Part shown: piece after piece, positions 1 through 64,000 of the stretch | Position numbering within the stretch: the first letter of the stretch is position 1 | How the letters are laid out: every line of letters begins with the position of its first letter | Notes under the pieces: model-generated | The model's input: only the letters and a program-made list of their open reading frames with translations | Database searches by the model: none | What the model was told of the DNA's origin: nothing | Made by a program: the position numbers and the translations under genes | DNA from: Solibacillus sp. FSL R7-0668 | GTDB taxonomy: Bacteria > Bacillota > Bacilli > Bacillales_A > Planococcaceae | Reading direction: 5' to 3' | Assembly (NCBI RefSeq): GCF_038006205.1 | Contig: NZ_JBBOUU010000001.1 | Coordinates: 2,606,001-2,670,000, forward strand | Length of the DNA stretch: 64,000 bases

Positions 1-55
1 TATAGCATTTTGGGTGGGATTATTTTATAATTATGGCAGATTAGGAGGGATACTT

Positions 56-229
56 ATGGCAGGACATCAAGATCCAAACTACGTAACTGAAAACCCATTT
101 GAAGGTCGCGGCCGCGCAATGAAAGGTAACGACTTCCCAGATGCAGGTTACGGTTTCGCTATCGGCGGCGGTTTCTTCATCACATTGTTCATCATTGCGG
201 TTATTGTAGAAGCAGCTGTACGTTTATAA
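56..229 (+). CDS. yqzM: YqzM family small membrane protein
   Basis: This is a 57-residue protein of unknown function with one C-terminal membrane span (a glycine-rich entry followed by a hydrophobic run to the end). The N-terminal half is polar. The ATG at 56 is chosen because a strong ribosome-binding site, AGGAGGG at 43-49, sits six bases upstream; an in-frame upstream start at 14 has none. A TATAAT at 26-31 may be its -10 box. In Bacillus a gene of this family lies next to comEC, as here, convergent with it and separated by a shared terminator. Identification rests on size, topology and position. Confidence 0.8.
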   Translation: MAGHQDPNYVTENPFEGRGRAMKGNDFPDAGYGFAIGGGFFITLFIIAVIVEAAVRL

Positions 230-235
230 TCCATT

Positions 236-276
236 AAAAAGAGAGCAACTGACACGATTCAGTGGCTCTTTTTTTA
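236..276. terminator. bidirectional terminator between yqzM and comEC
   Basis: The arms AGAGCAACT (242-250) and AGTGGCTCT (261-269) pair with one mismatch around a ten-base loop. An A-run at 236-240 and a T-run at 270-275 flank the stem, so it can end both the yqzM and the comEC transcript. Confidence 0.75.
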
Positions 277-277
277 G

Positions 278-2596
278 TTATTTATGAAATAATTGATTCG
301 ACGTTTCGAATCGAACTTGGTCATGTTTCACATACAGTTCCACGGTGCCGACCTCTCCTATTGTTAAATACGGAATTTGGCGTTGTTCAAAACGGTTGAC
401 AACATCAATATGAGGATGCCTATAACGATTATTTTCACCTGCTGTAAAAATCGCAAGCTTTGGCAACGTTTGCTGTACAAATGCTTCCGTACTCGACGTT
501 TTACTGCCATGATGCCCTGCCTTTAAGACATCGAGCCGTTCAATCGCCGTGCTATAGAGCCGTACAATTTCCGTTTCCCCCTCCTTTTCTACATCCCCTG
601 TAAATAACGCCTTAAACGCGCCCTGCCTTACTAACAGCACCAAAGAATCATTATTGCCTTCATAGATCGTCTCTTGTGGCCAAATATAATCAAAGCGTAC
701 ATCGCCAATTTGCCAGCCATCACCCGCCATTTTTTCTTTTATGGTCGTCTTTGTATGGGCTAGCTCCTCTAAAAAATCATTCATTACCGCTTTATTAAGT
801 GAATTCGGTGTGACATGTACTTCCGAAACACGAACCTCCCGCAATACCTCCTCTGCCCCCTCCACATGATCTGCATCCGCATGTGTCAGTACAAAGGTAT
901 CAATTTTTTGAATGCCACGCCCCTTTAAATAAGGAACAACGACTTGCCTCCCCACTTCATAGGGCGTATCCCGTTCCTTCCAAGCCTCTTGACCAAAGCG
1001 CAGCAAGCCTCCAGCATCAATCATAACAACGGATTTTCGGTAGGGCATTTCAATAACAATACAATCCCCTTGTCCCACATTGACAAAGGCGATTTTTAAA
1101 TCCCCATGTAAATACGTTTGAAAATGAAAAATAAGCGCCGGGATAAATAATGTTGCAAGGATTCTTTTCATATTTGCGCCTTTATCAAGGAAATAAAAGG
1201 TCACAAACACCGAAATATATAGCATAACCAACCAAAATAAGGACGGCTTCCCGGGATTCCACATTTGCATAATCGGCTGCTGCATCACGAGAATCAGCTC
1301 GGTCAGCCATGTACGAAGCGGCTCATAAACAGCAAGAATTACGTGATTAATCGGTAGGGGAATGAAGGAGCCCATGAGTAAAATTAAATTGACAGGTAAA
1401 ATAATGAAGGAAAACAATGGCACAAAAAAGATATTGGCAATAAAGGATGATAAACTAATTTCGAAAAAATGATGTAAAAGCAGTGGGTAAACGAGGATTT
1501 GACAAACAAATGTAATAAAAAAGGACTGAATCCAAAAATTTTCATAGCGCGCTAAAATGCGGCTTGAGTATACAAGACTGTACGTAGCCAAATAAGATAA
1601 TTGAAAGCCTATCTGATAGATTGCACCGGGCTCCATCAGTAAAAAAAAGAGGAGACTCAGTGACAACGCATCGTCCATTGGAATTTTCCAGCGAAAGTAT
1701 TGTGCCAGCATAATGAATTCAACAACCGTAACCGCACGCCAAATCGACGGCGCACCACCCGCTAAAACGGCATAAATCGGCAATAAAATAAGCAACAGAC
1801 TATTTGCCACTTCACGCCGTACACCTAAACGTAATAATAGTTGAAAAAACAAGTAGGATACAAGGGCCACATGAAGCCCCGATATCGCAAACAAATGCGT
1901 AATGCCTAGTTTTTGATATGCGCGGTTCAATTCTTCATCGACATTTTCCTGCAAACCAATTAATAATGCCTGTGCTTCTGCAGCAAGTGAAGGTGGAAAC
2001 GTTCGTTCAATATGCTCCTTTAACCAAAAACGCTGTTCATAAATCGGTTGTAATAGCGTCTTTTTCGTGCCCACAAGCGTCATATTGTCGATTTCCACAA
2101 TGCCACGTGCACCTTTACTTTGCAAATAGCGCCCCATGAAAAAGCCGTAACGATGAGCTGGAATGGAAGGCGCTACTTGCTGGCCCGTGACATGATAAAT
2201 TTGCCCCGCTAATTGGCTCGCTTGTAATTCCTGCTTTTGCTGCTCACTCTTTATTTCGTAGGTTACATAGACATTGTTGCCTTGCGCATCTTTCATAAAG
2301 CCTCGCAACATGACACCGTTTATTTTGTATTGATCGCTCCAAGTTAGCTCAGCAGGCAAAATGACCGGCTCCTGCAACTTCTCGACCTCATAGCTAAAAT
2401 AACTATAGGTCAATAAACCAAGCGCAGCAATCCCGACTAAATGCCATTTCCATAACTTTTTATAGGAACAAAAACCAACTAATAGACCGAGTAATAATAA
2501 AAGCCTTACCGATTGAAAACTAGCGACAGCACTAATACAAACCGATAAGGCATAATAAATCCAATTATGCTTCCATAAGTTTACCAAATAAAGCAT
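278..2596 (-). CDS. comEC: ComEC/Rec2 DNA-uptake channel protein
   Basis: ComEC is the membrane channel that brings single-stranded transforming DNA into the cytoplasm. The 772-residue protein has an N-terminal group of membrane spans, the competence domain with a GITHLFAISGLHVAL-type motif near residue 245, more spans to about 490, and a C-terminal metallo-beta-lactamase-like domain from about 500 with THADADH near 575, thought to degrade the non-transported strand. The start at 2596 is preferred over 2638 because GAGGAG lies seven bases upstream; it overlaps the end of comEB by 32 bases, implying translational coupling. It is last in the comEA-comEB-comEC operon. Confidence 0.93.
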   Translation of the reverse strand: MLYLVNLWKHNWIYYALSVCISAVASFQSVRLLLLLGLLVGFCSYKKLWKWHLVGIAALGLLTYSYFSYEVEKLQEPVILPAELTWSDQYKINGVMLRGFMKDAQGNNVYVTYEIKSEQQKQELQASQLAGQIYHVTGQQVAPSIPAHRYGFFMGRYLQSKGARGIVEIDNMTLVGTKKTLLQPIYEQRFWLKEHIERTFPPSLAAEAQALLIGLQENVDEELNRAYQKLGITHLFAISGLHVALVSYLFFQLLLRLGVRREVANSLLLILLPIYAVLAGGAPSIWRAVTVVEFIMLAQYFRWKIPMDDALSLSLLFFLLMEPGAIYQIGFQLSYLATYSLVYSSRILARYENFWIQSFFITFVCQILVYPLLLHHFFEISLSSFIANIFFVPLFSFIILPVNLILLMGSFIPLPINHVILAVYEPLRTWLTELILVMQQPIMQMWNPGKPSLFWLVMLYISVFVTFYFLDKGANMKRILATLFIPALIFHFQTYLHGDLKIAFVNVGQGDCIVIEMPYRKSVVMIDAGGLLRFGQEAWKERDTPYEVGRQVVVPYLKGRGIQKIDTFVLTHADADHVEGAEEVLREVRVSEVHVTPNSLNKAVMNDFLEELAHTKTTIKEKMAGDGWQIGDVRFDYIWPQETIYEGNNDSLVLLVRQGAFKALFTGDVEKEGETEIVRLYSTAIERLDVLKAGHHGSKTSSTEAFVQQTLPKLAIFTAGENNRYRHPHIDVVNRFEQRQIPYLTIGEVGTVELYVKHDQVRFETSNQLFHK

Positions 2597-3140
2597 GCAT
2601 CTTCTCCTCAAACGGGAGCAGCTCTTCATGGCTCGCACCTAAAGCACGCATTTTTTCAAGCATGTTAAATGTTAACGCAAATTTTTCATCTTGTAAAAAA
2701 TCAATTTTCGCTTCATCAAAAGGAATATGTACAACCTGAACATTTGCTTTTGCAAATAATTCTAATGCATATGTACTATTTTTATAATCCTTTGCATAGT
2801 AGATGTTTTTAATTCCGGCTTGAATAATCGTTTTCGTACAAGGTAAGCACGGGAAATGCGTTACATAAAGGTCGGCCCCATTTGCTGGTGTACCGTACTT
2901 TGCACATTGTAATAAGGCGTTGGTCTCTGCATGCACCGTACGCACACAATGATTATCCACAACATAGCACCCCTGTTCAATACAATGCTCGTCACCCGAA
3001 ATCGAGCCGTTATAGCCACCTGCAATAATGCGTTTTTCGCGAACAATTGTTGCGCCAACAGCTAAGCGTGTACAAGTACTACGCAATGCTAATAAATGAC
3101 TTTGTGCCATAAAAAATTGATCCCAAGTAATACGCTCCAT
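2565..3140 (-). CDS. comEB: dCMP deaminase family protein ComEB
   Basis: This is a zinc-dependent deaminase of the dCMP/cytidine deaminase fold, 191 residues. The zinc motif is visible as VHAETNALLQC (catalytic Glu) followed by the PCLPC cysteine pair. Known family activity is dCMP to dUMP. It is the middle gene of the comE operon, although ComEB is not needed for transformation in Bacillus subtilis. The start at 3140 is supported by GGAGG eight bases upstream. The 3' end overlaps comEC. Confidence 0.92.
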   Translation of the reverse strand: MERITWDQFFMAQSHLLALRSTCTRLAVGATIVREKRIIAGGYNGSISGDEHCIEQGCYVVDNHCVRTVHAETNALLQCAKYGTPANGADLYVTHFPCLPCTKTIIQAGIKNIYYAKDYKNSTYALELFAKANVQVVHIPFDEAKIDFLQDEKFALTFNMLEKMRALGASHEELLPFEEKMHALFGKLMEA

Positions 3141-3225
3141 ATGATAACCTCCAAAAATTATGTCACTTCTCAGTTTATACGTAAGTTTTGCGAATCGCAA
3201 TGCTCGATTATTTCGAACTTTTACA

Positions 3226-3882
3226 TTACTTTACATCAATTAACTCTTTTAGTTGTTCAAATGTCTTTTCACCGATTCCTGTTACCTTCTTCAAATCCTC
3301 AATCACTTGAAACGACCCCTGCTCTGTACGATGACCAATAATCGCATTGGCCTTTGAGGGACCGATGCCTGGCAGCTGCGTCAATTGACTTTCATCTGCC
3401 TTATTGATATTGATTTTGCCGGATTTATTGACCCCACCTCCGCCACTAGATGAGGAAGGACTTGCAGCAGCTGTTACAAGCGTTTCAAGCTCCTCCGTTA
3501 GCTGCTCACCAACTTTTGGGATATAGAGCACCATTTCATCTTGTAGCTTTTGTGCATGGTTAATGAGTGTCGGATTGGCCTGTTCCGTATAGCCTCCTGC
3601 CGCTTCTATGGCATCCACAATGCGCATTCCTTCTTCAAGGGTATATACCCCCGGATAACGAACAGCGCCTTTCACATCGATCATATACGCTTCAGGTGGA
3701 CTCTTTTCAATTATTTCAGGTTCGGTAGGTTCAATGGCTGCAAGCGGTGTGATCGGTTCAATAGTTTGCAATGAGGAAGGTTGGGATGAATCGTCAATGG
3801 TGAAAAAATAAAGTATGAGTGCTGCGATGACAGTTCCTGCAATCACAGCCCACTTTTTATACTTCTCTAAAAACGGCTGCAC
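3226..3882 (-). CDS. comEA: ComEA competence DNA receptor
   Basis: ComEA is the membrane-anchored receptor that binds double-stranded DNA outside the membrane and passes it to ComEC. The protein of about 218 residues has an N-terminal membrane anchor, a proline/glutamate-rich stretch, an SLBB-type domain (MIDVKGAVRYPGVYTLEEG region), a serine/glycine-rich linker, and two C-terminal helix-hairpin-helix motifs (LPGIGPSKA and VTGIGEKTF). Two GTG starts are possible, at 3894 and 3882. The purine-rich GAAAGG directly abuts the first, so the second is preferred. Confidence 0.9.
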   Translation of the reverse strand: MQPFLEKYKKWAVIAGTVIAALILYFFTIDDSSQPSSLQTIEPITPLAAIEPTEPEIIEKSPPEAYMIDVKGAVRYPGVYTLEEGMRIVDAIEAAGGYTEQANPTLINHAQKLQDEMVLYIPKVGEQLTEELETLVTAAASPSSSSGGGGVNKSGKININKADESQLTQLPGIGPSKANAIIGHRTEQGSFQVIEDLKKVTGIGEKTFEQLKELIDVK

Positions 3883-3910
3883 AACAAAAAACACCCTTTC
3901 TTAAAGAAGG

Positions 3911-3943
3911 CTTTGTATATGGAGCTACTTCCACTATACAAAG
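3911..3943. repeat. inverted repeat upstream of comEA
   Basis: CTTTGTATATGGA (3911-3923) pairs with TCCACTATACAAAG (3930-3943) with one bulged base, a stem of about 13 bp in the yqeM-comEA gap. It has no clear T-tract on the minus strand, so it is not an obvious terminator. It lies in the untranslated leader or promoter region of comEA. Confidence 0.5.
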
Positions 3944-3999
3944 TTTCATTCCTCAAGAAAAGGTATTTCATGTAAACTTGTTGAAACTGTCTATTTCGA

Positions 4000-4737
4000 C
4001 TATTTGACCGCGCGAATAAAAATACGTTCACTTTCATCGTGTGGTGCTTCGTCAGTCCAATCTGCTGAAATTTCAACCGATGCAAAGCCGATTTCTTTTA
4101 ACCACATCTCATATTGCCCTATGGCAAAGGTACGCTGAAAATGCTCTTCGTCAAAGCGTTCAAATAAATCGCCTGCTGTTTGTACAAAAAACGTCATTTG
4201 ATGATAGACGGAATGCTCAAATTCACCTGGCTCGGTATGCCAAACATAGGTCAATTCACCATCATCATACGTAAATGGCCCATCTAAAAAGATTTCGTCC
4301 ATTTTAAATAGGGAATGCACATCAAAAAACAATTGCCCACCGTCGCGCAAACTCACATAAATACGCTTTAACGTTTCCATAACGTTTGCCTCGTCTTTTA
4401 CATAGTTAATCGAATCAATCGGTATAATGGCAACATCTAAGCCGTCAAAGCCTTCGATTTCGTCCATACTCATCGCAAATAACGGCATTGTGATCCCGTT
4501 TGCTGCCATTCGTGCACTTGCCACAGCCAACATGTCTTCTGATAAATCAATTCCAGACACCTGATAGCCCTCTGCATGGAGCAAACTTGCTAATGTTCCA
4601 GTACCACAGCCAATATCTAATAATTGCTTGAATTGTATTGCGGGTGCATGGCGTGTAATCCATTGTACATACTGCCCATACGGAATATCCGTCATCAGCT
4701 CGTCATACACCTCTGCAAAACGCTCATAACTATTCAT
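4000..4737 (-). CDS. yqeM: class I SAM-dependent methyltransferase YqeM
   Basis: A 245-residue methyltransferase with the usual Rossmann motif I (LLDIGCGTGTLASLL, near residues 40-54) and the acidic motif after the second strand (SGIDLSEDML). The substrate is unknown. The start at 4737 overlaps the end of rsfS by eight bases without a clear ribosome-binding site, so translation is probably coupled. It is the last gene of the yqeG-yqeM cluster; in Bacillus subtilis the same gene closes the same block. Confidence 0.88.
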   Translation of the reverse strand: MNSYERFAEVYDELMTDIPYGQYVQWITRHAPAIQFKQLLDIGCGTGTLASLLHAEGYQVSGIDLSEDMLAVASARMAANGITMPLFAMSMDEIEGFDGLDVAIIPIDSINYVKDEANVMETLKRIYVSLRDGGQLFFDVHSLFKMDEIFLDGPFTYDDGELTYVWHTEPGEFEHSVYHQMTFFVQTAGDLFERFDEEHFQRTFAIGQYEMWLKEIGFASVEISADWTDEAPHDESERIFIRAVK

Positions 4738-5083
4738 TGTGAGTTTGTGGCGCGTCTAATTGTGGTGCATCTCCCCATAAACGCTCTAGGTTGTAGTAAG
4801 TACGCTCATCTTTGTGGAAAATATGCGCCACAACATCGCCCATATCTACTAAAATCCAACGAGCTGTATCGAAGCCTTCTAATTTGCGCACATTATAGCC
4901 TGCTTCTTCTGCTTTTTCTTTAATTTCACGTGCAATTGCTTGTACTTGGCGCTCTGAGCTACCTTCTGCGATGATGAAATAATCGGCTAAAAGTGAAATA
5001 CCTTGCATATTTAATGCAACAATATCCTCCCCGCGTTTGTCATCAATTGCTTTATACGCAATGCTTAATAATGTATCATTCAT
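4730..5083 (-). CDS. rsfS: ribosome silencing factor RsfS
   Basis: A 117-residue protein of the RsfS/Iojap family, which binds ribosomal protein L14 on the 50S subunit and blocks subunit joining under starvation. The family core is visible (DIVALNMQGISLLADYF, then the SERQVQAIA region and the DTARWILVDMGDVVAHIF block). It sits between yqeK and yqeM in the conserved order and overlaps yqeM by eight bases. Confidence 0.92.
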   Translation of the reverse strand: MNDTLLSIAYKAIDDKRGEDIVALNMQGISLLADYFIIAEGSSERQVQAIAREIKEKAEEAGYNVRKLEGFDTARWILVDMGDVVAHIFHKDERTYYNLERLWGDAPQLDAPQTHNE

Positions 5084-5089
5084 GTATGT

Positions 5090-5650
5090 TTAGTCCTCTC
5101 TCATTAAACTGTTGTAACATTCAATTGAAACCGGATAAATGGCTAATTGCGCACTTACTAAATGCAGTAGCGAATGCGTTACACATGCGCGAAAAGCATC
5201 ATTCAAGTCCACCTTGGCATAGGCACGTAGCTCATCAACCCCAGGAAACTTTCGATTTGGTTCAATCATGTCGGCAACAAAAATTATTTTTTCAAATGTG
5301 GTCATATTCGCTCGTCCAGTCGTATGGAATCGAATGGCATTTAAGATGTCTTCATCGTCAATTTGGAATTCGTTTTGGACAATCCATGCGCCAACAGGTC
5401 CATGTAAAATCTCGCTATTCCATTCTAGTAATCGCGGATCTAAATGATGTTCGTAAACGACTTTTTTCATCCATTCGACATCGGCATATTTAGCAATATC
5501 ATGAAAAATCGCGGCCACTTCAGCCTTTTTTTCATCTTGCCCATAGCGCTTTGCCAATTGAATCGCGGTTTCCATTACACCAATCGTATGAATATACCGT
5601 TTATTTGGCATACGATCTTTAATTGCCGCTAACATTGCTTGACGCTCCAT
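5090..5650 (-). CDS. yqeK: HD-domain Ap4A hydrolase YqeK
   Basis: A 186-residue HD-domain protein. Family members hydrolyse diadenosine tetraphosphate symmetrically to two ADP. Metal ligands are visible as the early His in the RYIHTIGVM segment, the HD pair in AAIFHDIAKY, and later His/Asp residues (HGPVGAWI, FVADMIEPNR). The start at 5650 follows AAGGAAGG by five bases and lies inside the 3' end of nadD, overlapping it by 32 bases. Confidence 0.9.
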   Translation of the reverse strand: MERQAMLAAIKDRMPNKRYIHTIGVMETAIQLAKRYGQDEKKAEVAAIFHDIAKYADVEWMKKVVYEHHLDPRLLEWNSEILHGPVGAWIVQNEFQIDDEDILNAIRFHTTGRANMTTFEKIIFVADMIEPNRKFPGVDELRAYAKVDLNDAFRACVTHSLLHLVSAQLAIYPVSIECYNSLMRED

Positions 5651-6209
5651 AGAGACCTTCCTTTCGAATATACTGCTCCACTGTTTCGGGTAATAAATAC
5701 TTTAGGGAGCCTTGCTGTTGTAATCGATTCCGAATAAATGTTGAAGAAAGATTAATCTCCGGTGCTTCCACCATTTGTACATTATAATCTGTTTTGGCCT
5801 CAAAACCTGGACGCTTCACTCCAACAAAATGGACAAGCTCGACCAACTCATCAATGCGATACCATGTATGAAGCGAGTCAATCATATCGCCACCAATGAT
5901 GAAATAAAATACTACATCGGGTTCGCGTTCACATAATGCCTTCATCGTATCGTACGTATAGGATATGCCTCCACGCTCAAGCTCAAACGTTTCCAGCTTA
6001 AAATAAGGTACGCCTTCAATTGCAAGCTCAACCATTTTTAAACGCTGTTCATTTGTGGCAGATTGAGATACCTCTTTATGCGGTGCTTTTGCATTTGGCA
6101 TAAAGCGTACTTCTGACAAACCAAGTGCCACATACACCTCATTCGCCATTATTAAATGACCAATATGTGGCGGATTAAATGTCCCTCCAAAAAGACCAAC
6201 CTTCTTCAT
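5619..6209 (-). CDS. nadD: nicotinate-nucleotide adenylyltransferase
   Basis: NadD converts nicotinate mononucleotide and ATP to deamido-NAD. The nucleotidyltransferase signature GGTFNPPHIGH lies near the N terminus, and the C-terminal STFIRNR matches the family's ISSTxIR motif. The ATG at 6209 is preferred over 6215 because AAGGTG is then seven bases upstream. Length is about 196 residues, normal for the family. It lies between yhbY and yqeK. Confidence 0.94.
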   Translation of the reverse strand: MKKVGLFGGTFNPPHIGHLIMANEVYVALGLSEVRFMPNAKAPHKEVSQSATNEQRLKMVELAIEGVPYFKLETFELERGGISYTYDTMKALCEREPDVVFYFIIGGDMIDSLHTWYRIDELVELVHFVGVKRPGFEAKTDYNVQMVEAPEINLSSTFIRNRLQQQGSLKYLLPETVEQYIRKEGLYGASSNVSGN

Positions 6210-6220
6210 AACCATTCACC

Positions 6221-6526
6221 TTATTTCGCTTGTGCTTTTGGTAATACGATTTTTTTGTTGTTGCGAGATTCTTTATATAACACAACCGTTAATCCGATTA
6301 ATTGTACGAGCTCTGCGCGAGTACCTTCCGCTAACGCTTGTGCTACGTCTTTTTTGTCTTCTTCACAATTATCTAAAATACGTACTTTGATCAGTTCACG
6401 CGCTTCTAATACATCGCGTAATTGTGTAAGCATGGCATCATTTACGCCACCTTTTCCTACTTGGAAGATTGGATCTAAATGATGTGCCTCAGCACGTAAA
6501 AAACGTTTTTGTTTACCTGTTAACAT
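6221..6526 (-). CDS. yhbY: YhbY/YqeI CRM-domain RNA-binding protein
   Basis: A 101-residue single CRM-domain protein (MLTGKQKRFLRAEAH start, KGGVNDAML loop resembling the family's GxxG RNA-binding loop). Relatives associate with pre-50S ribosomal subunits. The ATG at 6526 has AGGAGG eleven bases upstream; a longer in-frame reading back into aroE is not supported. It is tightly packed between aroE and nadD. Confidence 0.9.
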   Translation of the reverse strand: MLTGKQKRFLRAEAHHLDPIFQVGKGGVNDAMLTQLRDVLEARELIKVRILDNCEEDKKDVAQALAEGTRAELVQLIGLTVVLYKESRNNKKIVLPKAQAK

Positions 6527-6531
6527 AACTT

Positions 6532-7362
6532 CTATTTTCCTCCTAATTGCTCTGATAAGCGAGCAATCATTGCATTTGTATTTGGGTAACTGCCTAACCA
6601 ATGCTCATAAGCGATCGCCCCTTGATGAACGAACATGCCTAAGCCGTTGACAATTGTTGCTCCTTTTTGCTCAGCCGCTCGCAAAAAAGGCGTCATTAAT
6701 GGATTATACACAATATCAGCTGCAATTGCCCCTGTTGGGAACTTATCAAGAGAAAATGGTAATGAAAAATCTCCTGTTGACATGCCTGCTGGTGTTGTTT
6801 GAATAAATATTCGATAGGCATCTAAATTTGCTTCGGCTTGCTGCATGGAAATGGCTTTACCGGCATTCATTTCGTCGATGATTTGTTGTGCCTTTTGAAC
6901 TGTGCGATTCGCCATAGTGATATTTTCATAGCCCGCCATTTGAAGTGCAAACGCAATGCCACGCGCTGCACCACCCGCACCGATTACCAGAACAGGCTGT
7001 TGACGCTTTGCCGTACCAATCGCTTCTTCCAGTGACTTGACAAAGCCTGGGCCATCCGTGTTATAGCCTTTCAGCTTGCCCTCTGCTGTTCGTACAACGG
7101 TATTGACGGCACCCATTTTTTGGGCCAGTTCATCTAATTCGTCTAGATGTGGAATGATCGTTTGTTTGTGTGGAATTGTGACGTTCCAGCCACTCGCACC
7201 TAGTAGCTTAAACGACGCAACGGCCTGCTGTAAATTTTCAGGCTTTACGTGTACTGGAATATACGTTGCATCGACATCTTCCTGCTCATACCACGCATTG
7301 TGCATTTCAGGAGATTTTGATTGTGCAATCGGATCTCCAATAACCGCAAACCACTTTTTCAT
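6532..7362 (-). CDS. aroE: shikimate dehydrogenase
   Basis: AroE reduces 3-dehydroshikimate to shikimate with NADPH in aromatic amino-acid synthesis. At 276 residues it has the shikimate-binding SKSPEMHN motif near residue 15, the catalytic lysine in NVTIPHKQT near residue 60, and the NADP glycine motif GAGGAARG near 128. AAGGA lies about eight bases before the ATG. It is embedded in the ribosome-assembly cluster, as in Bacillus. Confidence 0.95.
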   Translation of the reverse strand: MKKWFAVIGDPIAQSKSPEMHNAWYEQEDVDATYIPVHVKPENLQQAVASFKLLGASGWNVTIPHKQTIIPHLDELDELAQKMGAVNTVVRTAEGKLKGYNTDGPGFVKSLEEAIGTAKRQQPVLVIGAGGAARGIAFALQMAGYENITMANRTVQKAQQIIDEMNAGKAISMQQAEANLDAYRIFIQTTPAGMSTGDFSLPFSLDKFPTGAIAADIVYNPLMTPFLRAAEQKGATIVNGLGMFVHQGAIAYEHWLGSYPNTNAMIARLSEQLGGK

Positions 7363-7400
7363 CGATAAGTCCTTCTTTCAGAAAAATTTATATCTATCTG

Positions 7401-8504
7401 TTAAATCAATGACGGGCGAATGAATACTTCTACCCCTTTAGGTGCAAATGCTGCTACGACAACATTGGCATGCTGTACGGTAATCCAGCCTAAGCCTGAG
7501 AAGACAACATCTGTTTTCGCCTCTTTAATTGAAAATTCATGGCGTACTAATTCTGGTAATTTTTCAATATGCGCTGCTGTAGGTGGTGCTAAAAGCTCCC
7601 CTTTATGCTCCGCGTATAGTGAGTCTGCACGATCTAGCTTCGTACGGTGAATCGGTAAATCATTGGCCACATGTACTGTAAAGGCAGAGCGCTCCCCTTT
7701 GATAAAATCAAAGCGTGCGAGTGCACCAATAAATAATGTTTGCCCTGGATTTTGTTGGTATACTTTTGGCTTAATTTCTTTTTTCGGCATAATATATTTT
7801 AGTTCACTCGAATCAATATAATGCGCCATTTGGTGGTGATTAATAATACCAGGTGTATCAAATAAAGCAGAACCGTCATCTAATGGAATCCCAATCATAT
7901 CAAGCGTTGTTCCTGGGAAATGAGAAGTTGTAATGACTTCTCCCTCACCTGTTGCTTGCTTAATAATGCGATTAATAAATGTTGATTTCCCTACATTCGT
8001 ACAACCGACTACATAAACATCTTGTCCATGACGGTATTCTTCAATCGCCTCAACTACTTCTTGCATGCCCATTCCTTTATGTGCAGAAACAAGCTTGACA
8101 TCGATGGGCTTTAACCCTAATGCCTTCGCTTCACGTTTTAGCCAATTAATGACTTTCTTTTCTTTTACTGATTTCGGTAAAAGATCGGCTTTGTTGGCCA
8201 CTAAAAGCACCGGATTATTTCCTACAAAGCGGTGTAAACCAGGTAACCAGCTGCCATTAAAATCAAAAATATCAACAATTTTCACGATGAGACCTTGCTG
8301 TTGTCCAAGACCATTTAAAATACGTAAAAAATCGTCATCTGTTAAGCTAACTGGTTGAATTTCATTGTAATTTTTTAAACGGAAACAACGCTGGCAAATA
8401 ATCGTTTCCTTTTCTAATGAAGAAGCTGGCGCATAACCTAGCGCATTCTTATCTTCGGTTTGAATCACTGTTCCACAGCCAATACATTGTGGCATTTCAT
8501 TCAT
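7401..8504 (-). CDS. yqeH: circularly permuted ribosome-biogenesis GTPase YqeH
   Basis: A 367-residue GTPase needed for 30S maturation. It begins with a four-cysteine zinc finger (CIGC near residue 6 and CQRC near 37). The GTPase motifs are in permuted order: G4 NKADLLP, then G1 GCTNVGKSTF, then G3 DTPG. AGGAGG precedes the ATG at 8504. It lies between yqeG and aroE. Confidence 0.95.
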   Translation of the reverse strand: MNEMPQCIGCGTVIQTEDKNALGYAPASSLEKETIICQRCFRLKNYNEIQPVSLTDDDFLRILNGLGQQQGLIVKIVDIFDFNGSWLPGLHRFVGNNPVLLVANKADLLPKSVKEKKVINWLKREAKALGLKPIDVKLVSAHKGMGMQEVVEAIEEYRHGQDVYVVGCTNVGKSTFINRIIKQATGEGEVITTSHFPGTTLDMIGIPLDDGSALFDTPGIINHHQMAHYIDSSELKYIMPKKEIKPKVYQQNPGQTLFIGALARFDFIKGERSAFTVHVANDLPIHRTKLDRADSLYAEHKGELLAPPTAAHIEKLPELVRHEFSIKEAKTDVVFSGLGWITVQHANVVVAAFAPKGVEVFIRPSLI

Positions 8505-8540
8505 TAAATATTTCCTCCTAAAATAAAGGGCATCGAGGGA

Positions 8541-9056
8541 TTAGTCTTCCCACGGATATTGCCCTTTTCGTTTTAAATCATTGTACACACGGCGCTCAAC
8601 AAAGCGGTTAAACTTTGTTACAATTCCGTCCGAATCCGCAACAGGGCGCACTAAAAACGTATAAATTTTTTGACGCTTTGCCCCCATGACATCTGTTAAT
8701 AATTGGTCCCCTAGCATCGCAACCTCATGGCGACGTAAGCGAAGTTGCACCATCGCATCATAATAGGCCTTGCCTAGTGGTTTTTTTGCACGATAAATAA
8801 ACGGGATTCCATGTGGCTCTGCAAACGTTCTTACGCGTTGTTCGTTGTTGTTTGATGCGATAATAATTTTAATCCCTGCTTCACGCATCATTTCAAACCA
8901 CGCAACCAATTCTTCCGTTGCATCTGCACGATCCCATTCTACTAACGTATTATCTAAATCTGTAATAATGCCCTTGATACCGAGGTTGGCTAATTTTTCT
9001 GGCGTTACTTCGAAAATACTCGTGACAAATTCATTTGGTAATAAAAAGCTATACAA
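8541..9056 (-). CDS. yqeG: YqeG HAD-family phosphatase
   Basis: A 171-residue HAD superfamily IIIA phosphatase with motif I DLDNTLVEW near residue 34, motif II in IIASNN, a lysine in the AKKPLGKAY segment, and motif III around MLGDQLLTDV. Relatives dephosphorylate phosphatidylglycerophosphate. The start is TTG with AAGGAG eight bases upstream. It is the first gene of the yqeG-yqeM cluster, adjacent to psd. Confidence 0.9.
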   Translation of the reverse strand: MYSFLLPNEFVTSIFEVTPEKLANLGIKGIITDLDNTLVEWDRADATEELVAWFEMMREAGIKIIIASNNNEQRVRTFAEPHGIPFIYRAKKPLGKAYYDAMVQLRLRRHEVAMLGDQLLTDVMGAKRQKIYTFLVRPVADSDGIVTKFNRFVERRVYNDLKRKGQYPWED

Positions 9057-9089
9057 ATTCGTTACTCCTTACTCAAATTGATTTTTCTA

Positions 9090-9872
9090 TTATAACATAG
9101 TAGCAAAGGCTTCTCCCATTTTTATCTTTGCCCCATGCGTTACGTTGTCGCAAAATGCCACTGCATCTCGTTCGAATAGCATGACAACCGTCGAACCAAA
9201 TGCAAAATAGCCGACTTCCTCACCTTTCGTCCACTGGCTCGTTGTATTCGTTAACTCAATCGAATTGACAAAGGTTGCTCCTACTTTTATAAATGCCGTT
9301 TCATGCAAAGCATCATATTTTATTTCACTAATCATACGATAATTATGGCTAATTGGTTTTTTTCCATATTCAAGACCCATTTGATTGACTGGATATGATT
9401 TTTGTCCGAGTACATACTGGCGTGTGATCCGTCCGTCAATTGGGCTATGTATGCGGTGGTAATCTGCTGGGCTTAAATAAAAGACAATATAGGTGCCCTC
9501 CTCATAGCGCTTTGCTTGCTTAGTCGAACCGAGTAAAGCGGCTAGTGAATAGGGCTTGTTTTTCACGGTAAACATCATGCCCTCTGTTATTTGCCCAAAC
9601 GCTTCAATTTTTGCATCTACGGGACTGGCAAATTTCGTTGGGCAATGAGCTACGGGTCTTGCATCCGCTTTCAACTCACGCACAAAAAAATCATGTAAAC
9701 TTGTAAATTGTTGTGGTGATTTTGAAACCTCTGATAGGTTAATTCCGTATATATTACTATAGCTTTTTATAAAGGATTTACTTATTCGTGATTGAGCAAC
9801 TGTTTGAAGCATTTTTGATGAAATTTTCCCATTCGAAAGTTCGATCAAATTTTGATATATTTTTTCCTTCAT
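9090..9872 (-). CDS. psd: phosphatidylserine decarboxylase
   Basis: Psd makes phosphatidylethanolamine from phosphatidylserine. The 260-residue proenzyme carries the self-cleavage motif FGST near the C terminus, where the serine becomes the pyruvoyl group, plus a conserved HRIHSPIDGRI segment. The ATG at 9872 is favoured over the GTG at 9878 because GGAGG is then nine bases upstream. It is divergent from pssA, which supplies its substrate, across about 277 bases. Confidence 0.94.
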   Translation of the reverse strand: MKEKIYQNLIELSNGKISSKMLQTVAQSRISKSFIKSYSNIYGINLSEVSKSPQQFTSLHDFFVRELKADARPVAHCPTKFASPVDAKIEAFGQITEGMMFTVKNKPYSLAALLGSTKQAKRYEEGTYIVFYLSPADYHRIHSPIDGRITRQYVLGQKSYPVNQMGLEYGKKPISHNYRMISEIKYDALHETAFIKVGATFVNSIELTNTTSQWTKGEEVGYFAFGSTVVMLFERDAVAFCDNVTHGAKIKMGEAFATML

Positions 9873-10149
9873 ATGCACTCGCCTCCATCGTTCATTTTTC
9901 GTATATTATCTACTAATAGTTTTTGACGTTTATTTTTGCACAGTGAAATTTCTAGCCACCACATAGCTGAATTGCTCGCACCATATCAGGCTTTTCAGAC
10001 CCTATTTTTACTGTTCAGAAATGCAGGATAAATATAAATTATATAATGGAAATGCACACAAATAAAGGGCTTATTATGAATAAACTACTACCTTTTTTTC
10101 AATTAACAAGTATAATAAAGAATAGCGAATGAGCAAAGGAGTGTTTCCG

Positions 10150-10689
10150 ATGTTTCTATTTCAGAAGGTGGATTCCACATTGAAAAAGATAAAAGCAAAT
10201 GCTGCAAATATTATAACAATTACTAATATGTCATTTGGTGGCGCTGCTATTATGGCGACGTTAAATGATTCATATAGCTACAGTGTCCTATTAATTTTTT
10301 TCGCAGCATTTTTAGACCGCTACGACGGAAAAGTAGCACGAAAATTTAATCAAGAGTCTGAATTAGGGAAACAACTCGATTCAATGGCTGATATTATTTC
10401 GTTTGGTGTCGCACCTGCCCTCTTAATGTATGAAATGGCTTTAATCGATGCTGGTGTTTCGGGAATGATGATGCCCGTATTATTTATCGCAGCTGGTGCA
10501 ATCCGTTTAGCACGTTTTAATGTTATGGATTCAACAGGTTATTTCGTAGGATTACCCATTACAGCGGCGGGTACGCTACTTACATTTTCATATTTCTTTA
10601 CGGATATACTATCAACGCAATTTTACATGATTTTGTTCCCTGTACTTGCGGTCATGATGGTTAGTACATTTACATTAAAAAAAGTGTAG
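10150..10689 (+). CDS. pssA: CDP-diacylglycerol-serine O-phosphatidyltransferase
   Basis: PssA makes phosphatidylserine from CDP-diacylglycerol and serine. The 179-residue membrane protein contains the full CDP-alcohol phosphatidyltransferase signature, DG..AR followed by G...D...D (from DGKVARKF to GKQLDSMAD). The ATG at 10150 has AAGGAG eight bases upstream, better than the in-frame ATG at 10129. A TATAAT at 10111-10116 is a possible -10 without a good -35. The stop codon lies inside the terminator stem. Confidence 0.93.
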   Translation: MFLFQKVDSTLKKIKANAANIITITNMSFGGAAIMATLNDSYSYSVLLIFFAAFLDRYDGKVARKFNQESELGKQLDSMADIISFGVAPALLMYEMALIDAGVSGMMMPVLFIAAGAIRLARFNVMDSTGYFVGLPITAAGTLLTFSYFFTDILSTQFYMILFPVLAVMMVSTFTLKKV

Positions 10690-10713
10690 GCACTTAAAGT
10701 CCTACACTTTTTT
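10677..10713 (+). terminator. pssA terminator
   Basis: AAAGTGTAGG (10681-10690) and CCTACACTTT (10701-10710) form a perfect ten-base stem followed by T residues. The TAG stop of pssA is part of the ascending arm. Confidence 0.85.
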
Positions 10714-10741
10714 CATGCGCTGACGAAATGTATCATATACT
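10713..10741 (+). promoter_or_regulatory. possible sigma-E-type promoter for sigK
   Basis: CATATACT at 10734-10741 fits the mother-cell -10 pattern CATANNNT and lies 26 bases before the TTG of sigK. The -35 position (TCATGCG, 10713-10719) matches only partly. Sigma-E control of sigK is known in Bacillus; the assignment here is inference. Confidence 0.35.
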
Positions 10742-10766
10742 GTCGAAAACATGAAAGGAGATTTCT

Positions 10767-11471
10767 TTGAGCGGTGTTTTAACTGTACTGCTTCAACTTT
10801 GGCTTGAGTTCCCTGCACTTGTCGGCTATTTAAAAGGGCAAACCTTTTCGAAGCCACTCAGTCGTGAACGAGAACAGCAAGTAATTGCCCGCTTTATGGA
10901 AGGTGACGAACAGGCTCGGATTGAATTAATCGAGCATAATATGCGACTTGTCGCGCATGTCGTCAAAAAATTTCATCCCCCACACGAATTGCTTGATGAT
11001 TATATTTCAATTGGCACGATTGGTTTAATGAAAGCTGTCAGTAGTTTTACCCCTGAAAAGAAAACCCGCCTAGCTACGTATGCCGCGCGCTGTATCGAAA
11101 ATGAAATTCTCATGTATTTACGCACACAAAAAAAGGTACAAAAAGACGTATCCCTTTTTGAACCGATTGGAATCGATAAAGATGGCCAATCCCTTCAAAT
11201 TCGTGATTTACTTCAGCTTGATGAACCCACTGCTATCGAAAAAATCGAAAAGAAGGAAGATTTCGCGAAGCTGTATCATTATTTAAACACACTCGATCCG
11301 CGTGAACTCGAAATCATCTCCTACCGCTATGGCTTGCAAAACTTTGATCCACACACACAAAAAGAAATCGCCACACGCCTTAATATTTCACGTAGCTACG
11401 TATCCCGGATTGAAAAACGAGCACTCATCAAGCTGTATCAGCAGTTTAAGCATAATGAAAACCAACATTAG
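10767..11471 (+). CDS. sigK: sporulation sigma factor K precursor, uninterrupted
   Basis: This is pro-sigma-K, the late mother-cell sigma factor, 234 residues. A hydrophobic N-terminal pro-sequence of about 20 residues (before YLKGQTF) is the part removed by SpoIVFB. Region 2 follows (GDEQARIELIEHNMRLVAHVVKKF, LISIGTIGL-like, TYAARCIENEI), and region 4 ends with ISRSYVSRIEKRAL. The TTG start has AAAGGAG six bases upstream. The gene is a single continuous frame with no skin-type element. It is near an intact spoIVFB in this window. Confidence 0.94.
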   Translation: MSGVLTVLLQLWLEFPALVGYLKGQTFSKPLSREREQQVIARFMEGDEQARIELIEHNMRLVAHVVKKFHPPHELLDDYISIGTIGLMKAVSSFTPEKKTRLATYAARCIENEILMYLRTQKKVQKDVSLFEPIGIDKDGQSLQIRDLLQLDEPTAIEKIEKKEDFAKLYHYLNTLDPRELEIISYRYGLQNFDPHTQKEIATRLNISRSYVSRIEKRALIKLYQQFKHNENQH

Positions 11472-11495
11472 CGTGAGTTATACGATTTTAACATT

Positions 11496-11535
11496 GTAAA
11501 AAGGGCACTTTGCGATTTGCAAAGTACCCCTTTCA
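11496..11535. terminator. bidirectional terminator between sigK and mtnN
   Basis: AAGGGCACTTTGC (from 11501) pairs with GCAAAGTACCCCTT with a small bulge. T-rich tails occur on both strands, stronger on the minus side (TTTTT). It serves the convergent genes sigK and mtnN. Confidence 0.75.
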
Positions 11536-11564
11536 ATTAAGCATTAATGAAAACGCATTTCGAA

Positions 11565-12257
11565 TTATAATTTTGTAATGGCCTTTAATACGATCTCTGT
11601 CGAATGCTTTGCTGCTACTGATAAAAACTCATCGAAGCTAATATTTGATTCTTGACCTGCGATATCAGATAACGCACGGATTACAACAAAGGGTGTGCCA
11701 AATTGGTAGCAAACTTGCGCTACGGCCGCTGCTTCCATTTCAACTGCTTTCATTGTTGGGAAGTCTTTACGCACCGCCTCAACGCGAACAGGATTGCTCA
11801 TAAAGACATCACCTGAACAAATTAAGCCTACCGCTGCGTTGTGCTCGCCTACTTCCGCTACTGCTTGTTTAGCCACTTCCATTAGCTTTTCATCTGAAAG
11901 ATATGCTGCTGGCATGCCCGCCATTTGTCCAATTTCATAACCAAAAATCGTCACATCACAATCATGGTGGCGGACTTCATCAGAAATGACAATATCGCCT
12001 ACGTTTAATGCACGATCAAAGCCACCCGCTGAACCTGTGTTAATTACAACATCTGGCTGATACTTTTCTAGTAAGATTGTTGTCGACATTGCGGCGTTTA
12101 CTTTACCGATTCCACTTTTTAAAAGCACTACTTCTTTGCCTTCGTATGTACCTGTTGTATATTCGCTGTTTGCGATTGTTTCTGAATGTGGGTTTTGCAA
12201 TGCTGCGCGTAATAATTCTACTTCTTGTTCCATTGCCCCAATTACTGCGATTTTCAT
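11565..12257 (-). CDS. mtnN: 5'-methylthioadenosine/S-adenosylhomocysteine nucleosidase
   Basis: MtnN cleaves adenine from methylthioadenosine and S-adenosylhomocysteine in methyl recycling. The 230-residue protein starts [13 protein letters not shown] and has the family's GSAGGF phosphate region, the substrate segment [12 protein letters not shown] near residue 175, and the catalytic Asp in ALSDIAG. GGAGG lies seven bases before the ATG at 12257. In Bacillus subtilis it is in the same neighbourhood as yrrS and greA. Confidence 0.94.
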
Positions 12258-12385
12258 GTTTGTTCCTCCAATAATCAATTACGCCAAGACATAATTGTAT
12301 CCAAATTCATTTCAAGCCCAGGACATCTGCCAGGGCTCTACTTAAAGTACTCAATTCCACTGCACTTCGTCAAGCTTAAATATCG
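12258..12385 (-). other. leader region of mtnN with a small hairpin
   Basis: The 128 bases between yrrS and mtnN contain AGCCC (12315-12319) pairing with GGGCT (12333-12337) and nothing that looks coding. I cannot identify it as a known riboswitch. It could be a dispersed intergenic repeat or a leader hairpin. Confidence 0.3.
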
Positions 12386-13060
12386 TTAATAGGCATCTTC
12401 TACCGTATTTAATACTTCTAAGCGTGTTGGTTTCCAGCCCTCTCCGTCAATCCATTCGATGCTGACACGATACATTTGCTCTTTATCCATGGATGTGACA
12501 ACGGCAATGGCAGTTGATGCACTACCATTATTTTTTATTCTTAACACAATACTATTCTCTTGCTCTAAGTCAAGCACGCTAAATATGGCCTTTAGCTTCT
12601 CTTCATAATCGATATGACCTTTTTCAAATATCGACTCATGAGTACCCGTTTGCTCTGTCGGGTAGGCTGTCCACGTATCATTTACTTGAACTTCCTGTAC
12701 AATTGGATCTGCTGAAGGAAGTACCGTATTTTCTACGACATCGGTTGTTTCTTCAGCATTATCAGTTTCCTCAGTCACATTTTCATCGTCTTGGTCGTTT
12801 TCATCCGTTATACCTGTACCCGTTTGATCTTCGCCCGATTGTTGCTCATCTGAAGAAACTTGCTCGTTTGCATCCTTTGCTTCTGCCTGATCATTTGGTA
12901 CTGGATCTTTTGATAATATTATCGCTAATGTTGCCACAATCGCTATTGCTACAATGGCAATCAATACATTTAAATTTTTGTTGACCCTATCAAATTTTGT
13001 ATTTTGCGCCTTTTCTTCTGCATATTGCTGTCTTGTTTGAAAGCGTCGTTTACGTTCCAT
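12386..13060 (-). CDS. yrrS: YrrS/DUF1510 membrane-anchored protein
   Basis: A 224-residue protein with a basic cytoplasmic N terminus (MERKRRFQTRQQY), one membrane span at about residues 32-50, a very acidic low-complexity linker (D/E/Q/T-rich, about 55-115), and a C-terminal DUF1510-type domain. In Bacillus subtilis the homologue lies between greA and a penicillin-binding protein gene, and a role linked to the cell wall is suspected but not established. AGGGGGGA precedes the ATG. Confidence 0.85.
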   Translation of the reverse strand: MERKRRFQTRQQYAEEKAQNTKFDRVNKNLNVLIAIVAIAIVATLAIILSKDPVPNDQAEAKDANEQVSSDEQQSGEDQTGTGITDENDQDDENVTEETDNAEETTDVVENTVLPSADPIVQEVQVNDTWTAYPTEQTGTHESIFEKGHIDYEEKLKAIFSVLDLEQENSIVLRIKNNGSASTAIAVVTSMDKEQMYRVSIEWIDGEGWKPTRLEVLNTVEDAY

Positions 13061-13148
13061 CTCAATCCCCCCTATGCCTGTACATATTGTAGCAAAAAGA
13101 AAAGCAGTTAGCGAATGAGAGCTAACTGCTTCTTACATAAAAATTCAA

Positions 13149-13634
13149 TTATTTAATATCTAAAATAACAACTTCCATGTCGCCGCCTGGTGTTGTTAAT
13201 TTTACTACATCATCGACTTGTTTGCCCATCAATGCTTTTGCGATTGGTGAGTCATTTGAAATTTTCCCTTCAATTGGGTCTGCCTCTGCTGAACCTACGA
13301 TTGTATAAGATTCTTCAAAGTTTGCACGCTTGCCATCGATGAGCTCATCGAATGTAATCGTTTTGCCAAGAGACACAACGTTTGTAGTAGCGTCTTCCGT
13401 AATGATTAATGCATTACGTAGCATTTGCTCGATTAAAGAAATACGTCCTTCCACGAATCCTTGCTCTTCTTTTGCTGAATCGTACTCAGAGTTCTCTGAT
13501 AAGTCACCAAAAGAACGTGCTACTTTAATACGCTCTACTACTTCTGGGCGTTTTACTGTTTTTAATTCGTTTAACTCATTTTCTAATTTTGCTTTACCTT
13601 CAAGTGTCATTGGATATTGTTTTTCGTTTGACAT
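13149..13634 (-). CDS. greA: transcription elongation factor GreA
   Basis: GreA enters the RNA polymerase secondary channel and stimulates cleavage of backtracked RNA. At 161 residues it has the N-terminal coiled coil with the acidic tip ([15 protein letters not shown] near residues 45-60) and the C-terminal FKBP-like domain ([14 protein letters not shown]). GGAGGAG precedes the ATG. It is downstream of udk in the same direction but separated by 266 bases containing a large inverted repeat. Confidence 0.96.
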
Positions 13635-13758
13635 TTGTTCTCACTCCTCCGTTATACCTTGAAAACGTTTACTTATTCCATTTTCATATTGCTGACTTTA
13701 TTCTTATTTCGAACAAAGTTTACAAATCAAATTTTTTGTTCATAAATAACAGAAAACC

Positions 13759-13827
13759 CGACTACTAGTTTACGGTATGTGTAAAGATTGCTAAATAGAA
13801 TCTTTACACAGCGTTTACTAGCAGCCG
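13759..13827. repeat. composite inverted repeat between udk and greA
   Basis: The inner arms TGTGTAAAGATT (13778-13789) and AATCTTTACACA (13799-13810) pair perfectly over 12 bp with a nine-base loop. Outer arms at 13759-13774 and 13812-13827 pair at about 12 of 16 positions, making a hairpin of about 69 bases. On the minus strand it is followed by GGGTTTTC, a weak terminator-like tail. It could be the udk terminator or a protein-binding dyad. Confidence 0.6.
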
Positions 13828-13900
13828 AATTTCATCTTTGCTTATTTATGTGTTGTTTCCATAATTGAAATGCAATATTTGTAAATACTACACCATCATA

Positions 13901-14539
13901 TTACAAGTTCGCATCAGTTTCAAGAATTGTTTTTATTTTCGTTACCATCAAATCAATTGCCACGTTATTATCGCCACCTTCTGGGATAATCACATCCGCA
14001 TAGCGTTTTGTTGGTTCGATAAATAAATTATGCATCGGACGTACTGCCGATAAATATTGCTCGATTACTGAATCTGCTGTACGACCACGGTCTTTAATAT
14101 CACGTTGAATACGGCGAATGATGCGCAAATCCGAATCCGTATCTACGAATAATTTAATATCCATTAAATCACGTAAACGCTCATCCTCTAACACTAAAAT
14201 ACCTTCCAGGATAATGACATCTTTGGGCTCAACATGAATAATTTCTTGTGAACGTGTATGCTGCACATAATCGTAAACAGGCTTTTCTACCGATTGATAA
14301 TCTAATAAGCTGTTCACATGTTCGATTAATAAGTCTGTATCGAATGCTAATGGATGGTCATAGTTTGTCAGTAAACGTTCATCAAACGTCATATGGCTTT
14401 GGTCTTTGTAATAATAGTCTTGTTCAATCACAACAACTGAATCTTCACGGAAAACATCATAAATGGCACGTGTAACACTCGTTTTACCTGAGCATGAACC
14501 ACCAGCAATCCCGATGACAACTGGGCGCTTCTTTGTCAT
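13901..14539 (-). CDS. udk: uridine kinase
   Basis: Udk phosphorylates uridine and cytidine for pyrimidine salvage. The 212-residue protein has the P-loop GGSCSGKTS near residue 13 and the family's [11 protein letters not shown] and [10 protein letters not shown] segments. Its ATG directly follows the stop of trhP2 (TAAATG), with AAAGGAG nine bases upstream, so it belongs to the trmR-trhP1-trhP2-udk operon. Confidence 0.95.
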
Positions 14540-15817
14540 TTAGTTGTTCTCCTTTCGCATCATATCAAAGTGCGAAATCGGTTGATCCACTTTGAATTTC
14601 ACGATTTGTAATGGATGACGGGCAACATCTAGCTCATTGCCATCCTCGTCCCAAATTTGGCCGACTGTCATTTTGAATGTTTCGATGTTTGGACCGAAAA
14701 ATTCAATTGTATCGCCTGGTTTGAAGTAGTTACGCTGCTCTAATGTGACCATTTGCGTCTCTGCATCATAGTCCATGACAAAGCCGGCGAAATCCCATTT
14801 CATTTTGTGTGAGTGGAAACCGAACATTTGCTGTTTGTAGCTTGGCTCACCTTCAAAGAATGATGAAGCCGTTGCACGGTTTGCACAGCGCGCTAATTCT
14901 TCTAGCCATTCTTTTTGGAATGAGAAGTTCTCAGGGTCTGCACAGTATGCGTCAATTACTTTACGATATACAGAGACAACTGTTGCAACGTAGTGAATTG
15001 ATTTCATACGGCCTTCCACTTTTAATGAGTCAATGCCAAGCTCAATCATATGTGGAATCGATTCGATTAATTTTAAATCTTTCGGGCTCATCGCGAAAGG
15101 TGCTTCCCCTTCGTTAAATAACGCCACTTCTTCGCCATCTTTTTCTTCGTATAGGTCATAATCCCAACGACAAGATTGACAACAGCCACCACGGTTTGAG
15201 TCACGTGCTGTCATATGGTTCGATAATGTACAACGACCAGAGTAAGCGATACACATTGCCCCGTGCACGAATGCCTCGATTTCAATGTCTACTTCCTCTT
15301 TCATTTTGCGCATTTCCTCGCCGCCAACTTCACGTGCTAAAACGACACGCTCTAAACCTTCGTCCTTCCAATACTTCACTGCTTTCCAGTTCGAAAGGGA
15401 TTGCTGTGTCGAAAGGTGAATTTCTAAAGATGGTGCTGCTTTTTTACAAGTTTCGATAATTAATGGGTCGGCTACGATAATCCCTTTAACGCCGGCCCCT
15501 TCAATCGCTTGTAAATAGTCTTCCAGCCCGTCCATGTTTTCGTTATGGGCAAAGATATTTGTCGTAACATAAATAACCGCGCCATATTTATTGGCGAACT
15601 CGACGCCTTCCTTCATTTCCTCAATTGTGAAGTTCCCTGCGTTTGAACGTAGACCAAATTCTTGACCGCCGATAAATACAGCATCAGCGCCGTAATGAAC
15701 GGCAACTTTTAATTTTTCTAAGCTTCCTGCTGGTGCTAGAAGCTCAGGTTTTTTCGTAATGATTGTTTTTCCGTTAATTGTCTCACGGATTTTTTCGTTT
15801 TGAATTAACTGTAGCAT
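14540..15817 (-). CDS. trhP2: U32 family tRNA hydroxylation protein TrhP2
   Basis: A 425-residue member of the peptidase U32 family (YrrO). In Bacillus subtilis TrhP1/TrhP2 make 5-hydroxyuridine at the tRNA wobble position using prephenate. The family start KPELLAPAGSLEKLK and the cysteine cluster (GAMCIAYSGRC, then GGCCQSC near residue 200-225) for a likely iron-sulfur centre are visible. AAGGAG precedes the start. It lies 19 bases downstream of trhP1. Confidence 0.9.
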   Translation of the reverse strand: MLQLIQNEKIRETINGKTIITKKPELLAPAGSLEKLKVAVHYGADAVFIGGQEFGLRSNAGNFTIEEMKEGVEFANKYGAVIYVTTNIFAHNENMDGLEDYLQAIEGAGVKGIIVADPLIIETCKKAAPSLEIHLSTQQSLSNWKAVKYWKDEGLERVVLAREVGGEEMRKMKEEVDIEIEAFVHGAMCIAYSGRCTLSNHMTARDSNRGGCCQSCRWDYDLYEEKDGEEVALFNEGEAPFAMSPKDLKLIESIPHMIELGIDSLKVEGRMKSIHYVATVVSVYRKVIDAYCADPENFSFQKEWLEELARCANRATASSFFEGEPSYKQQMFGFHSHKMKWDFAGFVMDYDAETQMVTLEQRNYFKPGDTIEFFGPNIETFKMTVGQIWDEDGNELDVARHPLQIVKFKVDQPISHFDMMRKENN

Positions 15818-15836
15818 ACTGCCTTCGTTCTCCTTC

Positions 15837-16769
15837 CTAGTAAACTGTTTCTTTGTAGATGAAGCCAGTATCCAGTGGACGTAACGCCGGCTGAATTGCC
15901 TCTACTTGCTCGAATAATTCAGATTTGATGTCTTCATACGCATCTTCACCTTGTTCAAAATACGTATCAATCGCCTTACGGTAAAGTGATGTTACCTTAA
16001 CGACATAATCAAACGTTTGTAAAATACCGTCGATTTTTAACGAATCAATGCCAGCTTCGAATAATTCGTTTAACTCCTCGATGATACACATATCATTTGG
16101 CGAATAAATATGCGTACCATTCATATCTTCATAAATTGGGTATTTATTTTTACGCTCTTTATCATGTAAGAACATGTTTTTATTGTCTTTACGGTTTTCG
16201 ATTTCCATCGCTTGATCGCGGTATAAGAAATAGTTACCTAAAAGAGAGCGCTTAGATTGGAACATACATGTCATGCCGTGCACTTGCACTTCAATTTCAT
16301 GCTTTGTATTTTCTTTAATTTCTATTACTTCATCAACTGAAAGCTCGCGTGCTAATACACCGCGCTTACTGCCGCGCTCGCCCCAATAATTCACTTGGAA
16401 CCAGTTAGTTGCTGTCGTTTCTGGGTTCCAATGTAATGGAATCGTAATGCCTAATTCACGGACGGCTACGATTACCGCTGGATCACCGAAAATCAGTGCG
16501 TCAACACCAATTCGTTGCATTTCTTGTAAATACACGTCTAGCGCTTCTAAACGATCGTTATGGAATAACACGTTCACCGCTACATATACTTTTTTACCTG
16601 CAGCATGAATCAGCTTTGTTGCCTCTTCTACTTGTGCTACTGTAAACTCTCCAGCTAATCGTAAGCCAAATTTTTGTTCACCAATTACAAAGGCATCTGC
16701 ACCTGCATCAAGTAATGCTACAACATGCTCAACCGATTGTGGTGTTACTAATAATTCTGGTTTTTTCAC
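15837..16769 (-). CDS. trhP1: U32 family tRNA hydroxylation protein TrhP1
   Basis: A 310-residue U32 family protein (YrrN), partner of TrhP2 in wobble 5-hydroxyuridine formation. It has the U32 start KPELLVTPQSVEHV and the VHGMTCMF segment but lacks most cysteines of the cluster seen in TrhP2. The GTG at 16769 is chosen because GAGGTG sits six bases upstream; an earlier in-frame start at 16790 would overlap trmR. Five bases separate it from trmR. Confidence 0.88.
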   Translation of the reverse strand: MKKPELLVTPQSVEHVVALLDAGADAFVIGEQKFGLRLAGEFTVAQVEEATKLIHAAGKKVYVAVNVLFHNDRLEALDVYLQEMQRIGVDALIFGDPAVIVAVRELGITIPLHWNPETTATNWFQVNYWGERGSKRGVLARELSVDEVIEIKENTKHEIEVQVHGMTCMFQSKRSLLGNYFLYRDQAMEIENRKDNKNMFLHDKERKNKYPIYEDMNGTHIYSPNDMCIIEELNELFEAGIDSLKIDGILQTFDYVVKVTSLYRKAIDTYFEQGEDAYEDIKSELFEQVEAIQPALRPLDTGFIYKETVY

Positions 16770-16774
16770 ACTAA

Positions 16775-17407
16775 TCACCTCTTCAAACAAATTAACAAAC
16801 CATCGCCAACTGGGAAGAACGCACTTGTATAATCAGGATGCGCCATAATCCAATCAGAAAATGTTTTTAAATTTCGAATCATCGTTCTTTTTCTTCTCGG
16901 TACTTCTTTTATATCTAAATCTGAAAGCCCGTGCATATACATATTATCGATGTATAAAACGCCACCCGACGGAACGAGCGGTGCATACTTTTCGAAAAAC
17001 TTCATGTATTGCCCCTTTGCCGCATCAATAAAAACAGCATCAAAAGTAGGTTGAATGGATTCCACCTCTACTTCTAACGCATCGCCTTCAATGACTTGTA
17101 TACGGTCTTTTACCTGTGATCTTGCAATGAATTGTTTCGCATATTGTACACGCGACGCATCACGTTCAATTGTGACAATATGGCACGTTGGTAACGCTTG
17201 TGCCATACGCATTGCCGAATAGCCAATCGCCGTTCCAATTTCTAAAATTGATTTCGGATTTTGAATACGCAATAGCTGGTTTAATGATTCAATACCTGCA
17301 AGCTGCATAATTGGTACATGGTTTTCCTCTGCAAAGCGTTCCATTTCTAATAATAATTCATCACGTTCAGGAATGAAGGAAGCAATATAGGCATCTGATA
17401 ATTCCAT
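16775..17407 (-). CDS. trmR: tRNA 5-hydroxyuridine methyltransferase TrmR
   Basis: A 210-residue class I O-methyltransferase (YrrM). The Bacillus subtilis homologue converts tRNA 5-hydroxyuridine to 5-methoxyuridine. The O-methyltransferase core is visible (ILEIGTAIGYSAMRMA near residue 55, then VTIERDASR and FDAVFIDAAKGQY). Its position directly before trhP1 and trhP2 fits the sequential chemistry. AAAGGGAG precedes the ATG. It is the first gene of the operon. Confidence 0.9.
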   Translation of the reverse strand: MELSDAYIASFIPERDELLLEMERFAEENHVPIMQLAGIESLNQLLRIQNPKSILEIGTAIGYSAMRMAQALPTCHIVTIERDASRVQYAKQFIARSQVKDRIQVIEGDALEVEVESIQPTFDAVFIDAAKGQYMKFFEKYAPLVPSGGVLYIDNMYMHGLSDLDIKEVPRRKRTMIRNLKTFSDWIMAHPDYTSAFFPVGDGLLICLKR

Positions 17408-17667
17408 TCGTCAATCTCCCTTTACGTGTAGTTTTTGCGCATGTCTTTTCATAAGAAAAAAGACGAAACGTAAGATGTTTGCGCCTACAATTTTTTTTTA
17501 TATAAGGACAAAAAATCACAACTTATGATAGCACGAAAACAAGAGGAATGCGAATAATCTTTCCTAAAATCCGCCTTTTGACGTAAACAGCCAACCTGTT
17601 ACGAGTAATCAAGACTCAATTTTTAAAAATGTCTTTCTAAATTCGAAACTCTTTATTCTATTTTAAG
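17408..17667 (-). other. trmR upstream region, no gene
   Basis: This 260-base stretch between trmR and the insertion sequence shows no open frame worth calling. It holds the probable trmR promoter and ends with the left copy of the IS target duplication at 17661-17667. Confidence 0.6.
17525..17554 (-). promoter_or_regulatory. candidate sigma-A promoter of the trmR operon
   Basis: On the minus strand TTCGCA (17554-17549, four of six consensus positions) and TATCAT (17530-17525, five of six) are separated by 18 bases, about 118 bases before the trmR ATG. The IS inserted upstream of this site, so the operon probably keeps its own promoter. Confidence 0.4.
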
Positions 17668-17682
17668 TCATTAACGTTGCAT
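17661..17682. repeat. left IS end: target duplication and terminal repeat
   Basis: Target-site copy TTTTAAG (17661-17667) is followed by terminal repeat TCATTAACGTTGCAT (17668-17682), which matches the right end in inverted orientation at 14 of 15 positions. Confidence 0.75.
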
Positions 17683-19241
17683 AAAAATTTTTAACGTTTG
17701 TCAAAAGAGATAAAATACCTATTTAATATTAATTCCAGAATTTTCTGAACAATTGTTCTTCCTAGATTTTAAAAAAAGTCAACATGCGCATAAGCGGTAG
17801 CTCTTATCCACAAATTGTAAATTATTTACATCCGATACAGCTTAGAAAATTGGATCATACGTTAATTCGTCCAGATGTTCCACCTCTCTTTCGTGGAACT
17901 GTCTGACGATGTGCTGAAATTCTCTGTTCCAATCGTACTTTTTCCGTCCTTTTGATTTTCTGGTTGGCGCCCTAAATAGCGCTTTTATAAATACTTCAAA
18001 TGGCTTAAAGAGTAGATTTTGGAGCGTTTCTTTTAAGTCTAAAAGAGGTCCATTATGGTTCAATTTCAGTTTTAATAATACCTGTAAGCAATACGTAATT
18101 AAGGCGATCCAAATTTGTGTATACACAGCGTTTTGACTTTTTCCGTAGAAGCTTTTGATTCTTAGATGTTGTTTCATCCATTTAAAAAACGTTTCGATTT
18201 TCCAACGATAGCGATAGAGGTCACCAATTTCTTTCGCCGATAAATCGAAACAACTTGTAAGAATGATAATTTCATTCCCTTCACTGTCCTTCGTTCGAAT
18301 TAAACGTAGTGTATTCTGCATTTTCGTTCGGTTCTGCTCATCACCTAGAAAGACTTCTTGATCAGAAAAGATGTTATTTTCAACGTCTGGGACTTGTTCA
18401 TTCAACACTTCGATTTTTGCATTTTTCTTCAGTCGTGTGATAAAACGAATTCCTCGATCGCAGAGTTTATCGTATTGTCGATAGTCCGTATAGCCTCGGT
18501 CAAACAGATGAATCGCATCGGAATCGACATCAATTAACTTGTTCATTTGCGTGCGATCTGCGTGTTTCGCTGGTAAAATGACCGCTTGATCAGGAAGTGT
18601 CACATCTTTTGTGACAACCACGCGCAAATGTAGACGAACGCCTGCCTTTGTTTTTCGAAACGTTGCCCAAGGATATTGGCTTAGACTCATCGACATCGTA
18701 GAAGAATCGATGACAAGTAATTTCCCAATATCACGAAGAAACGGTGAGTTTCCTTTCATTTTCACCTGAATGGAAACGGCGAGATGGCGAAAGACTTTTT
18801 CGAATATTCTAGGGGTGAGGCAGGATTGTTTACGCGAAAGCTGCGACGAACTAATGGCATCCATTTGAATAAATGTATGAAGTTCTTCGGTATCTTTCAG
18901 CTGTTTCGCTAATTTTTTAAGCGAACTTTTTTCATTCAATTGCGCAATGATGAACAGCTGAAGAAACTTATAAGCTGTCAACTTTTTAATGTAAGAGTCG
19001 AGATTTGAAACGTTCACAACTTTTAAAAATGTTTTCTCATCGAGTACTTTTAACAATTCATTTAATGTGGATTTTGTGGTATCCTTGTCCATGGGTAAGC
19101 TCCTTTAAATTGGGATTTGGACAGAACTACCAAACCTAATTATAAGGAGTTTTTTCGTGCAATGGAATACCTAATTTTGGGATATTTTTAGATAGAAAGA
19201 CTCTTGATATAATGTGTTTTAAATTAATGCAATGTTAATGA
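17668..19241 (-). mobile_element. complete IS4-family insertion sequence
   Basis: The element is 1,574 bp. It is bounded by 15-bp imperfect terminal inverted repeats (17668-17682 and 19227-19241, one mismatch) and flanked by a 7-bp direct repeat TTTTAAG (17661-17667 and 19242-19248), the expected target duplication. It contains one intact transposase gene. It sits between the mltG terminator and the trmR promoter, so it interrupts no gene. Near-perfect ends suggest a recent or still mobile copy. Confidence 0.85.
17842..19092 (-). CDS. IS4-family DDE transposase
   Basis: A 416-residue transposase. Catalytic acids are visible: Asp near 129 in VIDSST, Asp near 198 in LFDRGYTDY, and Glu near 300 within the Y-2-R-3-E-6-K signature (YRYRWKIETFFKWMK) typical of the IS4 family. 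An SQLSRKQ segment near residue 85 belongs to the N-terminal domain. AAAGGAG precedes the ATG. The frame is intact, without stops or frameshifts. Confidence 0.93.
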   Translation of the reverse strand: MDKDTTKSTLNELLKVLDEKTFLKVVNVSNLDSYIKKLTAYKFLQLFIIAQLNEKSSLKKLAKQLKDTEELHTFIQMDAISSSQLSRKQSCLTPRIFEKVFRHLAVSIQVKMKGNSPFLRDIGKLLVIDSSTMSMSLSQYPWATFRKTKAGVRLHLRVVVTKDVTLPDQAVILPAKHADRTQMNKLIDVDSDAIHLFDRGYTDYRQYDKLCDRGIRFITRLKKNAKIEVLNEQVPDVENNIFSDQEVFLGDEQNRTKMQNTLRLIRTKDSEGNEIIILTSCFDLSAKEIGDLYRYRWKIETFFKWMKQHLRIKSFYGKSQNAVYTQIWIALITYCLQVLLKLKLNHNGPLLDLKETLQNLLFKPFEVFIKALFRAPTRKSKGRKKYDWNREFQHIVRQFHEREVEHLDELTYDPIF

Positions 19242-19248
19242 TTTTAAG
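19227..19248. repeat. right IS end: terminal repeat and target duplication
   Basis: ATGCAATGTTAATGA (19227-19241) is the inverted partner of the left end, and TTTTAAG (19242-19248) is the second target-site copy, eight bases or fewer from the mltG terminator T-run. Confidence 0.75.
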
Positions 19249-19249
19249 T

Positions 19250-19300
19250 ATAAAAATCAGCGTTCAACTCCACTTTCAAAAAAGTGTGAGACAAACGCTG
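19250..19300 (-). terminator. mltG terminator
   Basis: The outer stem CAGCGTT (19258-19264)/AACGCTG (19294-19300) and the inner stem CACTTT (19271-19276)/AAAGTG (19281-19286) form a hairpin. On the minus strand a T-run (ATTTTTAT, complement of 19250-19257) follows. The IS inserted just beyond it. Confidence 0.75.
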
Positions 19301-19314
19301 AATAGGAATGAAGC

Positions 19315-20433
19315 CTAGCGTAAATACTTTTCAATATTTGCTAAATGCTCATCATAGGTTTTCGCAAAGTGATTTGTTCCTTCTTTGTCTGCTAAGAAGT
19401 ATAAATAATTCGTATCCGTAGGGTTCAACGTTGCGTCAATCGATATTTTTCCAGCACCGGCAATTGGTCCTGGTGGTAGACCAATATTGACATACGTATT
19501 GTATGGATTCTTCACTTCTAAATCTTCATAGAGCACGCGGTCTTTATGCGAGCCTAACGCATAGAGCACGGTTGGATCCGTTTGAAGTGGCATATCAATA
19601 TCCATTCGATTATAAAACACACTCGCAATTGTTTCACGGTCTGTTTGAGCTGTTGCTTCTTCTTCAAGAAGTGAAGCAAACGTTAAAAACTCATGAATCG
19701 ACATTTCCTTTTCTGCTAACACCGTTGAATATTCAGACACAATGGTATTCATGGACGTCAGCATCGTTTTAATAATGTCATCTAGCGTCGGATCTTCCTC
19801 AAAGAACGGGTAAGTTGCTGGATATAAGTAGCCTTCTAATGCATAGCGAATATTTTCATTTAAAATAGCCTCTGTCAGTAAATCTGGATACTCTGTCATC
19901 ATTTGCTCGATAAATGCTTGATCTGTCACTCGCGCCATAAATTTTTCAGCACTATGTGATGTATTTTTTTCTACAACTTTTGCAATTTGCTCTAATGTTA
20001 ACCCTTCAGGTACGGTCATTGTAAATACAGGCTCACGATACACACGCCCTGTTTTTAAGCTTTCGATAATTTCATCCAGCGTCATAGATTGCGTTAATGA
20101 GTAATTTCCTGCTTGGAAATCTGATTCGTTTTTAAATTTTGTGTAATATTTAAAAATGCGGGCATCTTGAATGATTCCTTTTTCCTCTAAAATACTAGAA
20201 ATCAATGTAATACCAGACCCCATCGGAATCTCCACTTCAATTTTTTTATTTGACTCCGGGTCTACTGGCTCTAATGCCGAAGTTACATAATTATAGCCCG
20301 CATAACCTACTATTGCGATGACGATTAGAACGACAAGCGCGATAATCCCAACAATTTTTCGCACGGTTTTCACCTCTCCTTTGCGTTCCTTCATCTTCTC
20401 GAACATTTCTTTCTTGGAATTTTCATCTAGCAC
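19315..20433 (-). CDS. mltG: endolytic murein transglycosylase MltG
   Basis: MltG cleaves nascent glycan strands and sets their length. The 372-residue protein has a cytoplasmic N terminus, one membrane span at about residues 30-52, a LysM-like region (VEIPMGSGITLISSILEEKG), and the YceG catalytic domain with a glutamate in the SLLEEEA segment and PYNTYVNIGLPPGPI near the end. The GTG at 20433 is preferred because AAAGGGGGG lies six bases upstream. In Bacillus subtilis it directly precedes trmR; here an IS separates them. Confidence 0.93.
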   Translation of the reverse strand: MLDENSKKEMFEKMKERKGEVKTVRKIVGIIALVVLIVIAIVGYAGYNYVTSALEPVDPESNKKIEVEIPMGSGITLISSILEEKGIIQDARIFKYYTKFKNESDFQAGNYSLTQSMTLDEIIESLKTGRVYREPVFTMTVPEGLTLEQIAKVVEKNTSHSAEKFMARVTDQAFIEQMMTEYPDLLTEAILNENIRYALEGYLYPATYPFFEEDPTLDDIIKTMLTSMNTIVSEYSTVLAEKEMSIHEFLTFASLLEEEATAQTDRETIASVFYNRMDIDMPLQTDPTVLYALGSHKDRVLYEDLEVKNPYNTYVNIGLPPGPIAGAGKISIDATLNPTDTNYLYFLADKEGTNHFAKTYDEHLANIEKYLR

Positions 20434-20559
20434 GGGAGTCCCCCCTTTTTCTCTTTCATTATGATACATAAATTTTAGCTTTCATACAATAATTGGCGTT
20501 AAAGTAATGAATTTATTCTCGTAAATGACGACGAAAAATATATTTAGAGGTTCAAACAG

Positions 20560-20605
20560 AAAAAAAAGAGCTCTGCAAAAGTTTTTCAACTTTCAACATA
20601 GCCCT
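20560..20605 (-). terminator. terminator downstream of the tandem DUF1292 gene
   Basis: On the minus strand an outer pairing GGGCT/AGCTC and an inner GAAAGTT/AACTTTT stem are followed by a run of eight T (complement of 20560-20567). Confidence 0.65.
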
Positions 20606-20623
20606 AGTTTTAAATACATTAAG

Positions 20624-21136
20624 TTAGTTTTGTGCTAATGAATTGAGCATTTCTTCTACCATTGCCCATTCTTCATCGGTTTCGATTGGTAATAGGTCTG
20701 CTACCTCACCATTATCCCCAGCAATATAAGCTGAAGCAAATACTTCATCTAATTGTGGCTCATCATCTTCTAAAATTGCATAGAATAAATAGCTTTTTCC
20801 TGCATTATCGAAACGGTGTAAGATTTGACACATAATTTCTTCATCATTCTCATTTGTAATCGTGAAGTAATTGGCTTGATCTGCACCAAATTCAGCTAAT
20901 ACCGTATTCATCACTTCTTCCACCATTGCCCATTCTTCATCGGTTTCGATATCTGAAAAATCAGCCATTTCGCCATTTTCGTCTAGCTCATAGCGCAATG
21001 CAGAAATGCCCGCATCTTCATCGCCTACTAATGAAAATAAAACATAGGCATGTTCGTCTGAATCAAATGTGAAGACAACACGGCATTGCTGCTCGCCGCC
21101 ATCTTCTTTTTGTAAAATGAATATATTCTCTTCCAT
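20624..21136 (-). CDS. tandem DUF1292 protein
   Basis: A 170-residue, strongly acidic cytoplasmic protein with two DUF1292 (YrzB-like) domains in tandem. Each ends with nearly the same helix: DIETDEEWAMVEEVMNTV near residue 70 and PIETDEEWAMVEEMLNSL at the C terminus. Function is unknown. The ATG at 21136 has AGGAGG upstream. It lies directly downstream of the single-domain copy at 21303-21590, so it probably arose by duplication and fusion. Confidence 0.85.
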   Translation of the reverse strand: MEENIFILQKEDGGEQQCRVVFTFDSDEHAYVLFSLVGDEDAGISALRYELDENGEMADFSDIETDEEWAMVEEVMNTVLAEFGADQANYFTITNENDEEIMCQILHRFDNAGKSYLFYAILEDDEPQLDEVFASAYIAGDNGEVADLLPIETDEEWAMVEEMLNSLAQN

Positions 21137-21247
21137 TTTTTTCCTCCTAAATGATGGGTGCTGTTTTAAGCGCCCTGACTTATTTAGCAAAAACTTTTAT
21201 GAGACGAAGCATTCATAATCCCCATTATGCTACTTTCCATCTTCGCG

Positions 21248-21294
21248 CAAAGGGATTGTCCAGAAAGCACTTCCAGACAATCCCTTTGTTTTTT
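21248..21294. terminator. hairpin between the two DUF1292 genes
   Basis: CAAAGGGATTGTC (21248-21260) and GACAATCCCTTTG (21276-21288) form a perfect 13-bp stem. The T-run (21289-21294) is on the plus strand, whereas the flanking genes are on the minus strand, where the hairpin is followed only by TTTGCGCG. Confidence 0.6.
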
Positions 21295-21302
21295 AAAAAA
21301 AA

Positions 21303-21590
21303 TTATTCTTCGCCTAATTCGTCTTCGATTTGATTTAATACTTCTTCAATTAAATCCCATTCCGCTTCAGTTTCGATTGGCATTAATTCGCCATCTTCAC
21401 CATTTTCAGCTGGAGCAAACGCTGATGCAAAGATTTCTACAGCGCCATCTTCATCTTCTTCAGCACCTACTAAAGAATAAAGCACGTATGATTTACCGAA
21501 CTCTTCTGATTCAAATGTGTGTAAAATTTCGCAAAGTTGTTCGTTACCTTTTTCGTCTACTACTGTAATGTGGTGTTGTTGTTCTGACAT
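21303..21590 (-). CDS. yrzB: DUF1292 protein YrzB
   Basis: A 95-residue acidic protein with one DUF1292 domain, ending in [22 protein letters not shown]. Function is unknown, but it is a conserved neighbour of ruvX and ireB (yrrK, yrzL) in Bacillus. The ATG at 21590 has GAGGTG seven bases upstream. The downstream gene carries two further copies of the same domain. Confidence 0.9.
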
Positions 21591-21695
21591 TCTCGTCACC
21601 TCTTCATAAAATTTAGGCAATGCCTATTATTGCACAACTCATTATACATAAAGCTTTCTGTATTCAGTACAAAAAAGCCTCATTTTAATCAGTTT

Positions 21696-22112
21696 TTAAT
21701 TTCGGCTGTCTAAATAACCTTGTAGAATCATGACAGCAGCCATTTTATCAATGACTTGTTTTCGTTTTTTTCGGCTTACATCTGCTTCGAGTAACACGCG
21801 CTCTGCAGCCATCGTTGTTAAACGCTCATCCCACAGCTTCACAGGGAACCCAAATGTCTCTTCTAATAACTTTTTATAGTTTTCGGAAGCTTCCCCGCGA
21901 GGACCAACTGTATTATTCATGTTTTTTGGATAGCCGACAACGAATTCTGTGACATTGTGCTCTTTGACAAGCTCTTGAATGCGCTCAATGCCGAATTCGC
22001 CCTCTGCTTCGTTGATTTTTACAGTTTCAATCCCTTGCGCTGTCCAACCGAGTGCATCACTAATTGCCACTCCGATTGTTTTTGAGCCAACGTCTAAACC
22101 CATAATTTTCAT
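21696..22112 (-). CDS. ruvX: RuvX/YqgF family nuclease
   Basis: A 138-residue RNase H-fold protein (YrrK). Relatives act in 16S rRNA 5'-end processing or Holliday-junction cleavage. Active-site acids are visible: Asp in [13 protein letters not shown], Glu in the EFVVGYPKN region, and Asp in LWDERLTT. The start overlaps the end of ireB by four bases (ATGA). Confidence 0.93.
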
Positions 22113-22381
22113 TTTTCCGCCTCAGTATTCTCTCTAATATAAAATTTCACGAGCTCTTCTAGTATTTCATCACGCTCGAGCTTGCGGATTAAATTACGCG
22201 CGTCCTGGTGGCGAGGGATGTATGCCGGGTCACCAGATAATAGATACCCTACAATTTGATTTGTTGGATTATAACCTTTTTCTTCTAGAGACGTATACAC
22301 CTTCAACATCACTTGCTTTACTTCTTGTTCCATTGACTCTTCAGGAAAACTAAATTTCATCGTTTGATCGAAAGAACTCAA
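22109..22381 (-). CDS. ireB: IreB family regulatory phosphoprotein
   Basis: A 90-residue UPF0297/IreB protein (YrzL). In enterococci IreB is phosphorylated by the PASTA kinase IreK and affects cephalosporin resistance. The family core ([26 protein letters not shown], then [12 protein letters not shown]) is present. TTG at 22381 is the likely start because GAGGTG is six bases upstream and the protein then begins SSFDQTMKF like its homologues. It overlaps ruvX by four bases. Confidence 0.92.
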
Positions 22382-22407
22382 GACCAGCACCTCGCTTTCA
22401 GCAATAA

Positions 22408-22438
22408 GGAGATGGAGCTAGACCCCATCTCCATTTTT
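22408..22438. terminator. hairpin between alaS and ireB
   Basis: GGAGATGG (22408-22415) pairs with CCATCTCC (22425-22432). The T5 tract follows on the plus strand; on the minus strand, the direction of alaS, the tail is only TTATTG. It is probably the alaS terminator, with a weak tail. Confidence 0.55.
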
Positions 22439-22495
22439 ACCATTATAACTTATTCAAGCAAGCACTTCAAATATGCTTCGTCTATATTTTCAAAC

Positions 22496-25168
22496 TTATA
22501 AAGATTTTACGTGCTCATATACGTTTGCTAATGCTTCATCTAGTTTAGAAGCATCTTTTGCACCAGCCATCGCCATATCTGGACGACCGCCACCTTTACC
22601 ACCACAAGCTTCTGCTACTAATTTTACGATATTACCTGCGTGATAGTTACCGCCAACAATATCTTTTGTCACACCCGCACATATCATAACTTTTTCGTCA
22701 TCTGAAGCACCTAAGACAATAATTGCAGACGCCATTTTTTCTTTTAAGTCATCCATCATTTGACGTAACTGATTGTTGTCCTTTGCTTCAACGCGTGTTG
22801 CAAGTACTGTAACATCACCAATTTGTTGTGCCGCATCTAATACCGCACCAGCTTGAGCGTTAGCAATTTTTTGTGATAAGGATTCATTTTCACGTTGTAA
22901 TTCTTTATAATCTGCTTGTAATGATGCGACGCGTGTTGCTACATCTTTTGGATTTGCCTTTAATAATGCCGCAGATTCATTTAGAATGGCTTCTTCTTCT
23001 TTAATTGCTTCATATGCAGCTTTACCTGTTACGGCTTCGATACGACGTGTGCCAGCACCAATACCGCCCTCAGATACGATTTTGAAAATGCCAATTTCAG
23101 AAGAACGGCTTACGTGTAGTCCACCGCAAAGCTCGATTGAATAATCTGAAACCGCTACTACACGCACGACATCTCCGTATTTTTCGCCGAATAACGCCAT
23201 TGCGCCCATTGCTTTGGCAGAGTCGATATCCATTTCTTGAATGATCACTTCAATATCTTCCCAAATTTTTTCGTTTACTGCACGCTCTACTTGTGCAAGC
23301 TCTTCTTTTGTTGCTGCGCCGAAATGAGAGAAGTCAAAACGTAAACGGTCAGGACCTACATAAGAACCGGCTTGTGCTACATGATCACCTAACACATCTT
23401 TAAGTGCGCGGTGCATTAAGTGTGTCGCTGTATGGTTTTTTAAAATTAATTTTCGTTTTGCTTCATCTACTTTTGCTGTTGCTACGTCGCCAACATTCAT
23501 TTCACCAGACTCTACAACAACTGTGTGTAAGGGTTGTCCATTTGGTGCTTTTTGAACATCTTTTACGATGGCTTTAAATGTGTCTGATTCAATTACACCT
23601 GTATCGGCGATTTGACCACCCATTTCAGCATAGAATGGCGTTTCAGATAAGATGATTAGCGCTTCTTGTCCTTCAGAAGCAGTAGTTACTTCTTGTCCAT
23701 TAATGACAATTGCTGCAACCGTGCCTTGTAGTTCATACGCATTGTAAATGAATGTCGATGCTTGTTTTAAGTTTGATAATACTTCATTTTGTACTTGCAT
23801 AGAATCTACATCTACACGTGCATTACGAGCGCGCTCACGTTGCTCTTCCATTGAAGCCTCGAAGCCTGCGTGGTCAACTGTCATGCCTGCTTCTTCTGCA
23901 TACTCCTCAGTTAATTCTACTGGGAAACCAAAAGTATCATAAAGCTTGAATGCATCTGCACCCGGAATAACCGTTTCACCTTTTGCTTTTTGCGCATCAA
24001 TCACTTCAGAAAGAATAGCTAAACCACCGTCTAATGTTTCGTGGAAGCGGTCTTCTTCGTTTTTAATAACACGTTGGATGAATTCTTGCTTTTCTGTTAC
24101 TTCTGGATAGAAGTCTTGCATGATTGCACCAACTGTTGGCACTAATTTGTACATAAATGGCTTATTGATACCAATTTGTTTTGCATAGCGAACTGCACGA
24201 CGTAATAAGCGGCGTAATACATAGCCACGACCTTCGTTTGATGGTAATGCACCGTCACCGATTGCGAACGCTACTGTACGGATATGGTCAGCGATTACTT
24301 TGAATGGCGTGTTAATATCCTCCGCTGAGCCGAAAATTTCTTTTAAGTCTACTTCGCCTGGACGTTTGTATTGACGGTTGGCGAATTCTTCTGTTTTTTC
24401 GATTATTGGCATAAATAGGTCTGTATCGAAGTTTGTTGGTACGTTTTGCACAACGGAAACAATACGCTCTAGCCCCATACCTGTATCAATGTTTTGCTTT
24501 GGTAGTGGCGTGTAAGTGCCATCTGGATTGTGGTTAAATTGAGAGAACACAAGGTTCCAAATTTCTAAATAGCGCTCGTTTTCGCCACCTGTGTATAGCT
24601 CCTCTTCAGGTGCACCGAATGCATAAGCCTCACCGCGGTCATAGAAAATTTCAGAGTTTGGACCAGATGGACCTTCGCCGATATCCCAGAAGTTGCCCTC
24701 TAAACGGATTAAACGCTCAGCAGGAATGCCGATTTCGTTATGCCACACGTCATATGCTTCTTGGTCTTCAGGGTGAATGGTAATTGATAATTTTTCCGGT
24801 TCAAAGCCCATCCACTTCGGATCTGTTAAGAACTCCCAAGCGTAGTGAATGGCCTCTTTTTTGAAGTAATCCCCGATTGAGAAGTTCCCTAACATTTCAA
24901 AGAATGTATGGTGACGCGCTGTTTTCCCTACGTTTTCGATATCGTTTGTACGAATTGATTTTTGCGCATTTGTAATACGTGGATTTTCTGGAATAACACG
25001 GCCATCGAAATAAGGCTTTAGTGTTGCTACCCCTGAGTTAATCCATAATAATGAAGGGTCGTTGATTGGTACAAGTGGTGCTGAAGGCTCAACATGATGG
25101 CCTTTTTCTTTAAAGAAATCTAAATATAAACGGCGAATTTCAGATCCTGTCATTGTTTTTGTTGTCAT
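22496..25168 (-). CDS. alaS: alanyl-tRNA synthetase
   Basis: AlaRS charges tRNA-Ala. The 890-residue protein has the class II catalytic domain (motif 2 region with the [19 protein letters not shown] segment), the editing domain with HTATH and the CGGLH zinc/active-site motif, and the C-terminal C-Ala domain ([11 protein letters not shown]). The start at 25168 follows AGGAGG. A T-box leader and a consensus promoter lie upstream, so expression responds to uncharged tRNA-Ala. Confidence 0.97.
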
Positions 25169-25199
25169 ATAATTTTTCCTCCTAATAATATTGAATACG

Positions 25200-25453
25200 A
25201 TGGAATTCCCAATAAAAAAAGCCTCCATCCCAGGTAAAGGGACGAAGACTGTTATCTCGTGGTACCACCCTAATTTATAATGCCAAAAGCACTATATCTC
25301 AGATGCTTGTAACGTAAGCATACGGCAGGGATTAGCTGCACTCTGGAGTAGCTTTCGGTAATAGATTAGGGAGATTTTTTCAGCCGAGAAATCTCTTTCT
25401 AATGCCTAATTAACATTACGTACTTATTCCATCATCGTTTTCATGTTTATTCT
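25200..25453 (-). promoter_or_regulatory. T-box riboswitch of alaS
   Basis: The minus strand carries the diagnostic T-box sequence AGGGTGGTACCACG (25271-25258). Its UGGU can pair with the ACCA end of tRNA-Ala. Upstream is a stem I with an apical pairing GAGATTT/AAATCTC around a GGCTG loop. GCU triplets near 25334-25336 and 25350 are candidate specifier codons for alanine; I cannot choose with certainty. A terminator ends the leader. Confidence 0.92.
25211..25249 (-). terminator. T-box-controlled terminator
   Basis: GTCTTCGTCCC and GGGATGGAGGC pair fully (with G-T pairs) around a TTTACCT loop. T7 follows on the minus strand (complement of 25214-25220). The ascending arm lies just after the antiterminator T-box sequence. 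Confidence 0.88.
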
Positions 25454-25459
25454 TTGTTT

Positions 25460-25488
25460 ATTATAGAAAAACGAACTCCTGCTGTCAA
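25460..25488 (-). promoter_or_regulatory. consensus sigma-A promoter of alaS
   Basis: TTGACA (25488-25483) and TATAAT (25465-25460) are both perfect and separated by exactly 17 bases on the minus strand, just upstream of the T-box leader. Confidence 0.92.
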
Positions 25489-25498
25489 TTGTATGTCG

Positions 25499-26647
25499 TT
25501 AATAATCAAAACGTTTTTTCGTCAACACAATAATAAATACAGCCGGAACTGTAAAGATTAGCATTCCTAAAAAGGCTAAGCCCGGCTCCACTTCATACAG
25601 AACTCCACCAAGCCATGTTAATAGAGCGGCACTTAAGCTCATCGCTAATGCCGAGTACATGCCTTGTGCATTCGGAATTTGCTCTTTTGGTAATGCTTTT
25701 GAAATATATTGAATGAAGGCATAATGCGCCATGGCAAACGACAAGGCATGCAGCGCTTGTGACACGACGAACATCGGCATATTTGGAAATAAATAAATGA
25801 GTAGCCAGCGCAGCGTCGAACCAATTGCCGCAAGTAACAACAGCGAAGAAGGCTTCCATTTCGTTAAAAACGTATCTGCCTTTAAAAAATATAATATTTC
25901 AAAAAGCACTGCCACATTTAAAATCATCCCAATATAAAATGCATTGACATTTAAATCTTGTAAATAAATATAACCATAATTGTAGTAAGAGGCATGTGCA
26001 CCTTGCAATAAAATCACGACAATTAATACAATGGCAAAACTTTTTACCTCAAACAGGCCTTTCATCGATAATGATTTCGTTTCCTCTGACTTCGGTATAA
26101 CCGTTAACATCTGAGGTGCAGGCATTAATTGAATGGCAAATAAGGCCGTTAACCCAAATATCATCGCCCACAGGATCGTTTGCTCCCCGTAAATACCTGT
26201 TAGCATACTAATAATTAATACCGCCACAACATAGCCAAACGAACCAAGTGATCGTGCTTTTCCGTAATGAACTTGCCCATGTTGCATTAATGTAGCGGCA
26301 CTGCTTTCCATAGCTGGTAAAAGTGCCGGATAAAACATACTAAATAACATAGTAATAATAAACAGCCCGACAAACGAACTGACCGGAATATATAATAGCG
26401 TCACAATTAACGACACTAAGGTAAAGAATATAAGTACGCGTTTATTACTCATAATTTTCGAGATAGAAGGGAATATAAACATCGTCGAAATCGCCCGTGC
26501 TACTAATCCGAACCCCATAATAATACTGGCCTCTGAAACCGAAATTCCCTTATCATTTATTAGCCAGCCTGTCCAATAGGCAATAAAAATGCCCCAAGTT
26601 GCAAAAAACATAAAGAAGTTTTTCGCTAACCAACGTTGTTGATTCAT
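25499..26647 (-). CDS. MFS transporter, HcaT/phenylpropionate-type
   Basis: A 382-residue major facilitator protein with about 12 membrane spans. The WLINDKGISVSEASIIMGFGLVAR start and overall layout resemble the HcaT/LacY-related group. The substrate cannot be told from sequence. The ATG at 26647 has AAGGAAGG upstream. It is divergent from a Crp/Fnr-type regulator with a palindromic site between them, so it is probably the regulator's target. Confidence 0.75.
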   Translation of the reverse strand: MNQQRWLAKNFFMFFATWGIFIAYWTGWLINDKGISVSEASIIMGFGLVARAISTMFIFPSISKIMSNKRVLIFFTLVSLIVTLLYIPVSSFVGLFIITMLFSMFYPALLPAMESSAATLMQHGQVHYGKARSLGSFGYVVAVLIISMLTGIYGEQTILWAMIFGLTALFAIQLMPAPQMLTVIPKSEETKSLSMKGLFEVKSFAIVLIVVILLQGAHASYYNYGYIYLQDLNVNAFYIGMILNVAVLFEILYFLKADTFLTKWKPSSLLLLAAIGSTLRWLLIYLFPNMPMFVVSQALHALSFAMAHYAFIQYISKALPKEQIPNAQGMYSALAMSLSAALLTWLGGVLYEVEPGLAFLGMLIFTVPAVFIIVLTKKRFDY

Positions 26648-26678
26648 ACAAAACCTTCCTTTTCTTAATTCTTCTACG

Positions 26679-26707
26679 TTGAATAGTAGCACGATACCCA
26701 GTACAAT
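26679..26707 (+). promoter_or_regulatory. candidate promoter of the Crp/Fnr regulator
   Basis: TTGAAT (26679-26684) and TACAAT (26702-26707, five of six) are separated by 17 bases. The predicted transcription start, near 26714, falls inside the palindrome at 26710-26725. Confidence 0.55.
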
Positions 26708-26709
26708 AC

Positions 26710-26725
26710 TGTGAGATATCTCATA
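26710..26725. promoter_or_regulatory. palindromic operator, CRP-like half-sites
   Basis: TGTGAGATATCTCATA contains the perfect 12-bp palindrome TGAGATATCTCA and matches the CRP consensus TGTGA-N6-TCACA at nine of ten half-site positions. It overlaps the likely start of transcription of the regulator, implying autorepression. Confidence 0.55.
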
Positions 26726-26750
26726 TTTTTGTTAGGAGTGGCAAACGTAA

Positions 26751-27419
26751 TTGAAAAAATTAGTACAGGATGAAGCAAATTACTATATTAGCAAATACCC
26801 CATTTCACATTTCTTTTCATTTGATATTACCCCATATATCCATGTCTATGAATTTGAAAAAGGAGAGTATATATTCCAGGAGCAATCCTACCCCGAAGCG
26901 CTGTTCTACATGGTTGAAGGCAAGGCAAAGCTCTATATTACCCATAAAAACGGCAAAATTTCGTTAATTGAATTTTTAACTTCCCCGATGTTTATGGGTG
27001 AAATCGAATTATTAAACGAAGCACGCTACTCAAAAGGTATACAGACGGTGACGCAAACTATTTGTCTTGCGATTCATTTCCGAGATGTAAAGGACAAGCT
27101 ACTCGCCGATCCAGTGTTTTTAAAAATGCTTTGTTTGTTTTTAAGCACCAAAACGATGAATATGACGACTCGATATACGCAAAACCAAGCCTATCCGCTA
27201 GAAAATCGACTCGCCTCTTTTATATTGCTCACTTCTGACAATGAGTTTTACAAAGAAAAACATACCGAGGTGTGCGAATACTTAGGCGTATCTTACCGTC
27301 ATTTACTATTTGTCCTCGCCAAGTTTACAGAGGCTGGCTATTTAACAAAGCATAATCGTGGCTATCTTATAAATGACCGAGAACAACTCGAGCAATTAGC
27401 AGCTGAAATCCAGTACTAA
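26751..27419 (+). CDS. Crp/Fnr family transcriptional regulator, YeiL-like
   Basis: A 222-residue regulator with an N-terminal cyclic-nucleotide-binding-type beta barrel (about 30-130: GEYIFQEQSYPEALFYMVEGKAKLY) and a C-terminal winged helix (VCEYLGVSYRHLLFVLAKFTEAGYL near 180). There is no Fnr-type cysteine cluster. The TTG start has TTAGGAG about a dozen bases upstream. It resembles the YeiL group; its ligand is unknown. The neighbouring divergent MFS gene is a plausible target. Confidence 0.8.
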   Translation: MKKLVQDEANYYISKYPISHFFSFDITPYIHVYEFEKGEYIFQEQSYPEALFYMVEGKAKLYITHKNGKISLIEFLTSPMFMGEIELLNEARYSKGIQTVTQTICLAIHFRDVKDKLLADPVFLKMLCLFLSTKTMNMTTRYTQNQAYPLENRLASFILLTSDNEFYKEKHTEVCEYLGVSYRHLLFVLAKFTEAGYLTKHNRGYLINDREQLEQLAAEIQY

Positions 27420-27470
27420 AAAAATCCAGTAATCCCCTCTGTTTCACTTGGGAGAAATTACTGGATTTAA
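27420..27470. terminator. terminator between the Crp/Fnr gene and recD2
   Basis: AAATCCAGTAAT (27422-27433) and ATTACTGGATTT (27457-27468) pair perfectly over 12 bp. On the minus strand eight T residues follow, so it chiefly ends recD2; on the plus strand the tail is poor. Confidence 0.75.
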
Positions 27471-27489
27471 TACATAAGTTATTTTCATT

Positions 27490-29994
27490 CTACTCATTAA
27501 AATCATATGGTGAAATACCGTCCATGCCAATTAACGGATGGATGTAGGGTGCTGTTTCCACCGTTAAATTGGTTGGCAATGTTTCACCGATTTTATGTGA
27601 ATCTACTGTATTCAATAATCCAAGCTGCTCTGTAGCAGGCTGCTTTGGTGCTTGCTGCTGCGTACTTTCCGAAACGGCTATTGGCTTTTCTTGCGTCACC
27701 ACCGCTTCAGCCTCTGTCGTTAACGCTGGATTTAAACGTGCCTTTAATGTTGTGAAGCGCTGCAAATCATCGGTTGTTGCTAATCCTTTTGCAAGGACAT
27801 CGGGTTCGCCACATAAGATTAAAAAGTTTTTTGCCCGTGTAATCCCTGTGTACAGCAAATTACGTCGTAGCATTTTTGAATAGCCACGCACCACTGGCAT
27901 AATGACCGTCTGGAATTCCGAGCCCTGAGATTTATGAATGGAACAGCAATAAGCGAGTGTAATTTGATTTAAATCAGGGCGCTGATAGGTTACTTCAATG
28001 CCATCATAGGAAACGACAAGTAAATCCTGTTTTTCTACCGTCTCCTTGGCACGAATAATGGCAATGACTTCCCCCATATCTCCATTAAAGACATTGTTTT
28101 CAGGCTGATTGACGAGCTGTAGCACTTTATCGCCAATACGGTAAATCGTATCCCCAAAGACGAGTTCTTTTCGGGTACCATCGTTTGGATTAACAAGTTC
28201 CTGAATTTCTTTATTTAAATTATCAATTCCAGCAGGTCCTCGATACATAGGCGCGAGTACTTGAATATCACGAATGGCCTGGCCTTTTGACATGGCCCCC
28301 TTCACAACTTGTGTGACGACACTTGTTACTTGGCCTGCTGCGGCTTGAATAAACGAACGGTCCGAAGTTTTCGCCGTTAATGTTTCAGGTACAATACCTT
28401 TTTTAATTTGATGGGCCATTTCGATAATCGTGGACCCCTCCGCTTGACGATAAACATCGGTTAATTCGACGATCGGAATCTGCTGTGAACCTAGCAAGTC
28501 CTTTAATACTTGACCCGGTCCTACAGGAGGGAGCTGGTCCTGGTCGCCCACAAACACTACTTGTACATCTTCATGCAATGCTTTTAATAGCTGATGTGCT
28601 AGCCATGTATCGACCATCGACATTTCATCAATAATAATGAGTCGTCCCACTACTTCACGTTCGGTTTCTTCACCCTTTTCCTGCCCGTTAAAGCCAAGTA
28701 ACCGGTGGATGGTCATCGCAGGTAGACCTGTTGATTCGGCTAATCGCTTGGCTGCGCGTCCAGTTGGGGCTGCTAGAACAATGGGAAATGGCTCGTCCTT
28801 TTCCACATAGGTTTTCGGATCCAACGACAAACCATGCAATTCGGCATAGACTTCCACGATTCCACGCACAACGGTTGTCTTCCCTGTACCTGGCCCACCA
28901 GTTAAAATCATGACGGCTGAATTAAGCGCCGTTTCAATTGCCTGTGCTTGTGTTGGTGCGTAGGTTACCTCGTACTGCTCCTCGATATTACCGATTGCTT
29001 TTCGGATTTCGTCACGAGAAAAATTTTGTGCTTGTTTATTTTTTTCTTTTAGCTCATTTATTTTACTCGCAATTCCTACCTCACTAAAATAGAGCGAGGG
29101 CAAATACAGGCGCGTTTCTTCACCGCAAATTTTGGATTCCTCTCGCATTTCAATTGCGGCTTGGGAAATCGCCTCATACGGAATTTCAATGCGCTGACTT
29201 TGCTCCAGCATCGACTTTACTTGAGGCAGCACGATTTCAGCGTCTAAATAGACATGCCCTTCCGATAAAGACGCTGCTGTTAGCACATGAAAAATCCCGG
29301 CTTTAATTCGGTCTGGATGATTCCCTGTAATGCCAAGCTTCCCACCAAGCTCATCCGCGCGAATAAACCCTACACCATCTACTTCCTCGATAAGACGGTA
29401 AGGATTTTCGGTTAAGAGCGTAATCGTTTCCTCACGATACGCTTGGTAAATTTTCATCCCCAGCTGTGGACCAAATCCCCACTCATTCAGACGTACCATG
29501 ACGCGCTCTAAGCCAAGGTTTTCTTCGATGGTTTGGCGAATATGCAATTTTTTTTCTGCCGTTAAACGTGGTACCACATCGAGTGCGGATGGATCTTCTA
29601 AAATGATCGTCAATGCATCAAGGCCAAGCTTTTTAACAATTGTCTCCGCTGTTTTGCGTCCAATTCCTGTAAATAAATCGCTCGATAAATAATGCACGAT
29701 CCCTTGCTCTGTTGTTGGCACTTCTTTTTCAAAAGTATCAATTTGAAATTGCATCCCGTATTTTGGATGTGTTTTCATTTGCCCTGTAAAACGGTAGAGC
29801 TCATCCTCCGCTAATTTTGGAAAATAGCCAACAATAATGATTTCTTTTTCTTCATGTTGAATATTGGTTTCTTGAATTTTGACACGAACAATGGAGTACA
29901 TATTCGTTGCATTATGAAAAATTGTTACGATTGGGCGACCTAGAATAAAATTTTTATTTAAGTCGAACAAATTGAGATTTTCCGCCATTTCCAT
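27490..29994 (-). CDS. recD2: RecD2 ATP-dependent DNA helicase
   Basis: RecD2 is a 5'-3' superfamily 1B helicase of bacteria lacking RecBCD, involved in fork and repair functions. The protein of about 834 residues has an N-terminal OB-like domain, helix-hairpin-helix motifs (LFTGIGRKTAETI, EVDGVGFIRAD), Walker A GGPGTGKTT near 363, the Walker B IIIDEMSMVD, and the C-terminal KSQGSE helicase motif. The start site (29994) has only a weak ribosome-binding site; 29988 is possible. Confidence 0.93.
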   Translation of the reverse strand: MEMAENLNLFDLNKNFILGRPIVTIFHNATNMYSIVRVKIQETNIQHEEKEIIIVGYFPKLAEDELYRFTGQMKTHPKYGMQFQIDTFEKEVPTTEQGIVHYLSSDLFTGIGRKTAETIVKKLGLDALTIILEDPSALDVVPRLTAEKKLHIRQTIEENLGLERVMVRLNEWGFGPQLGMKIYQAYREETITLLTENPYRLIEEVDGVGFIRADELGGKLGITGNHPDRIKAGIFHVLTAASLSEGHVYLDAEIVLPQVKSMLEQSQRIEIPYEAISQAAIEMREESKICGEETRLYLPSLYFSEVGIASKINELKEKNKQAQNFSRDEIRKAIGNIEEQYEVTYAPTQAQAIETALNSAVMILTGGPGTGKTTVVRGIVEVYAELHGLSLDPKTYVEKDEPFPIVLAAPTGRAAKRLAESTGLPAMTIHRLLGFNGQEKGEETEREVVGRLIIIDEMSMVDTWLAHQLLKALHEDVQVVFVGDQDQLPPVGPGQVLKDLLGSQQIPIVELTDVYRQAEGSTIIEMAHQIKKGIVPETLTAKTSDRSFIQAAAGQVTSVVTQVVKGAMSKGQAIRDIQVLAPMYRGPAGIDNLNKEIQELVNPNDGTRKELVFGDTIYRIGDKVLQLVNQPENNVFNGDMGEVIAIIRAKETVEKQDLLVVSYDGIEVTYQRPDLNQITLAYCCSIHKSQGSEFQTVIMPVVRGYSKMLRRNLLYTGITRAKNFLILCGEPDVLAKGLATTDDLQRFTTLKARLNPALTTEAEAVVTQEKPIAVSESTQQQAPKQPATEQLGLLNTVDSHKIGETLPTNLTVETAPYIHPLIGMDGISPYDFNE

Positions 29995-30152
29995 GCCACA
30001 CTTTCTTTTTTCTTCGTATCGCCATTTTATCATATGATGCCTAGACTGTCTTAGCTATTACTACATCTACAATACGTCTGATTTTTCTATTAATTTCATG
30101 TAGTAAAGTGTTATGATAGAACATATTGAACGAAAGAAAAGGTAGTGATGAT

Positions 30153-30905
30153 ATGCAATTTAGACCATGTATTGACTTACATGATGGCAAAGTCAAACAA
30201 ATCGTCGGCAGCACGCTCGGCTATGAAGACAAAGAAGTTGTCGAAAATTTTACATCAGCGCATGATTCCTCGTATTATGCATCATTATTCCAGCAAAACA
30301 AATTGACGGGTGGGCATGTTATTATGCTTGGTCCTGGCAATGAAGATGCGGCCATTCGCGCATTACAAGCCTATCCAAACGGCTTGCAAATTGGCGGCGG
30401 CATTACAGCAGACAATGCGACAAAATATATTGAAGCTGGTGCATCCCATGTCATCGTAACCTCTTATATTTTCCATGATGGAATATTAGATAGTGAACGT
30501 CTTGAAAAATTAGTACAGGCTGTTGGCAAAGAAAAATTAGTCCTTGATTTAAGCTGTCGCAAACGAGATGATAAATGGTTTGTTGTAACAGACAAATGGA
30601 CAAAATTTAGTGATTTTGAAGTAAATGCCACGTCCATTCAACAAATCGAAAACTATTGTGATGAATTATTGATCCATGCAGTTGACGTGGAAGGCAAAAG
30701 AAGTGGGATGCAGGAGGAGCTTGTTCGCGATTTAGCGCAGTGGACCTCGATTCCAACAACGTATGCAGGTGGTGTCCGTTCGCTTGAGGATCTAAAAAAA
30801 TTCGAAAAGATTGCTAACGGGAAACTACATGTCACCATCGGCAGTGCTTTATCCATATTTGGTGGCGATTTAGATTTCCAAAAAGTTGTGGCGTATTGTG
30901 AATAA
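30153..30905 (+). CDS. hisA: eukaryotic-type HisA (ProFAR isomerase)
   Basis: A 250-residue phosphoribosylformimino-AICAR ribotide isomerase-like TIM barrel. Its pattern matches the eukaryotic HIS6 type, not usual bacterial HisA: CIDLHDGKVKQIVGGTL-like start, SSYYASL, HVIMLGPGN, LQIGGGI, SHVIVTSYIF, LVLDLSCRK, LIHAVDVEG and TYAGGVRS. The first-strand and mid-barrel aspartates (D8 and the Asp in HAVDVEG) are present. The start at 30153 has AAAAGG ten bases upstream. No other his gene lies in the window. Function is inferred from the family; a divergent role is possible. Confidence 0.85.
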   Translation: MQFRPCIDLHDGKVKQIVGSTLGYEDKEVVENFTSAHDSSYYASLFQQNKLTGGHVIMLGPGNEDAAIRALQAYPNGLQIGGGITADNATKYIEAGASHVIVTSYIFHDGILDSERLEKLVQAVGKEKLVLDLSCRKRDDKWFVVTDKWTKFSDFEVNATSIQQIENYCDELLIHAVDVEGKRSGMQEELVRDLAQWTSIPTTYAGGVRSLEDLKKFEKIANGKLHVTIGSALSIFGGDLDFQKVVAYCE

Positions 30906-30908
30906 TAA

Positions 30909-30945
30909 GAAAAACGACGAGCCATCATATGCTCGTCGTTTTTTT
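30909..30945. terminator. bidirectional terminator after hisA
   Basis: AACGACGAGC (30913-30922) and GCTCGTCGTT (30931-30940) form a perfect ten-base stem with T and A runs on both sides. It serves hisA and the convergent catalase gene, whose stop codon overlaps the T-run. Confidence 0.88.
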
Positions 30946-31837
30946 ATAAATTCCACATTAACCTTTTGGCAATCATTTGATATTCTTCAGGACCAATGCC
31001 CGGTGCAAATTCTTCAGGTAATTCATGTAAATCCGGAATTTTCGCTCCCTTTGGTGTGCCCTCCTCCACAATGAGCGGCGCGTTCGTCATTGGATGCGTA
31101 CCTTTCCAAATCTTATCAATATCTTTATAATCCCCCACATAATTCCACGTAAACAGCACATTGCCATAACCGCGCTCTTCATATTTCCTCGCCTGATCAA
31201 ACACATGATTATCAAGGCTTGGGATTGGTAGCATTCTCGTGACATCGAGTCCTGTCGCCATTTCGAGCGCTTTGGCATACGCCACGACATGAACCCCACC
31301 ACGCACAAGTAAATACCCAATCATTTCCCGCGCAGTTGGATGATCGGTCATCTCAAACACACGCATTTTATGAGTACGCGCTCCGCATTCTAAGAAAAAG
31401 TTATGCAGTAAATCGAGCACTAAATTCCCACTAGAAAACACATTTTCCCCCGTCCAAGGCTTCCCCATCGAATCCACTGGTAAAGACGTTTGTGCAGCAG
31501 CAATAAAACTTTGTGTATTCCGCATGTTTTTTGCATTTTGCAATGGCGCCACATTCGGTACACCTGAAAATGAGCTATCTTTATGGAGTAAATTAATCGT
31601 ATTGGCGACAAGCTCTACGTGACCAAACTCCTCTGCCGTAATACTTGCCACTAAATCATAAAATGGCTTTAGCTTCTTTTTACCACGGAAATTAAACGAT
31701 TGATACATATAATTATTCAGTGTCGACATTTCACCAAATTTGCCACCTAACAATTCCTGAACCGCACTTGCTGCATTGGCATCGCCATATTCAACTTGCG
31801 GCAACTCAATTAATAAACGATTAACACGTTGAAACAA
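30944..31837 (-). CDS. manganese catalase family protein
   Basis: A protein of about 297 residues of the manganese (non-heme) catalase family, which removes hydrogen peroxide with a di-manganese centre; members also occur in spore coats. Candidate ligands lie in AEEFGHVEL, FLECGARTHKM and GGVHVVAY, with an early Glu in GKFGEMSTLNNY. The ATG at 31846 is only one base from AGGAGGG, so TTG at 31837 (ten bases away) is preferred and gives a more typical N terminus. It is downstream of a YuzF-like gene. Confidence 0.87.
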   Translation of the reverse strand: MFQRVNRLLIELPQVEYGDANAASAVQELLGGKFGEMSTLNNYMYQSFNFRGKKKLKPFYDLVASITAEEFGHVELVANTINLLHKDSSFSGVPNVAPLQNAKNMRNTQSFIAAAQTSLPVDSMGKPWTGENVFSSGNLVLDLLHNFFLECGARTHKMRVFEMTDHPTAREMIGYLLVRGGVHVVAYAKALEMATGLDVTRMLPIPSLDNHVFDQARKYEERGYGNVLFTWNYVGDYKDIDKIWKGTHPMTNAPLIVEEGTPKGAKIPDLHELPEEFAPGIGPEEYQMIAKRLMWNL

Positions 31838-31892
31838 ACTCAGCATCCCTCCTACTCAACAAAGCATATGCCGGTAGAAGTCGCGCTAGACC

Positions 31893-32114
31893 TTAGTCTT
31901 TGTGATTTACAAACGGCGTAATCCACACAATTTGATCAATGCGAATGTAAAAAGGGGTACGGCATACATCTAGTATAATATAATCTGGGCAAACTGCTGC
32001 TAAAACACCTTGCTGTACATGATTACCCGTTTGCTGTACAGCGACCATTTGCCCTAAATAATGCTGAATGGCTTCCAACCAATAGGCATTTGAATAATTA
32101 TTCATTTGAACCAA
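31893..32114 (-). CDS. YuzF/DUF2642-like small protein
   Basis: A 73-residue protein of the DUF2642/YuzF type, with a compact beta-rich pattern (VAVQQTGNHVQQGVLAAVCPDYIILD). Function is unknown. TTG at 32114 is favoured because AAAGGAG lies seven bases upstream; ATG at 32105 would be 16 away. Its ribosome-binding site is inside the descending arm of the hairpin that ends dtd. It is 47-56 bases ahead of the catalase gene, so probably one operon. Confidence 0.75.
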   Translation of the reverse strand: MVQMNNYSNAYWLEAIQHYLGQMVAVQQTGNHVQQGVLAAVCPDYIILDVCRTPFYIRIDQIVWITPFVNHKD

Positions 32115-32165
32115 AAAATCACTCCTTTAATTGCATACCCTACAATATGCATAAAAGGAGTGATT
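32111..32165 (-). terminator. relA-dtd terminator that buries the next gene's ribosome-binding site
   Basis: On the minus strand AATCACTCCTTT pairs perfectly with AAAGGAGTGATT (arms 32165-32146 and 32137-32117, with an additional TGCATA/TATGCA pairing). T6 follows. The AAAGGAG of the descending arm is the ribosome-binding site of the YuzF-like gene, so read-through RNA would hide it. Confidence 0.8.
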
Positions 32166-32168
32166 CGT
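32141..32168 (-). promoter_or_regulatory. possible sigma-K promoter of the yuzF-catalase operon
   Basis: CATATTGTA (32149-32141) fits the sigma-K -10 pattern CATANNNTA, and an AC lies 17 bases upstream (complement of 32167-32168). A transcript starting near 32135 would lack the ascending hairpin arm and expose the ribosome-binding site. This is inference from motif and geometry. Confidence 0.4.
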
Positions 32169-32175
32169 TCTTCAA

Positions 32176-32625
32176 TTATGATTTTACCTTCGATTCTATA
32201 ATTATCGTGACAGGACCATCATTGATCAGCGCTACATCCATCATTGCGCCAAAAACACCCGTTTCGACTTGTAGCCCGTGCGTTGTCAACTGTTTATTAA
32301 ATGCTTGCCATAACGGCTCAGCTTGCTCCGGACGTGCCGCTTCGACAAAGCTTGGACGCTTTCCTTTGCGTGTATCCGCATAGAGCGTAAATTGTGATAC
32401 CGATAAAATCGCGCCACCTACCTCATGGATTGCACGATTCATTTTGCCATCTTCGTCTTCCCAAATTCGCAAATCTGCAATTTTTTTGGCAACATATTGA
32501 ATATCCTCAAGCGTATCGCTATGTGTGATCCCAACTAATAACACATAGCCTTTATCAATCGCACCTGTAACTTGTCCATCCACGGTAACGGACGCTTGCT
32601 TTGAACGTTGTAATACTACTCGCAT
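32176..32625 (-). CDS. dtd: D-aminoacyl-tRNA deacylase
   Basis: Dtd removes D-amino acids (and glycine from tRNA-Ala) mischarged on tRNA. At 149 residues it has the signature motifs SQFTL near residue 77 and GPVTI near the C terminus, and begins [19 protein letters not shown] precedes the ATG. It follows relA by 18 bases, the usual Bacillus arrangement. Confidence 0.96.
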
Positions 32626-32643
32626 TTATAACCCTTCAATCTA

Positions 32644-34839
32644 TTAATTAATGACGCGCTGTACCGAATAAATATCGGGCAGTTGCTTAATTTTTTCAAC
32701 CACTTTATGCAGTCCCGAAATATTCGAAATTGCAATTGTTAAATGAATCGTTGCAATTTTCTCGCGGTCAGCACGGCCTGTTACGGCTAAAATATTCGTC
32801 TTCGCTTCACTTACGGCATGCATGACATCATTTAATACCCCCGGACGATCAAACGCTGATATTTCAATATCTACTGGGTATTCCTTACGCATTTGAGTCG
32901 CGGCATTTTCCCATTCTACTTCAATTAAGCGTTCCACATTGCTGTCCTCTTGAATATTCGGACAATCTGCACGGTGCACCGATACACCACGACCTTTTGT
33001 AATAAAGCCAACAATTTCATCACCTGGCACTGGCGTACAGCAACGGGATAAACGAATGAGTAAATTATCGATACCTTTCACAATGACACCCGACTCCGTA
33101 CGCTTTTTCGGTGCACTGCTGTTCATATTTTTAACGATTTTTTCAAGCGCTTCTTCCTGTTCACGCTCTTTACGCATTTTTTCAGCAAGGCGATTGACAA
33201 TTTGCTGTGCCGTAATACCGCCTACCCCTACCGCTGCATATAAATCATCTTCATGTGTGTAATTGAATTTCTCAATAACACGCTTAATATTCTCTGATGT
33301 TAATACCACTTTAGCGTCAAACTCTTGTGCTTTTATTTCTTTATCAACAAGTTCTTTCCCCTTCACAACGCTTTCTTCACGTACATGCTTTTTAAAGAAC
33401 TGCTTTATTTTATTTTTCGCCTGTGAGCTTTGTGCAATTTTTATCCAATCTCGACTCGGTCCGAATGATTGTTTGGATGTTAGCACTTCAATGATATCAC
33501 CTGTTTTCAGTGGTGTATCAAGTGGTACCATTTTACCATTTACTTTGGCGCCAATCGTTTTATTGCCCACTTCTGAATGGACACGGTACGCAAAGTCGAT
33601 TGGGACAGAACCCGCTGGTAACTCAATGACGTCCCCTTTTGGCGAGAATACGTAGACCATATCAGAAAATAAATCAAATTTTAAAGACTCCATAAACTCC
33701 GCAGCGTTCGAGGATTCGTTTTGGAATTCTAAAATTTCGCGGAACCATGTTAATTTTTGGTCAATATTTTCGACATTTTGCTCCACTGTTCTTCCTTCTT
33801 TATAAGCCCAGTGCGCGGCGATACCGAATTCGGCAATTTTATGCATCTCTTTTGTGCGGATTTGCACTTCAAGTGGATCGCCATAGGGTCCGATAACCGT
33901 TGTATGCAATGACTGATATAAGTTTTGCTTCGGCATCGCAATATAATCTTTAAAACGACCAGGCATCGGCTTCCATAATGTATGGATAATTCCGATAACC
34001 GCGTAACAGTCTTTAATGCTATCTACTAGAATACGTACCGCCAGTAAATCATAAATTTCATTGAACTGCTTCTTTTGCAACACCATTTTACGGTAAATGC
34101 TATATAAATGCTTTGGACGGCCATACACATCGGCTTCGATCTCAACTTCTTCTAATTGGGAGTTGATTTCATCCATCACATTGTCTAAATAAGCTTCACG
34201 TTCATCACGTTTTTTCTTCATTAGACTAACAATACGGTAATATTGCTGCGGATTTAAATAACGTAGCGCTGTATCCTCAAGCTCCCATTTCACCTTCGAA
34301 ATTCCTAAGCGATGTGCCAATGGTGCAAAGATTTCCAACGTTTCTTGAGAAATGCGACGTTGCTTTTCTGCCGGTAAATGCTTTAACGTACGCATATTGT
34401 GCAGACGGTCCGCTAATTTAATTAAGATAACGCGAATATCCTGTGCCATTGCGACAACCATTTTTCGGTGATTTTCTGCTTGTTGTTCTTCTTTTGACAT
34501 ATATTTAATTTTTTCAAGCTTTGTTACGCCATCAACTAATTTTGCTACTTCTTCACTAAACTCGTTCACTAAGTCTTCACGAGTTACTTCTGTATCTTCT
34601 ACTACATCATGTAAAAAGCCTGCTGCGACTGTTGCTGGGTCCATTTGCAATTCTGCTAAAATGCCAGCTACTTGTACAGGGTGAATGATGTATGGTTCTC
34701 CAGAACTACGGAATTGCTCTTGATGCGCTTCCCTTGCTACCTCATACGCTTTTACAACAAAGGCAACATGTTCATCATTCATATAAGATTTGACGAGCTC
34801 GAAAACCTCTTCGGGCGCCATTATTTGTTCTTTCGCCAT
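32644..34839 (-). CDS. relA: bifunctional (p)ppGpp synthetase/hydrolase
   Basis: The long Rel protein makes and degrades the stringent-response alarmone. The 731-residue protein contains the HD hydrolase domain ([15 protein letters not shown] near 70), the synthetase domain ([11 protein letters not shown] near 265, [21 protein letters not shown] near 330), TGS ([12 protein letters not shown]), the conserved cysteine region [11 protein letters not shown], and a C-terminal ACT domain ([14 protein letters not shown]). The start at 34839 follows AAGGTGG by six bases. Confidence 0.96.
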
Positions 34840-34884
34840 TTTTTGTCCACCTTGTTTCATATTTTCACGTTAAGTATAAATTCA

Positions 34885-34914
34885 ATTGTATAAAAAATGT
34901 CTAGCAAATGTAAA
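34885..34914 (-). promoter_or_regulatory. candidate promoter of relA-dtd
   Basis: TTTACA (34914-34909, five of six) and TACAAT (34890-34885, five of six) are separated by 18 bases on the minus strand, about 46 bases before the relA start. Confidence 0.55.
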
Positions 34915-35004
34915 GACACGTAGGCATTTAGTTTTGCAAAAACGAGAAATTTGTAGAATTGTTGAACAGGAATGGGGGGACATTCATTTGCAATATCCTC
35001 CATA

Positions 35005-35043
35005 AAGCAAAAGCTACCCTGCTTAACATGCACAAGGTAGCTT
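35005..35043 (-). terminator. apt terminator
   Basis: AAGCTACC (35011-35018) pairs with GGTAGCTT (35036-35043). On the minus strand the stem is followed by TTTTGCTTT. Confidence 0.7.
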
Positions 35044-35049
35044 GACTGA

Positions 35050-35562
35050 TTAATATTGAATTAACGTTTTAATCGGTACTTTGCTAATTTTTTCGCGGCC
35101 CTTTAATTCCTCTAGCTCAATAATGAATGCCGCACCAACAACAACACCGCCTAATTCCTCGATTAAGCGTACCGTTGCTTCCACAGTTCCGCCCGTTGCA
35201 AGTAAATCGTCACAGATTAATACTTTTTGACCTGGTTTTACAGCGTCTTTGTGCATTGTTAATGTGTCTGTTCCATATTCTAAGCCGTAATCAGCTGAGA
35301 TGACTTCACGTGGTAATTTACCTGGCTTACGCACCGGGGCAAAACCAATTTCTAATGCATATGCTACCGGGCATCCAATGATGAAACCGCGCGCTTCAGG
35401 ACCGACGATAATTTCTGCGCCCACTTCTTTTGCATAAGCAACGATTTGATCTGTCGCATATTTATAAGCTGGACCATTATCCATAATTGTCGTAATATCC
35501 TTAAAGCTGATTCCTTCTTTAGGCCAGTTTTCGACTGTTGTTACATATTGTTTTAAATCCAT
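35050..35562 (-). CDS. apt: adenine phosphoribosyltransferase
   Basis: Apt salvages adenine to AMP with PRPP. The 170-residue protein carries the PRPP-binding motif [13 protein letters not shown] near residue 117 and the [18 protein letters not shown] segment. GAGGAGG precedes the ATG. It lies between recJ and relA, the common Bacillales order, but its own terminator separates it from relA. Confidence 0.96.
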
Positions 35563-35577
35563 TGTTCCTTGTCCTCC

Positions 35578-37899
35578 TCAAGAACTCAATCGTTCGTCAA
35601 ACCAATGCTTTAGCTCACTATATGTAGCATATAAAAGTTTTTGCTCCAGCTCAATTTGTTTTGAACGCATTTTATATGACGGTGCCTCTGATAATGCTTT
35701 CTTCGGCGCATGATCATTAACAGTCGTCAAACCATTCTCTATTGTAACAAATCCTAGCTCAAAAAACACTTTTGTCATAAACTTAATTACTTCGATATTG
35801 AGTCCGATATGTTGCGATAATTGTTGAATATGCTGATTCAGATTAAAGGCAGGACGTTTTTTTAAGAAACCGTAGTACCATTTAAAATGATCGCGTGTAG
35901 GCATCCCATTAAAGTAGGCCGAGTTTTTTGTATAAAAATGTGCATAAATTCGTTCAATCTTTGCAGTTTGTAATAATGCCTCCAAAATGGCTACATTTTC
36001 AGGCAAATCAAGTAGTACGAGATTACGCTGTATAGTAGTGAAATCCGTTTGTGCTGTTACAAGGACAATCTCTTTCGGAATCGCCTCTGTATATTCTTGT
36101 TTTGTTTGCTCTGTAAAGGCGATAAAGTCCGTTTGCTCAATCGGTATTTTAGCAAGCCAATGCGCTGTTTGGCTTTTTCCACGGTAATCATACAGCTGCC
36201 ATTCCTTGACCCCAACATCTTGAATCATAAATTGCGGCTTTTTATTCCCTTGCCACTCATTAATTTGCAAATCACCAACGAGCGATAAATCAATGCCATA
36301 CGAAATTTCATCGAATAAATAGCCTTTGCCAAAGCCAATAGCATCGAGTGTCGCGTAGGCATCTTCTAGCTCCATTTTTAAATGATTTTCTGCTGAACCA
36401 ATTTTACGCATCGATTTGACTTTAACATTTTGAATTGCGAAGTTTGGTTTCGGAAACTCTGTCCCAAATGGCGCTAATTGACGAATTTCTTCAATCGCTT
36501 CCACTGAAATTTCGTTTAAGGTAATCGGCACATCAATATGTAGCTTTTGAATGAGCTGTTCTTCGGTTAAACAGGCACTTGCTTGGTCATGCAGACGCTG
36601 ACGTAACTCATCAACATGTTCCAATGGTAACGTCATCCCAGCTGCCATTGGATGCCCACCGAAATGCGGTAATAGTTCACGGTTTTTGGCTAATTCATTA
36701 TACAAATGGAAGCCTTCAATACTACGCGCAGACCCCTTGGCAATGCCTTTTTCATGGTTCAAAGAGAGCACAATCGTTGGGCGATAATATTTCTCCACTA
36801 AACGAGATGCAACAATCCCTACAACACCAGGGTTCCAGTTTTCTCCCGCAACTACTAACACAAGGGAGTCCTTTATTTGCGGTGAGCTTTCTATCATTGT
36901 TATCGCTGCATTCGCAATTTCCTCAACGATTTTTTTACGCTCGGTATTTTGGTCATTTAACTGTTTGGCTAAATCGTTTGCCTCTATTGGATTTTCGCTC
37001 ATTAAAAAATGAACCCCTGGCTGTGCGTCACCTAATCGACCAATTGCATTTAAGCGTGGTCCAAAATAAAAGCCGACTGTTTCTTCATTAATATCCTTTT
37101 GGCTTACTCCAGATGCCTCAGAAAGGGCAGGAACCCAAGGATTGTGCGACTGTTGTAATGCCTGTAACCCACGCTGAACAAGATAGCGGTTTTCGCCAAC
37201 GAGTGGTACTAAATCTGAAATTGTGCCCACTGCCACATATTCAAATAAATGTTCAGGTAGCTCCCCATATAAAGCATGCGCTAATTTAAAGGCCACTCCT
37301 ACACCTGCAAGCTCTCCAAACGGATAATGCCCTTCTGGTACACGCGGATGCACGATGACATTGGCATCAGGCAATACATCTCCTGCTTCATGGTGATCGG
37401 TAATGATGACATCCATTCCAAGCTCGCGCGCTAATTTTACTTGCTCGATGCCACTGATGCCGTTATCGACTGTAATTATGAGCTGTACGCCATCTGCATG
37501 TGCTTGGCGGAATAATTCTTCATTCGGTCCATAGCCATGCTTAAATCGATTTGGAATGACAAAATCGACATCCGACCCTAAATCTAGCAGCACATTTAGC
37601 AGAACGGTCGTACTTGTTATGCCGTCCGCGTCATAATCTCCATATACTAAAATCTTTTCACCACTGTCTAGAGCCTGTTCAATTCGTGCGACAGCCTCTT
37701 CCATACCTGCCATTAAAAACGGATCATGGTAATCATCCGAATTGATTGTTAGTAAAGGTTTCGCTTGTTCTACTGTCTCACAGCCACGTGCAATTAAGAT
37801 TTTTGCAGTAATGGATGAAATCTTTAGCTGTGACGTGAATTGTTTGATAAGTTCTTCATTTGGTTTTTGAATTGTCCACAGTTTTTGTGACTGAATCAT
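35578..37899 (-). CDS. recJ: single-strand-specific DNA exonuclease RecJ
   Basis: RecJ is a 5'-3' single-strand exonuclease in recombination and mismatch repair. The 773-residue protein has the DHH-family motifs DYDADGITS near residue 80 and DHHEAGD near 156, then the DHHA1 part (RSIEGFHLYNEL, FGGHPMAAGMT) and the extra C-terminal domain typical of Bacillus RecJ. It is 15 bases upstream of apt, so cotranscribed. Confidence 0.95.
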   Translation of the reverse strand: MIQSQKLWTIQKPNEELIKQFTSQLKISSITAKILIARGCETVEQAKPLLTINSDDYHDPFLMAGMEEAVARIEQALDSGEKILVYGDYDADGITSTTVLLNVLLDLGSDVDFVIPNRFKHGYGPNEELFRQAHADGVQLIITVDNGISGIEQVKLARELGMDVIITDHHEAGDVLPDANVIVHPRVPEGHYPFGELAGVGVAFKLAHALYGELPEHLFEYVAVGTISDLVPLVGENRYLVQRGLQALQQSHNPWVPALSEASGVSQKDINEETVGFYFGPRLNAIGRLGDAQPGVHFLMSENPIEANDLAKQLNDQNTERKKIVEEIANAAITMIESSPQIKDSLVLVVAGENWNPGVVGIVASRLVEKYYRPTIVLSLNHEKGIAKGSARSIEGFHLYNELAKNRELLPHFGGHPMAAGMTLPLEHVDELRQRLHDQASACLTEEQLIQKLHIDVPITLNEISVEAIEEIRQLAPFGTEFPKPNFAIQNVKVKSMRKIGSAENHLKMELEDAYATLDAIGFGKGYLFDEISYGIDLSLVGDLQINEWQGNKKPQFMIQDVGVKEWQLYDYRGKSQTAHWLAKIPIEQTDFIAFTEQTKQEYTEAIPKEIVLVTAQTDFTTIQRNLVLLDLPENVAILEALLQTAKIERIYAHFYTKNSAYFNGMPTRDHFKWYYGFLKKRPAFNLNQHIQQLSQHIGLNIEVIKFMTKVFFELGFVTIENGLTTVNDHAPKKALSEAPSYKMRSKQIELEQKLLYATYSELKHWFDERLSS

Positions 37900-37968
37900 G
37901 TCATTTCACTTCCTCATGCAGTCCATTATACAAAAAATAAAGCGGGTTTCCTAAGGTTTCCTTCCAAA

Positions 37969-38009
37969 TAAAAAAAGATGCTTTGTGAATCGTTCTACAA
38001 AACATCTTT
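37969..38009 (-). terminator. terminator of the LapA-domain gene
   Basis: AAAGATGCTTTGT (37974-37986) and ACAAAACATCTTT (37997-38009) form a near-perfect stem. T7 follows on the minus strand (complement of 37970-37976). Confidence 0.8.
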
Positions 38010-38015
38010 CCATTT

Positions 38016-38384
38016 TTATTGAGCATTGATTCTTTTCGAAACCTCTGAAGACTCCTCCTCAACAATTGCCGAAACACTGCGCTCACTCAATTGTTCTTTT
38101 AAACGTAGAAGTTCGCTATCCTTTTCATTAATAATTGTTCGGGCATTGTCCAATTCTTTTCGTATCATTTTGATTTTGTGCTCACTGTTAAACATTCGGA
38201 AAGCCGAAAAGCAAAAGCTAATAATAAATCCAACCAAAACCGAGCTTAAAATGACTAGAATTAATGGCCAATATGCTTCACCGAATACATAATCAACCGG
38301 AACCCTTTCAACATTTACCGTTGCAAAAATGGCAATAATAAGTGCAAATAGCAGCCCTACAACAAATGTCCATTGCATTTTCAT
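38016..38384 (-). CDS. LapA-domain membrane protein
   Basis: A 122-residue protein with two membrane spans (about residues 5-25 and 40-60) forming a LapA/DUF1049 domain, then a cytoplasmic coiled coil rich in charged residues (RKELDNARTIINEKDSELLRLKEQL). Function is not known; related enterobacterial LapA proteins act in lipopolysaccharide regulation, which cannot apply directly here. The ATG at 38384 follows GGTGAG. The family is found between recJ and secDF in Bacillus (yrvD). Confidence 0.75.
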   Translation of the reverse strand: MKMQWTFVVGLLFALIIAIFATVNVERVPVDYVFGEAYWPLILVILSSVLVGFIISFCFSAFRMFNSEHKIKMIRKELDNARTIINEKDSELLRLKEQLSERSVSAIVEEESSEVSKRINAQ

Positions 38385-38454
38385 CATCGTCTCACCCACT
38401 CTTATAAAATGACTATCTAGTTATTTCTATTCCCATTTTATACATTCCGCAAAA

Positions 38455-38492
38455 CTAAAAGCACCCGATAAATAAATATTTATCAGGTGCTT
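38455..38492 (-). terminator. secDF terminator
   Basis: AAGCACCcGATAAATA and TATTTATCaGGTGCTT pair over about 15 bp around AA. On the minus strand TTTTAGTTTT follows. Confidence 0.8.
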
Positions 38493-38502
38493 ACATGTTC
38501 TA

Positions 38503-40776
38503 TTAAACTTGTGGCTCGTCTGAACCCCATTGTTTTTTCTCTTTTTTCACAACAGCCGTACCCTTTTTGTCCATTTCGCGAGACTTTAATGTGTACCAAA
38601 CTTGCGCTGCGATACAAATTGATGAGTACATACCTGTAACTAAACCAATTAGTAAGGCAATCGAGAAGTTTTGAATCGATGGTGCACCTAAGAAAATAAG
38701 CGCAATGACTACGATAATAACCGTTAATACCGTATTAATCGAGCGTCCCATCGTTTGACGCAGTGATTTGTTGACGATTAAGGCAAGCTCTTCCTTCGTA
38801 GTAATCGAACCTGCACGATCAATATTTTCACGAATCCGGTCAAACGTTACAATCGTATCGTTGATCGAATAACCAACAATCGTTAATACCGCTGCGATAA
38901 ATGTAATGTCTACCTCTAGACGTAGAATACTGAAAATCACCACAATAAAGAATACGTCATGCAGTAAAGAAGCAATTGCCCCTAGACCCATGCGCCATTC
39001 AAAACGAACTGCTACATAAATGATAATGCCTAGTGCCGCTAATGATAAGGCATAAATCGCATTTTTTGCTAACTCTTTACCAACTGTTGCTGAAACGGTG
39101 CTTAAGCTTGGCTCATGCCCGTATTGATCCATAACAGCTGCTTTAAAGTCTAATACTTCTTTTTGTGTGAAGTCGGTTTTATAACGCATAACCGCGATAT
39201 TTTGATCATCTCCTGAAATGACAACATCTTCATTGGCGAAGCCGATTTCATCTAAGTAATCCACAACCTCTTCTTGTTTTAACGCTTGGTCCGCTAAAAT
39301 TTCGACACGAGTACCTTGTGAGAAATCAATGCCTAAGTTGAGTTTGAACACGCCAAGCACGACAATACCGATGACAAGAATAATCGATGATAGCGCATAG
39401 AATTTTTTACGATTCTGTACGAAATCCAGCTTATCAAATTTTGTTGTTAAATCTAAAGAAGTAATATTATCCTCTAAATTATGCTGCTTTGACTTTGGAA
39501 TACCAAACCATGCTGGATTGCTAAAGTAGCCACTATTTACTAATAGTCCTTGTAACATACGTGAACCCCATACCGCTGTTACAAATGATAATAAGATCGA
39601 AATGATTAATGTTGTTGCGAAGCCTTTTACCGAGCTTGTACCAAAGTAGAATAATACAACCGCTGCCAGTAAAGTCGTTAACTGTGCATCGATAATAGCT
39701 GATAAGGACTGTTTTGAACCTAATTTAAAGGCATCTTTTACCGTATGCCCTACACGTAATTCTTCACGAATACGCTCGGCCGTTAAAATATTCGCATCTA
39801 CTGCCATACCAATACCTAATACAATTGCTGCAATACCCGGTAATGTTAATACCGCATTGATTCCGTTAAATACGATTAATACTAAGTAAGTGAATACTGA
39901 TAATGTAATGATTGAAATAAACCCTGGTAAACGGTAGTACAGTAACATGAAGACGAAAATTAAAATAACGCCGACAACACCCGCAAATACTGTATCATTT
40001 AAAGCATCTTTACCAAACTGTGCACCAATCGAAGTGGAGTATTTTTCAGTTAATTTTACAGGTAATGAACCCGAGTTTAATATTGACGCAAAGTGTTTTG
40101 TTTCATCAACAGTAAAGTTACCTGAAATCATAACATCTGTCGTATTTAGTACTTGTGTAACAGAGGCAGCTGATTCAAACTTTTGCTCATCTGCTGGCTT
40201 TTGAATTTCAGCAGCATATGAATCTACGCCCTCTTCAAAATCTAACCAAACGACTAATAGGTTATTTGGTGCACCCATATCTTTTACTTTTTGTGTTACT
40301 TCAGCAAATTTTGCTGCATCTTTTAATGTTAATGTAACGATTGGACGGTTTTGTTCATCAAATGATGCATTTGCACCACCCTCTTTTAAATCCGTACCAT
40401 CTAATAAAATGTTATCATTCACATCACGGAATGTTAAATTGGCCGTACTTGATAAGAGCTCACGCGCAGATGATTGATCATCTAAGCCCGCTAGCTGTAC
40501 GCGAATACGGTCTTCTCCTTCAATTTGAATGCTCGGCTCACTAACACCAAACATATTTACACGATTATTCAGCGCTGCTGCCGTATCTGCAAGCACCTTT
40601 TGTGTAACTTCTTGTCCATCTACCAATGATTCGACTTCATAAAGAACCTCGAATCCACCCTGAAGGTCTAAGCCGAGTCTTACATCGTTTAGCACCTTCT
40701 CTACCGTTGTGCCCATTCCTGTAAATAGCAATGCTACAACAAGAACAAACGTAATAATACGGTTTGCTAATTTCAT
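38503..40776 (-). CDS. secDF: SecDF protein-export subunit (fused SecD-SecF)
   Basis: SecDF uses proton flow to pull exported proteins through SecYEG. At 757 residues it is a fusion, as in other Bacillales: the SecD half (about 1-430, with LGLDLQGGFEVLYEV near the start and GIGMAVDANILTAERIREE) and the SecF half (about 440-757, LGIDFSQGTRVEI and GYSINDTIVTFDRIRENI). About 12 membrane spans are expected. GAGGAGG precedes the ATG. Confidence 0.96.
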   Translation of the reverse strand: MKLANRIITFVLVVALLFTGMGTTVEKVLNDVRLGLDLQGGFEVLYEVESLVDGQEVTQKVLADTAAALNNRVNMFGVSEPSIQIEGEDRIRVQLAGLDDQSSARELLSSTANLTFRDVNDNILLDGTDLKEGGANASFDEQNRPIVTLTLKDAAKFAEVTQKVKDMGAPNNLLVVWLDFEEGVDSYAAEIQKPADEQKFESAASVTQVLNTTDVMISGNFTVDETKHFASILNSGSLPVKLTEKYSTSIGAQFGKDALNDTVFAGVVGVILIFVFMLLYYRLPGFISIITLSVFTYLVLIVFNGINAVLTLPGIAAIVLGIGMAVDANILTAERIREELRVGHTVKDAFKLGSKQSLSAIIDAQLTTLLAAVVLFYFGTSSVKGFATTLIISILLSFVTAVWGSRMLQGLLVNSGYFSNPAWFGIPKSKQHNLEDNITSLDLTTKFDKLDFVQNRKKFYALSSIILVIGIVVLGVFKLNLGIDFSQGTRVEILADQALKQEEVVDYLDEIGFANEDVVISGDDQNIAVMRYKTDFTQKEVLDFKAAVMDQYGHEPSLSTVSATVGKELAKNAIYALSLAALGIIIYVAVRFEWRMGLGAIASLLHDVFFIVVIFSILRLEVDITFIAAVLTIVGYSINDTIVTFDRIRENIDRAGSITTKEELALIVNKSLRQTMGRSINTVLTVIIVVIALIFLGAPSIQNFSIALLIGLVTGMYSSICIAAQVWYTLKSREMDKKGTAVVKKEKKQWGSDEPQV

Positions 40777-40883
40777 TTAAAAATCCTCCTCAATGTCGTA
40801 CAAAAAAGTACGAGCAAAAACATCAAGCTACATACCACAAACTATGTAATCATGGCGATTTATTTACTTTTTGCTTTTCAAAT

Positions 40884-40912
40884 ATAATATATCTCCGCGT
40901 TGAAAAGCGCAA
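40884..40912 (-). promoter_or_regulatory. candidate promoter of secDF
   Basis: TTGCGC (40912-40907) and TATTAT (40889-40884) are 17 bases apart on the minus strand, about 108 bases upstream of the secDF start. The remaining leader contains a small GTAC/GTAC dyad. Confidence 0.4.
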
Positions 40913-40987
40913 CACTCTCATTATGAAACAGCTTGTGGAAACTGTCAAATTATTACTAGATATTACGATTTACTTTTTTACGAAAAT

Positions 40988-41293
40988 CTATTTTTTCGGA
41001 TCGAATAATTCGTCTAGCTCGTCCTTCGATAACATTTGCTGTACATCACTATGCTTCAATCCCTTTATTTGGATATAATTCAACAATTCTGAAGCACCTA
41101 CTCCTAAAATACCTGAAGCAAGCTCATGAAGCCTTAATTTTTGAACGTCCTGCTTACGCCAGATTTTATCAATGCAATAGCACCATACATCTTGCTCTGT
41201 AATAGAATTATAGCCAAAGTAATGAATTTCCTCGACTTTGTTTTTCAAAATTTCTTGAACTTGTTCATAAAGTTGTGAATACGGAATTTGCAT
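40988..41293 (-). CDS. comN: post-transcriptional regulator ComN
   Basis: A 101-residue protein of the ComN/YrzD type. In Bacillus subtilis ComN helps comE mRNA translation or localisation and interacts with DivIVA. The family pattern (VEEIHYFGYNSITEQDVWCYC, then LRLHELASGILGVGASELLNYIQIKGL) is present. The start at 41293 has AGGGGTG seven bases upstream. Its partner operon comE is in this same window at 278-3882. Confidence 0.88.
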   Translation of the reverse strand: MQIPYSQLYEQVQEILKNKVEEIHYFGYNSITEQDVWCYCIDKIWRKQDVQKLRLHELASGILGVGASELLNYIQIKGLKHSDVQQMLSKDELDELFDPKK

Positions 41294-41335
41294 AGCAATC
41301 ACCCCTACTGTAGGTTTTAACTTAATTTCATGGAG

Positions 41336-41343
41336 CATACGTT
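41336..41343 (+). promoter_or_regulatory. possible sigma-E -10 box of spoVB
   Basis: CATACGTT fits CATANNNT and lies about 40 bases before the TTG start of spoVB, which is sigma-E controlled in Bacillus subtilis. I see no good -35. Confidence 0.25.
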
Positions 41344-41381
41344 AATTGTATATGAATTCGAAAGGAGAGAGCAGAAGGTAA

Positions 41382-42887
41382 TTGGGCTCATTTTTAAAAG
41401 GAACATTATTTTTAATGTTCGTCATTTTCATATCTAAATGTTTTGGATTTCTTTACCGCATGCAATTTATGCGTATCGCAGGTGAAGAAGTTGTCGGGCT
41501 CTACATGACCGCCTATCCGACATTTATCTTTTTTATTTCTCTTATTCAATTAGGGATTCCGATTGCTGTGTCAAAGCTTATCGCTCAATATGATGCGACA
41601 CGCAAAAACGAGCAAACTGCAGCTGTTATGGCAAGCGCTATTAAACTATCTATCATTTCCATTATCGTATTTACACCAATCGTCTTACTCAGTACGCCTT
41701 TTATCGCAAAAACATTATTACATAATGAAAATTTAATTTTGACACTTTATATTAGCGTCTTCACGATTCCACTTGTCATCGTATCAAGTCTCATAAAAGC
41801 ATACTTACAAGGGTTAGCTAAAATTGCGCCTACCGCTTGGGCACAACTGCTTGAGCAAGTTGTTCGAATCGGACTAATCATGGCTGTTTTGCCGTATTTT
41901 GTTTCAACATCCCCTGCCAAAACCGCTGCAGCAGCAATGGGGATTACTGCGATTGGTGAAATTTTTTCATTATTATTTTTAAGCTACTTTTACTTCCGAG
42001 CAAAACGAAAACATGCAATAACTAAAAAATCTAATTCTTCTTTCACGAAACCGATTATGCAAATTGCTTTACCCTCTGCTGGGAGTAAATTATTCGGCAC
42101 ATTTACCTGGTTTTTAGAGCCGATTGTTTTTTTAAAGGCGTTGACTGTTGCTGGGCTAACTGCTGGTGCAGCCACTACACTATACGGGGTAATTTCTGGT
42201 GTACATATCCCATTATTATTATTCCCGGCATTCATTCCAAGTGCGTTATCAATTATACTTGTACCTGCTGTTAGTAGCGCCTTGGCACGCAATGATTTGC
42301 CCCTACTCACAAAACGAGTTAGCCATTCCTTAAGACTCAGCTCTCTCGTTGGCTGTATTGCTGCTACCGTATTCTTCATACATGGAGACGAATTGGTCAC
42401 TGTTTTGTTTCATTTAGAAGAAAATCGAGGCTACATGAAAGTTTTAGCACCTATTTTTTATTTTTATTATATTCAAAGTCCACTACATGCCATTTTACAG
42501 GCGATGGACGAGGCACAAGCCGCTATGATGAACTCGATTTATGGTGGTCTCGGCAAACTGTTTTTATTATTTTTCCTTGCGTCTCAGCCGGAAATTCAAG
42601 AATTTGGTGCTATTATTGCCATTGGTTTTGGCGTGTTAATCACGTCCTTTCTACACATCGCCTCCATTAAGCAACAGCCCAAAATTCGTGTAGGCTTCCG
42701 ATTTTTTATTTTGCCCTATAGTGTATTTATCGTTACAGCAGCAGTTTTGCCTACCTACACGCACCAATATCCACTGACAATTCAAATTATGATAACACTT
42801 GTCGTTACCGTTGTATTACTTCTTCTTACAAAACAAATTCGCATTCAAGATATTTTATACATTCGGACGATCTTTTCGCGCTCGTAA
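41382..42887 (+). CDS. spoVB: stage V sporulation protein B
   Basis: SpoVB is a MOP-superfamily (MurJ-like) flippase needed for spore cortex synthesis, probably moving lipid-linked precursors in the mother cell. The 501-residue protein has about 14 membrane spans, starts GSFLKGTLFLMFVIFISKCFGF and has the conserved YPTFIFFISLIQLGIPIAVSKLI segment. The TTG start is preceded by AAAGGAGA (14 bases) and AGAAGG (3 bases), neither ideally spaced. It is the only plus-strand gene in this stretch and overlaps yrbG tail to tail by 33 bases. Confidence 0.9.
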   Translation: MGSFLKGTLFLMFVIFISKCFGFLYRMQFMRIAGEEVVGLYMTAYPTFIFFISLIQLGIPIAVSKLIAQYDATRKNEQTAAVMASAIKLSIISIIVFTPIVLLSTPFIAKTLLHNENLILTLYISVFTIPLVIVSSLIKAYLQGLAKIAPTAWAQLLEQVVRIGLIMAVLPYFVSTSPAKTAAAAMGITAIGEIFSLLFLSYFYFRAKRKHAITKKSNSSFTKPIMQIALPSAGSKLFGTFTWFLEPIVFLKALTVAGLTAGAATTLYGVISGVHIPLLLFPAFIPSALSIILVPAVSSALARNDLPLLTKRVSHSLRLSSLVGCIAATVFFIHGDELVTVLFHLEENRGYMKVLAPIFYFYYIQSPLHAILQAMDEAQAAMMNSIYGGLGKLFLLFFLASQPEIQEFGAIIAIGFGVLITSFLHIASIKQQPKIRVGFRFFILPYSVFIVTAAVLPTYTHQYPLTIQIMITLVVTVVLLLLTKQIRIQDILYIRTIFSRS

Positions 42888-43508
42888 TTGGACAAACCAC
42901 TTTCCATGATCATAGCTACAATAAAAAATATCTCTAATATTAGTATAACCTTGTAGCATCAGTTCGTGCTCAAGCCAAGCTACATCTTTATTAATAATTT
43001 TCAAATGTCGCTGATCCACATATCCATCTAGTACAAGTGGTAAAATTACCGGGTCTTGGTCCTTTAGATAGATGGACAATTTTCCAGACTGCTCTAAAAA
43101 TGCATAGGCCACATCCTGTACAGTGCTCACACCCTGCTCACGTAATTGCTGTAGCAAATCATCTAAATTATAGCGCTGCTTTTTCATTTCAGCTTCACAA
43201 AGCCAGCCGTCACGAATGATTAAGGTCGGGTCGCCTTCAATAAAATCACGTAACTTTTTATTTTTTAAAATAAACCAGGAATTCACATACTGAATGAGAA
43301 ATAATACACCAATTGGTAATATATCCTTCACTAAATCATGATTCAAATCATCCAAAGCAAGTGCTGCCACTTCTGCCATTAAAACAAAAATTGCCAAGTC
43401 GACAATGCTCAATTCGCCAACTTCTCGCTTGCCCATTAAGCGAAAAACAACAAGTAAAATAATATATAAAAAGATTGTTCTACCACTAATCAGTAAATAA
43501 TCATTCAT
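42855..43508 (-). CDS. yrbG: DUF421 membrane protein YrbG
   Basis: A 217-residue DUF421 protein with three N-terminal membrane spans followed by the conserved FIEGDPTLIIRDG segment and a soluble C-terminal domain. Relatives (for example YetF) appear in spore germination and resistance contexts, but the function is not established. AGGAGGTG precedes the ATG. Its last 33 bases overlap the end of spoVB on the other strand. Confidence 0.88.
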   Translation of the reverse strand: MNDYLLISGRTIFLYIILLVVFRLMGKREVGELSIVDLAIFVLMAEVAALALDDLNHDLVKDILPIGVLFLIQYVNSWFILKNKKLRDFIEGDPTLIIRDGWLCEAEMKKQRYNLDDLLQQLREQGVSTVQDVAYAFLEQSGKLSIYLKDQDPVILPLVLDGYVDQRHLKIINKDVAWLEHELMLQGYTNIRDIFYCSYDHGKWFVQLRARKDRPNV

Positions 43509-43552
43509 ATGATCACCTCCTAATTAGCATGAACAATAATAGAAAATTCATA

Positions 43553-43590
43553 CAAAAAAGGCTTGCAGAATCTACTTCCACAAGCCTTTT
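43553..43590 (-). terminator. terminator downstream of yajC
   Basis: AAAAGGCTTG (43556-43565) pairs with CAAGCCTTTT (43581-43590). T6 follows on the minus strand. Confidence 0.8.
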
Positions 43591-43595
43591 ACTTA

Positions 43596-43856
43596 TTACA
43601 CTGATTCTACACGACCAATTGCTTGGCGTTCGAATTTTAAACGTGTGTTACCATCAACTAATAAATATACAGTTGTATCTTCAATTGCGTCGACTTCACC
43701 ATGTAATCCACCAACTGTAACGACTTTATCGCCACGTTTTAAACTATTTTGCATTTGTGCCGTTGCTTTTTGACGTTTTTGTGCTGGTCGAATTAATATG
43801 AACCACATCGCAATGAACATTACGATAATCGGTAAAAATTGTACTAAAGCATCCAT
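43596..43856 (-). CDS. yajC: Sec translocase accessory subunit YajC
   Basis: An 86-residue protein with one N-terminal membrane span (LPIIVMFIAMWFILIRPAQKR) followed by the family segment MQNSLKRGDKVVTVGGLHG. YajC associates with SecDF. ATG at 43856 is taken as start; TTG at 43862 is also possible, both lying after AAGGGGGG. It is downstream of tgt, the conserved order. Confidence 0.93.
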   Translation of the reverse strand: MDALVQFLPIIVMFIAMWFILIRPAQKRQKATAQMQNSLKRGDKVVTVGGLHGEVDAIEDTTVYLLVDGNTRLKFERQAIGRVESV

Positions 43857-43979
43857 TCTCAAATTGCCCCCCTTCTATATCTCACTTTCATAGTATAGTA
43901 TAAACTTACGCAATTTTGCGCAAAAAAACTCTAAAATTTCTCAAAAATTTATAGAACCGCTCATTTTTCATTCAAACCG

Positions 43980-45137
<1,158 letters not shown>

Positions 45138-45196
45138 CTATAATTCCTCGCTTTTCTAAAGTATTAACACTACTTCGAATCTTTTACACCTTGGCG

Positions 45197-45229
45197 TAAA
45201 AAACACCTACCACTCATTGTAGTAGGTGC
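45197..45229 (-). terminator. queA terminator
   Basis: CACCTAC (45204-45210) and GTAGGTG (45222-45228) form the stem. On the minus strand six T residues follow (complement of 45198-45203). Confidence 0.8.
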
Positions 45230-45271
45230 ACACAAATACTAATTGTATAGAGATTATAGCCTAAATGCAAA

Positions 45272-46309
45272 TTACTTCTTCGGACGAATAAACATCGCGT
45301 CACCAAAGCTAAAGAAGCGATATTTTTCTTCCACTGCTTTTTCATAGGCATTCATAATCGTTTCCTTTGAAGCTAATGCACTGACAAGCATGACTAGTGT
45401 TGACTTTGGTAAATGGAAGTTTGTAATTAATCCATCGATTGCTTGATAGGTAAAGCCCGGGAAAATGAAGATATTTGTCCAGCCTTGTGAAGCTACGATT
45501 TTACCGCCATGATCACGCGCAACAGTTTCTAATGTACGTGTTGAAGTTGTGCCAACAGAAATCACTTTACCGCCAGCATCTTTCACTCCTTGAATCGTGG
45601 CAGCTGCTTCCTCAGATACGCTGTAAAACTCGGAGTGCATATCATGGTCCTCAATGGAATCCACACTTACCGGACGGAATGTACCTAAGCCGACATGTAA
45701 TGTGATGAATACCACCTTTACCCCTTTTGCCTTAATGGCTTCCAGCAATTCTTCTGTGAAGTGAAGGCCAGCTGTTGGTGCTGCTGCCGAACCGCGCTCT
45801 TTTGCGAAGACCGTTTGATAGCGATCTTGGTCGTCTAATTTTTCGCGAATGTATGGTGGTAATGGCATTTCACCTAATTGGTCTAATATTTCATAAAAAA
45901 TGCCGTCGTACTCAAATTTGAATGTACGTCCACCATGATCTAACTCACCTGTACAAGTTGCGGTTAATAAGCCATTACCAAACGTCACAACTGTGCCCAC
46001 TTTGACACGCTTTGCAGGTTTCACTAATGTTTCCCACTCATCGTCATTCGTTTGCTTTAATAATAACAGCTCGATATGCGCCCCTGTTCCTTCTTTTTCA
46101 CCCATTAAACGAGCAGGTAAAACACGTGTATCATTTAATACAAGACAATCCCCTTCGTTTAATTCATCTAAAATATGTCCGAATTTATGATGTTCCAGTG
46201 CTAGAGAATCCGGATTGACAACCATTAAGCGACTCGCAGTACGGTCTAATAATGGGGTTTGGGCAATTAATTGTTCTGGTAAATGAAAATCAAAATCTTC
46301 TACTTTCAT
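45272..46309 (-). CDS. queA: S-adenosylmethionine:tRNA ribosyltransferase-isomerase
   Basis: QueA adds the epoxycyclopentane ring to preQ1 in tRNA. The 345-residue protein starts [17 protein letters not shown] and has the family blocks [19 protein letters not shown] and [17 protein letters not shown]. The start at 46309 has AAGGAAG about eight bases upstream; longer in-frame readings are unsupported. It is just downstream of ruvB, with a terminator between it and tgt. Confidence 0.96.
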
Positions 46310-46325
46310 GCTGATTACTTCCTTC

Positions 46326-47330
46326 TTATTCTTTTTGTGCAGGCGGATAGCCGAAATGGTCATAGCAAATCATCGTCGCAATCCGTCCGCGCGGTGTACG
46401 CTGAATAAAACCAATTTGCAGTAAATACGGCTCGTACACATCTTCAATTGTAATACGTTCTTCTCCGATAGACGCAGCTAATGCATCTAAGCCTACCGGA
46501 CCACCACCAAAGCGCTCAATCATGGACTGCATTAATTTATGATCAATATGATCCAACCCGCGTGGATCGACCTGTAATAATTCCAAAGCCTGCTGTGCTA
46601 GGGCTTCAGAAACAACACCATTTGCTAACACCTGTGCATAGTCACGTACACGCTTTAGTAAGCGATTGGCAATACGCGGTGTGCCACGAGAACGACGCGC
46701 AATTTCATAGGCTGCCTGCTCATTTAGTTCAACGCCAAATAGCTCACCCGAACGAATGACAATTTGTGCGAGCGCTTCCTCATCATAATACTCTAGGCGG
46801 GCCAGTACACCAAAACGATCACGTAATGGCGCGGATAAAGCACCTGCACGTGTCGTTGCACCGACCAATGTAAAAGGTGGCAAGTCTAAACGAATCGAAC
46901 GGGCTTCAGGGCCTTTACCGACAACAATATCTAAGCAAAAGTCTTCCATTGCCGAATACAATACCTCTTCAATGGCACGTGGCAAACGATGAATTTCATC
47001 GATAAATAAAACATCACCTGCTTCCAGTGAGCTTAATATGGCAGCTAAATCACCTGGACGTTCAATCGCTGGACCACTCGTCATTTTGACATTGACTTCC
47101 ATTTCATTGGCAATCACTACCGCCAACGTAGTTTTCCCTAAACCTGGTGGACCATAAAGGAGAACGTGGTCAAGACTTTCTTGGCGTAGCTTTGCGGCTT
47201 CGATAAAGATTTTTAAATTTTCCTTTACTTTATCTTGGCCTATGTATTGCGCCAAGCGTTGTGGCCTTAACGAAAGCTCAAATTGCTGTTCAGCTTCTGC
47301 CGCTTGTCCAGAAAGTACACGGTCTGACAA
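46326..47330 (-). CDS. ruvB: Holliday junction helicase motor RuvB
   Basis: RuvB is the AAA+ motor of branch migration. The protein of about 334 residues has Walker [10 protein letters not shown] near residue 60, Walker B FIDEIH, sensor 1 VGATTRAG, and the C-terminal winged helix ([10 protein letters not shown]). The TTG at 47330 is preferred because AAGGAG is then eight bases upstream; the GTG at 47339 overlaps that site. It follows ruvA. Confidence 0.96.
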
Positions 47331-47346
47331 AGTTCTCACTCCTTTT

Positions 47347-47967
47347 TTATTTTAACTTTAATAATAATTTTAACGCTTGTTTAATGTAAGCATCTGTCGT
47401 TTTTAAATTTTCATCTTCATCTAGTTGAGACTTGATTTTTTCTAGCTCTTTTTCAGAATAACCAAGTGCGACTAATGCTAACATCGCTTCCTCTAGCTCA
47501 TGTTTATTTGGATTGACACCAAACAATGGGAGCTCATCTTCTGTGCTCGGCAATTCAACCGCATCTAGCAGCATGTCCAGCTTGCCCTTTAAATCTAAAA
47601 TCATTTGACGCGCTGTTTTCTTACCGACACCTGGAAAGCGCACTAAAAAGGCCTCATCCTCCATTTCAATTGCTTGAATAACGGAAGTCGGATTGCCACT
47701 TGCTAAAATGGCTAAGGCTCCTTTTGGACCAATGCCTGACACTTGTATGAGCTTTTTAAATAATTCACGCTGCTCTAAACTATGAAAACCGTATAAATTT
47801 TGTGCATCCTCACGCACTTGCATCGATACGAATATTTGCTGCTCACTTGCTGACATTCGAAAAGCATATGGATTTGGTGTATAAAGTAACCACCCTACCC
47901 CTTGTTGCTCCAACACGATATACTCTGGCGTAATTCGCGTCACTTGTCCTTTTAAATAATCATACAT
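47347..47967 (-). CDS. ruvA: Holliday junction DNA-binding subunit RuvA
   Basis: RuvA tetramers bind Holliday junctions and load RuvB. The 206-residue protein has an N-terminal OB fold, helix-hairpin-helix motifs ([10 protein letters not shown] near 78, [13 protein letters not shown] near 113) and a C-terminal RuvB-binding domain ([17 protein letters not shown]). GAGGG precedes the ATG. An extended -10 promoter lies upstream. Confidence 0.96.
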
Positions 47968-47993
47968 CGCTTATCCCTCACATTTCTGGCTTC

Positions 47994-48002
47994 ATTATAG
48001 CA
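47994..48002 (-). promoter_or_regulatory. extended -10 promoter of ruvA-ruvB-queA
   Basis: TGCTATAAT (48002-47994) is a perfect TGnTATAAT extended -10 on the minus strand, 27 bases upstream of the ruvA ATG. No good -35 is seen. Confidence 0.55.
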
Positions 48003-48045
48003 TAGTTTGATTGGATTTACCGAACGTATGTTGCATTAACCAATA

Positions 48046-48074
48046 GAAAAGACTGCCTAATCGACAGCCTTTCT
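48046..48074 (-). terminator. terminator after the kinase-like gene
   Basis: AAAGACTG (48048-48055) pairs with CAGCCTTT (48065-48072) with one G-T pair. T4 follows on the minus strand. Confidence 0.6.
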
Positions 48075-48088
48075 AAGTGTAACATATT

Positions 48089-48928
48089 CTACTTCATCAT
48101 AGTTTGAATCGTGCTTTTTAACGGCGCTTTATATTTGAGCCAATCACGAACAATCGATTGGATAAATGGATAGCAGGAAAGCTTCTGCCGTTGGTTTAAT
48201 TTCAAATAAAATAAGCTTTCTCTTAAGATTTCATTCGGGAAATTCAAATAATGCAATTTATGCTTGGCTGTTTGTAAATACGGATGCGTTTTCATCAGCT
48301 TTGCTAAATTATATTTTGTTTGTGGTAACACACGATGCATCCATAATATTAATTCATCTGAAGCTTCTCCAAGAGTTGCTAAATCAAAGTCAATAATTTT
48401 TACATCATTTGCTGAAATCATAAAATTATGGTGTACTACATCCCCGTGTAATATTGTGAGCGGTTCGAAATTTCGCTGACTTTGCTCAATTGCGTTTAAT
48501 GCCTCAAACGCTTCCTTTACAAGGACTTCATAATGATTGTGGAGCAAGCCCTTTAATGCCTCTTCTTGCGCAACAAAACGTTCAAATCTGCGCTGCCACT
48601 TTTGGAACAACTGATAATTGGGCAATACGTCTTGTGACCAATTGATTTTATCCGTTGATTTGTGTAGCGTCTCCAGAGCTTGCAAGGCTAGTATTTGATG
48701 CCCTCTTTTTTCATAGTTTACGCTCGTACCGTCAATCCATTTTTGCTTTAAAATATGACGATCTTCATTGTGCTCAAGTGGCACATGGTACGGAAAATCA
48801 ATATTTTCTAACTGTTGATGAACGTATTTCACTTTTTGTGCAAGCCATATATCTTCATAATATTTCATAAAAAAACGACCCTTTGGTGAATCCCATTGCC
48901 AACAGTTTTCTTTAATTACGATCGACAT
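48089..48928 (-). CDS. aminoglycoside phosphotransferase-fold (CotS-like) protein
   Basis: A 279-residue protein with the APH/CotS kinase fold. The catalytic loop is visible as LHGDVVHHNFMI near residue 163 and the metal-binding DFD of VKIIDFDLATLGE near 180. The N-terminal lobe is short. Its start overlaps the end of safA by 13 bases with no clear ribosome-binding site of its own, so it is translationally coupled to a spore-coat morphogenetic gene. A coat-associated role like CotS/CotI/YsxE is inferred. Confidence 0.75.
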   Translation of the reverse strand: MSIVIKENCWQWDSPKGRFFMKYYEDIWLAQKVKYVHQQLENIDFPYHVPLEHNEDRHILKQKWIDGTSVNYEKRGHQILALQALETLHKSTDKINWSQDVLPNYQLFQKWQRRFERFVAQEEALKGLLHNHYEVLVKEAFEALNAIEQSQRNFEPLTILHGDVVHHNFMISANDVKIIDFDLATLGEASDELILWMHRVLPQTKYNLAKLMKTHPYLQTAKHKLHYLNFPNEILRESLFYLKLNQRQKLSCYPFIQSIVRDWLKYKAPLKSTIQTMMK

Positions 48929-49806
48929 GACTTATTTTGTGGTGGCATTTGGTGCATCGGGTGCGTTTGATGCATTTGCGGCATCTGTGGCATCTGTGGC
49001 ATTTGATGCATCTGCGGCATCATATATGAAGGATATGGCATCATTTGTGGATGGCAACAAGGGTTCGGCATGCACATCATTTGTTGAATTTCTTCATAAT
49101 AATGCTGTAATTGCTGCTCTTGATCAGAGCAGTCACATTTTCTCATTGGTGATTCTTCTTCTCGCATGATTGGTAGCATCGGCATCGGCTCTTCCATTGG
49201 CATACGGTGACAGTGTGGGCATCGAGGCATTGGCATCATTTGTGGCATGCAATGATGCATCATAGGCTGCTCAATAAATATCGGCTGCTGTGGTGGTTGC
49301 TGAATATAGATGGGCTGTGGGTGAATTACTTGTGGTTGCGGCATTGGCATTGGCATCGGCATCGGTTGTGGGACGGCTTGTGGCATAGGTTGTGGTTGTG
49401 ACGCTGTTACGTTTTGCTCAATGGATGGTTGCACATGTACATGCGTTTGCCAATTTGGCATCGGCATTGGTTGTGGGATTGGTGGTTGGAAATAAAGGTC
49501 ACCTTGCCACAATGGTCTTTGCATTTGCGGAGCTGGTAATGGCGTTGGTACTGGAGTTGGAGTAGGCTTCGGTGGTTGTACTTGTACTTGTGTTTCCTTC
49601 ATTGGTTTTTGATGCTCTTTTTCTACATGCGGTACCTGTACCTCTTTTTTCGGTGCACTATTTGGTAAATAAATTTCCATTCCCGGCACAATATAATCGG
49701 GATTGGTTAAATGTGCGTTTAAACGCTTTAATTCTTCAAAGCCAACAGCATATTGCTTGGCTATCTTCCACAAAGTATCTCCCTTTTGGACAATATGAAC
49801 GCGCAC
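48916..49806 (-). CDS. safA: SafA-like spore coat assembly protein
   Basis: A 296-residue protein with an N-terminal LysM domain (residues 3-47, HIVQKGDTLWKIAKQY to PGMEIYLP) followed by low-complexity sequence rich in Pro, Met, Gln and His with repeated PMP and MPQ units, and cysteine patches (CDCSDQ, CMPNPCC) near the C terminus. SafA anchors the inner spore coat to the cortex through LysM. The GTG start has AAGGAGG six bases upstream. A sigma-E/K-like CATATGCTA lies at 49837-49829. It is divergent from niaR. Confidence 0.85.
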   Translation of the reverse strand: MRVHIVQKGDTLWKIAKQYAVGFEELKRLNAHLTNPDYIVPGMEIYLPNSAPKKEVQVPHVEKEHQKPMKETQVQVQPPKPTPTPVPTPLPAPQMQRPLWQGDLYFQPPIPQPMPMPNWQTHVHVQPSIEQNVTASQPQPMPQAVPQPMPMPMPMPQPQVIHPQPIYIQQPPQQPIFIEQPMMHHCMPQMMPMPRCPHCHRMPMEEPMPMLPIMREEESPMRKCDCSDQEQQLQHYYEEIQQMMCMPNPCCHPQMMPYPSYMMPQMHQMPQMPQMPQMHQTHPMHQMPPQNKSCRS

Positions 49807-50007
49807 ATCTTTCCTCCTTTTCTCGTAATAGCATATGCAACAATCGCCTGGTTGCCACCATTTTAGTATTTAGAAAAACATATTTTGCGCGAAATGATGA
49901 ATTTTCTTATGTGGATTCCCTTGAATAAGTTACGCTTGCTTATCCGCCAAGTTAATCAAAATTGTGTTACACTTAAAAGAAGAGCTATGTTGATAGAGGT
50001 GAATTTA

Positions 50008-50535
50008 ATGAAAAAACTCTTAGGAGAAGATCGCAGAATCGAACTTCTTGCCTTACTAAAAAATGCCAAGCAACCATTGACAGGAACCGATTTGGCTAAG
50101 CATACAAATGTGTCACGTCAGGTCATTGTCAATGATATGAATTTATTAAAGGCGCGTAATGAGCCGATTGTCGCAACAAGTCAAGGCTATATTTATATGC
50201 ATCATGTGCACCAAGAAAAAATCACTCGTAAAATTGTATGCACGCACAAGCCCGAAGAAGCAAAAGAAGAGCTCTTTATTTTAGTGGATTGTGGTGTTAC
50301 GGTAGAAGGCGTTATTGTTGAACATCCTGTATATGGTGAAATTACTGCCTCAATCATGGTATCCAATCGTTTAGAAGTGGAGCATTTCGTCAAACGCGTA
50401 GAGGAAACCAATGCCCTTTATTTATCCGCTTTAACAGACGGCACCCATTTACATGTCATTAGTGCAACGGCACAAGAAAATTTAAATTTAGCTGAAGCGA
50501 AATTGCGGGAACGCGGATTTTTAGTAGAACATTAA
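50008..50535 (+). CDS. niaR: transcriptional repressor NiaR
   Basis: NiaR (YrxA) represses NAD biosynthesis and niacin uptake genes when nicotinic acid is abundant. The 175-residue protein has an N-terminal winged helix (DRRIELLALLKNAKQPLTGTDLAKHTNVSRQVI region) and a C-terminal 3H domain with conserved histidines. The ATG at 50008 has GAGGTG six bases upstream. The nadBCA/nifS genes that usually adjoin it are absent here, so its targets lie elsewhere. Confidence 0.9.
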   Translation: MKKLLGEDRRIELLALLKNAKQPLTGTDLAKHTNVSRQVIVNDMNLLKARNEPIVATSQGYIYMHHVHQEKITRKIVCTHKPEEAKEELFILVDCGVTVEGVIVEHPVYGEITASIMVSNRLEVEHFVKRVEETNALYLSALTDGTHLHVISATAQENLNLAEAKLRERGFLVEH

Positions 50536-50580
50536 AATAGCAGCCTAACGGTTTTTTTGCCGTTAAGCTGCTTTATTTTA
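50534..50580. terminator. bidirectional terminator after niaR
   Basis: GCAGCcTAACGG (50540-50551) and CCGTTAaGCTGC (50560-50571) form a stem of 11 pairs with one mismatch, with T/A-rich flanks on both sides. It separates niaR from the convergent SEDS gene. Confidence 0.85.
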
Positions 50581-51876
50581 TGACGCCATCTTGTGCGCTA
50601 TCATATAAGATTTTCTTCGATACACGCTTAATACAAGCCCAATTAAAATGGCGTTGAGTAATAATGGTGTCATCCCATAGCTGATAAATGGCAATGGCAC
50701 ACCTGTCAGTGGTAGGAAACCAAATACCATTAATATCGAGTAAAGACTTTGGGCACTGTATAATGTCACCGCGGCGATGACAAGCAATTTTCCAAATGAT
50801 TGCGGCATCGTGCGTGCATGCCATAAAATGCGCAGTGCAATCCCAAGTATAACTAGTATGGCAGCGACACCCGCCACATAGCCATATGCTTGAATGAGCT
50901 GGATTAAGGCATAATCGGTATGTGCTTCTGGTACATAGTAAATCGTTTCCGCTCCAAACCAACCCGCCCTTGCAAGTGCTGTTTTAATTTGGAGCATCAT
51001 ATAGCCTTCCGATGTCGCAAATAAGTCAGGATTTAAAAATGCGGCGATACGCACCGTTTGATACGGTTCGAGTAAAAAATGATAAGCATATATACTGTAC
51101 AAAATGAGCGCTACGTTTATTGTTCCTACTACTACAAAGACCGTTTGCTTCACTTTACGCGCAAAATGACTAAAGCTAAATAATACTGCTACAACGACAA
51201 TATATAGCATTGCAACCGCAAGATTTGGTAGCTTCATAATTAAATAAAGCGGCAATAAAAATAACCCCGTTAACTGCCATAGCTTCCATTTTCGTTCGGT
51301 AAAAAACCCTGCAAATGCTACTAGTAATAGTGGTAGCACTGTCCATGCTTGAATGAGAATTGGCCCGATTCGAAACATCGCTTCTCCATTACGGAAGGTA
51401 TTAGAAATCAAGGGCAGTATAGCAAGTAACAGGGTTGCCACGCCATAAATTGGAAAACTAAAGCGTTGTAACTTACGGTAATCCACAAACATTAGCCCCA
51501 CAATTAACGCCATTGCTAACACTATATGAATAATTTTATTTTCTACTAAATAACGTGTCATATCATATCCGAACACTTCATTTACATCCACTGTTAAAAT
51601 CGGTACAAAGCTTGAGGCTATCAGTAAAATAACCGCACCCATTAACCAAAAATCCCATTTCGGTCGGTGAATTTTGTCTAGTGATTTTCCCAATTGCGAT
51701 GCAGAGCCCATTTCGCTAATCGCTTTTTGCTCGGCTTCCTCTCGAGAATAGCCCTTACTGACCCATGCCTTTGTAGAATGCCCAATATGCTGCTGCAACT
51801 CCTGTTCGACATGGCTACGTGCCTCTTTCGAACGGATATAGCTTGTAACTTGCTGTAAAAACTGCTTACTCGACAT
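50578..51876 (-). CDS. FtsW/RodA/SpoVE-family protein with N-terminal permease-prefix domain
   Basis: A 432-residue SEDS-family protein. Residues about 5-72 form a cytoplasmic HAAS/permease-prefix domain (SKEARSHVEQELQQHIGHS, KGYSREEAEQKAISEMG), followed by about ten membrane spans. The SEDS extracellular-loop motif is seen as EAHTDYALIQ with Asp near 321, and the C-terminal motif as GVPLPFISYGMTPLL. SEDS proteins polymerise glycan strands. It is the last gene of an ECF sigma operon, overlapping the HTH gene by 11 bases. Confidence 0.88.
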   Translation of the reverse strand: MSSKQFLQQVTSYIRSKEARSHVEQELQQHIGHSTKAWVSKGYSREEAEQKAISEMGSASQLGKSLDKIHRPKWDFWLMGAVILLIASSFVPILTVDVNEVFGYDMTRYLVENKIIHIVLAMALIVGLMFVDYRKLQRFSFPIYGVATLLLAILPLISNTFRNGEAMFRIGPILIQAWTVLPLLLVAFAGFFTERKWKLWQLTGLFLLPLYLIMKLPNLAVAMLYIVVVAVLFSFSHFARKVKQTVFVVVGTINVALILYSIYAYHFLLEPYQTVRIAAFLNPDLFATSEGYMMLQIKTALARAGWFGAETIYYVPEAHTDYALIQLIQAYGYVAGVAAILVILGIALRILWHARTMPQSFGKLLVIAAVTLYSAQSLYSILMVFGFLPLTGVPLPFISYGMTPLLLNAILIGLVLSVYRRKSYMIAHKMAS

Positions 51877-52273
51877 GCATGCGCACCCCCAAAATTCGTT
51901 GTTTTAGCGTAAGTTTGATGCGCTCGCTGTCCTGCTGCAATTGCTTTGTCCCAAGCTTTGTTAATTGATAATATTTAATACCTTCATGCCAGCTTGCCAT
52001 CAGCCAGCCCTGCTGCTCTGCTTCATGTAAAATGCTGTAAACCAATCCTTCATTCTCAACAATTTGCTCAACAGCGCGCACATGCAGCTGCTGTGTCAGC
52101 TCAACACCTGATTTTGCTTCAGTCAGCATCGATAAAATTTGCTGCTTTAATGAAGCGCTTTGTAGCTGCTTTCGAATATTTTGCTGATGCTCATTTGTAA
52201 ATTCCAGCTGTTTAAAGGCCGTTTGATCGACGGTTTTTTTTAATTTTTTTAATCGCTCTTCCACATTATTCAC
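51866..52273 (-). CDS. PadR-like helix-turn-helix protein
   Basis: A 135-residue protein. A charged helical N terminus (about 1-40) precedes a winged-helix domain resembling PadR (LKQQILSMLTEAKSGVELTQQL, then GLVYSILHEAEQQGWL and YYQLTKLGTKQL). It probably regulates this operon or acts with the sigma factor. It overlaps the ECF sigma gene by eight bases and the SEDS gene by 11, indicating coupling. Confidence 0.72.
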   Translation of the reverse strand: MNNVEERLKKLKKTVDQTAFKQLEFTNEHQQNIRKQLQSASLKQQILSMLTEAKSGVELTQQLHVRAVEQIVENEGLVYSILHEAEQQGWLMASWHEGIKYYQLTKLGTKQLQQDSERIKLTLKQRILGVRMHVE

Positions 52274-52802
52274 GCTCCAATCGTTTCTTTAATAATTGTT
52301 TTGCCTTGCGAAGCCTTGTTTTTACAGTGCTTTCATTTAACTGCAAGACCTCTGCCATTTCCTTCATCGTTTGTTCCTCGTAATAGCATAAATAAATGAC
52401 TTCGCGGTATTTCATAGGTAATGCAAATACCGCGCGCACTAATTCATCATCCTGCTCTTGCTGGATGACCTGCTGTTCTACACAATCAGCACTCTTCACT
52501 TGTGCAAATAAGTCTTCCTTTGCGGCCTCTACATTTCTTGCATACCAGCTTTTTAAATAATCCTTTGTATGATTAATCGCAATACGCCACAGCCATGTTT
52601 TTAGCGAGGAATTAAAATGGAATGTGGGCAATGCCTGATAGCATTTCACAAAAATTTCTTGCGTTAAATCTTCTGCAATCGCTCGATTATGTACGTACTG
52701 CATGACGAGCTGTAAAATATCTTGGCCATAATCACTCATCAGCTCATCAATGATAACTTCATAGGAAAGTTGTTTCGTTTGTTCAATTGAATAGCTATCC
52801 AC
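52266..52802 (-). CDS. ECF-type RNA polymerase sigma factor
   Basis: A 178-residue sigma-70 family factor with only regions 2 and 4. Region 2 (NRAIAEDLTQEIFVKCYQALPTF, then LKTWLWRIAINHTKDYLKSWY) and region 4 (LPMKYREVIYLCYYEEQTMKEMAEVL, LNESTVKTRLRKAKQLLKK) are clear. The GTG at 52802 follows GGAGG by seven bases. No classical anti-sigma gene adjoins it; the HTH and membrane SEDS proteins occupy that position. A matching ECF promoter lies upstream. Confidence 0.88.
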   Translation of the reverse strand: MDSYSIEQTKQLSYEVIIDELMSDYGQDILQLVMQYVHNRAIAEDLTQEIFVKCYQALPTFHFNSSLKTWLWRIAINHTKDYLKSWYARNVEAAKEDLFAQVKSADCVEQQVIQQEQDDELVRAVFALPMKYREVIYLCYYEEQTMKEMAEVLQLNESTVKTRLRKAKQLLKKRLERE

Positions 52803-52827
52803 TTCTTTTCCTCCCTTCCTAACATTA

Positions 52828-52854
52828 GACGAGTGCCGTTTAATCAAAGTTTGC
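52828..52854 (-). promoter_or_regulatory. ECF-type promoter of the sigma/HTH/SEDS operon
   Basis: On the minus strand GCAAAC (52854-52849) and CGTC (52831-52828) are 17 bases apart, matching the Bacillus ECF pattern TGAAAC-N16/17-CGTC at eight of ten positions. It ends 25 bases before the GTG. This suggests autoregulation by the encoded sigma factor. Confidence 0.5.
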
Positions 52855-53004
52855 TTTTTCTTTCAAAACAATTAATAACAATATAATACTATAAAATAAT
52901 ATACAATAACTTCGATACAATCTAGCCGTTTATTAATTCAACCAAAATTGGAACTTTGGTAAAATTATTACATATCAAAAAATCATAAAAGGTGATACAA
53001 GATA

Positions 53005-53601
53005 ATGGAAAACTTAAAAAATGCATTAAAATTAATTAAATTAGGAGAAGTGTTAAAGAAAGAATTAAGACATAGTTGGCTCTCTGATGGACGAAGGGAA
53101 AGTGTCGCTGAACACACATGGCGTGTAGCTCTCATGGCAATGGCGCTCGAATCCTCTTTACCTCAGAAAGTAAATAGTGAAAAATTGCTGAAGATGATTA
53201 TTATTCATGACTTAGTAGAAGCATATGCGACAGATATTCCGGCTTTCGATACAATGAACAATGTAGAAGCAAAGCAAGCGAAAGTTGAAAATGAAATAAA
53301 AGCGATTGAAAAAATTCGAGATTTAATTGGTGGAGAAACAGGTCAATTATTTTACGATTATTGGTTCGAATTTGAACATAAGGCAACCTATGAAGCAAAG
53401 GTTGCGAACGCATTAGATAAATTAGAAGCACAAATTCAGCACAATGAAGCAGACCTTGAAACATGGTTACCAATTGAAATGGATATGCTATTCATGTTGG
53501 ACAAGCATACCGATTTTGACCCAGTATTGACATCACTTAAAAATCTAATTGTCGAGGATGGTATTATTAAACTTAAATCTGCGGGCATTAATGTCCAGTA
53601 A
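53005..53601 (+). CDS. HD-domain hydrolase, YfbR/HDDC2-like
   Basis: A 198-residue HD-domain protein with a typical YfbR-like start (RHSWLSDGRRESVAEHTWRVALMAMAL) and the HD pair in MIIIHDLVEAYATDI near residue 72. YfbR acts on deoxyribonucleoside monophosphates; the substrate here is unknown. It has more A+T-rich codons than its neighbours and is flanked upstream by about 150 very A+T-rich bases, so it may be acquired. It stands alone on the plus strand with its own terminator. Confidence 0.82.
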   Translation: MENLKNALKLIKLGEVLKKELRHSWLSDGRRESVAEHTWRVALMAMALESSLPQKVNSEKLLKMIIIHDLVEAYATDIPAFDTMNNVEAKQAKVENEIKAIEKIRDLIGGETGQLFYDYWFEFEHKATYEAKVANALDKLEAQIQHNEADLETWLPIEMDMLFMLDKHTDFDPVLTSLKNLIVEDGIIKLKSAGINVQ

Positions 53602-53656
53602 TTTTATATAAAGGAAGTTTAATAAACATACCCAAATCAAAATTCGTACACAAATT

Positions 53657-53700
53657 AAAAGCCAATAAATGCTCATACAACAACGTTTACTGGCTTTTCT
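53657..53700 (+). terminator. terminator of the HD-domain gene
   Basis: AAAAGCCA (53657-53664) and TGGCTTTT (53691-53698) pair, extended by a TAAA/TTTA pairing after one mismatch. T-rich sequence follows. The A-run on the other side lets it work for the minus strand too. Confidence 0.75.
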
Positions 53701-53757
53701 AATCATTATTTTATACACCCACCAATGTAGGAAATTACCCTACAAAGAACTATGCCT

Positions 53758-54147
53758 CTATAAAAACCGCTCACGCTGCTCCACTGATGGCAATTGACAT
53801 ACCTCTTTTTTTCCAAACCATTTATAACGATTTTTGGCGATGTAACGATAGACCGTATCACGAATAGGTCTCGGGGTTATCATTACACCATACAACAACT
53901 TCCACAAGCCATCCAACTGCTTGGCGATTTTTAAGGCAGCAGTAGATTTCGTGTGATAATGTGAGCCTTCAATCAGTACTAAACTATTTACATCATTCGG
54001 CACCGAAAGCTCCTTTAACAAAGCTTGCCCTACTTCACTTTGAAGCGCTGCAAATTGAAATGTCGCTTTTTGATCCCGTGCTAGGATAAACTGCACGCTC
54101 GCATCACAAAAATGGCATTCCCCATCAAATAATACAATACGTCTCAC
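53758..54147 (-). CDS. DCC-family thiol-disulfide oxidoreductase-like protein
   Basis: A 129-residue DUF393/DCC protein with the family motif VLFDGECHFCDASVQFI near the N terminus (Asp followed by a CxxC pair). It is predicted to be thioredoxin-like; its partner is unknown. The GTG at 54147 is preferred since GAGGTG is six bases upstream. It begins ten bases after pheA and is presumably cotranscribed. Confidence 0.85.
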   Translation of the reverse strand: MRRIVLFDGECHFCDASVQFILARDQKATFQFAALQSEVGQALLKELSVPNDVNSLVLIEGSHYHTKSTAALKIAKQLDGLWKLLYGVMITPRPIRDTVYRYIAKNRYKWFGKKEVCQLPSVEQRERFL

Positions 54148-54157
54148 GTGATTCACC

Positions 54158-55030
54158 TCACTCTGGTGTAACGTATGTAAAATAAGTACCGAGTGACTTT
54201 ACAGTACAACCAAGTGCGATAAGCTCTTCAACGGCACCTTTCATCATCGGTTCATCCTCGTCTGCTAGTATATCAATAATAAAGAAATAATTCCCGAGTC
54301 CTGTTTTTAATGGACGCGATTCGATTTTACTCAAATTAATTTTGCGCCATGCAAATACTGATAGTACTTGGTGTAGTGCTCCTGACACATCTGTTGGTAA
54401 TGTTAGCATAAATGTCGTCTTGGGCTGTGCTTGTAGCGGCACTAAACCGTGGCGAATATTTTGCTTTGATAGCACAAAAAAACGTGTATGATTAAAATGG
54501 AAATCATGAATATTCGTTTCGGCAATATGTAAATCGTATTTTTCCGCAGCAGAAGCATTGGCCACTGCCGCAATACAACGGTCTTCCGTTTGGGATACCA
54601 ATTTTGCCGCAGCGGCAGTCGATGCATAGGGCGTTTGTTTTACGCTACCATGATTGTAAAACAAAAATTTATGGCATTGTGCGAGTGCGTGCGGGTGTGA
54701 ATAAATTTCTTCAATTTCATCTAGTTGATCTGCATATTTTTTATTGACTAGCAAATGCTGTTGAATTTTTGACATCACTTCCGCTGTCACAAACAGCTCT
54801 GCCTCATGGAATAAATAATCCACCGTTAAAGGTACCGAACCTTCCAACGCATTTTCTACAGGAACAACGGCTAACTCAACCTTGCCCTCCGATACCGCTT
54901 CAATGCATTCGGGAATTGATTGATATGGAATATGCCAATCGTGCGGAAATAGTCCCTTTGTTGCTAAATATGTAAACGACGCCTCTGGACCTAAATAAGC
55001 GATACGTTTTTCCCACTGTTGTTGTGACAT
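54158..55030 (-). CDS. pheA: prephenate dehydratase
   Basis: PheA converts prephenate to phenylpyruvate for phenylalanine. The 290-residue enzyme has the catalytic-domain start RIAYLGPEASFTYLA, the VEGSVPLT-like segment PVENALEGSVPLTVDYL, the catalytic-site region containing HNHTRFFVL-like residues, and a C-terminal ACT domain with the ESRP motif (KIESRPLKTGLGNYFF) for feedback control. GAGGTG precedes the ATG. Confidence 0.95.
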   Translation of the reverse strand: MSQQQWEKRIAYLGPEASFTYLATKGLFPHDWHIPYQSIPECIEAVSEGKVELAVVPVENALEGSVPLTVDYLFHEAELFVTAEVMSKIQQHLLVNKKYADQLDEIEEIYSHPHALAQCHKFLFYNHGSVKQTPYASTAAAAKLVSQTEDRCIAAVANASAAEKYDLHIAETNIHDFHFNHTRFFVLSKQNIRHGLVPLQAQPKTTFMLTLPTDVSGALHQVLSVFAWRKINLSKIESRPLKTGLGNYFFIIDILADEDEPMMKGAVEELIALGCTVKSLGTYFTYVTPE

Positions 55031-55067
55031 CTATTACACCTCGTTTTAGGTTCTAAATTTTCTGTAA

Positions 55068-55095
55068 ATTATATTAAAATAAATAGGCTGCCCAA
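55068..55095 (-). promoter_or_regulatory. candidate promoter of pheA
   Basis: A perfect TATAAT (55073-55068) has a weak -35 TTGGGC (55095-55090) 16 bases upstream on the minus strand. The -35 lies inside the descending arm of the pheB terminator. Confidence 0.45.
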
Positions 55096-55123
55096 TATGT
55101 CCGAAAACATTGGACAACCTATT
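55082..55123 (-). terminator. terminator of obg-pheB
   Basis: On the minus strand AATAGGTTGTCCAATGTT and the complementary arm ending CAGCCTATT pair over about 17 positions including G-T pairs, followed by TATTTATTTT. Confidence 0.7.
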
Positions 55124-55126
55124 CAA

Positions 55127-55582
55127 TTATAGTGCACCCGAGCTAATTACTTCAGCCGATTCAATAAAATTAAGCTGATTTAAGCTACGAATCAGCTCAT
55201 CCAGCTCACTGATCATGCTTGTTACATCTAATGACAATGTAACATTCGCACGCCCCTGAATTGGGATCGTTTGGTGAATCGTCAGCACATTGCAGTGTGC
55301 ATCTGATACCGTTTCAAGTAATTTGGCAAGTGTGCCTTTACGATCTTGCAATTGGATAAAGACCGTTAAAATACGCTCTTGCACGATTGAATGGAAAGGA
55401 AAAACTGCATCGCGATATTTATAAAATGCACTGCGCGATAAGTCAACTTGCTTTACGGCATCCCATATTGAAGCAACTGATCCATTTTGTAAGAGCTGTT
55501 TGGCCTCTAATGTTTTTTGCATGGCATCCGTTAACACGTCTTCACGCACTAAATAATATCGTTGATTCGCTACGTTTTTCAT
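55127..55582 (-). CDS. pheB: ACT-domain protein PheB
   Basis: A 151-residue protein with an N-terminal part that looks helix-turn-helix-like (VASIWDAVKQVDLSRSAFYKYRDAV) and a C-terminal ACT domain (ILTVFIQLQDRKGTLAKLLETV). It is annotated as a regulatory protein for phenylalanine metabolism in Bacillus, although the mechanism is unproven. GAGGG precedes the ATG. It sits between obg and pheA as in Bacillus subtilis. Confidence 0.9.
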   Translation of the reverse strand: MKNVANQRYYLVREDVLTDAMQKTLEAKQLLQNGSVASIWDAVKQVDLSRSAFYKYRDAVFPFHSIVQERILTVFIQLQDRKGTLAKLLETVSDAHCNVLTIHQTIPIQGRANVTLSLDVTSMISELDELIRSLNQLNFIESAEVISSGAL

Positions 55583-55599
55583 TAAGATCCCTCACTTCA

Positions 55600-56889
55600 T
55601 TAGTCAACAAAGTCAAATTCGAATTCCATTAAACGAACAGTGTCGCCATTTTCAGCGCCTCGTTTACGTAATTCTTCGTCTACGCCCATTGCACGTAATT
55701 GACGAGCAAATCGGCGAATACCATCTTCACGGCTGAAGTCTGTCATTTTAAATAGACGTTCGATTGTGTAACCAGAAAGCACGAATGAACCGTCATCATC
55801 ACGCGTGATTTCAAAATCAACACCTTTAGATTCGTGTTTATATAGTACGACTGCATCTGATTCTTCATCTACTACTTCATGTAATAAGAATTCTGGTGTT
55901 ACTTCTAGTAAGTCTGCTACTTCGAATAATAACGGCTTTAATCCTTGACGAGAAACAGCTGAAATTGGGAAGACCTTTACATCGTCGCCCACTTTCTTTT
56001 TAAACTCTACTAAGTTTTCCTCTGCATCTGGCATATCCATTTTATTCGCTACCACGATTTGTGGACGCTCTAACAGACGTAAGTTGTATTGCTCAAGCTC
56101 GTTATTAATCGTTACGTAATCTTCGTAAGGATCGCGACCTTCCATACCACTCATATCAATTACGTGTACAATAACACGTGTACGCTCGATATGGCGTAAA
56201 AATTGCATCCCTAATCCAACACCTTGGTGCGCGCCTTCGATTAGTCCTGGTAAGTCTGCCATAGCAAACGAACGGCCATCCTCTGTTTCAACCATTCCTA
56301 AGTTGGGCACGATTGTTGTAAAGTGATAGGCACCAATTTTTGGCTTCGCTGAAGAGACTACCGATAATAATGTTGATTTACCGACTGATGGGAAACCAAC
56401 TAATCCAACGTCCGCTAATACTTTTAGTTCTAAAATAACTTCTAACTCTTGACCTGGCTCACCTTTTTCAGCTAGCTCTGGTGCTGGGTTTGATGGTGTT
56501 GCAAAACGACAGTTACCACGTCCACCACGCCCAGCTTTTGCGATAATCGCCTGCTGGCCATGCTCAACTAAGTCTGCGATTACATTTTTAGTTTCTGCAT
56601 TAACAACAACTGTTCCAGGCGGTACTTTAACGATTAGGTCCTCTGCACGACGTCCATGCATGCCTTTACTCATCCCATGCTCGCCGCGCTCAGCTTTAAA
56701 GTGACGCTTGTAACGGAAATCCATTAGCGTACGTAAGCCTTCTTCTACCTCAAAAATAACATTCCCACCACGGGCACCATCGCCACCTGCTGGACCACCA
56801 TTTGGTACATATTTTTCACGGCGAAACGCGACCATTCCGTCTCCACCGTCTCCACCTTTAACGTAAATCTTTACGTGATCGACAAACAT
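55600..56889 (-). CDS. obg: Obg (CgtA) GTPase
   Basis: Obg is an essential GTPase in 50S assembly and stress and sporulation signalling. The 429-residue protein has the glycine-rich N-terminal domain ([20 protein letters not shown] region), the G domain with G1 GFPSVGKST near 165, G3 DLPG and G4 NKMD, and the C-terminal OCT domain ending in [15 protein letters not shown] at 56889 follows GAGGAG by eight bases; the GTG at 56898 overlaps that site. It begins within a few bases of the spo0B stop. Confidence 0.96.
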
Positions 56890-56894
56890 TGCTT

Positions 56895-57419
56895 TCACTC
56901 CTCATAATTACGAACAACATACTTCCATATAGTATCGGTTTGCTCATATGTTTTCACTTCAAAAATTGTTTCTTCTATTGGAAATGGTGTCATTTGCCAA
57001 TTCCCGCTTAAATGGAATGTTATCGACCATTCCTTGTCATTTGCTTCAATGTTCAACTGTAATTGATGCATCGTATAAGGGTCAAGCGCATCATAAACAT
57101 GAATAATTGTCTTTTCCAAGTATTGTACAATTGCCTCATCGTACGCCTCCTTAATGGAAGATTGTACATCACTTATGAGTTGCAATTGTAAAGCAGGGTA
57201 GCGCCAATGAACAGTTTGTAGCCATTCTACTGTATTCTTTAAGCCAAGGCGATTGATGTTTGATAGGATTTTACAATGTTCAGATTGTTGTAAAATCACT
57301 TTTTTAGCATCCTCTACTCTTCCTAGATCTAAATTCATTTGAATTAGATGAAGCTGATTTAAATAATCGTGATTAGCGTAACGTAACGCTTCACTAACAG
57401 TTAGTTTGGAAACGACCAT
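56895..57419 (-). CDS. spo0B: Spo0B phosphotransferase
   Basis: Spo0B passes phosphate from Spo0F to Spo0A in the sporulation phosphorelay. The 174-residue protein has the phospho-acceptor helix [20 protein letters not shown], with the His near residue 17, and a degenerate kinase-like C-terminal domain. The start at 57419 has GGAG eight bases upstream. Its position between rpmA and obg is diagnostic; sequence similarity to better-known Spo0B is otherwise modest. Confidence 0.85.
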
Positions 57420-57451
57420 TTTGCACACTCCATAATAAATATTCGTTATTT

Positions 57452-57460
57452 AGTATAACA
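57452..57460 (-). promoter_or_regulatory. possible extended -10 promoter of spo0B
   Basis: TGTTATACT (57460-57452) fits TGnTATAAT with one mismatch, 33 bases upstream of the spo0B start and downstream of the rpmA terminator. Confidence 0.4.
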
Positions 57461-57535
57461 AGTTTTCATACATTTTTCTCTTCATACCTCACACGAAAAT
57501 CGTATTCAATACTTAAGAAAACTTCAATCATTCAT

Positions 57536-57570
57536 CCAAAAAAAAGGACTGCAATAAATGCAGTCCTTTA
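57536..57570 (-). terminator. terminator of rplU-prp-rpmA
   Basis: AAAGGACTGCA (57543-57553) and TGCAGTCCTTT (57559-57569) pair perfectly around ATAAA. A run of T follows on the minus strand. Confidence 0.88.
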
Positions 57571-57580
57571 ATTGCAAAAA

Positions 57581-58232
<652 letters not shown>

Positions 58233-58243
58233 AATTTCACCTA

Positions 58244-58552
58244 TTAAGCGTTGATTGCTTCAACTACTAATTTAGTGTATGGTTGACGGTGACCTTGTTT
58301 ACGACGGTAGTTTTTCTTCGCTTTCATTTTGAAAACAGTAATTTTCTTTTGCTTACCTTCTTTAACAACTTTAGCTGTTACAGTAGCGCCAGCAACAGTT
58401 GGAGCTCCAACTTTAACTGTTTCTCCACCTACGAATAAAACTTTGTCAAAAGTAACGATTTCGTCAGCAGCTACACCTAGTTTTTCAACGTAGATTTCTT
58501 GACCTGCTTCAACTTTGATTTGTTTACCACCAGTTTCGATAATTGCGTACAT
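58244..58552 (-). CDS. rplU: ribosomal protein L21
   Basis: L21 binds 23S rRNA in the 50S subunit. The 102-residue protein begins [18 protein letters not shown] and ends with the signature [22 protein letters not shown] precedes the ATG. Expression is probably controlled by the upstream leader RNA. It is the first gene of the rplU-prp-rpmA operon. Confidence 0.97.
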
Positions 58553-58555
58553 TAA

Positions 58556-58660
58556 AATGCACCTCCTCTTAGACTCAGACTCGCCCGGAATTGCAGGTGA
58601 CCATAAAAGATACTTAAAACCTGTTCAGCGCGGTTGCAGTAGCACGGGTGCTACAAACAA
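58556..58660 (-). promoter_or_regulatory. ribosomal protein L21 leader RNA
   Basis: The 5' leader of rplU contains a GTAGCA/TGCTAC hairpin around CCCG (about 58650-58635) and a second pairing CAGGT/ACCTG enclosing the middle of the leader, then the GAGGAGG site. Position and layout fit the L21 leader family described in Bacillus; I judged this by recognition only. Confidence 0.65.
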
Positions 58661-58670
58661 TAACATTAAA

Positions 58671-58699
58671 ATACTACCATACCAAAATTCTTAAGTCAA
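58671..58699 (-). promoter_or_regulatory. candidate promoter of rplU
   Basis: TTGACT (58699-58694, five of six) and TAGTAT (58676-58671, four of six) are 17 bases apart on the minus strand. The -35 lies inside the last codons of spoIVFB. Confidence 0.55.
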
Positions 58700-59302
58700 C
58701 CGGTTCATCACATGTTTTTCAAATGCTGAACGGTATTTTCGAATTCTCCAATCTGCTATTACTTTGCTCCATAAGAAAATACTTACAACAACGAAAGGAA
58801 GAGATTGTGGTAGTAAATATAATAGTACGATAATTGTGACTGTAAGTAAATAGAAAGAGTTGGAGACATAATATTCAAATAATTTAGAATGAGCGTAACG
58901 ATTTAGTAAAGTAAAACAAAGTATTCTGCCACCATCAAGTGGCCAAATAGGCAATAAGTTCAAACATAAAATAAAAAACTGAATTTCGATAAACAACTCT
59001 TTTAATAAGGGTGGCAATAAAAAACTAAGCGCTATGCCTATTATTGTTGCAATAGGTCCGCCCATCGCAACGACAATCAATTTCCGATAAGATAATTGCA
59101 TTTCGTGCTTCAAAGTCATTTCCCCACCATATGGCATTATTTTGCATGTCTCCACTTGAACGCCGACACATTTTGCCGCTAGAAAATGACCAAGCTCGTG
59201 GATCACTAGCGAAATCATTACCGCACTGTACATGGCAATATCGCCATAAAGGGCAATCAACAATAAAAGCAATAAAAATGCTGGATGAATGGAATACTTC
59301 AT
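58691..59302 (-). CDS. spoIVFB: SpoIVFB pro-sigma-K protease (site-2 family)
   Basis: SpoIVFB is the intramembrane metalloprotease that cleaves pro-sigma-K. The 203-residue protein has the zinc motif HELGH near residue 36 and NLLPIWPLDGGR near 115, the third ligand site, within six or so membrane spans. It stops shortly after the last span (WRIRKYRSAF) and lacks the C-terminal CBS domain that makes the Bacillus subtilis protein about 288 residues. The start directly abuts the spoIVFA stop. Confidence 0.9.
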   Translation of the reverse strand: MKYSIHPAFLLLLLLIALYGDIAMYSAVMISLVIHELGHFLAAKCVGVQVETCKIMPYGGEMTLKHEMQLSYRKLIVVAMGGPIATIIGIALSFLLPPLLKELFIEIQFFILCLNLLPIWPLDGGRILCFTLLNRYAHSKLFEYYVSNSFYLLTVTIIVLLYLLPQSLPFVVVSIFLWSKVIADWRIRKYRSAFEKHVMNRLT

Positions 59303-59851
59303 TTAAATTTCGCGATCCTTTAACCACTTTGTAGTTTGCTCCATATTCCAAATAACACCGTCTTTTTCAATTTGAATATAAAGCTCCCCACCTTTTTTCG
59401 TTGCAATAACGGTTCCTTGACCAACTGTTGTATACGGCAATACATAAAATTCATCAACAAAGCCAAATGTCATCGTCATTCCATTATCATAAATTACCGA
59501 AATCGATTTTCCGTTGTATTGCGTATGACCCGTAAAAATAATCAGTCCGTCATAAAGCGCATTTAAAACAAAAGGTTCCTTATACGTTAATAAAAAGCCT
59601 TCATTAAAGCGTTCGATTGTTTCGAACATTTGCAATTGCTCCACTGAATTATGAGCTGTCACAGTAATTTGCTGGTCCTTTGGCTGTGTGAAAGCGATAA
59701 CTAGTTTGCGCATATACAGCAAATCATCCGAGCTATAAACAATTTTATTAATCGCTCGCTTTATTGTTAAATCGCCAAAATGATTCGCGCCTGCAATGCC
59801 AAGAAAAAGAGCGATTGCGATGAGCCATTGCCATTTTTTCAAGCTCACCAT
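59303..59851 (-). CDS. spoIVFA: SpoIVFA-like inhibitor of SpoIVFB
   Basis: SpoIVFA anchors and holds SpoIVFB inactive until the forespore signal arrives. The protein of about 182 residues has one membrane span (WLIAIALFLGIAGANHF) and a LytM/M23-like extracytoplasmic domain (NGKSISVIYDNGMTMTFGFVDE) lacking the zinc histidines. The ATG at 59851 follows AAAGGAT. Its stop abuts spoIVFB. It is shorter than the Bacillus subtilis protein (about 264). Confidence 0.85.
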   Translation of the reverse strand: MVSLKKWQWLIAIALFLGIAGANHFGDLTIKRAINKIVYSSDDLLYMRKLVIAFTQPKDQQITVTAHNSVEQLQMFETIERFNEGFLLTYKEPFVLNALYDGLIIFTGHTQYNGKSISVIYDNGMTMTFGFVDEFYVLPYTTVGQGTVIATKKGGELYIQIEKDGVIWNMEQTTKWLKDREI

Positions 59852-59894
59852 CCTATCCTTTTTTTCTCTAGTATATGCTTCATACAAAAGTGCA

Positions 59895-59941
59895 TGAAAA
59901 AAGGAACGCTAAAAGTTTTTTTGACCTTTAGCATTCCTCTG
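59895..59941 (-). terminator. minD terminator
   Basis: GGAACGCTAAAAG (59903-59915) pairs with CTTTAGCATTCC (59926-59937). On the minus strand T6 follows. It separates the mre-min operon from spoIVFA. Confidence 0.85.
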
Positions 59942-59946
59942 ATTCA

Positions 59947-60831
59947 TTACTTAAATAATGATTTTATTTTAGCCAATACGCCTTTTGGTTGTTCGTCCTC
60001 TAATGTCATTAGGGGCACAGAATCCCCTAAAATACGGCGTGCAATATTACGGTAGCCTAATGAAGCTTTGTTACTTGGATCCATCACAATAGGCTCTCCT
60101 TTATTGGAAGAGCTGATAACATCCTCGCTATCTACAATAATCCCTAATAAATCGATGGATAGATGCGTCGTTACCTCGGTAATGTCCATCGCATCCCCAT
60201 TATTCATTAAGTGCTTACGAATACGGTTAATAATTAATTTTGGCGGTTCAATTGGCTCTTGTTCAAGCAATCCAATAATGCGATCTGCGTCACGTACAGC
60301 TGAAATTTCAGGTGTTGTCACGACAATCGCTCGATCCGCACCCGCAACAGCATTACGGTAGCCTTGCTCAATTCCCGCTGGACAGTCGATTAATACATAG
60401 TCAAAATCACGCTTTAATTCGTCAACTAATGCCTTCATTTGCTCAGGATTTATTGCATTTTTATCTGTATTTTGAGCAGCTGGTAATAAGTATAAACGAT
60501 CATCTACACGTTTATCTTTCACGAGTGCTTGATGTGTTTTACAGCGCCCTTCAATCACATCGACTAAATCATAAATAATGCGATTTTCTAACCCTAAAAT
60601 AACATCTAAGTTACGTAGCCCGATATCAGTATCGACTAAACATACCTTTTTTCCTTGCAGTGCTAATGCAGTTCCAAGGTTAGCGGTTGTCGTCGTCTTC
60701 CCTACGCCACCTTTTCCTGATGTTACTACGATTGCTTCTCCCACATTAGCGGCCCCTTCCTTATGTAAGGTAGCATCTTGAGTAATTGCTTCATCAATAT
60801 TCTTTGCGAATAATAGCTCTTCTTCACTCAT
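59947..60831 (-). CDS. minD: septum-site determining ATPase MinD
   Basis: MinD is the membrane ATPase that recruits MinC to block polar division. The deviant Walker A KGGVGKTT, DTDIGLRNLD, and the C-terminal amphipathic helix (GVLAKIKSLF) are present. Two starts are plausible. ATG at 60831 follows AAAGGAGG by seven bases, directly after the minC stop, and gives 294 residues. GTG at 60744 follows AAGGAAGGGG by eight bases and gives the usual 265-residue form. The extra 29 residues are acidic and not seen in Bacillus subtilis MinD. Confidence 0.93.
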   Translation of the reverse strand: MSEEELLFAKNIDEAITQDATLHKEGAANVGEAIVVTSGKGGVGKTTTTANLGTALALQGKKVCLVDTDIGLRNLDVILGLENRIIYDLVDVIEGRCKTHQALVKDKRVDDRLYLLPAAQNTDKNAINPEQMKALVDELKRDFDYVLIDCPAGIEQGYRNAVAGADRAIVVTTPEISAVRDADRIIGLLEQEPIEPPKLIINRIRKHLMNNGDAMDITEVTTHLSIDLLGIIVDSEDVISSSNKGEPIVMDPSNKASLGYRNIARRILGDSVPLMTLEDEQPKGVLAKIKSLFK

Positions 60832-61500
60832 TTAGCTTCCTCCTTTAAATGTTGATAAATTCGGTCGAATATTTCTTAATTCTTGGATTCGGTCATAGGA
60901 AATCGTACCATCTTCGCTTATATAGGCAAAGACTTGATGCATATGATCTAAAATATAATTGCTTTCATTTGTCATAACCTCGACAAAATTGGCGATTAAC
61001 ACATGTGTTGGCTCAAAATGTGAAGCAAAAACAATGGCTTCTTCATTACCATTTGCACCAGCATGAACAATCCCCTTCAGTTTTCCGGCTATATGAACAT
61101 TGCCTCCTGCTTCGACACGTCCATTTGGATTGACATCACCTAAAATTAGAAGATCTCCCGTTGCACGCAAAACTTGCCCAGAACGTACAATACCAACAAA
61201 TGTTTCAAAGTGGCTGGATTTCACCTGCTCTAGACTTTCTTCTACAGTGAGAACATCACTTTGAATATTTTTCACACGGTATTTTTGATGTTTCTCGACA
61301 GCTTCAATGAGCTGCTCCTTTTGTTCGGGCGTACAGTAACGTTTTCCTATGTGCAATTGTACATCTATTTTACCATCAAGATGTCCATCTGTAACTTTTT
61401 TTCCGAGTTCTTCAAGCAATTCCGTATAAGAGCATTGATCGTCTAAACGAAGGACTAAGCCATCCTTCGTCCCTTTAATATGGACAAGTTGCTTCTTCAT
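60832..61500 (-). CDS. minC: septum-site determining protein MinC
   Basis: MinC inhibits FtsZ assembly. The 222-residue protein has an N-terminal MinC domain (LVHIKGTKDGLVLRLDD) and the C-terminal beta-helix domain (IVRSGQVLRATGDLLILGDVNPNG region, GGNVHIAGKLKGIVHAG). The ATG at 61500 has GAGGTG 12 bases upstream; the in-frame extension to 61578 is not supported. It follows mreD and abuts minD. Confidence 0.94.
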   Translation of the reverse strand: MKKQLVHIKGTKDGLVLRLDDQCSYTELLEELGKKVTDGHLDGKIDVQLHIGKRYCTPEQKEQLIEAVEKHQKYRVKNIQSDVLTVEESLEQVKSSHFETFVGIVRSGQVLRATGDLLILGDVNPNGRVEAGGNVHIAGKLKGIVHAGANGNEEAIVFASHFEPTHVLIANFVEVMTNESNYILDHMHQVFAYISEDGTISYDRIQELRNIRPNLSTFKGGS

Positions 61501-61586
61501 AACAAATTCCGTCACCTCGCGCCAAATTATTATGAAAAGAAACAATCCAAAATAACGTGAATTGTTTCTTTTCATCATGTTGCCAC

Positions 61587-62102
61587 TTAAGCGCGTTGAA
61601 ATACGCGAGCGCTAATACAATATTTAAACGCCCAGGCAAGCATTATTAAAAATAAAAAGTTTGCAATTAAAGTTGGAGCTAATCGATAAATTAAAAATGG
61701 TTGTAATGCCATCGTAGTAAACTGAATTATATAGAAAAATTCATATAAAACCACTTCTAATATCGCTAACAGCCCAAGAGATAAAAATGTTGTAAATAGT
61801 AAATGCGCCTCAACACGTTTTACAAACCACGCTGCAATAAAGCAAATGGCAGGATATAAAACAGTGTAGAGCCCAATAATATTAATATAAAATACGTCAA
61901 AGCATAGTCCAAAGATCAACCCGTAAATCATGGCCTTTTTACGACTATAGTAAATGGCTAAAAAGATTAAATACAATATTAAAAAACGCGGAATTAAATA
62001 ATACGTGCTGTTATTCCACTGAAGCGGTGAAAACATCGCAAACTCAGATTCTACTAAAAATAATAGTATTCCAACAAGTACAATCACTAATCGAGTGAGC
62101 AT
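61587..62102 (-). CDS. mreD: rod shape-determining protein MreD
   Basis: MreD is the integral membrane partner of the rod elongation complex. The 171-residue protein has five or six membrane spans and the MreD pattern (IPRFLILYLIFLAIYYSRKKAMIYGLIFG). Its ATG overlaps the mreC stop by one base (TAATG), indicating coupling. Confidence 0.93.
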   Translation of the reverse strand: MLTRLVIVLVGILLFLVESEFAMFSPLQWNNSTYYLIPRFLILYLIFLAIYYSRKKAMIYGLIFGLCFDVFYINIIGLYTVLYPAICFIAAWFVKRVEAHLLFTTFLSLGLLAILEVVLYEFFYIIQFTTMALQPFLIYRLAPTLIANFLFLIMLAWAFKYCISARVFQRA

Positions 62103-63022
62103 TATTCATCCCCCTCGGCAGTTGCCTCGTCTACTTTATTTGTTAAATCTGCATTTGTTGCATTGCCATCAGAGCCATCAACTGCTGTCATTTTACGCTT
62201 TGCAATAATGACATTTTCTAGCATCGAAAAGTCTGCTGCAGGCTTTACATAGGCCATTTTCGTCAGACCAAAGTCATCAGTCGTCACTTCGGTAATCTCA
62301 CCGATGAGCACACCTTTCGGGAAAATCCCCCCTAAACCTGATGACAGTACTTTTTCGCCTTCTTTTATTTTCAGTTTTGAATCAATGCGCTTTAATAATA
62401 ATTCGTTACGCTCGACGTCATAACCTTCAATTAAACCATGAATTTCTTCATTGTTTTCACCAAAGACAATTGCGGAAACACGGTAATTTTCGTTGTTCGT
62501 ATATAGTAGCTCGACTTCAGAGGTATACGGTGTCACGACTACAATTTTACCGATTAGCCCACGCGTTGTCATAACTGCCATGTTCTTTTCAACACCGTTT
62601 GCCGTTCCTTTGTTTAAAATAATCTTATCTTCCCATTGATCAGGGTTTCTTGCAATGACCGTCGCCTGAATCGGGTCAAAATCACGTAAGCCTTCCTCTA
62701 CTTTGGCAAGCTCACGTAATGTAGCATTTTCAGCCTTTAACGTACTTACTTCCGCCTGTAAAACGGCGAAATCCTCTAAGCGCATTTTTAAGCGTTGATT
62801 TTCCTCGTACGTATTCATGAGCGAGTCAATATTGCTAAAAATACCCGTTATGTAGTTTGTTGGCTTTGCGACAAGTGATTGTGCAAAGCCAACTGTATCT
62901 TTAATAATTTTTTCGGGTAATGTTGCGTTATGACGATCACGCAAAGAGAAACCAATCAATGCCACTAGAAAAATTACACTTACTAAAAGTATGATTAATT
63001 TTTTATTTGTTAAGTGTGGCAT
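62102..63022 (-). CDS. mreC: rod shape-determining protein MreC
   Basis: MreC links MreB filaments to the periplasmic-side synthesis machinery. The 306-residue protein has an N-terminal membrane span (LIILLVSVIFLVALIGF), a coiled coil at about 70-110 and a double beta-barrel (IARNPDQWEDKIILNKG, GLIGKIV, LSSGLGGIFPKGVLIG). The C terminus is an acidic low-complexity tail. AAGGAGG precedes the ATG. Confidence 0.95.
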   Translation of the reverse strand: MPHLTNKKLIILLVSVIFLVALIGFSLRDRHNATLPEKIIKDTVGFAQSLVAKPTNYITGIFSNIDSLMNTYEENQRLKMRLEDFAVLQAEVSTLKAENATLRELAKVEEGLRDFDPIQATVIARNPDQWEDKIILNKGTANGVEKNMAVMTTRGLIGKIVVVTPYTSEVELLYTNNENYRVSAIVFGENNEEIHGLIEGYDVERNELLLKRIDSKLKIKEGEKVLSSGLGGIFPKGVLIGEITEVTTDDFGLTKMAYVKPAADFSMLENVIIAKRKMTAVDGSDGNATNADLTNKVDEATAEGDE

Positions 63023-63036
63023 AAGAATAGGCCTCC

Positions 63037-64000
63037 TTATTTTGATTGTTGAGCACGAATAAGATCGATATTATCTAGTGCTTTACCCGTACCAATTGCT
63101 ACACAGTCCAATGGGCTTTCGGCAATAAATACAGGCATTTTTGTTTCATCGCTAATCACTTTATCTAAGTTACGTAATAATGCGCCACCACCTGTTAATA
63201 CGATGCCGCGCTCCATTACGTCTGCTGATAATTCTGGCGGTGTTTGCTCTAATGTTTTCTTTACGCCATCTAAAATCGCTACAATTGCCTCGTGTAATGA
63301 CTTAGAAATTTCATCAGATGTAATTTCAATTGTTTTTGGTAGACCTGTAACTAAGTCACGACCACGAATTTCCATTGTTTCTGCTGGACCTTCTGCACGT
63401 GCTGTACCGATTTCTACTTTTACTTGTTCGGCCGTACGTTCTCCGATTGTTAAGTTATATGTTTTGCGGATATAAGCGATAATCGAATGATCCATTGCAT
63501 CCCCGCCTACACGTACCGATTCACTTGTTACGATACCACCTAATGAAATAACCGCAACCTCAGTTGTACCGCCACCAATATCAACGACCATAGAACCTGT
63601 TGGCTCCCAAACTGGTAAATTTGCACCGATTGCTGCTGCAAATGGCTCTTCAATCGTAAATGCTTCTTTTGCACCTGCTTGTCGAGACGCGTCGATTACT
63701 GCACGTTGTTCCACTGATGTTATGCCAAAGGGTACACAAATCATGACATTTGGCTTCTTCCAGTTAGAACCAGATGCCTTCATTGATTCACGTAAATAGT
63801 ATTGAATCATAGCTGTTGTAATTTCAAAATCAGCAATTACTCCATCCTTCATAGGACGAATGGCTACGATTGAACCTGGTGTACGACCGATCATATTTTT
63901 AGCATCATTACCTACCGCAACGATATCTCCAGTTTTTGTATTTTTTGCTACTACTGAAGGCTCACGTAATACGATCCCTTTTCCTTTAACAAATACTAAT
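63037..64000 (-). CDS. mreB: rod shape-determining protein MreB (partial, 5' end outside window)
   Basis: MreB is the actin-like filament that guides lateral wall growth. The frame continues past the window edge: the last codons read [18 protein letters not shown], so only about the first 20 residues are missing. The phosphate-binding loop [17 protein letters not shown] and the C-terminal block [15 protein letters not shown] are present. It heads the mreB-mreC-mreD-minC-minD operon. Confidence 0.96.

Follow-up and report, generated by a model that had tools for sequence, protein, structure and literature searches.

The missing anti-sigma factor of an ECF sigma operon in Solibacillus sp. FSL R7-0668 is likely to be the N-terminal arm, approximately 35 residues long, of a PadR-type protein, judging from the match between this arm and the cytosolic segments of membrane proteins encoded behind sister sigmas. 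We consider it probable that the sigma would be held by the PadR arm and that the arm would answer to a membrane protein in which a HAAS domain is fused to a SEDS (FtsW/RodA-like) domain. The location of the anti-sigma factor appears to be new; the gene set and the HAAS–SEDS fusion were already known.

Operon structure and gene models

The three genes, encoding an ECF sigma, a PadR protein, and a HAAS–SEDS protein, form a real operon in the window, the whole 64,000-nucleotide stretch of DNA that was analysed. They lie on the minus strand in the same direction and in this order, which is also that of the Listeria operon type described below.

52266..52802, minus strand: ECF sigma gene, sigC type; likely start GTG 52802 (178 aa), ORF open to TTG 52847
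51866..52264, minus strand: PadR-type gene, LstR homologue; likely start GTG 52264, ORF open to GTG 52273
50578..51876, minus strand: HAAS/permease-prefix and SEDS (FtsW/RodA-like) membrane protein, 432 aa, assigned from profiles, an AlphaFold2 model, and Foldseek
50539..50572, unstranded: likely bidirectional terminator hairpin between the operon and a convergent 3H-domain regulator gene, read from the sequence by eye

The three coupled genes proposed in the sequence-only reading were borne out by profile matches. The sigma ORF (52266–52847) scored 233.2 bits against the NCBIfam "sigma C" model NF006930 (cut-off 198), the PadR ORF (51866–52273) scored 36.7 bits against PF03551 (cut-off 27) and 94.1 bits, below the cut-off of 112, against NF006931, and the SEDS protein scored 129.7 bits against PF01098 (cut-off 26.4). 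The arrangement was also conserved: an intact operon, defined by our own length cut-offs (SEDS >390 aa and sigma >150 aa), was present at 52 of the 63 loci fetched from the family search, with eight broken or fragmentary loci and three ordinary PadRs without a sigma gene making up the rest. All 54 loci from named genomes matched all three genes, some of them broken; these loci were located with a pattern that is the PadR arm itself, so the arms found there are no evidence. The gene overlaps of 8 and 11 bases noted earlier hold when the longest ORFs are taken, but the PadR start is most likely GTG 52264, and the 8-base overlap may therefore be absent.

The operon is of the Listeria sigC–lstR–lmo0421 type (PMC6624303), and its gene set is not new. 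The likeness to the operon of Listeria monocytogenes lineage II extends to gene order, protein families, promoter signature, the arm on LstR (23.9 bits), and a HAAS–SEDS third gene, with 46% identity between the sigmas and 31% between the SEDS proteins. The window sigma was provisionally assigned to the ECF265 group on the basis of two publications (PMC8092216, PMC8999054) and the partner types observed. The known Listeria operon was not recognised in the sequence-only reading.

Promoter region

52825..52854, minus strand: ECF promoter; −35 GCAAAC at 52854–52849, −10 CGTCTAA at 52831–52825; conserved in homologous upstream regions
52810..52815, minus strand: Shine-Dalgarno GGGAGG of the sigma gene, read from the sequence; a G-rich peak lies at +17 to +22 from CGTC in 88 homologues

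The ECF promoter GCAAAC-N17-CGTC (52854–52828), which had been proposed from the window alone, is conserved far above chance, but it lies downstream of TTG 52847, and for this reason the sigma start is most likely GTG 52802. After thinning at 75% alike (119 to 90 regions), CGTCTA or CGTTTA was found near the start in 88 of 90 distinct homologous upstream regions, and at fixed spacing in those 88 regions, AAA occupied positions −21 to −19 in 99% and C occupied position −18 in 91%. The looser pattern AAC-N15–18-CGT[CTA] occurred in 89 of the 90 regions, against a mean of 5.2 and a maximum of 13 in shuffled sequences; this count took the first match per region, a handful of the 89 are situated too far 5′, and the −10-aligned count is the sounder of the two. 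The signature also precedes Listeria sigC, and the sigma, with this signature shared by Listeria and the homologues, may drive its own operon. The available part of the Listeria study describes operon activity as completely sigma-C dependent and states the contribution of sigma-C to its operon as not known (PMC6624303). A scan of the genome for the promoter pattern, an approach put forward in the sequence-only reading, was weakly informative, with 16 matches versus 11 in a reversed control. This sigma is not alone in having the signature, as two of the matches immediately precede ECF sigma paralogues.

The PadR arm and the membrane partners of sister sigmas

52160..52264, minus strand: anti-sigma-like arm of PadR, two predicted helices, ORF residues 4–38; assigned from profiles, co-occurrence, and AlphaFold2

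The PadR proteins of this operon type bear a conserved 35-residue N-terminal arm, which ordinary PadRs lack, and the arm matches the cytosolic part of the single-helix membrane proteins whose genes follow those of sister sigmas. A gene for a membrane-helix partner was found in 71 of the 78 sister sigmas sampled, and from the usual anti-sigma layout these partners are presumably anti-sigmas. In the sampling, 60 extra sister-sigma loci were picked by hand down the match list, with some skipped, including several already fetched as arm-bearing.

A profile was built from 61 non-redundant cytosolic segments, selected by sigma adjacency and a membrane helix, independently of the arm. With it, each of the 101 PadR N-termini scored higher than any of the 1,508 controls (1,010 shuffles, 476 other protein N-termini, and 22 PadRs with a late alignment start), with a median of 25.6 bits versus 10.2 bits for the best control. 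An earlier comparison of the arm and segment profiles was partly circular because the second set had been chosen using the first, and the 61-segment profile removes this circularity. Two arm-bearing PadRs with shortened ORFs (L047 and L145) did not exceed the controls, many of the sampled membrane partners scored low with the PadR-arm profile, and the membrane-partner profile matched Listeria LstR weakly (12.0 bits for the whole protein and 10.3 bits for the best stretch, roughly the level of the best control). The reverse search, with PadR arms against 200 family genomes, yielded long-ORF matches, and 40 chosen by hand among the matches listed were fetched. In 37 of these 40, the protein began, or nearly began, with the arm, a membrane helix came immediately after it, and the gene directly followed a related sigma; the other three, internal matches in ABC ATPases, were discarded. 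For the membrane protein P0001, the only NCBIfam match (residues 1–41, E 0.001) was NF006931, the model matched by LstR-type PadRs.

The arm also tracked the sigma gene. Among 123 distinct PadRs, a count that leaves out identical PadRs and L048 (no intact PadR), arm and sigma gene were both present in 103 and both absent in 20, a set that includes near copies, with no exceptions; when loci found via the arm motif were removed, the counts were 69 and 20. In a tree with 82 sister sigmas, built from a set thinned of near copies (229 to 120), a single branch (SH-aLRT 98) separated off the PadR-partnered sigmas (38 rows), and the window sigma belonged to this clade. The possibility that the arm is a by-product of gene overlap was rejected, as the PadR and sigma genes do not overlap in many relatives.

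AlphaFold2 predicted two arm helices in the single chain (3–17 and 27–37) at low confidence, with block means of pLDDT 52–64, and no chain of solved structure matched the anti-sigma segment in a sequence search. The arm resembles the class II anti-sigma domains CnrY and NepR, described in the available parts of the sources as short, with two helices and a flexible linker (PMC7406223, PMC8103513); the arm is likewise short, with two predicted helices and a flexible linker, and the likeness comes without a sequence match to solved chains. The PadR gene lies directly 3′ of the sigma gene, in an anti-sigma-style position. Single-helix anti-sigmas have a membrane helix after the segment, whereas in PadR the segment is followed by the winged helix, and the membrane part is encoded by the next gene. 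The operon, described earlier as having no classical anti-sigma gene, probably carries an anti-sigma segment after all, in the form of the arm on PadR. The accompanying suggestion that the HTH protein might take the anti-sigma role is strongly supported by the match of its N-terminus to the cytosolic segment of the membrane partners in sister systems.

The SEDS domain

50611..51654, minus strand: SEDS domain, residues 75–422; lost residues are the canonical Trp and, in QP[SA]E..K, Glu and Lys

The AlphaFold2 model of the HAAS–SEDS protein (pLDDT 86.0, pTM 0.81) retained the SEDS fold, and Foldseek with the SEDS model returned RodA/FtsW. In the SEDS set remaining after identical copies were dropped (113 to 94), neither the Glu nor the Lys of the QP[SA]E..K region was kept in any of the 94 members. 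The aligned canonical Trp (GxxSW) was kept in eight and lost in 86, with a GxxSW-like string somewhere in the sequence of 17. The Trp is lost in the window protein, whereas it is kept in the Listeria protein, and all three SEDS paralogues in the same genome keep Trp, Glu, and Lys. The catalytic-site Asp of the HTDF motif is present in the window protein, in 68 of the 94 family members, and in all three paralogues. Because the motif Glu and Lys are gone in all 94 members, a receptor is likelier than a polymerase.

The available text of Hauf et al. proposes the SEDS protein as an effector of the back-up or drug-resistant polymerase type (PMC6624303), which would make peptidoglycan when the switch fires and would be compatible with a sigma held by the PadR arm. 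The RodA/FtsW-like fold and the Asp are in keeping with this proposal, but we regard it as unlikely on balance, given the loss of Glu, Lys, and, in most members, Trp, and given that Lmo0421, as far as the available text describes, could not stand in for FtsW or RodA when tried in Listeria under the study's conditions (PMC6624303). The same two points make doubtful the suggestion in the sequence-only reading that a cell-wall polymerase is tied to its own transcription factor.

The PadR winged helix

51932..52138, minus strand: PadR winged helix, residues 46–114 (Pfam range); wing short and poor in Lys/Arg

The AlphaFold2 model of PadR matched solved PadRs, with an intact winged-helix fold. In a position comparison with 20 ordinary PadRs, basic residues in the wing were reduced and others were gained; Lys/Arg occurred at wing positions 98 and 99 in 4% and 10%, versus 95% and 100% in the ordinary PadRs.

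According to the available part of the Listeria study, operon expression goes up roughly 140-fold when lstR is deleted, the HTH triple mutant L90A L92A L93A derepresses, and LstR is viewed as a repressor recognising an operator site, with no anti-sigma role proposed for it there (PMC6624303). LstR-type PadRs would then be conventional DNA-binding autorepressors that block the sigma promoter, with the arm as an accessory, and the intact fold agrees with this. We nevertheless consider it quite unlikely. The mutated leucines lie in the winged-helix core, so derepression by the triple mutant may simply reflect unfolding, and the terms EMSA, electrophoretic mobility, DNA binding, and footprint are absent from Hauf et al. 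2019 (PMC6624303). The wing has fewer basic residues, and the 88 regions aligned on the −10 box contain no position above 0.4 bits upstream of the −35, and their only conserved blocks are the promoter and the ribosome site, a comparison in which an operator at variable distance would be missed. Autorepression would also leave unexplained why the arm tracks the sigma and matches the segments of the membrane partners.

The HAAS prefix

51679..51864, minus strand: HAAS/permease prefix domain, residues 5–66, helical, before the membrane part; NF038403

The prefix scored above the cut-off for NF038403 (residues 12–66, 46.6 bits, cut-off 30) and below that for the Pfam HAAS model PF22564 (18.7, cut-off 27), and its gene adjoins that of PadR. 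AlphaFold2 placed helices at residues 3–12, 17–40, 45–56, and 59–69; no useful match came from searching the sequences of solved structures with the HAAS segment. The MG of its GxP region was present in 93 of the 94 family members. A HAAS–SEDS gene lies behind all 103 arm-bearing PadRs, and at 16 loci it follows a PadR with no sigma gene within about 1.4–1.5 kb upstream, indicating that the HAAS prefix tracks PadR. CAC98500.1, one of the examples cited by Ravi et al. 2024, is presumably lmo0421. The same authors described the HAAS–SEDS fusion and proposed a PadR-partner role for HAAS (PMC11237479). Our operon resembles their HAAS–PadR dyads in having a PadR plus HAAS fused to FtsW/RodA, and differs in the arm, which is lacking in all 20 sigma-less PadRs, 19 of which have a neighbour that matches the HAAS–SEDS profile.

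The prefix rather than PadR might sequester the sigma at the membrane, as the sequence-only reading allowed, and its place before the membrane part and behind every arm-bearing PadR would suit this; however, the 16 sigma-less loci and the proposed PadR-partner role disfavour the idea, which we judge very improbable. Least probable of all is an arm that helps transcription, rather than inhibiting it, by binding to sigma or RNA polymerase: homology by itself is compatible with either effect, but, in the available texts, loss of lstR raises expression (PMC6624303) and RsiP, the partner of an ECF265-group sigma, inhibits (PMC8092216).

A proposed split anti-sigma factor

The PadR arm as holder of the sigma can be compared with the sigma-P system of Bacillus thuringiensis. 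In the available text on that system (PMC8092216), sigma-P belongs to the ECF265 group, which also has PadR-associated members; RsiP, its single-helix membrane anti-sigma, keeps sigma-P inactive, and PbpP, a PBP, is a sensor derived from a wall enzyme. RsiP, compared here by description alone, is one membrane protein that is removed by proteolysis, whereas in the window system the arm is located on a soluble PadR beside a separate membrane protein.

We infer that the operon encodes a self-contained ECF sigma switch whose anti-sigma factor is split; sigma binding, the HAAS–PadR contact, and the SEDS ligand are its predicted elements. The sigma would transcribe its own operon, its main known target in Listeria, and PadR would serve as an adaptor, its 35-residue arm, putatively homologous to the cytosolic segments of membrane anti-sigmas, sequestering the sigma. 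The winged helix, no longer needed mainly for DNA, would dock on the HAAS domain. The SEDS protein, its catalytic-motif residues lost, may act as a receptor whose ligand is a lipid, a drug, or a precursor of the cell wall, and would alter the HAAS–PadR contact so that the sigma is freed or retaken. PadR itself is probably controlled by a membrane look-alike of a cell-wall enzyme. As a tentative generalisation, the PadR-partnered ECF sigmas, which have been catalogued as having no anti-sigma factor, may share a split anti-sigma composed of the arm of a non-DNA-binding PadR and a catalytically dead SEDS receptor, whose ligand would probably be lipid II or a drug mimicking or blocking it.

A review places the PadR-associated ECF265 sigmas among the groups whose control is yet uncharacterised (PMC8999054). 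From the present result, the anti-sigma segment that has been missing probably comprises some 35 residues; a repressor fold is predicted to have become a soluble anti-sigma adaptor, and the receptor may be a SEDS pseudoenzyme. If this is true, a polymerase family would have been turned into a sensor, as a PBP was in the sigma-P system.

Organization of the operon and its Listeria counterpart

The sequence-only reading had described three overlapping genes for an ECF sigma factor, a PadR-like protein and an FtsW/RodA-type protein with a soluble prefix domain. This observation was correct, and the overlaps were reproduced when the longest ORFs were taken, but the sigma and PadR starts needed correcting.

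52847 to 50578, minus strand: three co-directional genes, whose products are an ECF sigma factor, a protein of PadR type, and a SEDS protein (FtsW/RodA-type) that carries a HAAS/permease-prefix domain (ORFs and profile matches)
52854-52849 and 52831-52825, minus strand: promoter elements GCAAAC and CGTCTAA
52802, minus strand: GTG, likely sigma start, preceded by GGGAGG
52264, minus strand: GTG, putative PadR start
50539-50572: hairpin with T-runs on either side

Because the promoter lies downstream of TTG 52847, the sigma gene likely starts at GTG 52802. For the PadR gene, GTG 52264 is a more likely start than GTG 52273, and the family PadR consensus begins at the matching position. The hairpin, between the operon end and a convergent 3H-domain regulator gene, is probably a terminator common to both genes.

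This operon type is already known as sigC-lstR-lmo0421 of Listeria monocytogenes lineage II, whose proteins share 46% (sigma), 43% (PadR, over 68 residues) and 31% (SEDS) identity with those of the window; the Listeria record also holds the downstream HAD-hydrolase gene. One Listeria locus lies on NZ_LR134402.1 (568,990 bases), titled L. monocytogenes plasmid 5, which is probably a chromosome piece. According to the accessible text of Hauf et al. 2019 (PMC6624303), lmo0421 and lmo0423 rose approximately 140-fold on lstR deletion, PsigC-lacZ showed a 77-fold rise, operon expression depended completely on sigma-C, and overproduced Lmo0421 did not replace FtsW or RodA under the conditions tested. 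The pairing of HAAS with PadR and HAAS fusions, including those to FtsW/RodA, have been described (Ravi et al. 2024, PMC11237479, accessible text).

From published descriptions of ECF265, we infer that the window sigma factor would belong to this group. Sigma-P of B. thuringiensis is an ECF265 member kept inactive by RsiP, the penicillin-binding protein PbpP serves as the sensor, and about half of the group has a single-helix anti-sigma factor (PMC8092216; PMC8791391). A review places the PadR repressors (ECF265) among the anti-sigma-less groups, with a mechanism yet to be characterised (PMC8999054). Among the papers listed by our literature searches, with passages of a few examined, we saw none naming LstR or this PadR as an anti-sigma factor; an earlier mention may exist in the ECF re-classification paper or the 2005 Listeria paper.

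Conservation of the module

The PadR was matched in 58 of 200 family genomes. The three genes, judged by our own length cut-offs for each, were all intact at 52 of the 63 family loci; eight loci were broken or fragmentary, and three held ordinary PadRs without a sigma gene. In the class, 159 of 398 genomes had a PadR match; the 13 best, including that of the window, covered the PadR model from position 1-3 onward, and coverage in the remaining matches listed began at position 18 at least. All 54 loci from named genomes (among them Solibacillus, Kurthia, Sporosarcina, Neobacillus, Fictibacillus, Priestia and Halobacillus) matched sigma, PadR and SEDS, with some copies broken; because they were located via the motif of the PadR N-terminal arm, their arms do not count as evidence. 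Broken or shortened genes, often several together, occurred at L039, L047, L048, L050, L052, L053, L060 and L061 and at L126, L137 and L145 (loci fetched from other genomes), which suggests that the module is dispensable.

An anti-sigma-like arm on the PadR protein

Across 34 PadR sequences, residues 4-38 (the arm) were conserved to a degree comparable with the winged helix, with F20 and F25 invariant and M4, L8, K9 and K12 present in at least 90%. In the 41 matching solved PadR sequences, the match began at position 27 at least. Class II anti-sigma domains are described, in the accessible text of two papers, as short two-helix segments (PMC7406223, PMC8103513).

An arm-only search of 200 family genomes matched PadRs and long ORFs. 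At 37 of 40 long-ORF loci, the arm stood at or near the N-terminus, directly after a related sigma gene, and was followed by a membrane helix beginning at residue 42-63; the other three, internal matches in ABC ATPases, were set aside. At L113 (Psychrobacillus), the first 38 residues of the long ORF behind a second, related sigma gene matched the arm, and the sole NCBIfam match of this ORF was NF006931, the PadR model matched by LstR-type proteins (residues 1-41, E 0.001). This sigma and membrane-partner pair of P. faecigallinarum lies beside the sigma-PadR-SEDS operon, divergently (1-2058 / 3411-5726).

The similarity was also examined without choosing loci by the arm. A sigma-alignment search matched 230 of 299 class genomes, and we examined 90 loci (30 returned with the search and 60 hand-picked down its list; those skipped included several loci already known to be arm-bearing). 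The 12 best sigmas all had an arm-bearing PadR partner (16.5-64.2 bits), and for 71 of the remaining 78 the partner consisted of a short cytosolic segment followed by a membrane helix. Many of these membrane partners scored low with the PadR-arm profile, the top score being 23.8 bits and the maximum among 1,780 shuffles 11.2. Conversely, a profile built from 61 non-redundant cytosolic segments scored 101 of 101 PadR N-termini (median 25.6 bits) above every control. The controls were 1,010 shuffled sequences, the N-termini of 476 other proteins and 22 PadRs with a late alignment start, and the best of them reached 10.2 bits. Two of these 22 (L047 and L145) were arm-bearing shortened ORFs and did not exceed the controls. 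Listeria LstR reached 23.9 bits with the PadR-arm profile and 10.3-12.0 with the membrane-partner profile.

The 147 loci L005-L151 yielded 123 PadRs, after one locus without an intact PadR was dropped and identical sequences were counted once. The arm, a directly upstream sigma gene and a downstream HAAS-SEDS gene occurred together in 103, and the other 20 had neither arm nor sigma; there were no exceptions to the arm-sigma pairing, and none when the 54 arm-motif loci were omitted (69 with both, 20 with neither). Since the sigma-less PadRs lack the arm, yet 19 of the 20 adjoin a HAAS-SEDS-profile protein (16 SEDS-length or split SEDS genes, three of approximately 210 residues), the arm follows the sigma factor and not the membrane partner. 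Sixteen of the class-genome loci (L081-L095 and L097) are such PadR and HAAS-SEDS pairs without upstream sigma or arm, possibly an older form of the module; the SEDS gene is split at L088, and the SEDS motif residues are degraded in those that were aligned. In a tree of 120 sigmas, kept from 229 after removal of near copies, the 38 PadR-partnered sigmas formed one side of a branch (SH-aLRT 98), consistent with one origin.

The sequence-only reading had noted the lack of a classical anti-sigma gene. As an observation this stands, and the apparent lack is explained: the sigma-facing segment of an anti-sigma factor has most likely been fused to the PadR protein.

Promoter and classical operator binding

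CGTCTA or CGTTTA was found near the start in 88 of 90 distinct upstream regions, with AAA at -21 to -19 in 99% of the 88 and C at -18 in 91%. No position upstream of the -35 element exceeded 0.4 bits in these aligned regions, an alignment that an operator at variable distance would escape. In the window's own genome, two ECF sigma paralogues are each closely preceded by the same signature, AAAC-N17-CGTCTAA (C1:3042919, minus; C1:3682215, plus), hinting that the paralogous sigmas may overlap in promoter recognition.

In 52 family PadRs the wing was shorter than in 20 ordinary PadRs (near copies included among the 20), and Lys/Arg residues were less frequent at positions 61, 65, 74, 98 and 99, among others, with some gained at 54, 66 and 110. 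These differences make classical operator binding less probable. The L90A L92A L93A mutant of Hauf et al. cannot tell DNA binding from folding, judging from the Listeria sequence, because its leucines sit in a core helix of the winged helix; L82 of the window PadR was invariant in 34 sequences. That paper (PMC6624303) nowhere uses the words EMSA, electrophoretic mobility, DNA binding or footprint.

The SEDS protein as a candidate receptor

The structure model of the SEDS protein was confident (pLDDT 86.0), with FtsW and RodA as the closest solved folds. According to work on RodA/FtsW, a Trp, a Glu, a Lys and an Asp are needed for polymerisation. Among 94 distinct family members (from 113 gathered), none kept the QP[SA]E Glu or the Lys that lies three positions further on, the aligned Trp was retained in eight (a GxxSW-like string occurred anywhere in 17), and the Asp of HTDF, the residue altered in the solved RodA D255A mutant, was retained in 68. 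All three other SEDS proteins found in the window's own genome retain the four residues.

The arm very likely binds the sigma factor. Control of the sigma switch is likely exerted via the HAAS-SEDS protein, which is more probably a receptor than a polymerase.
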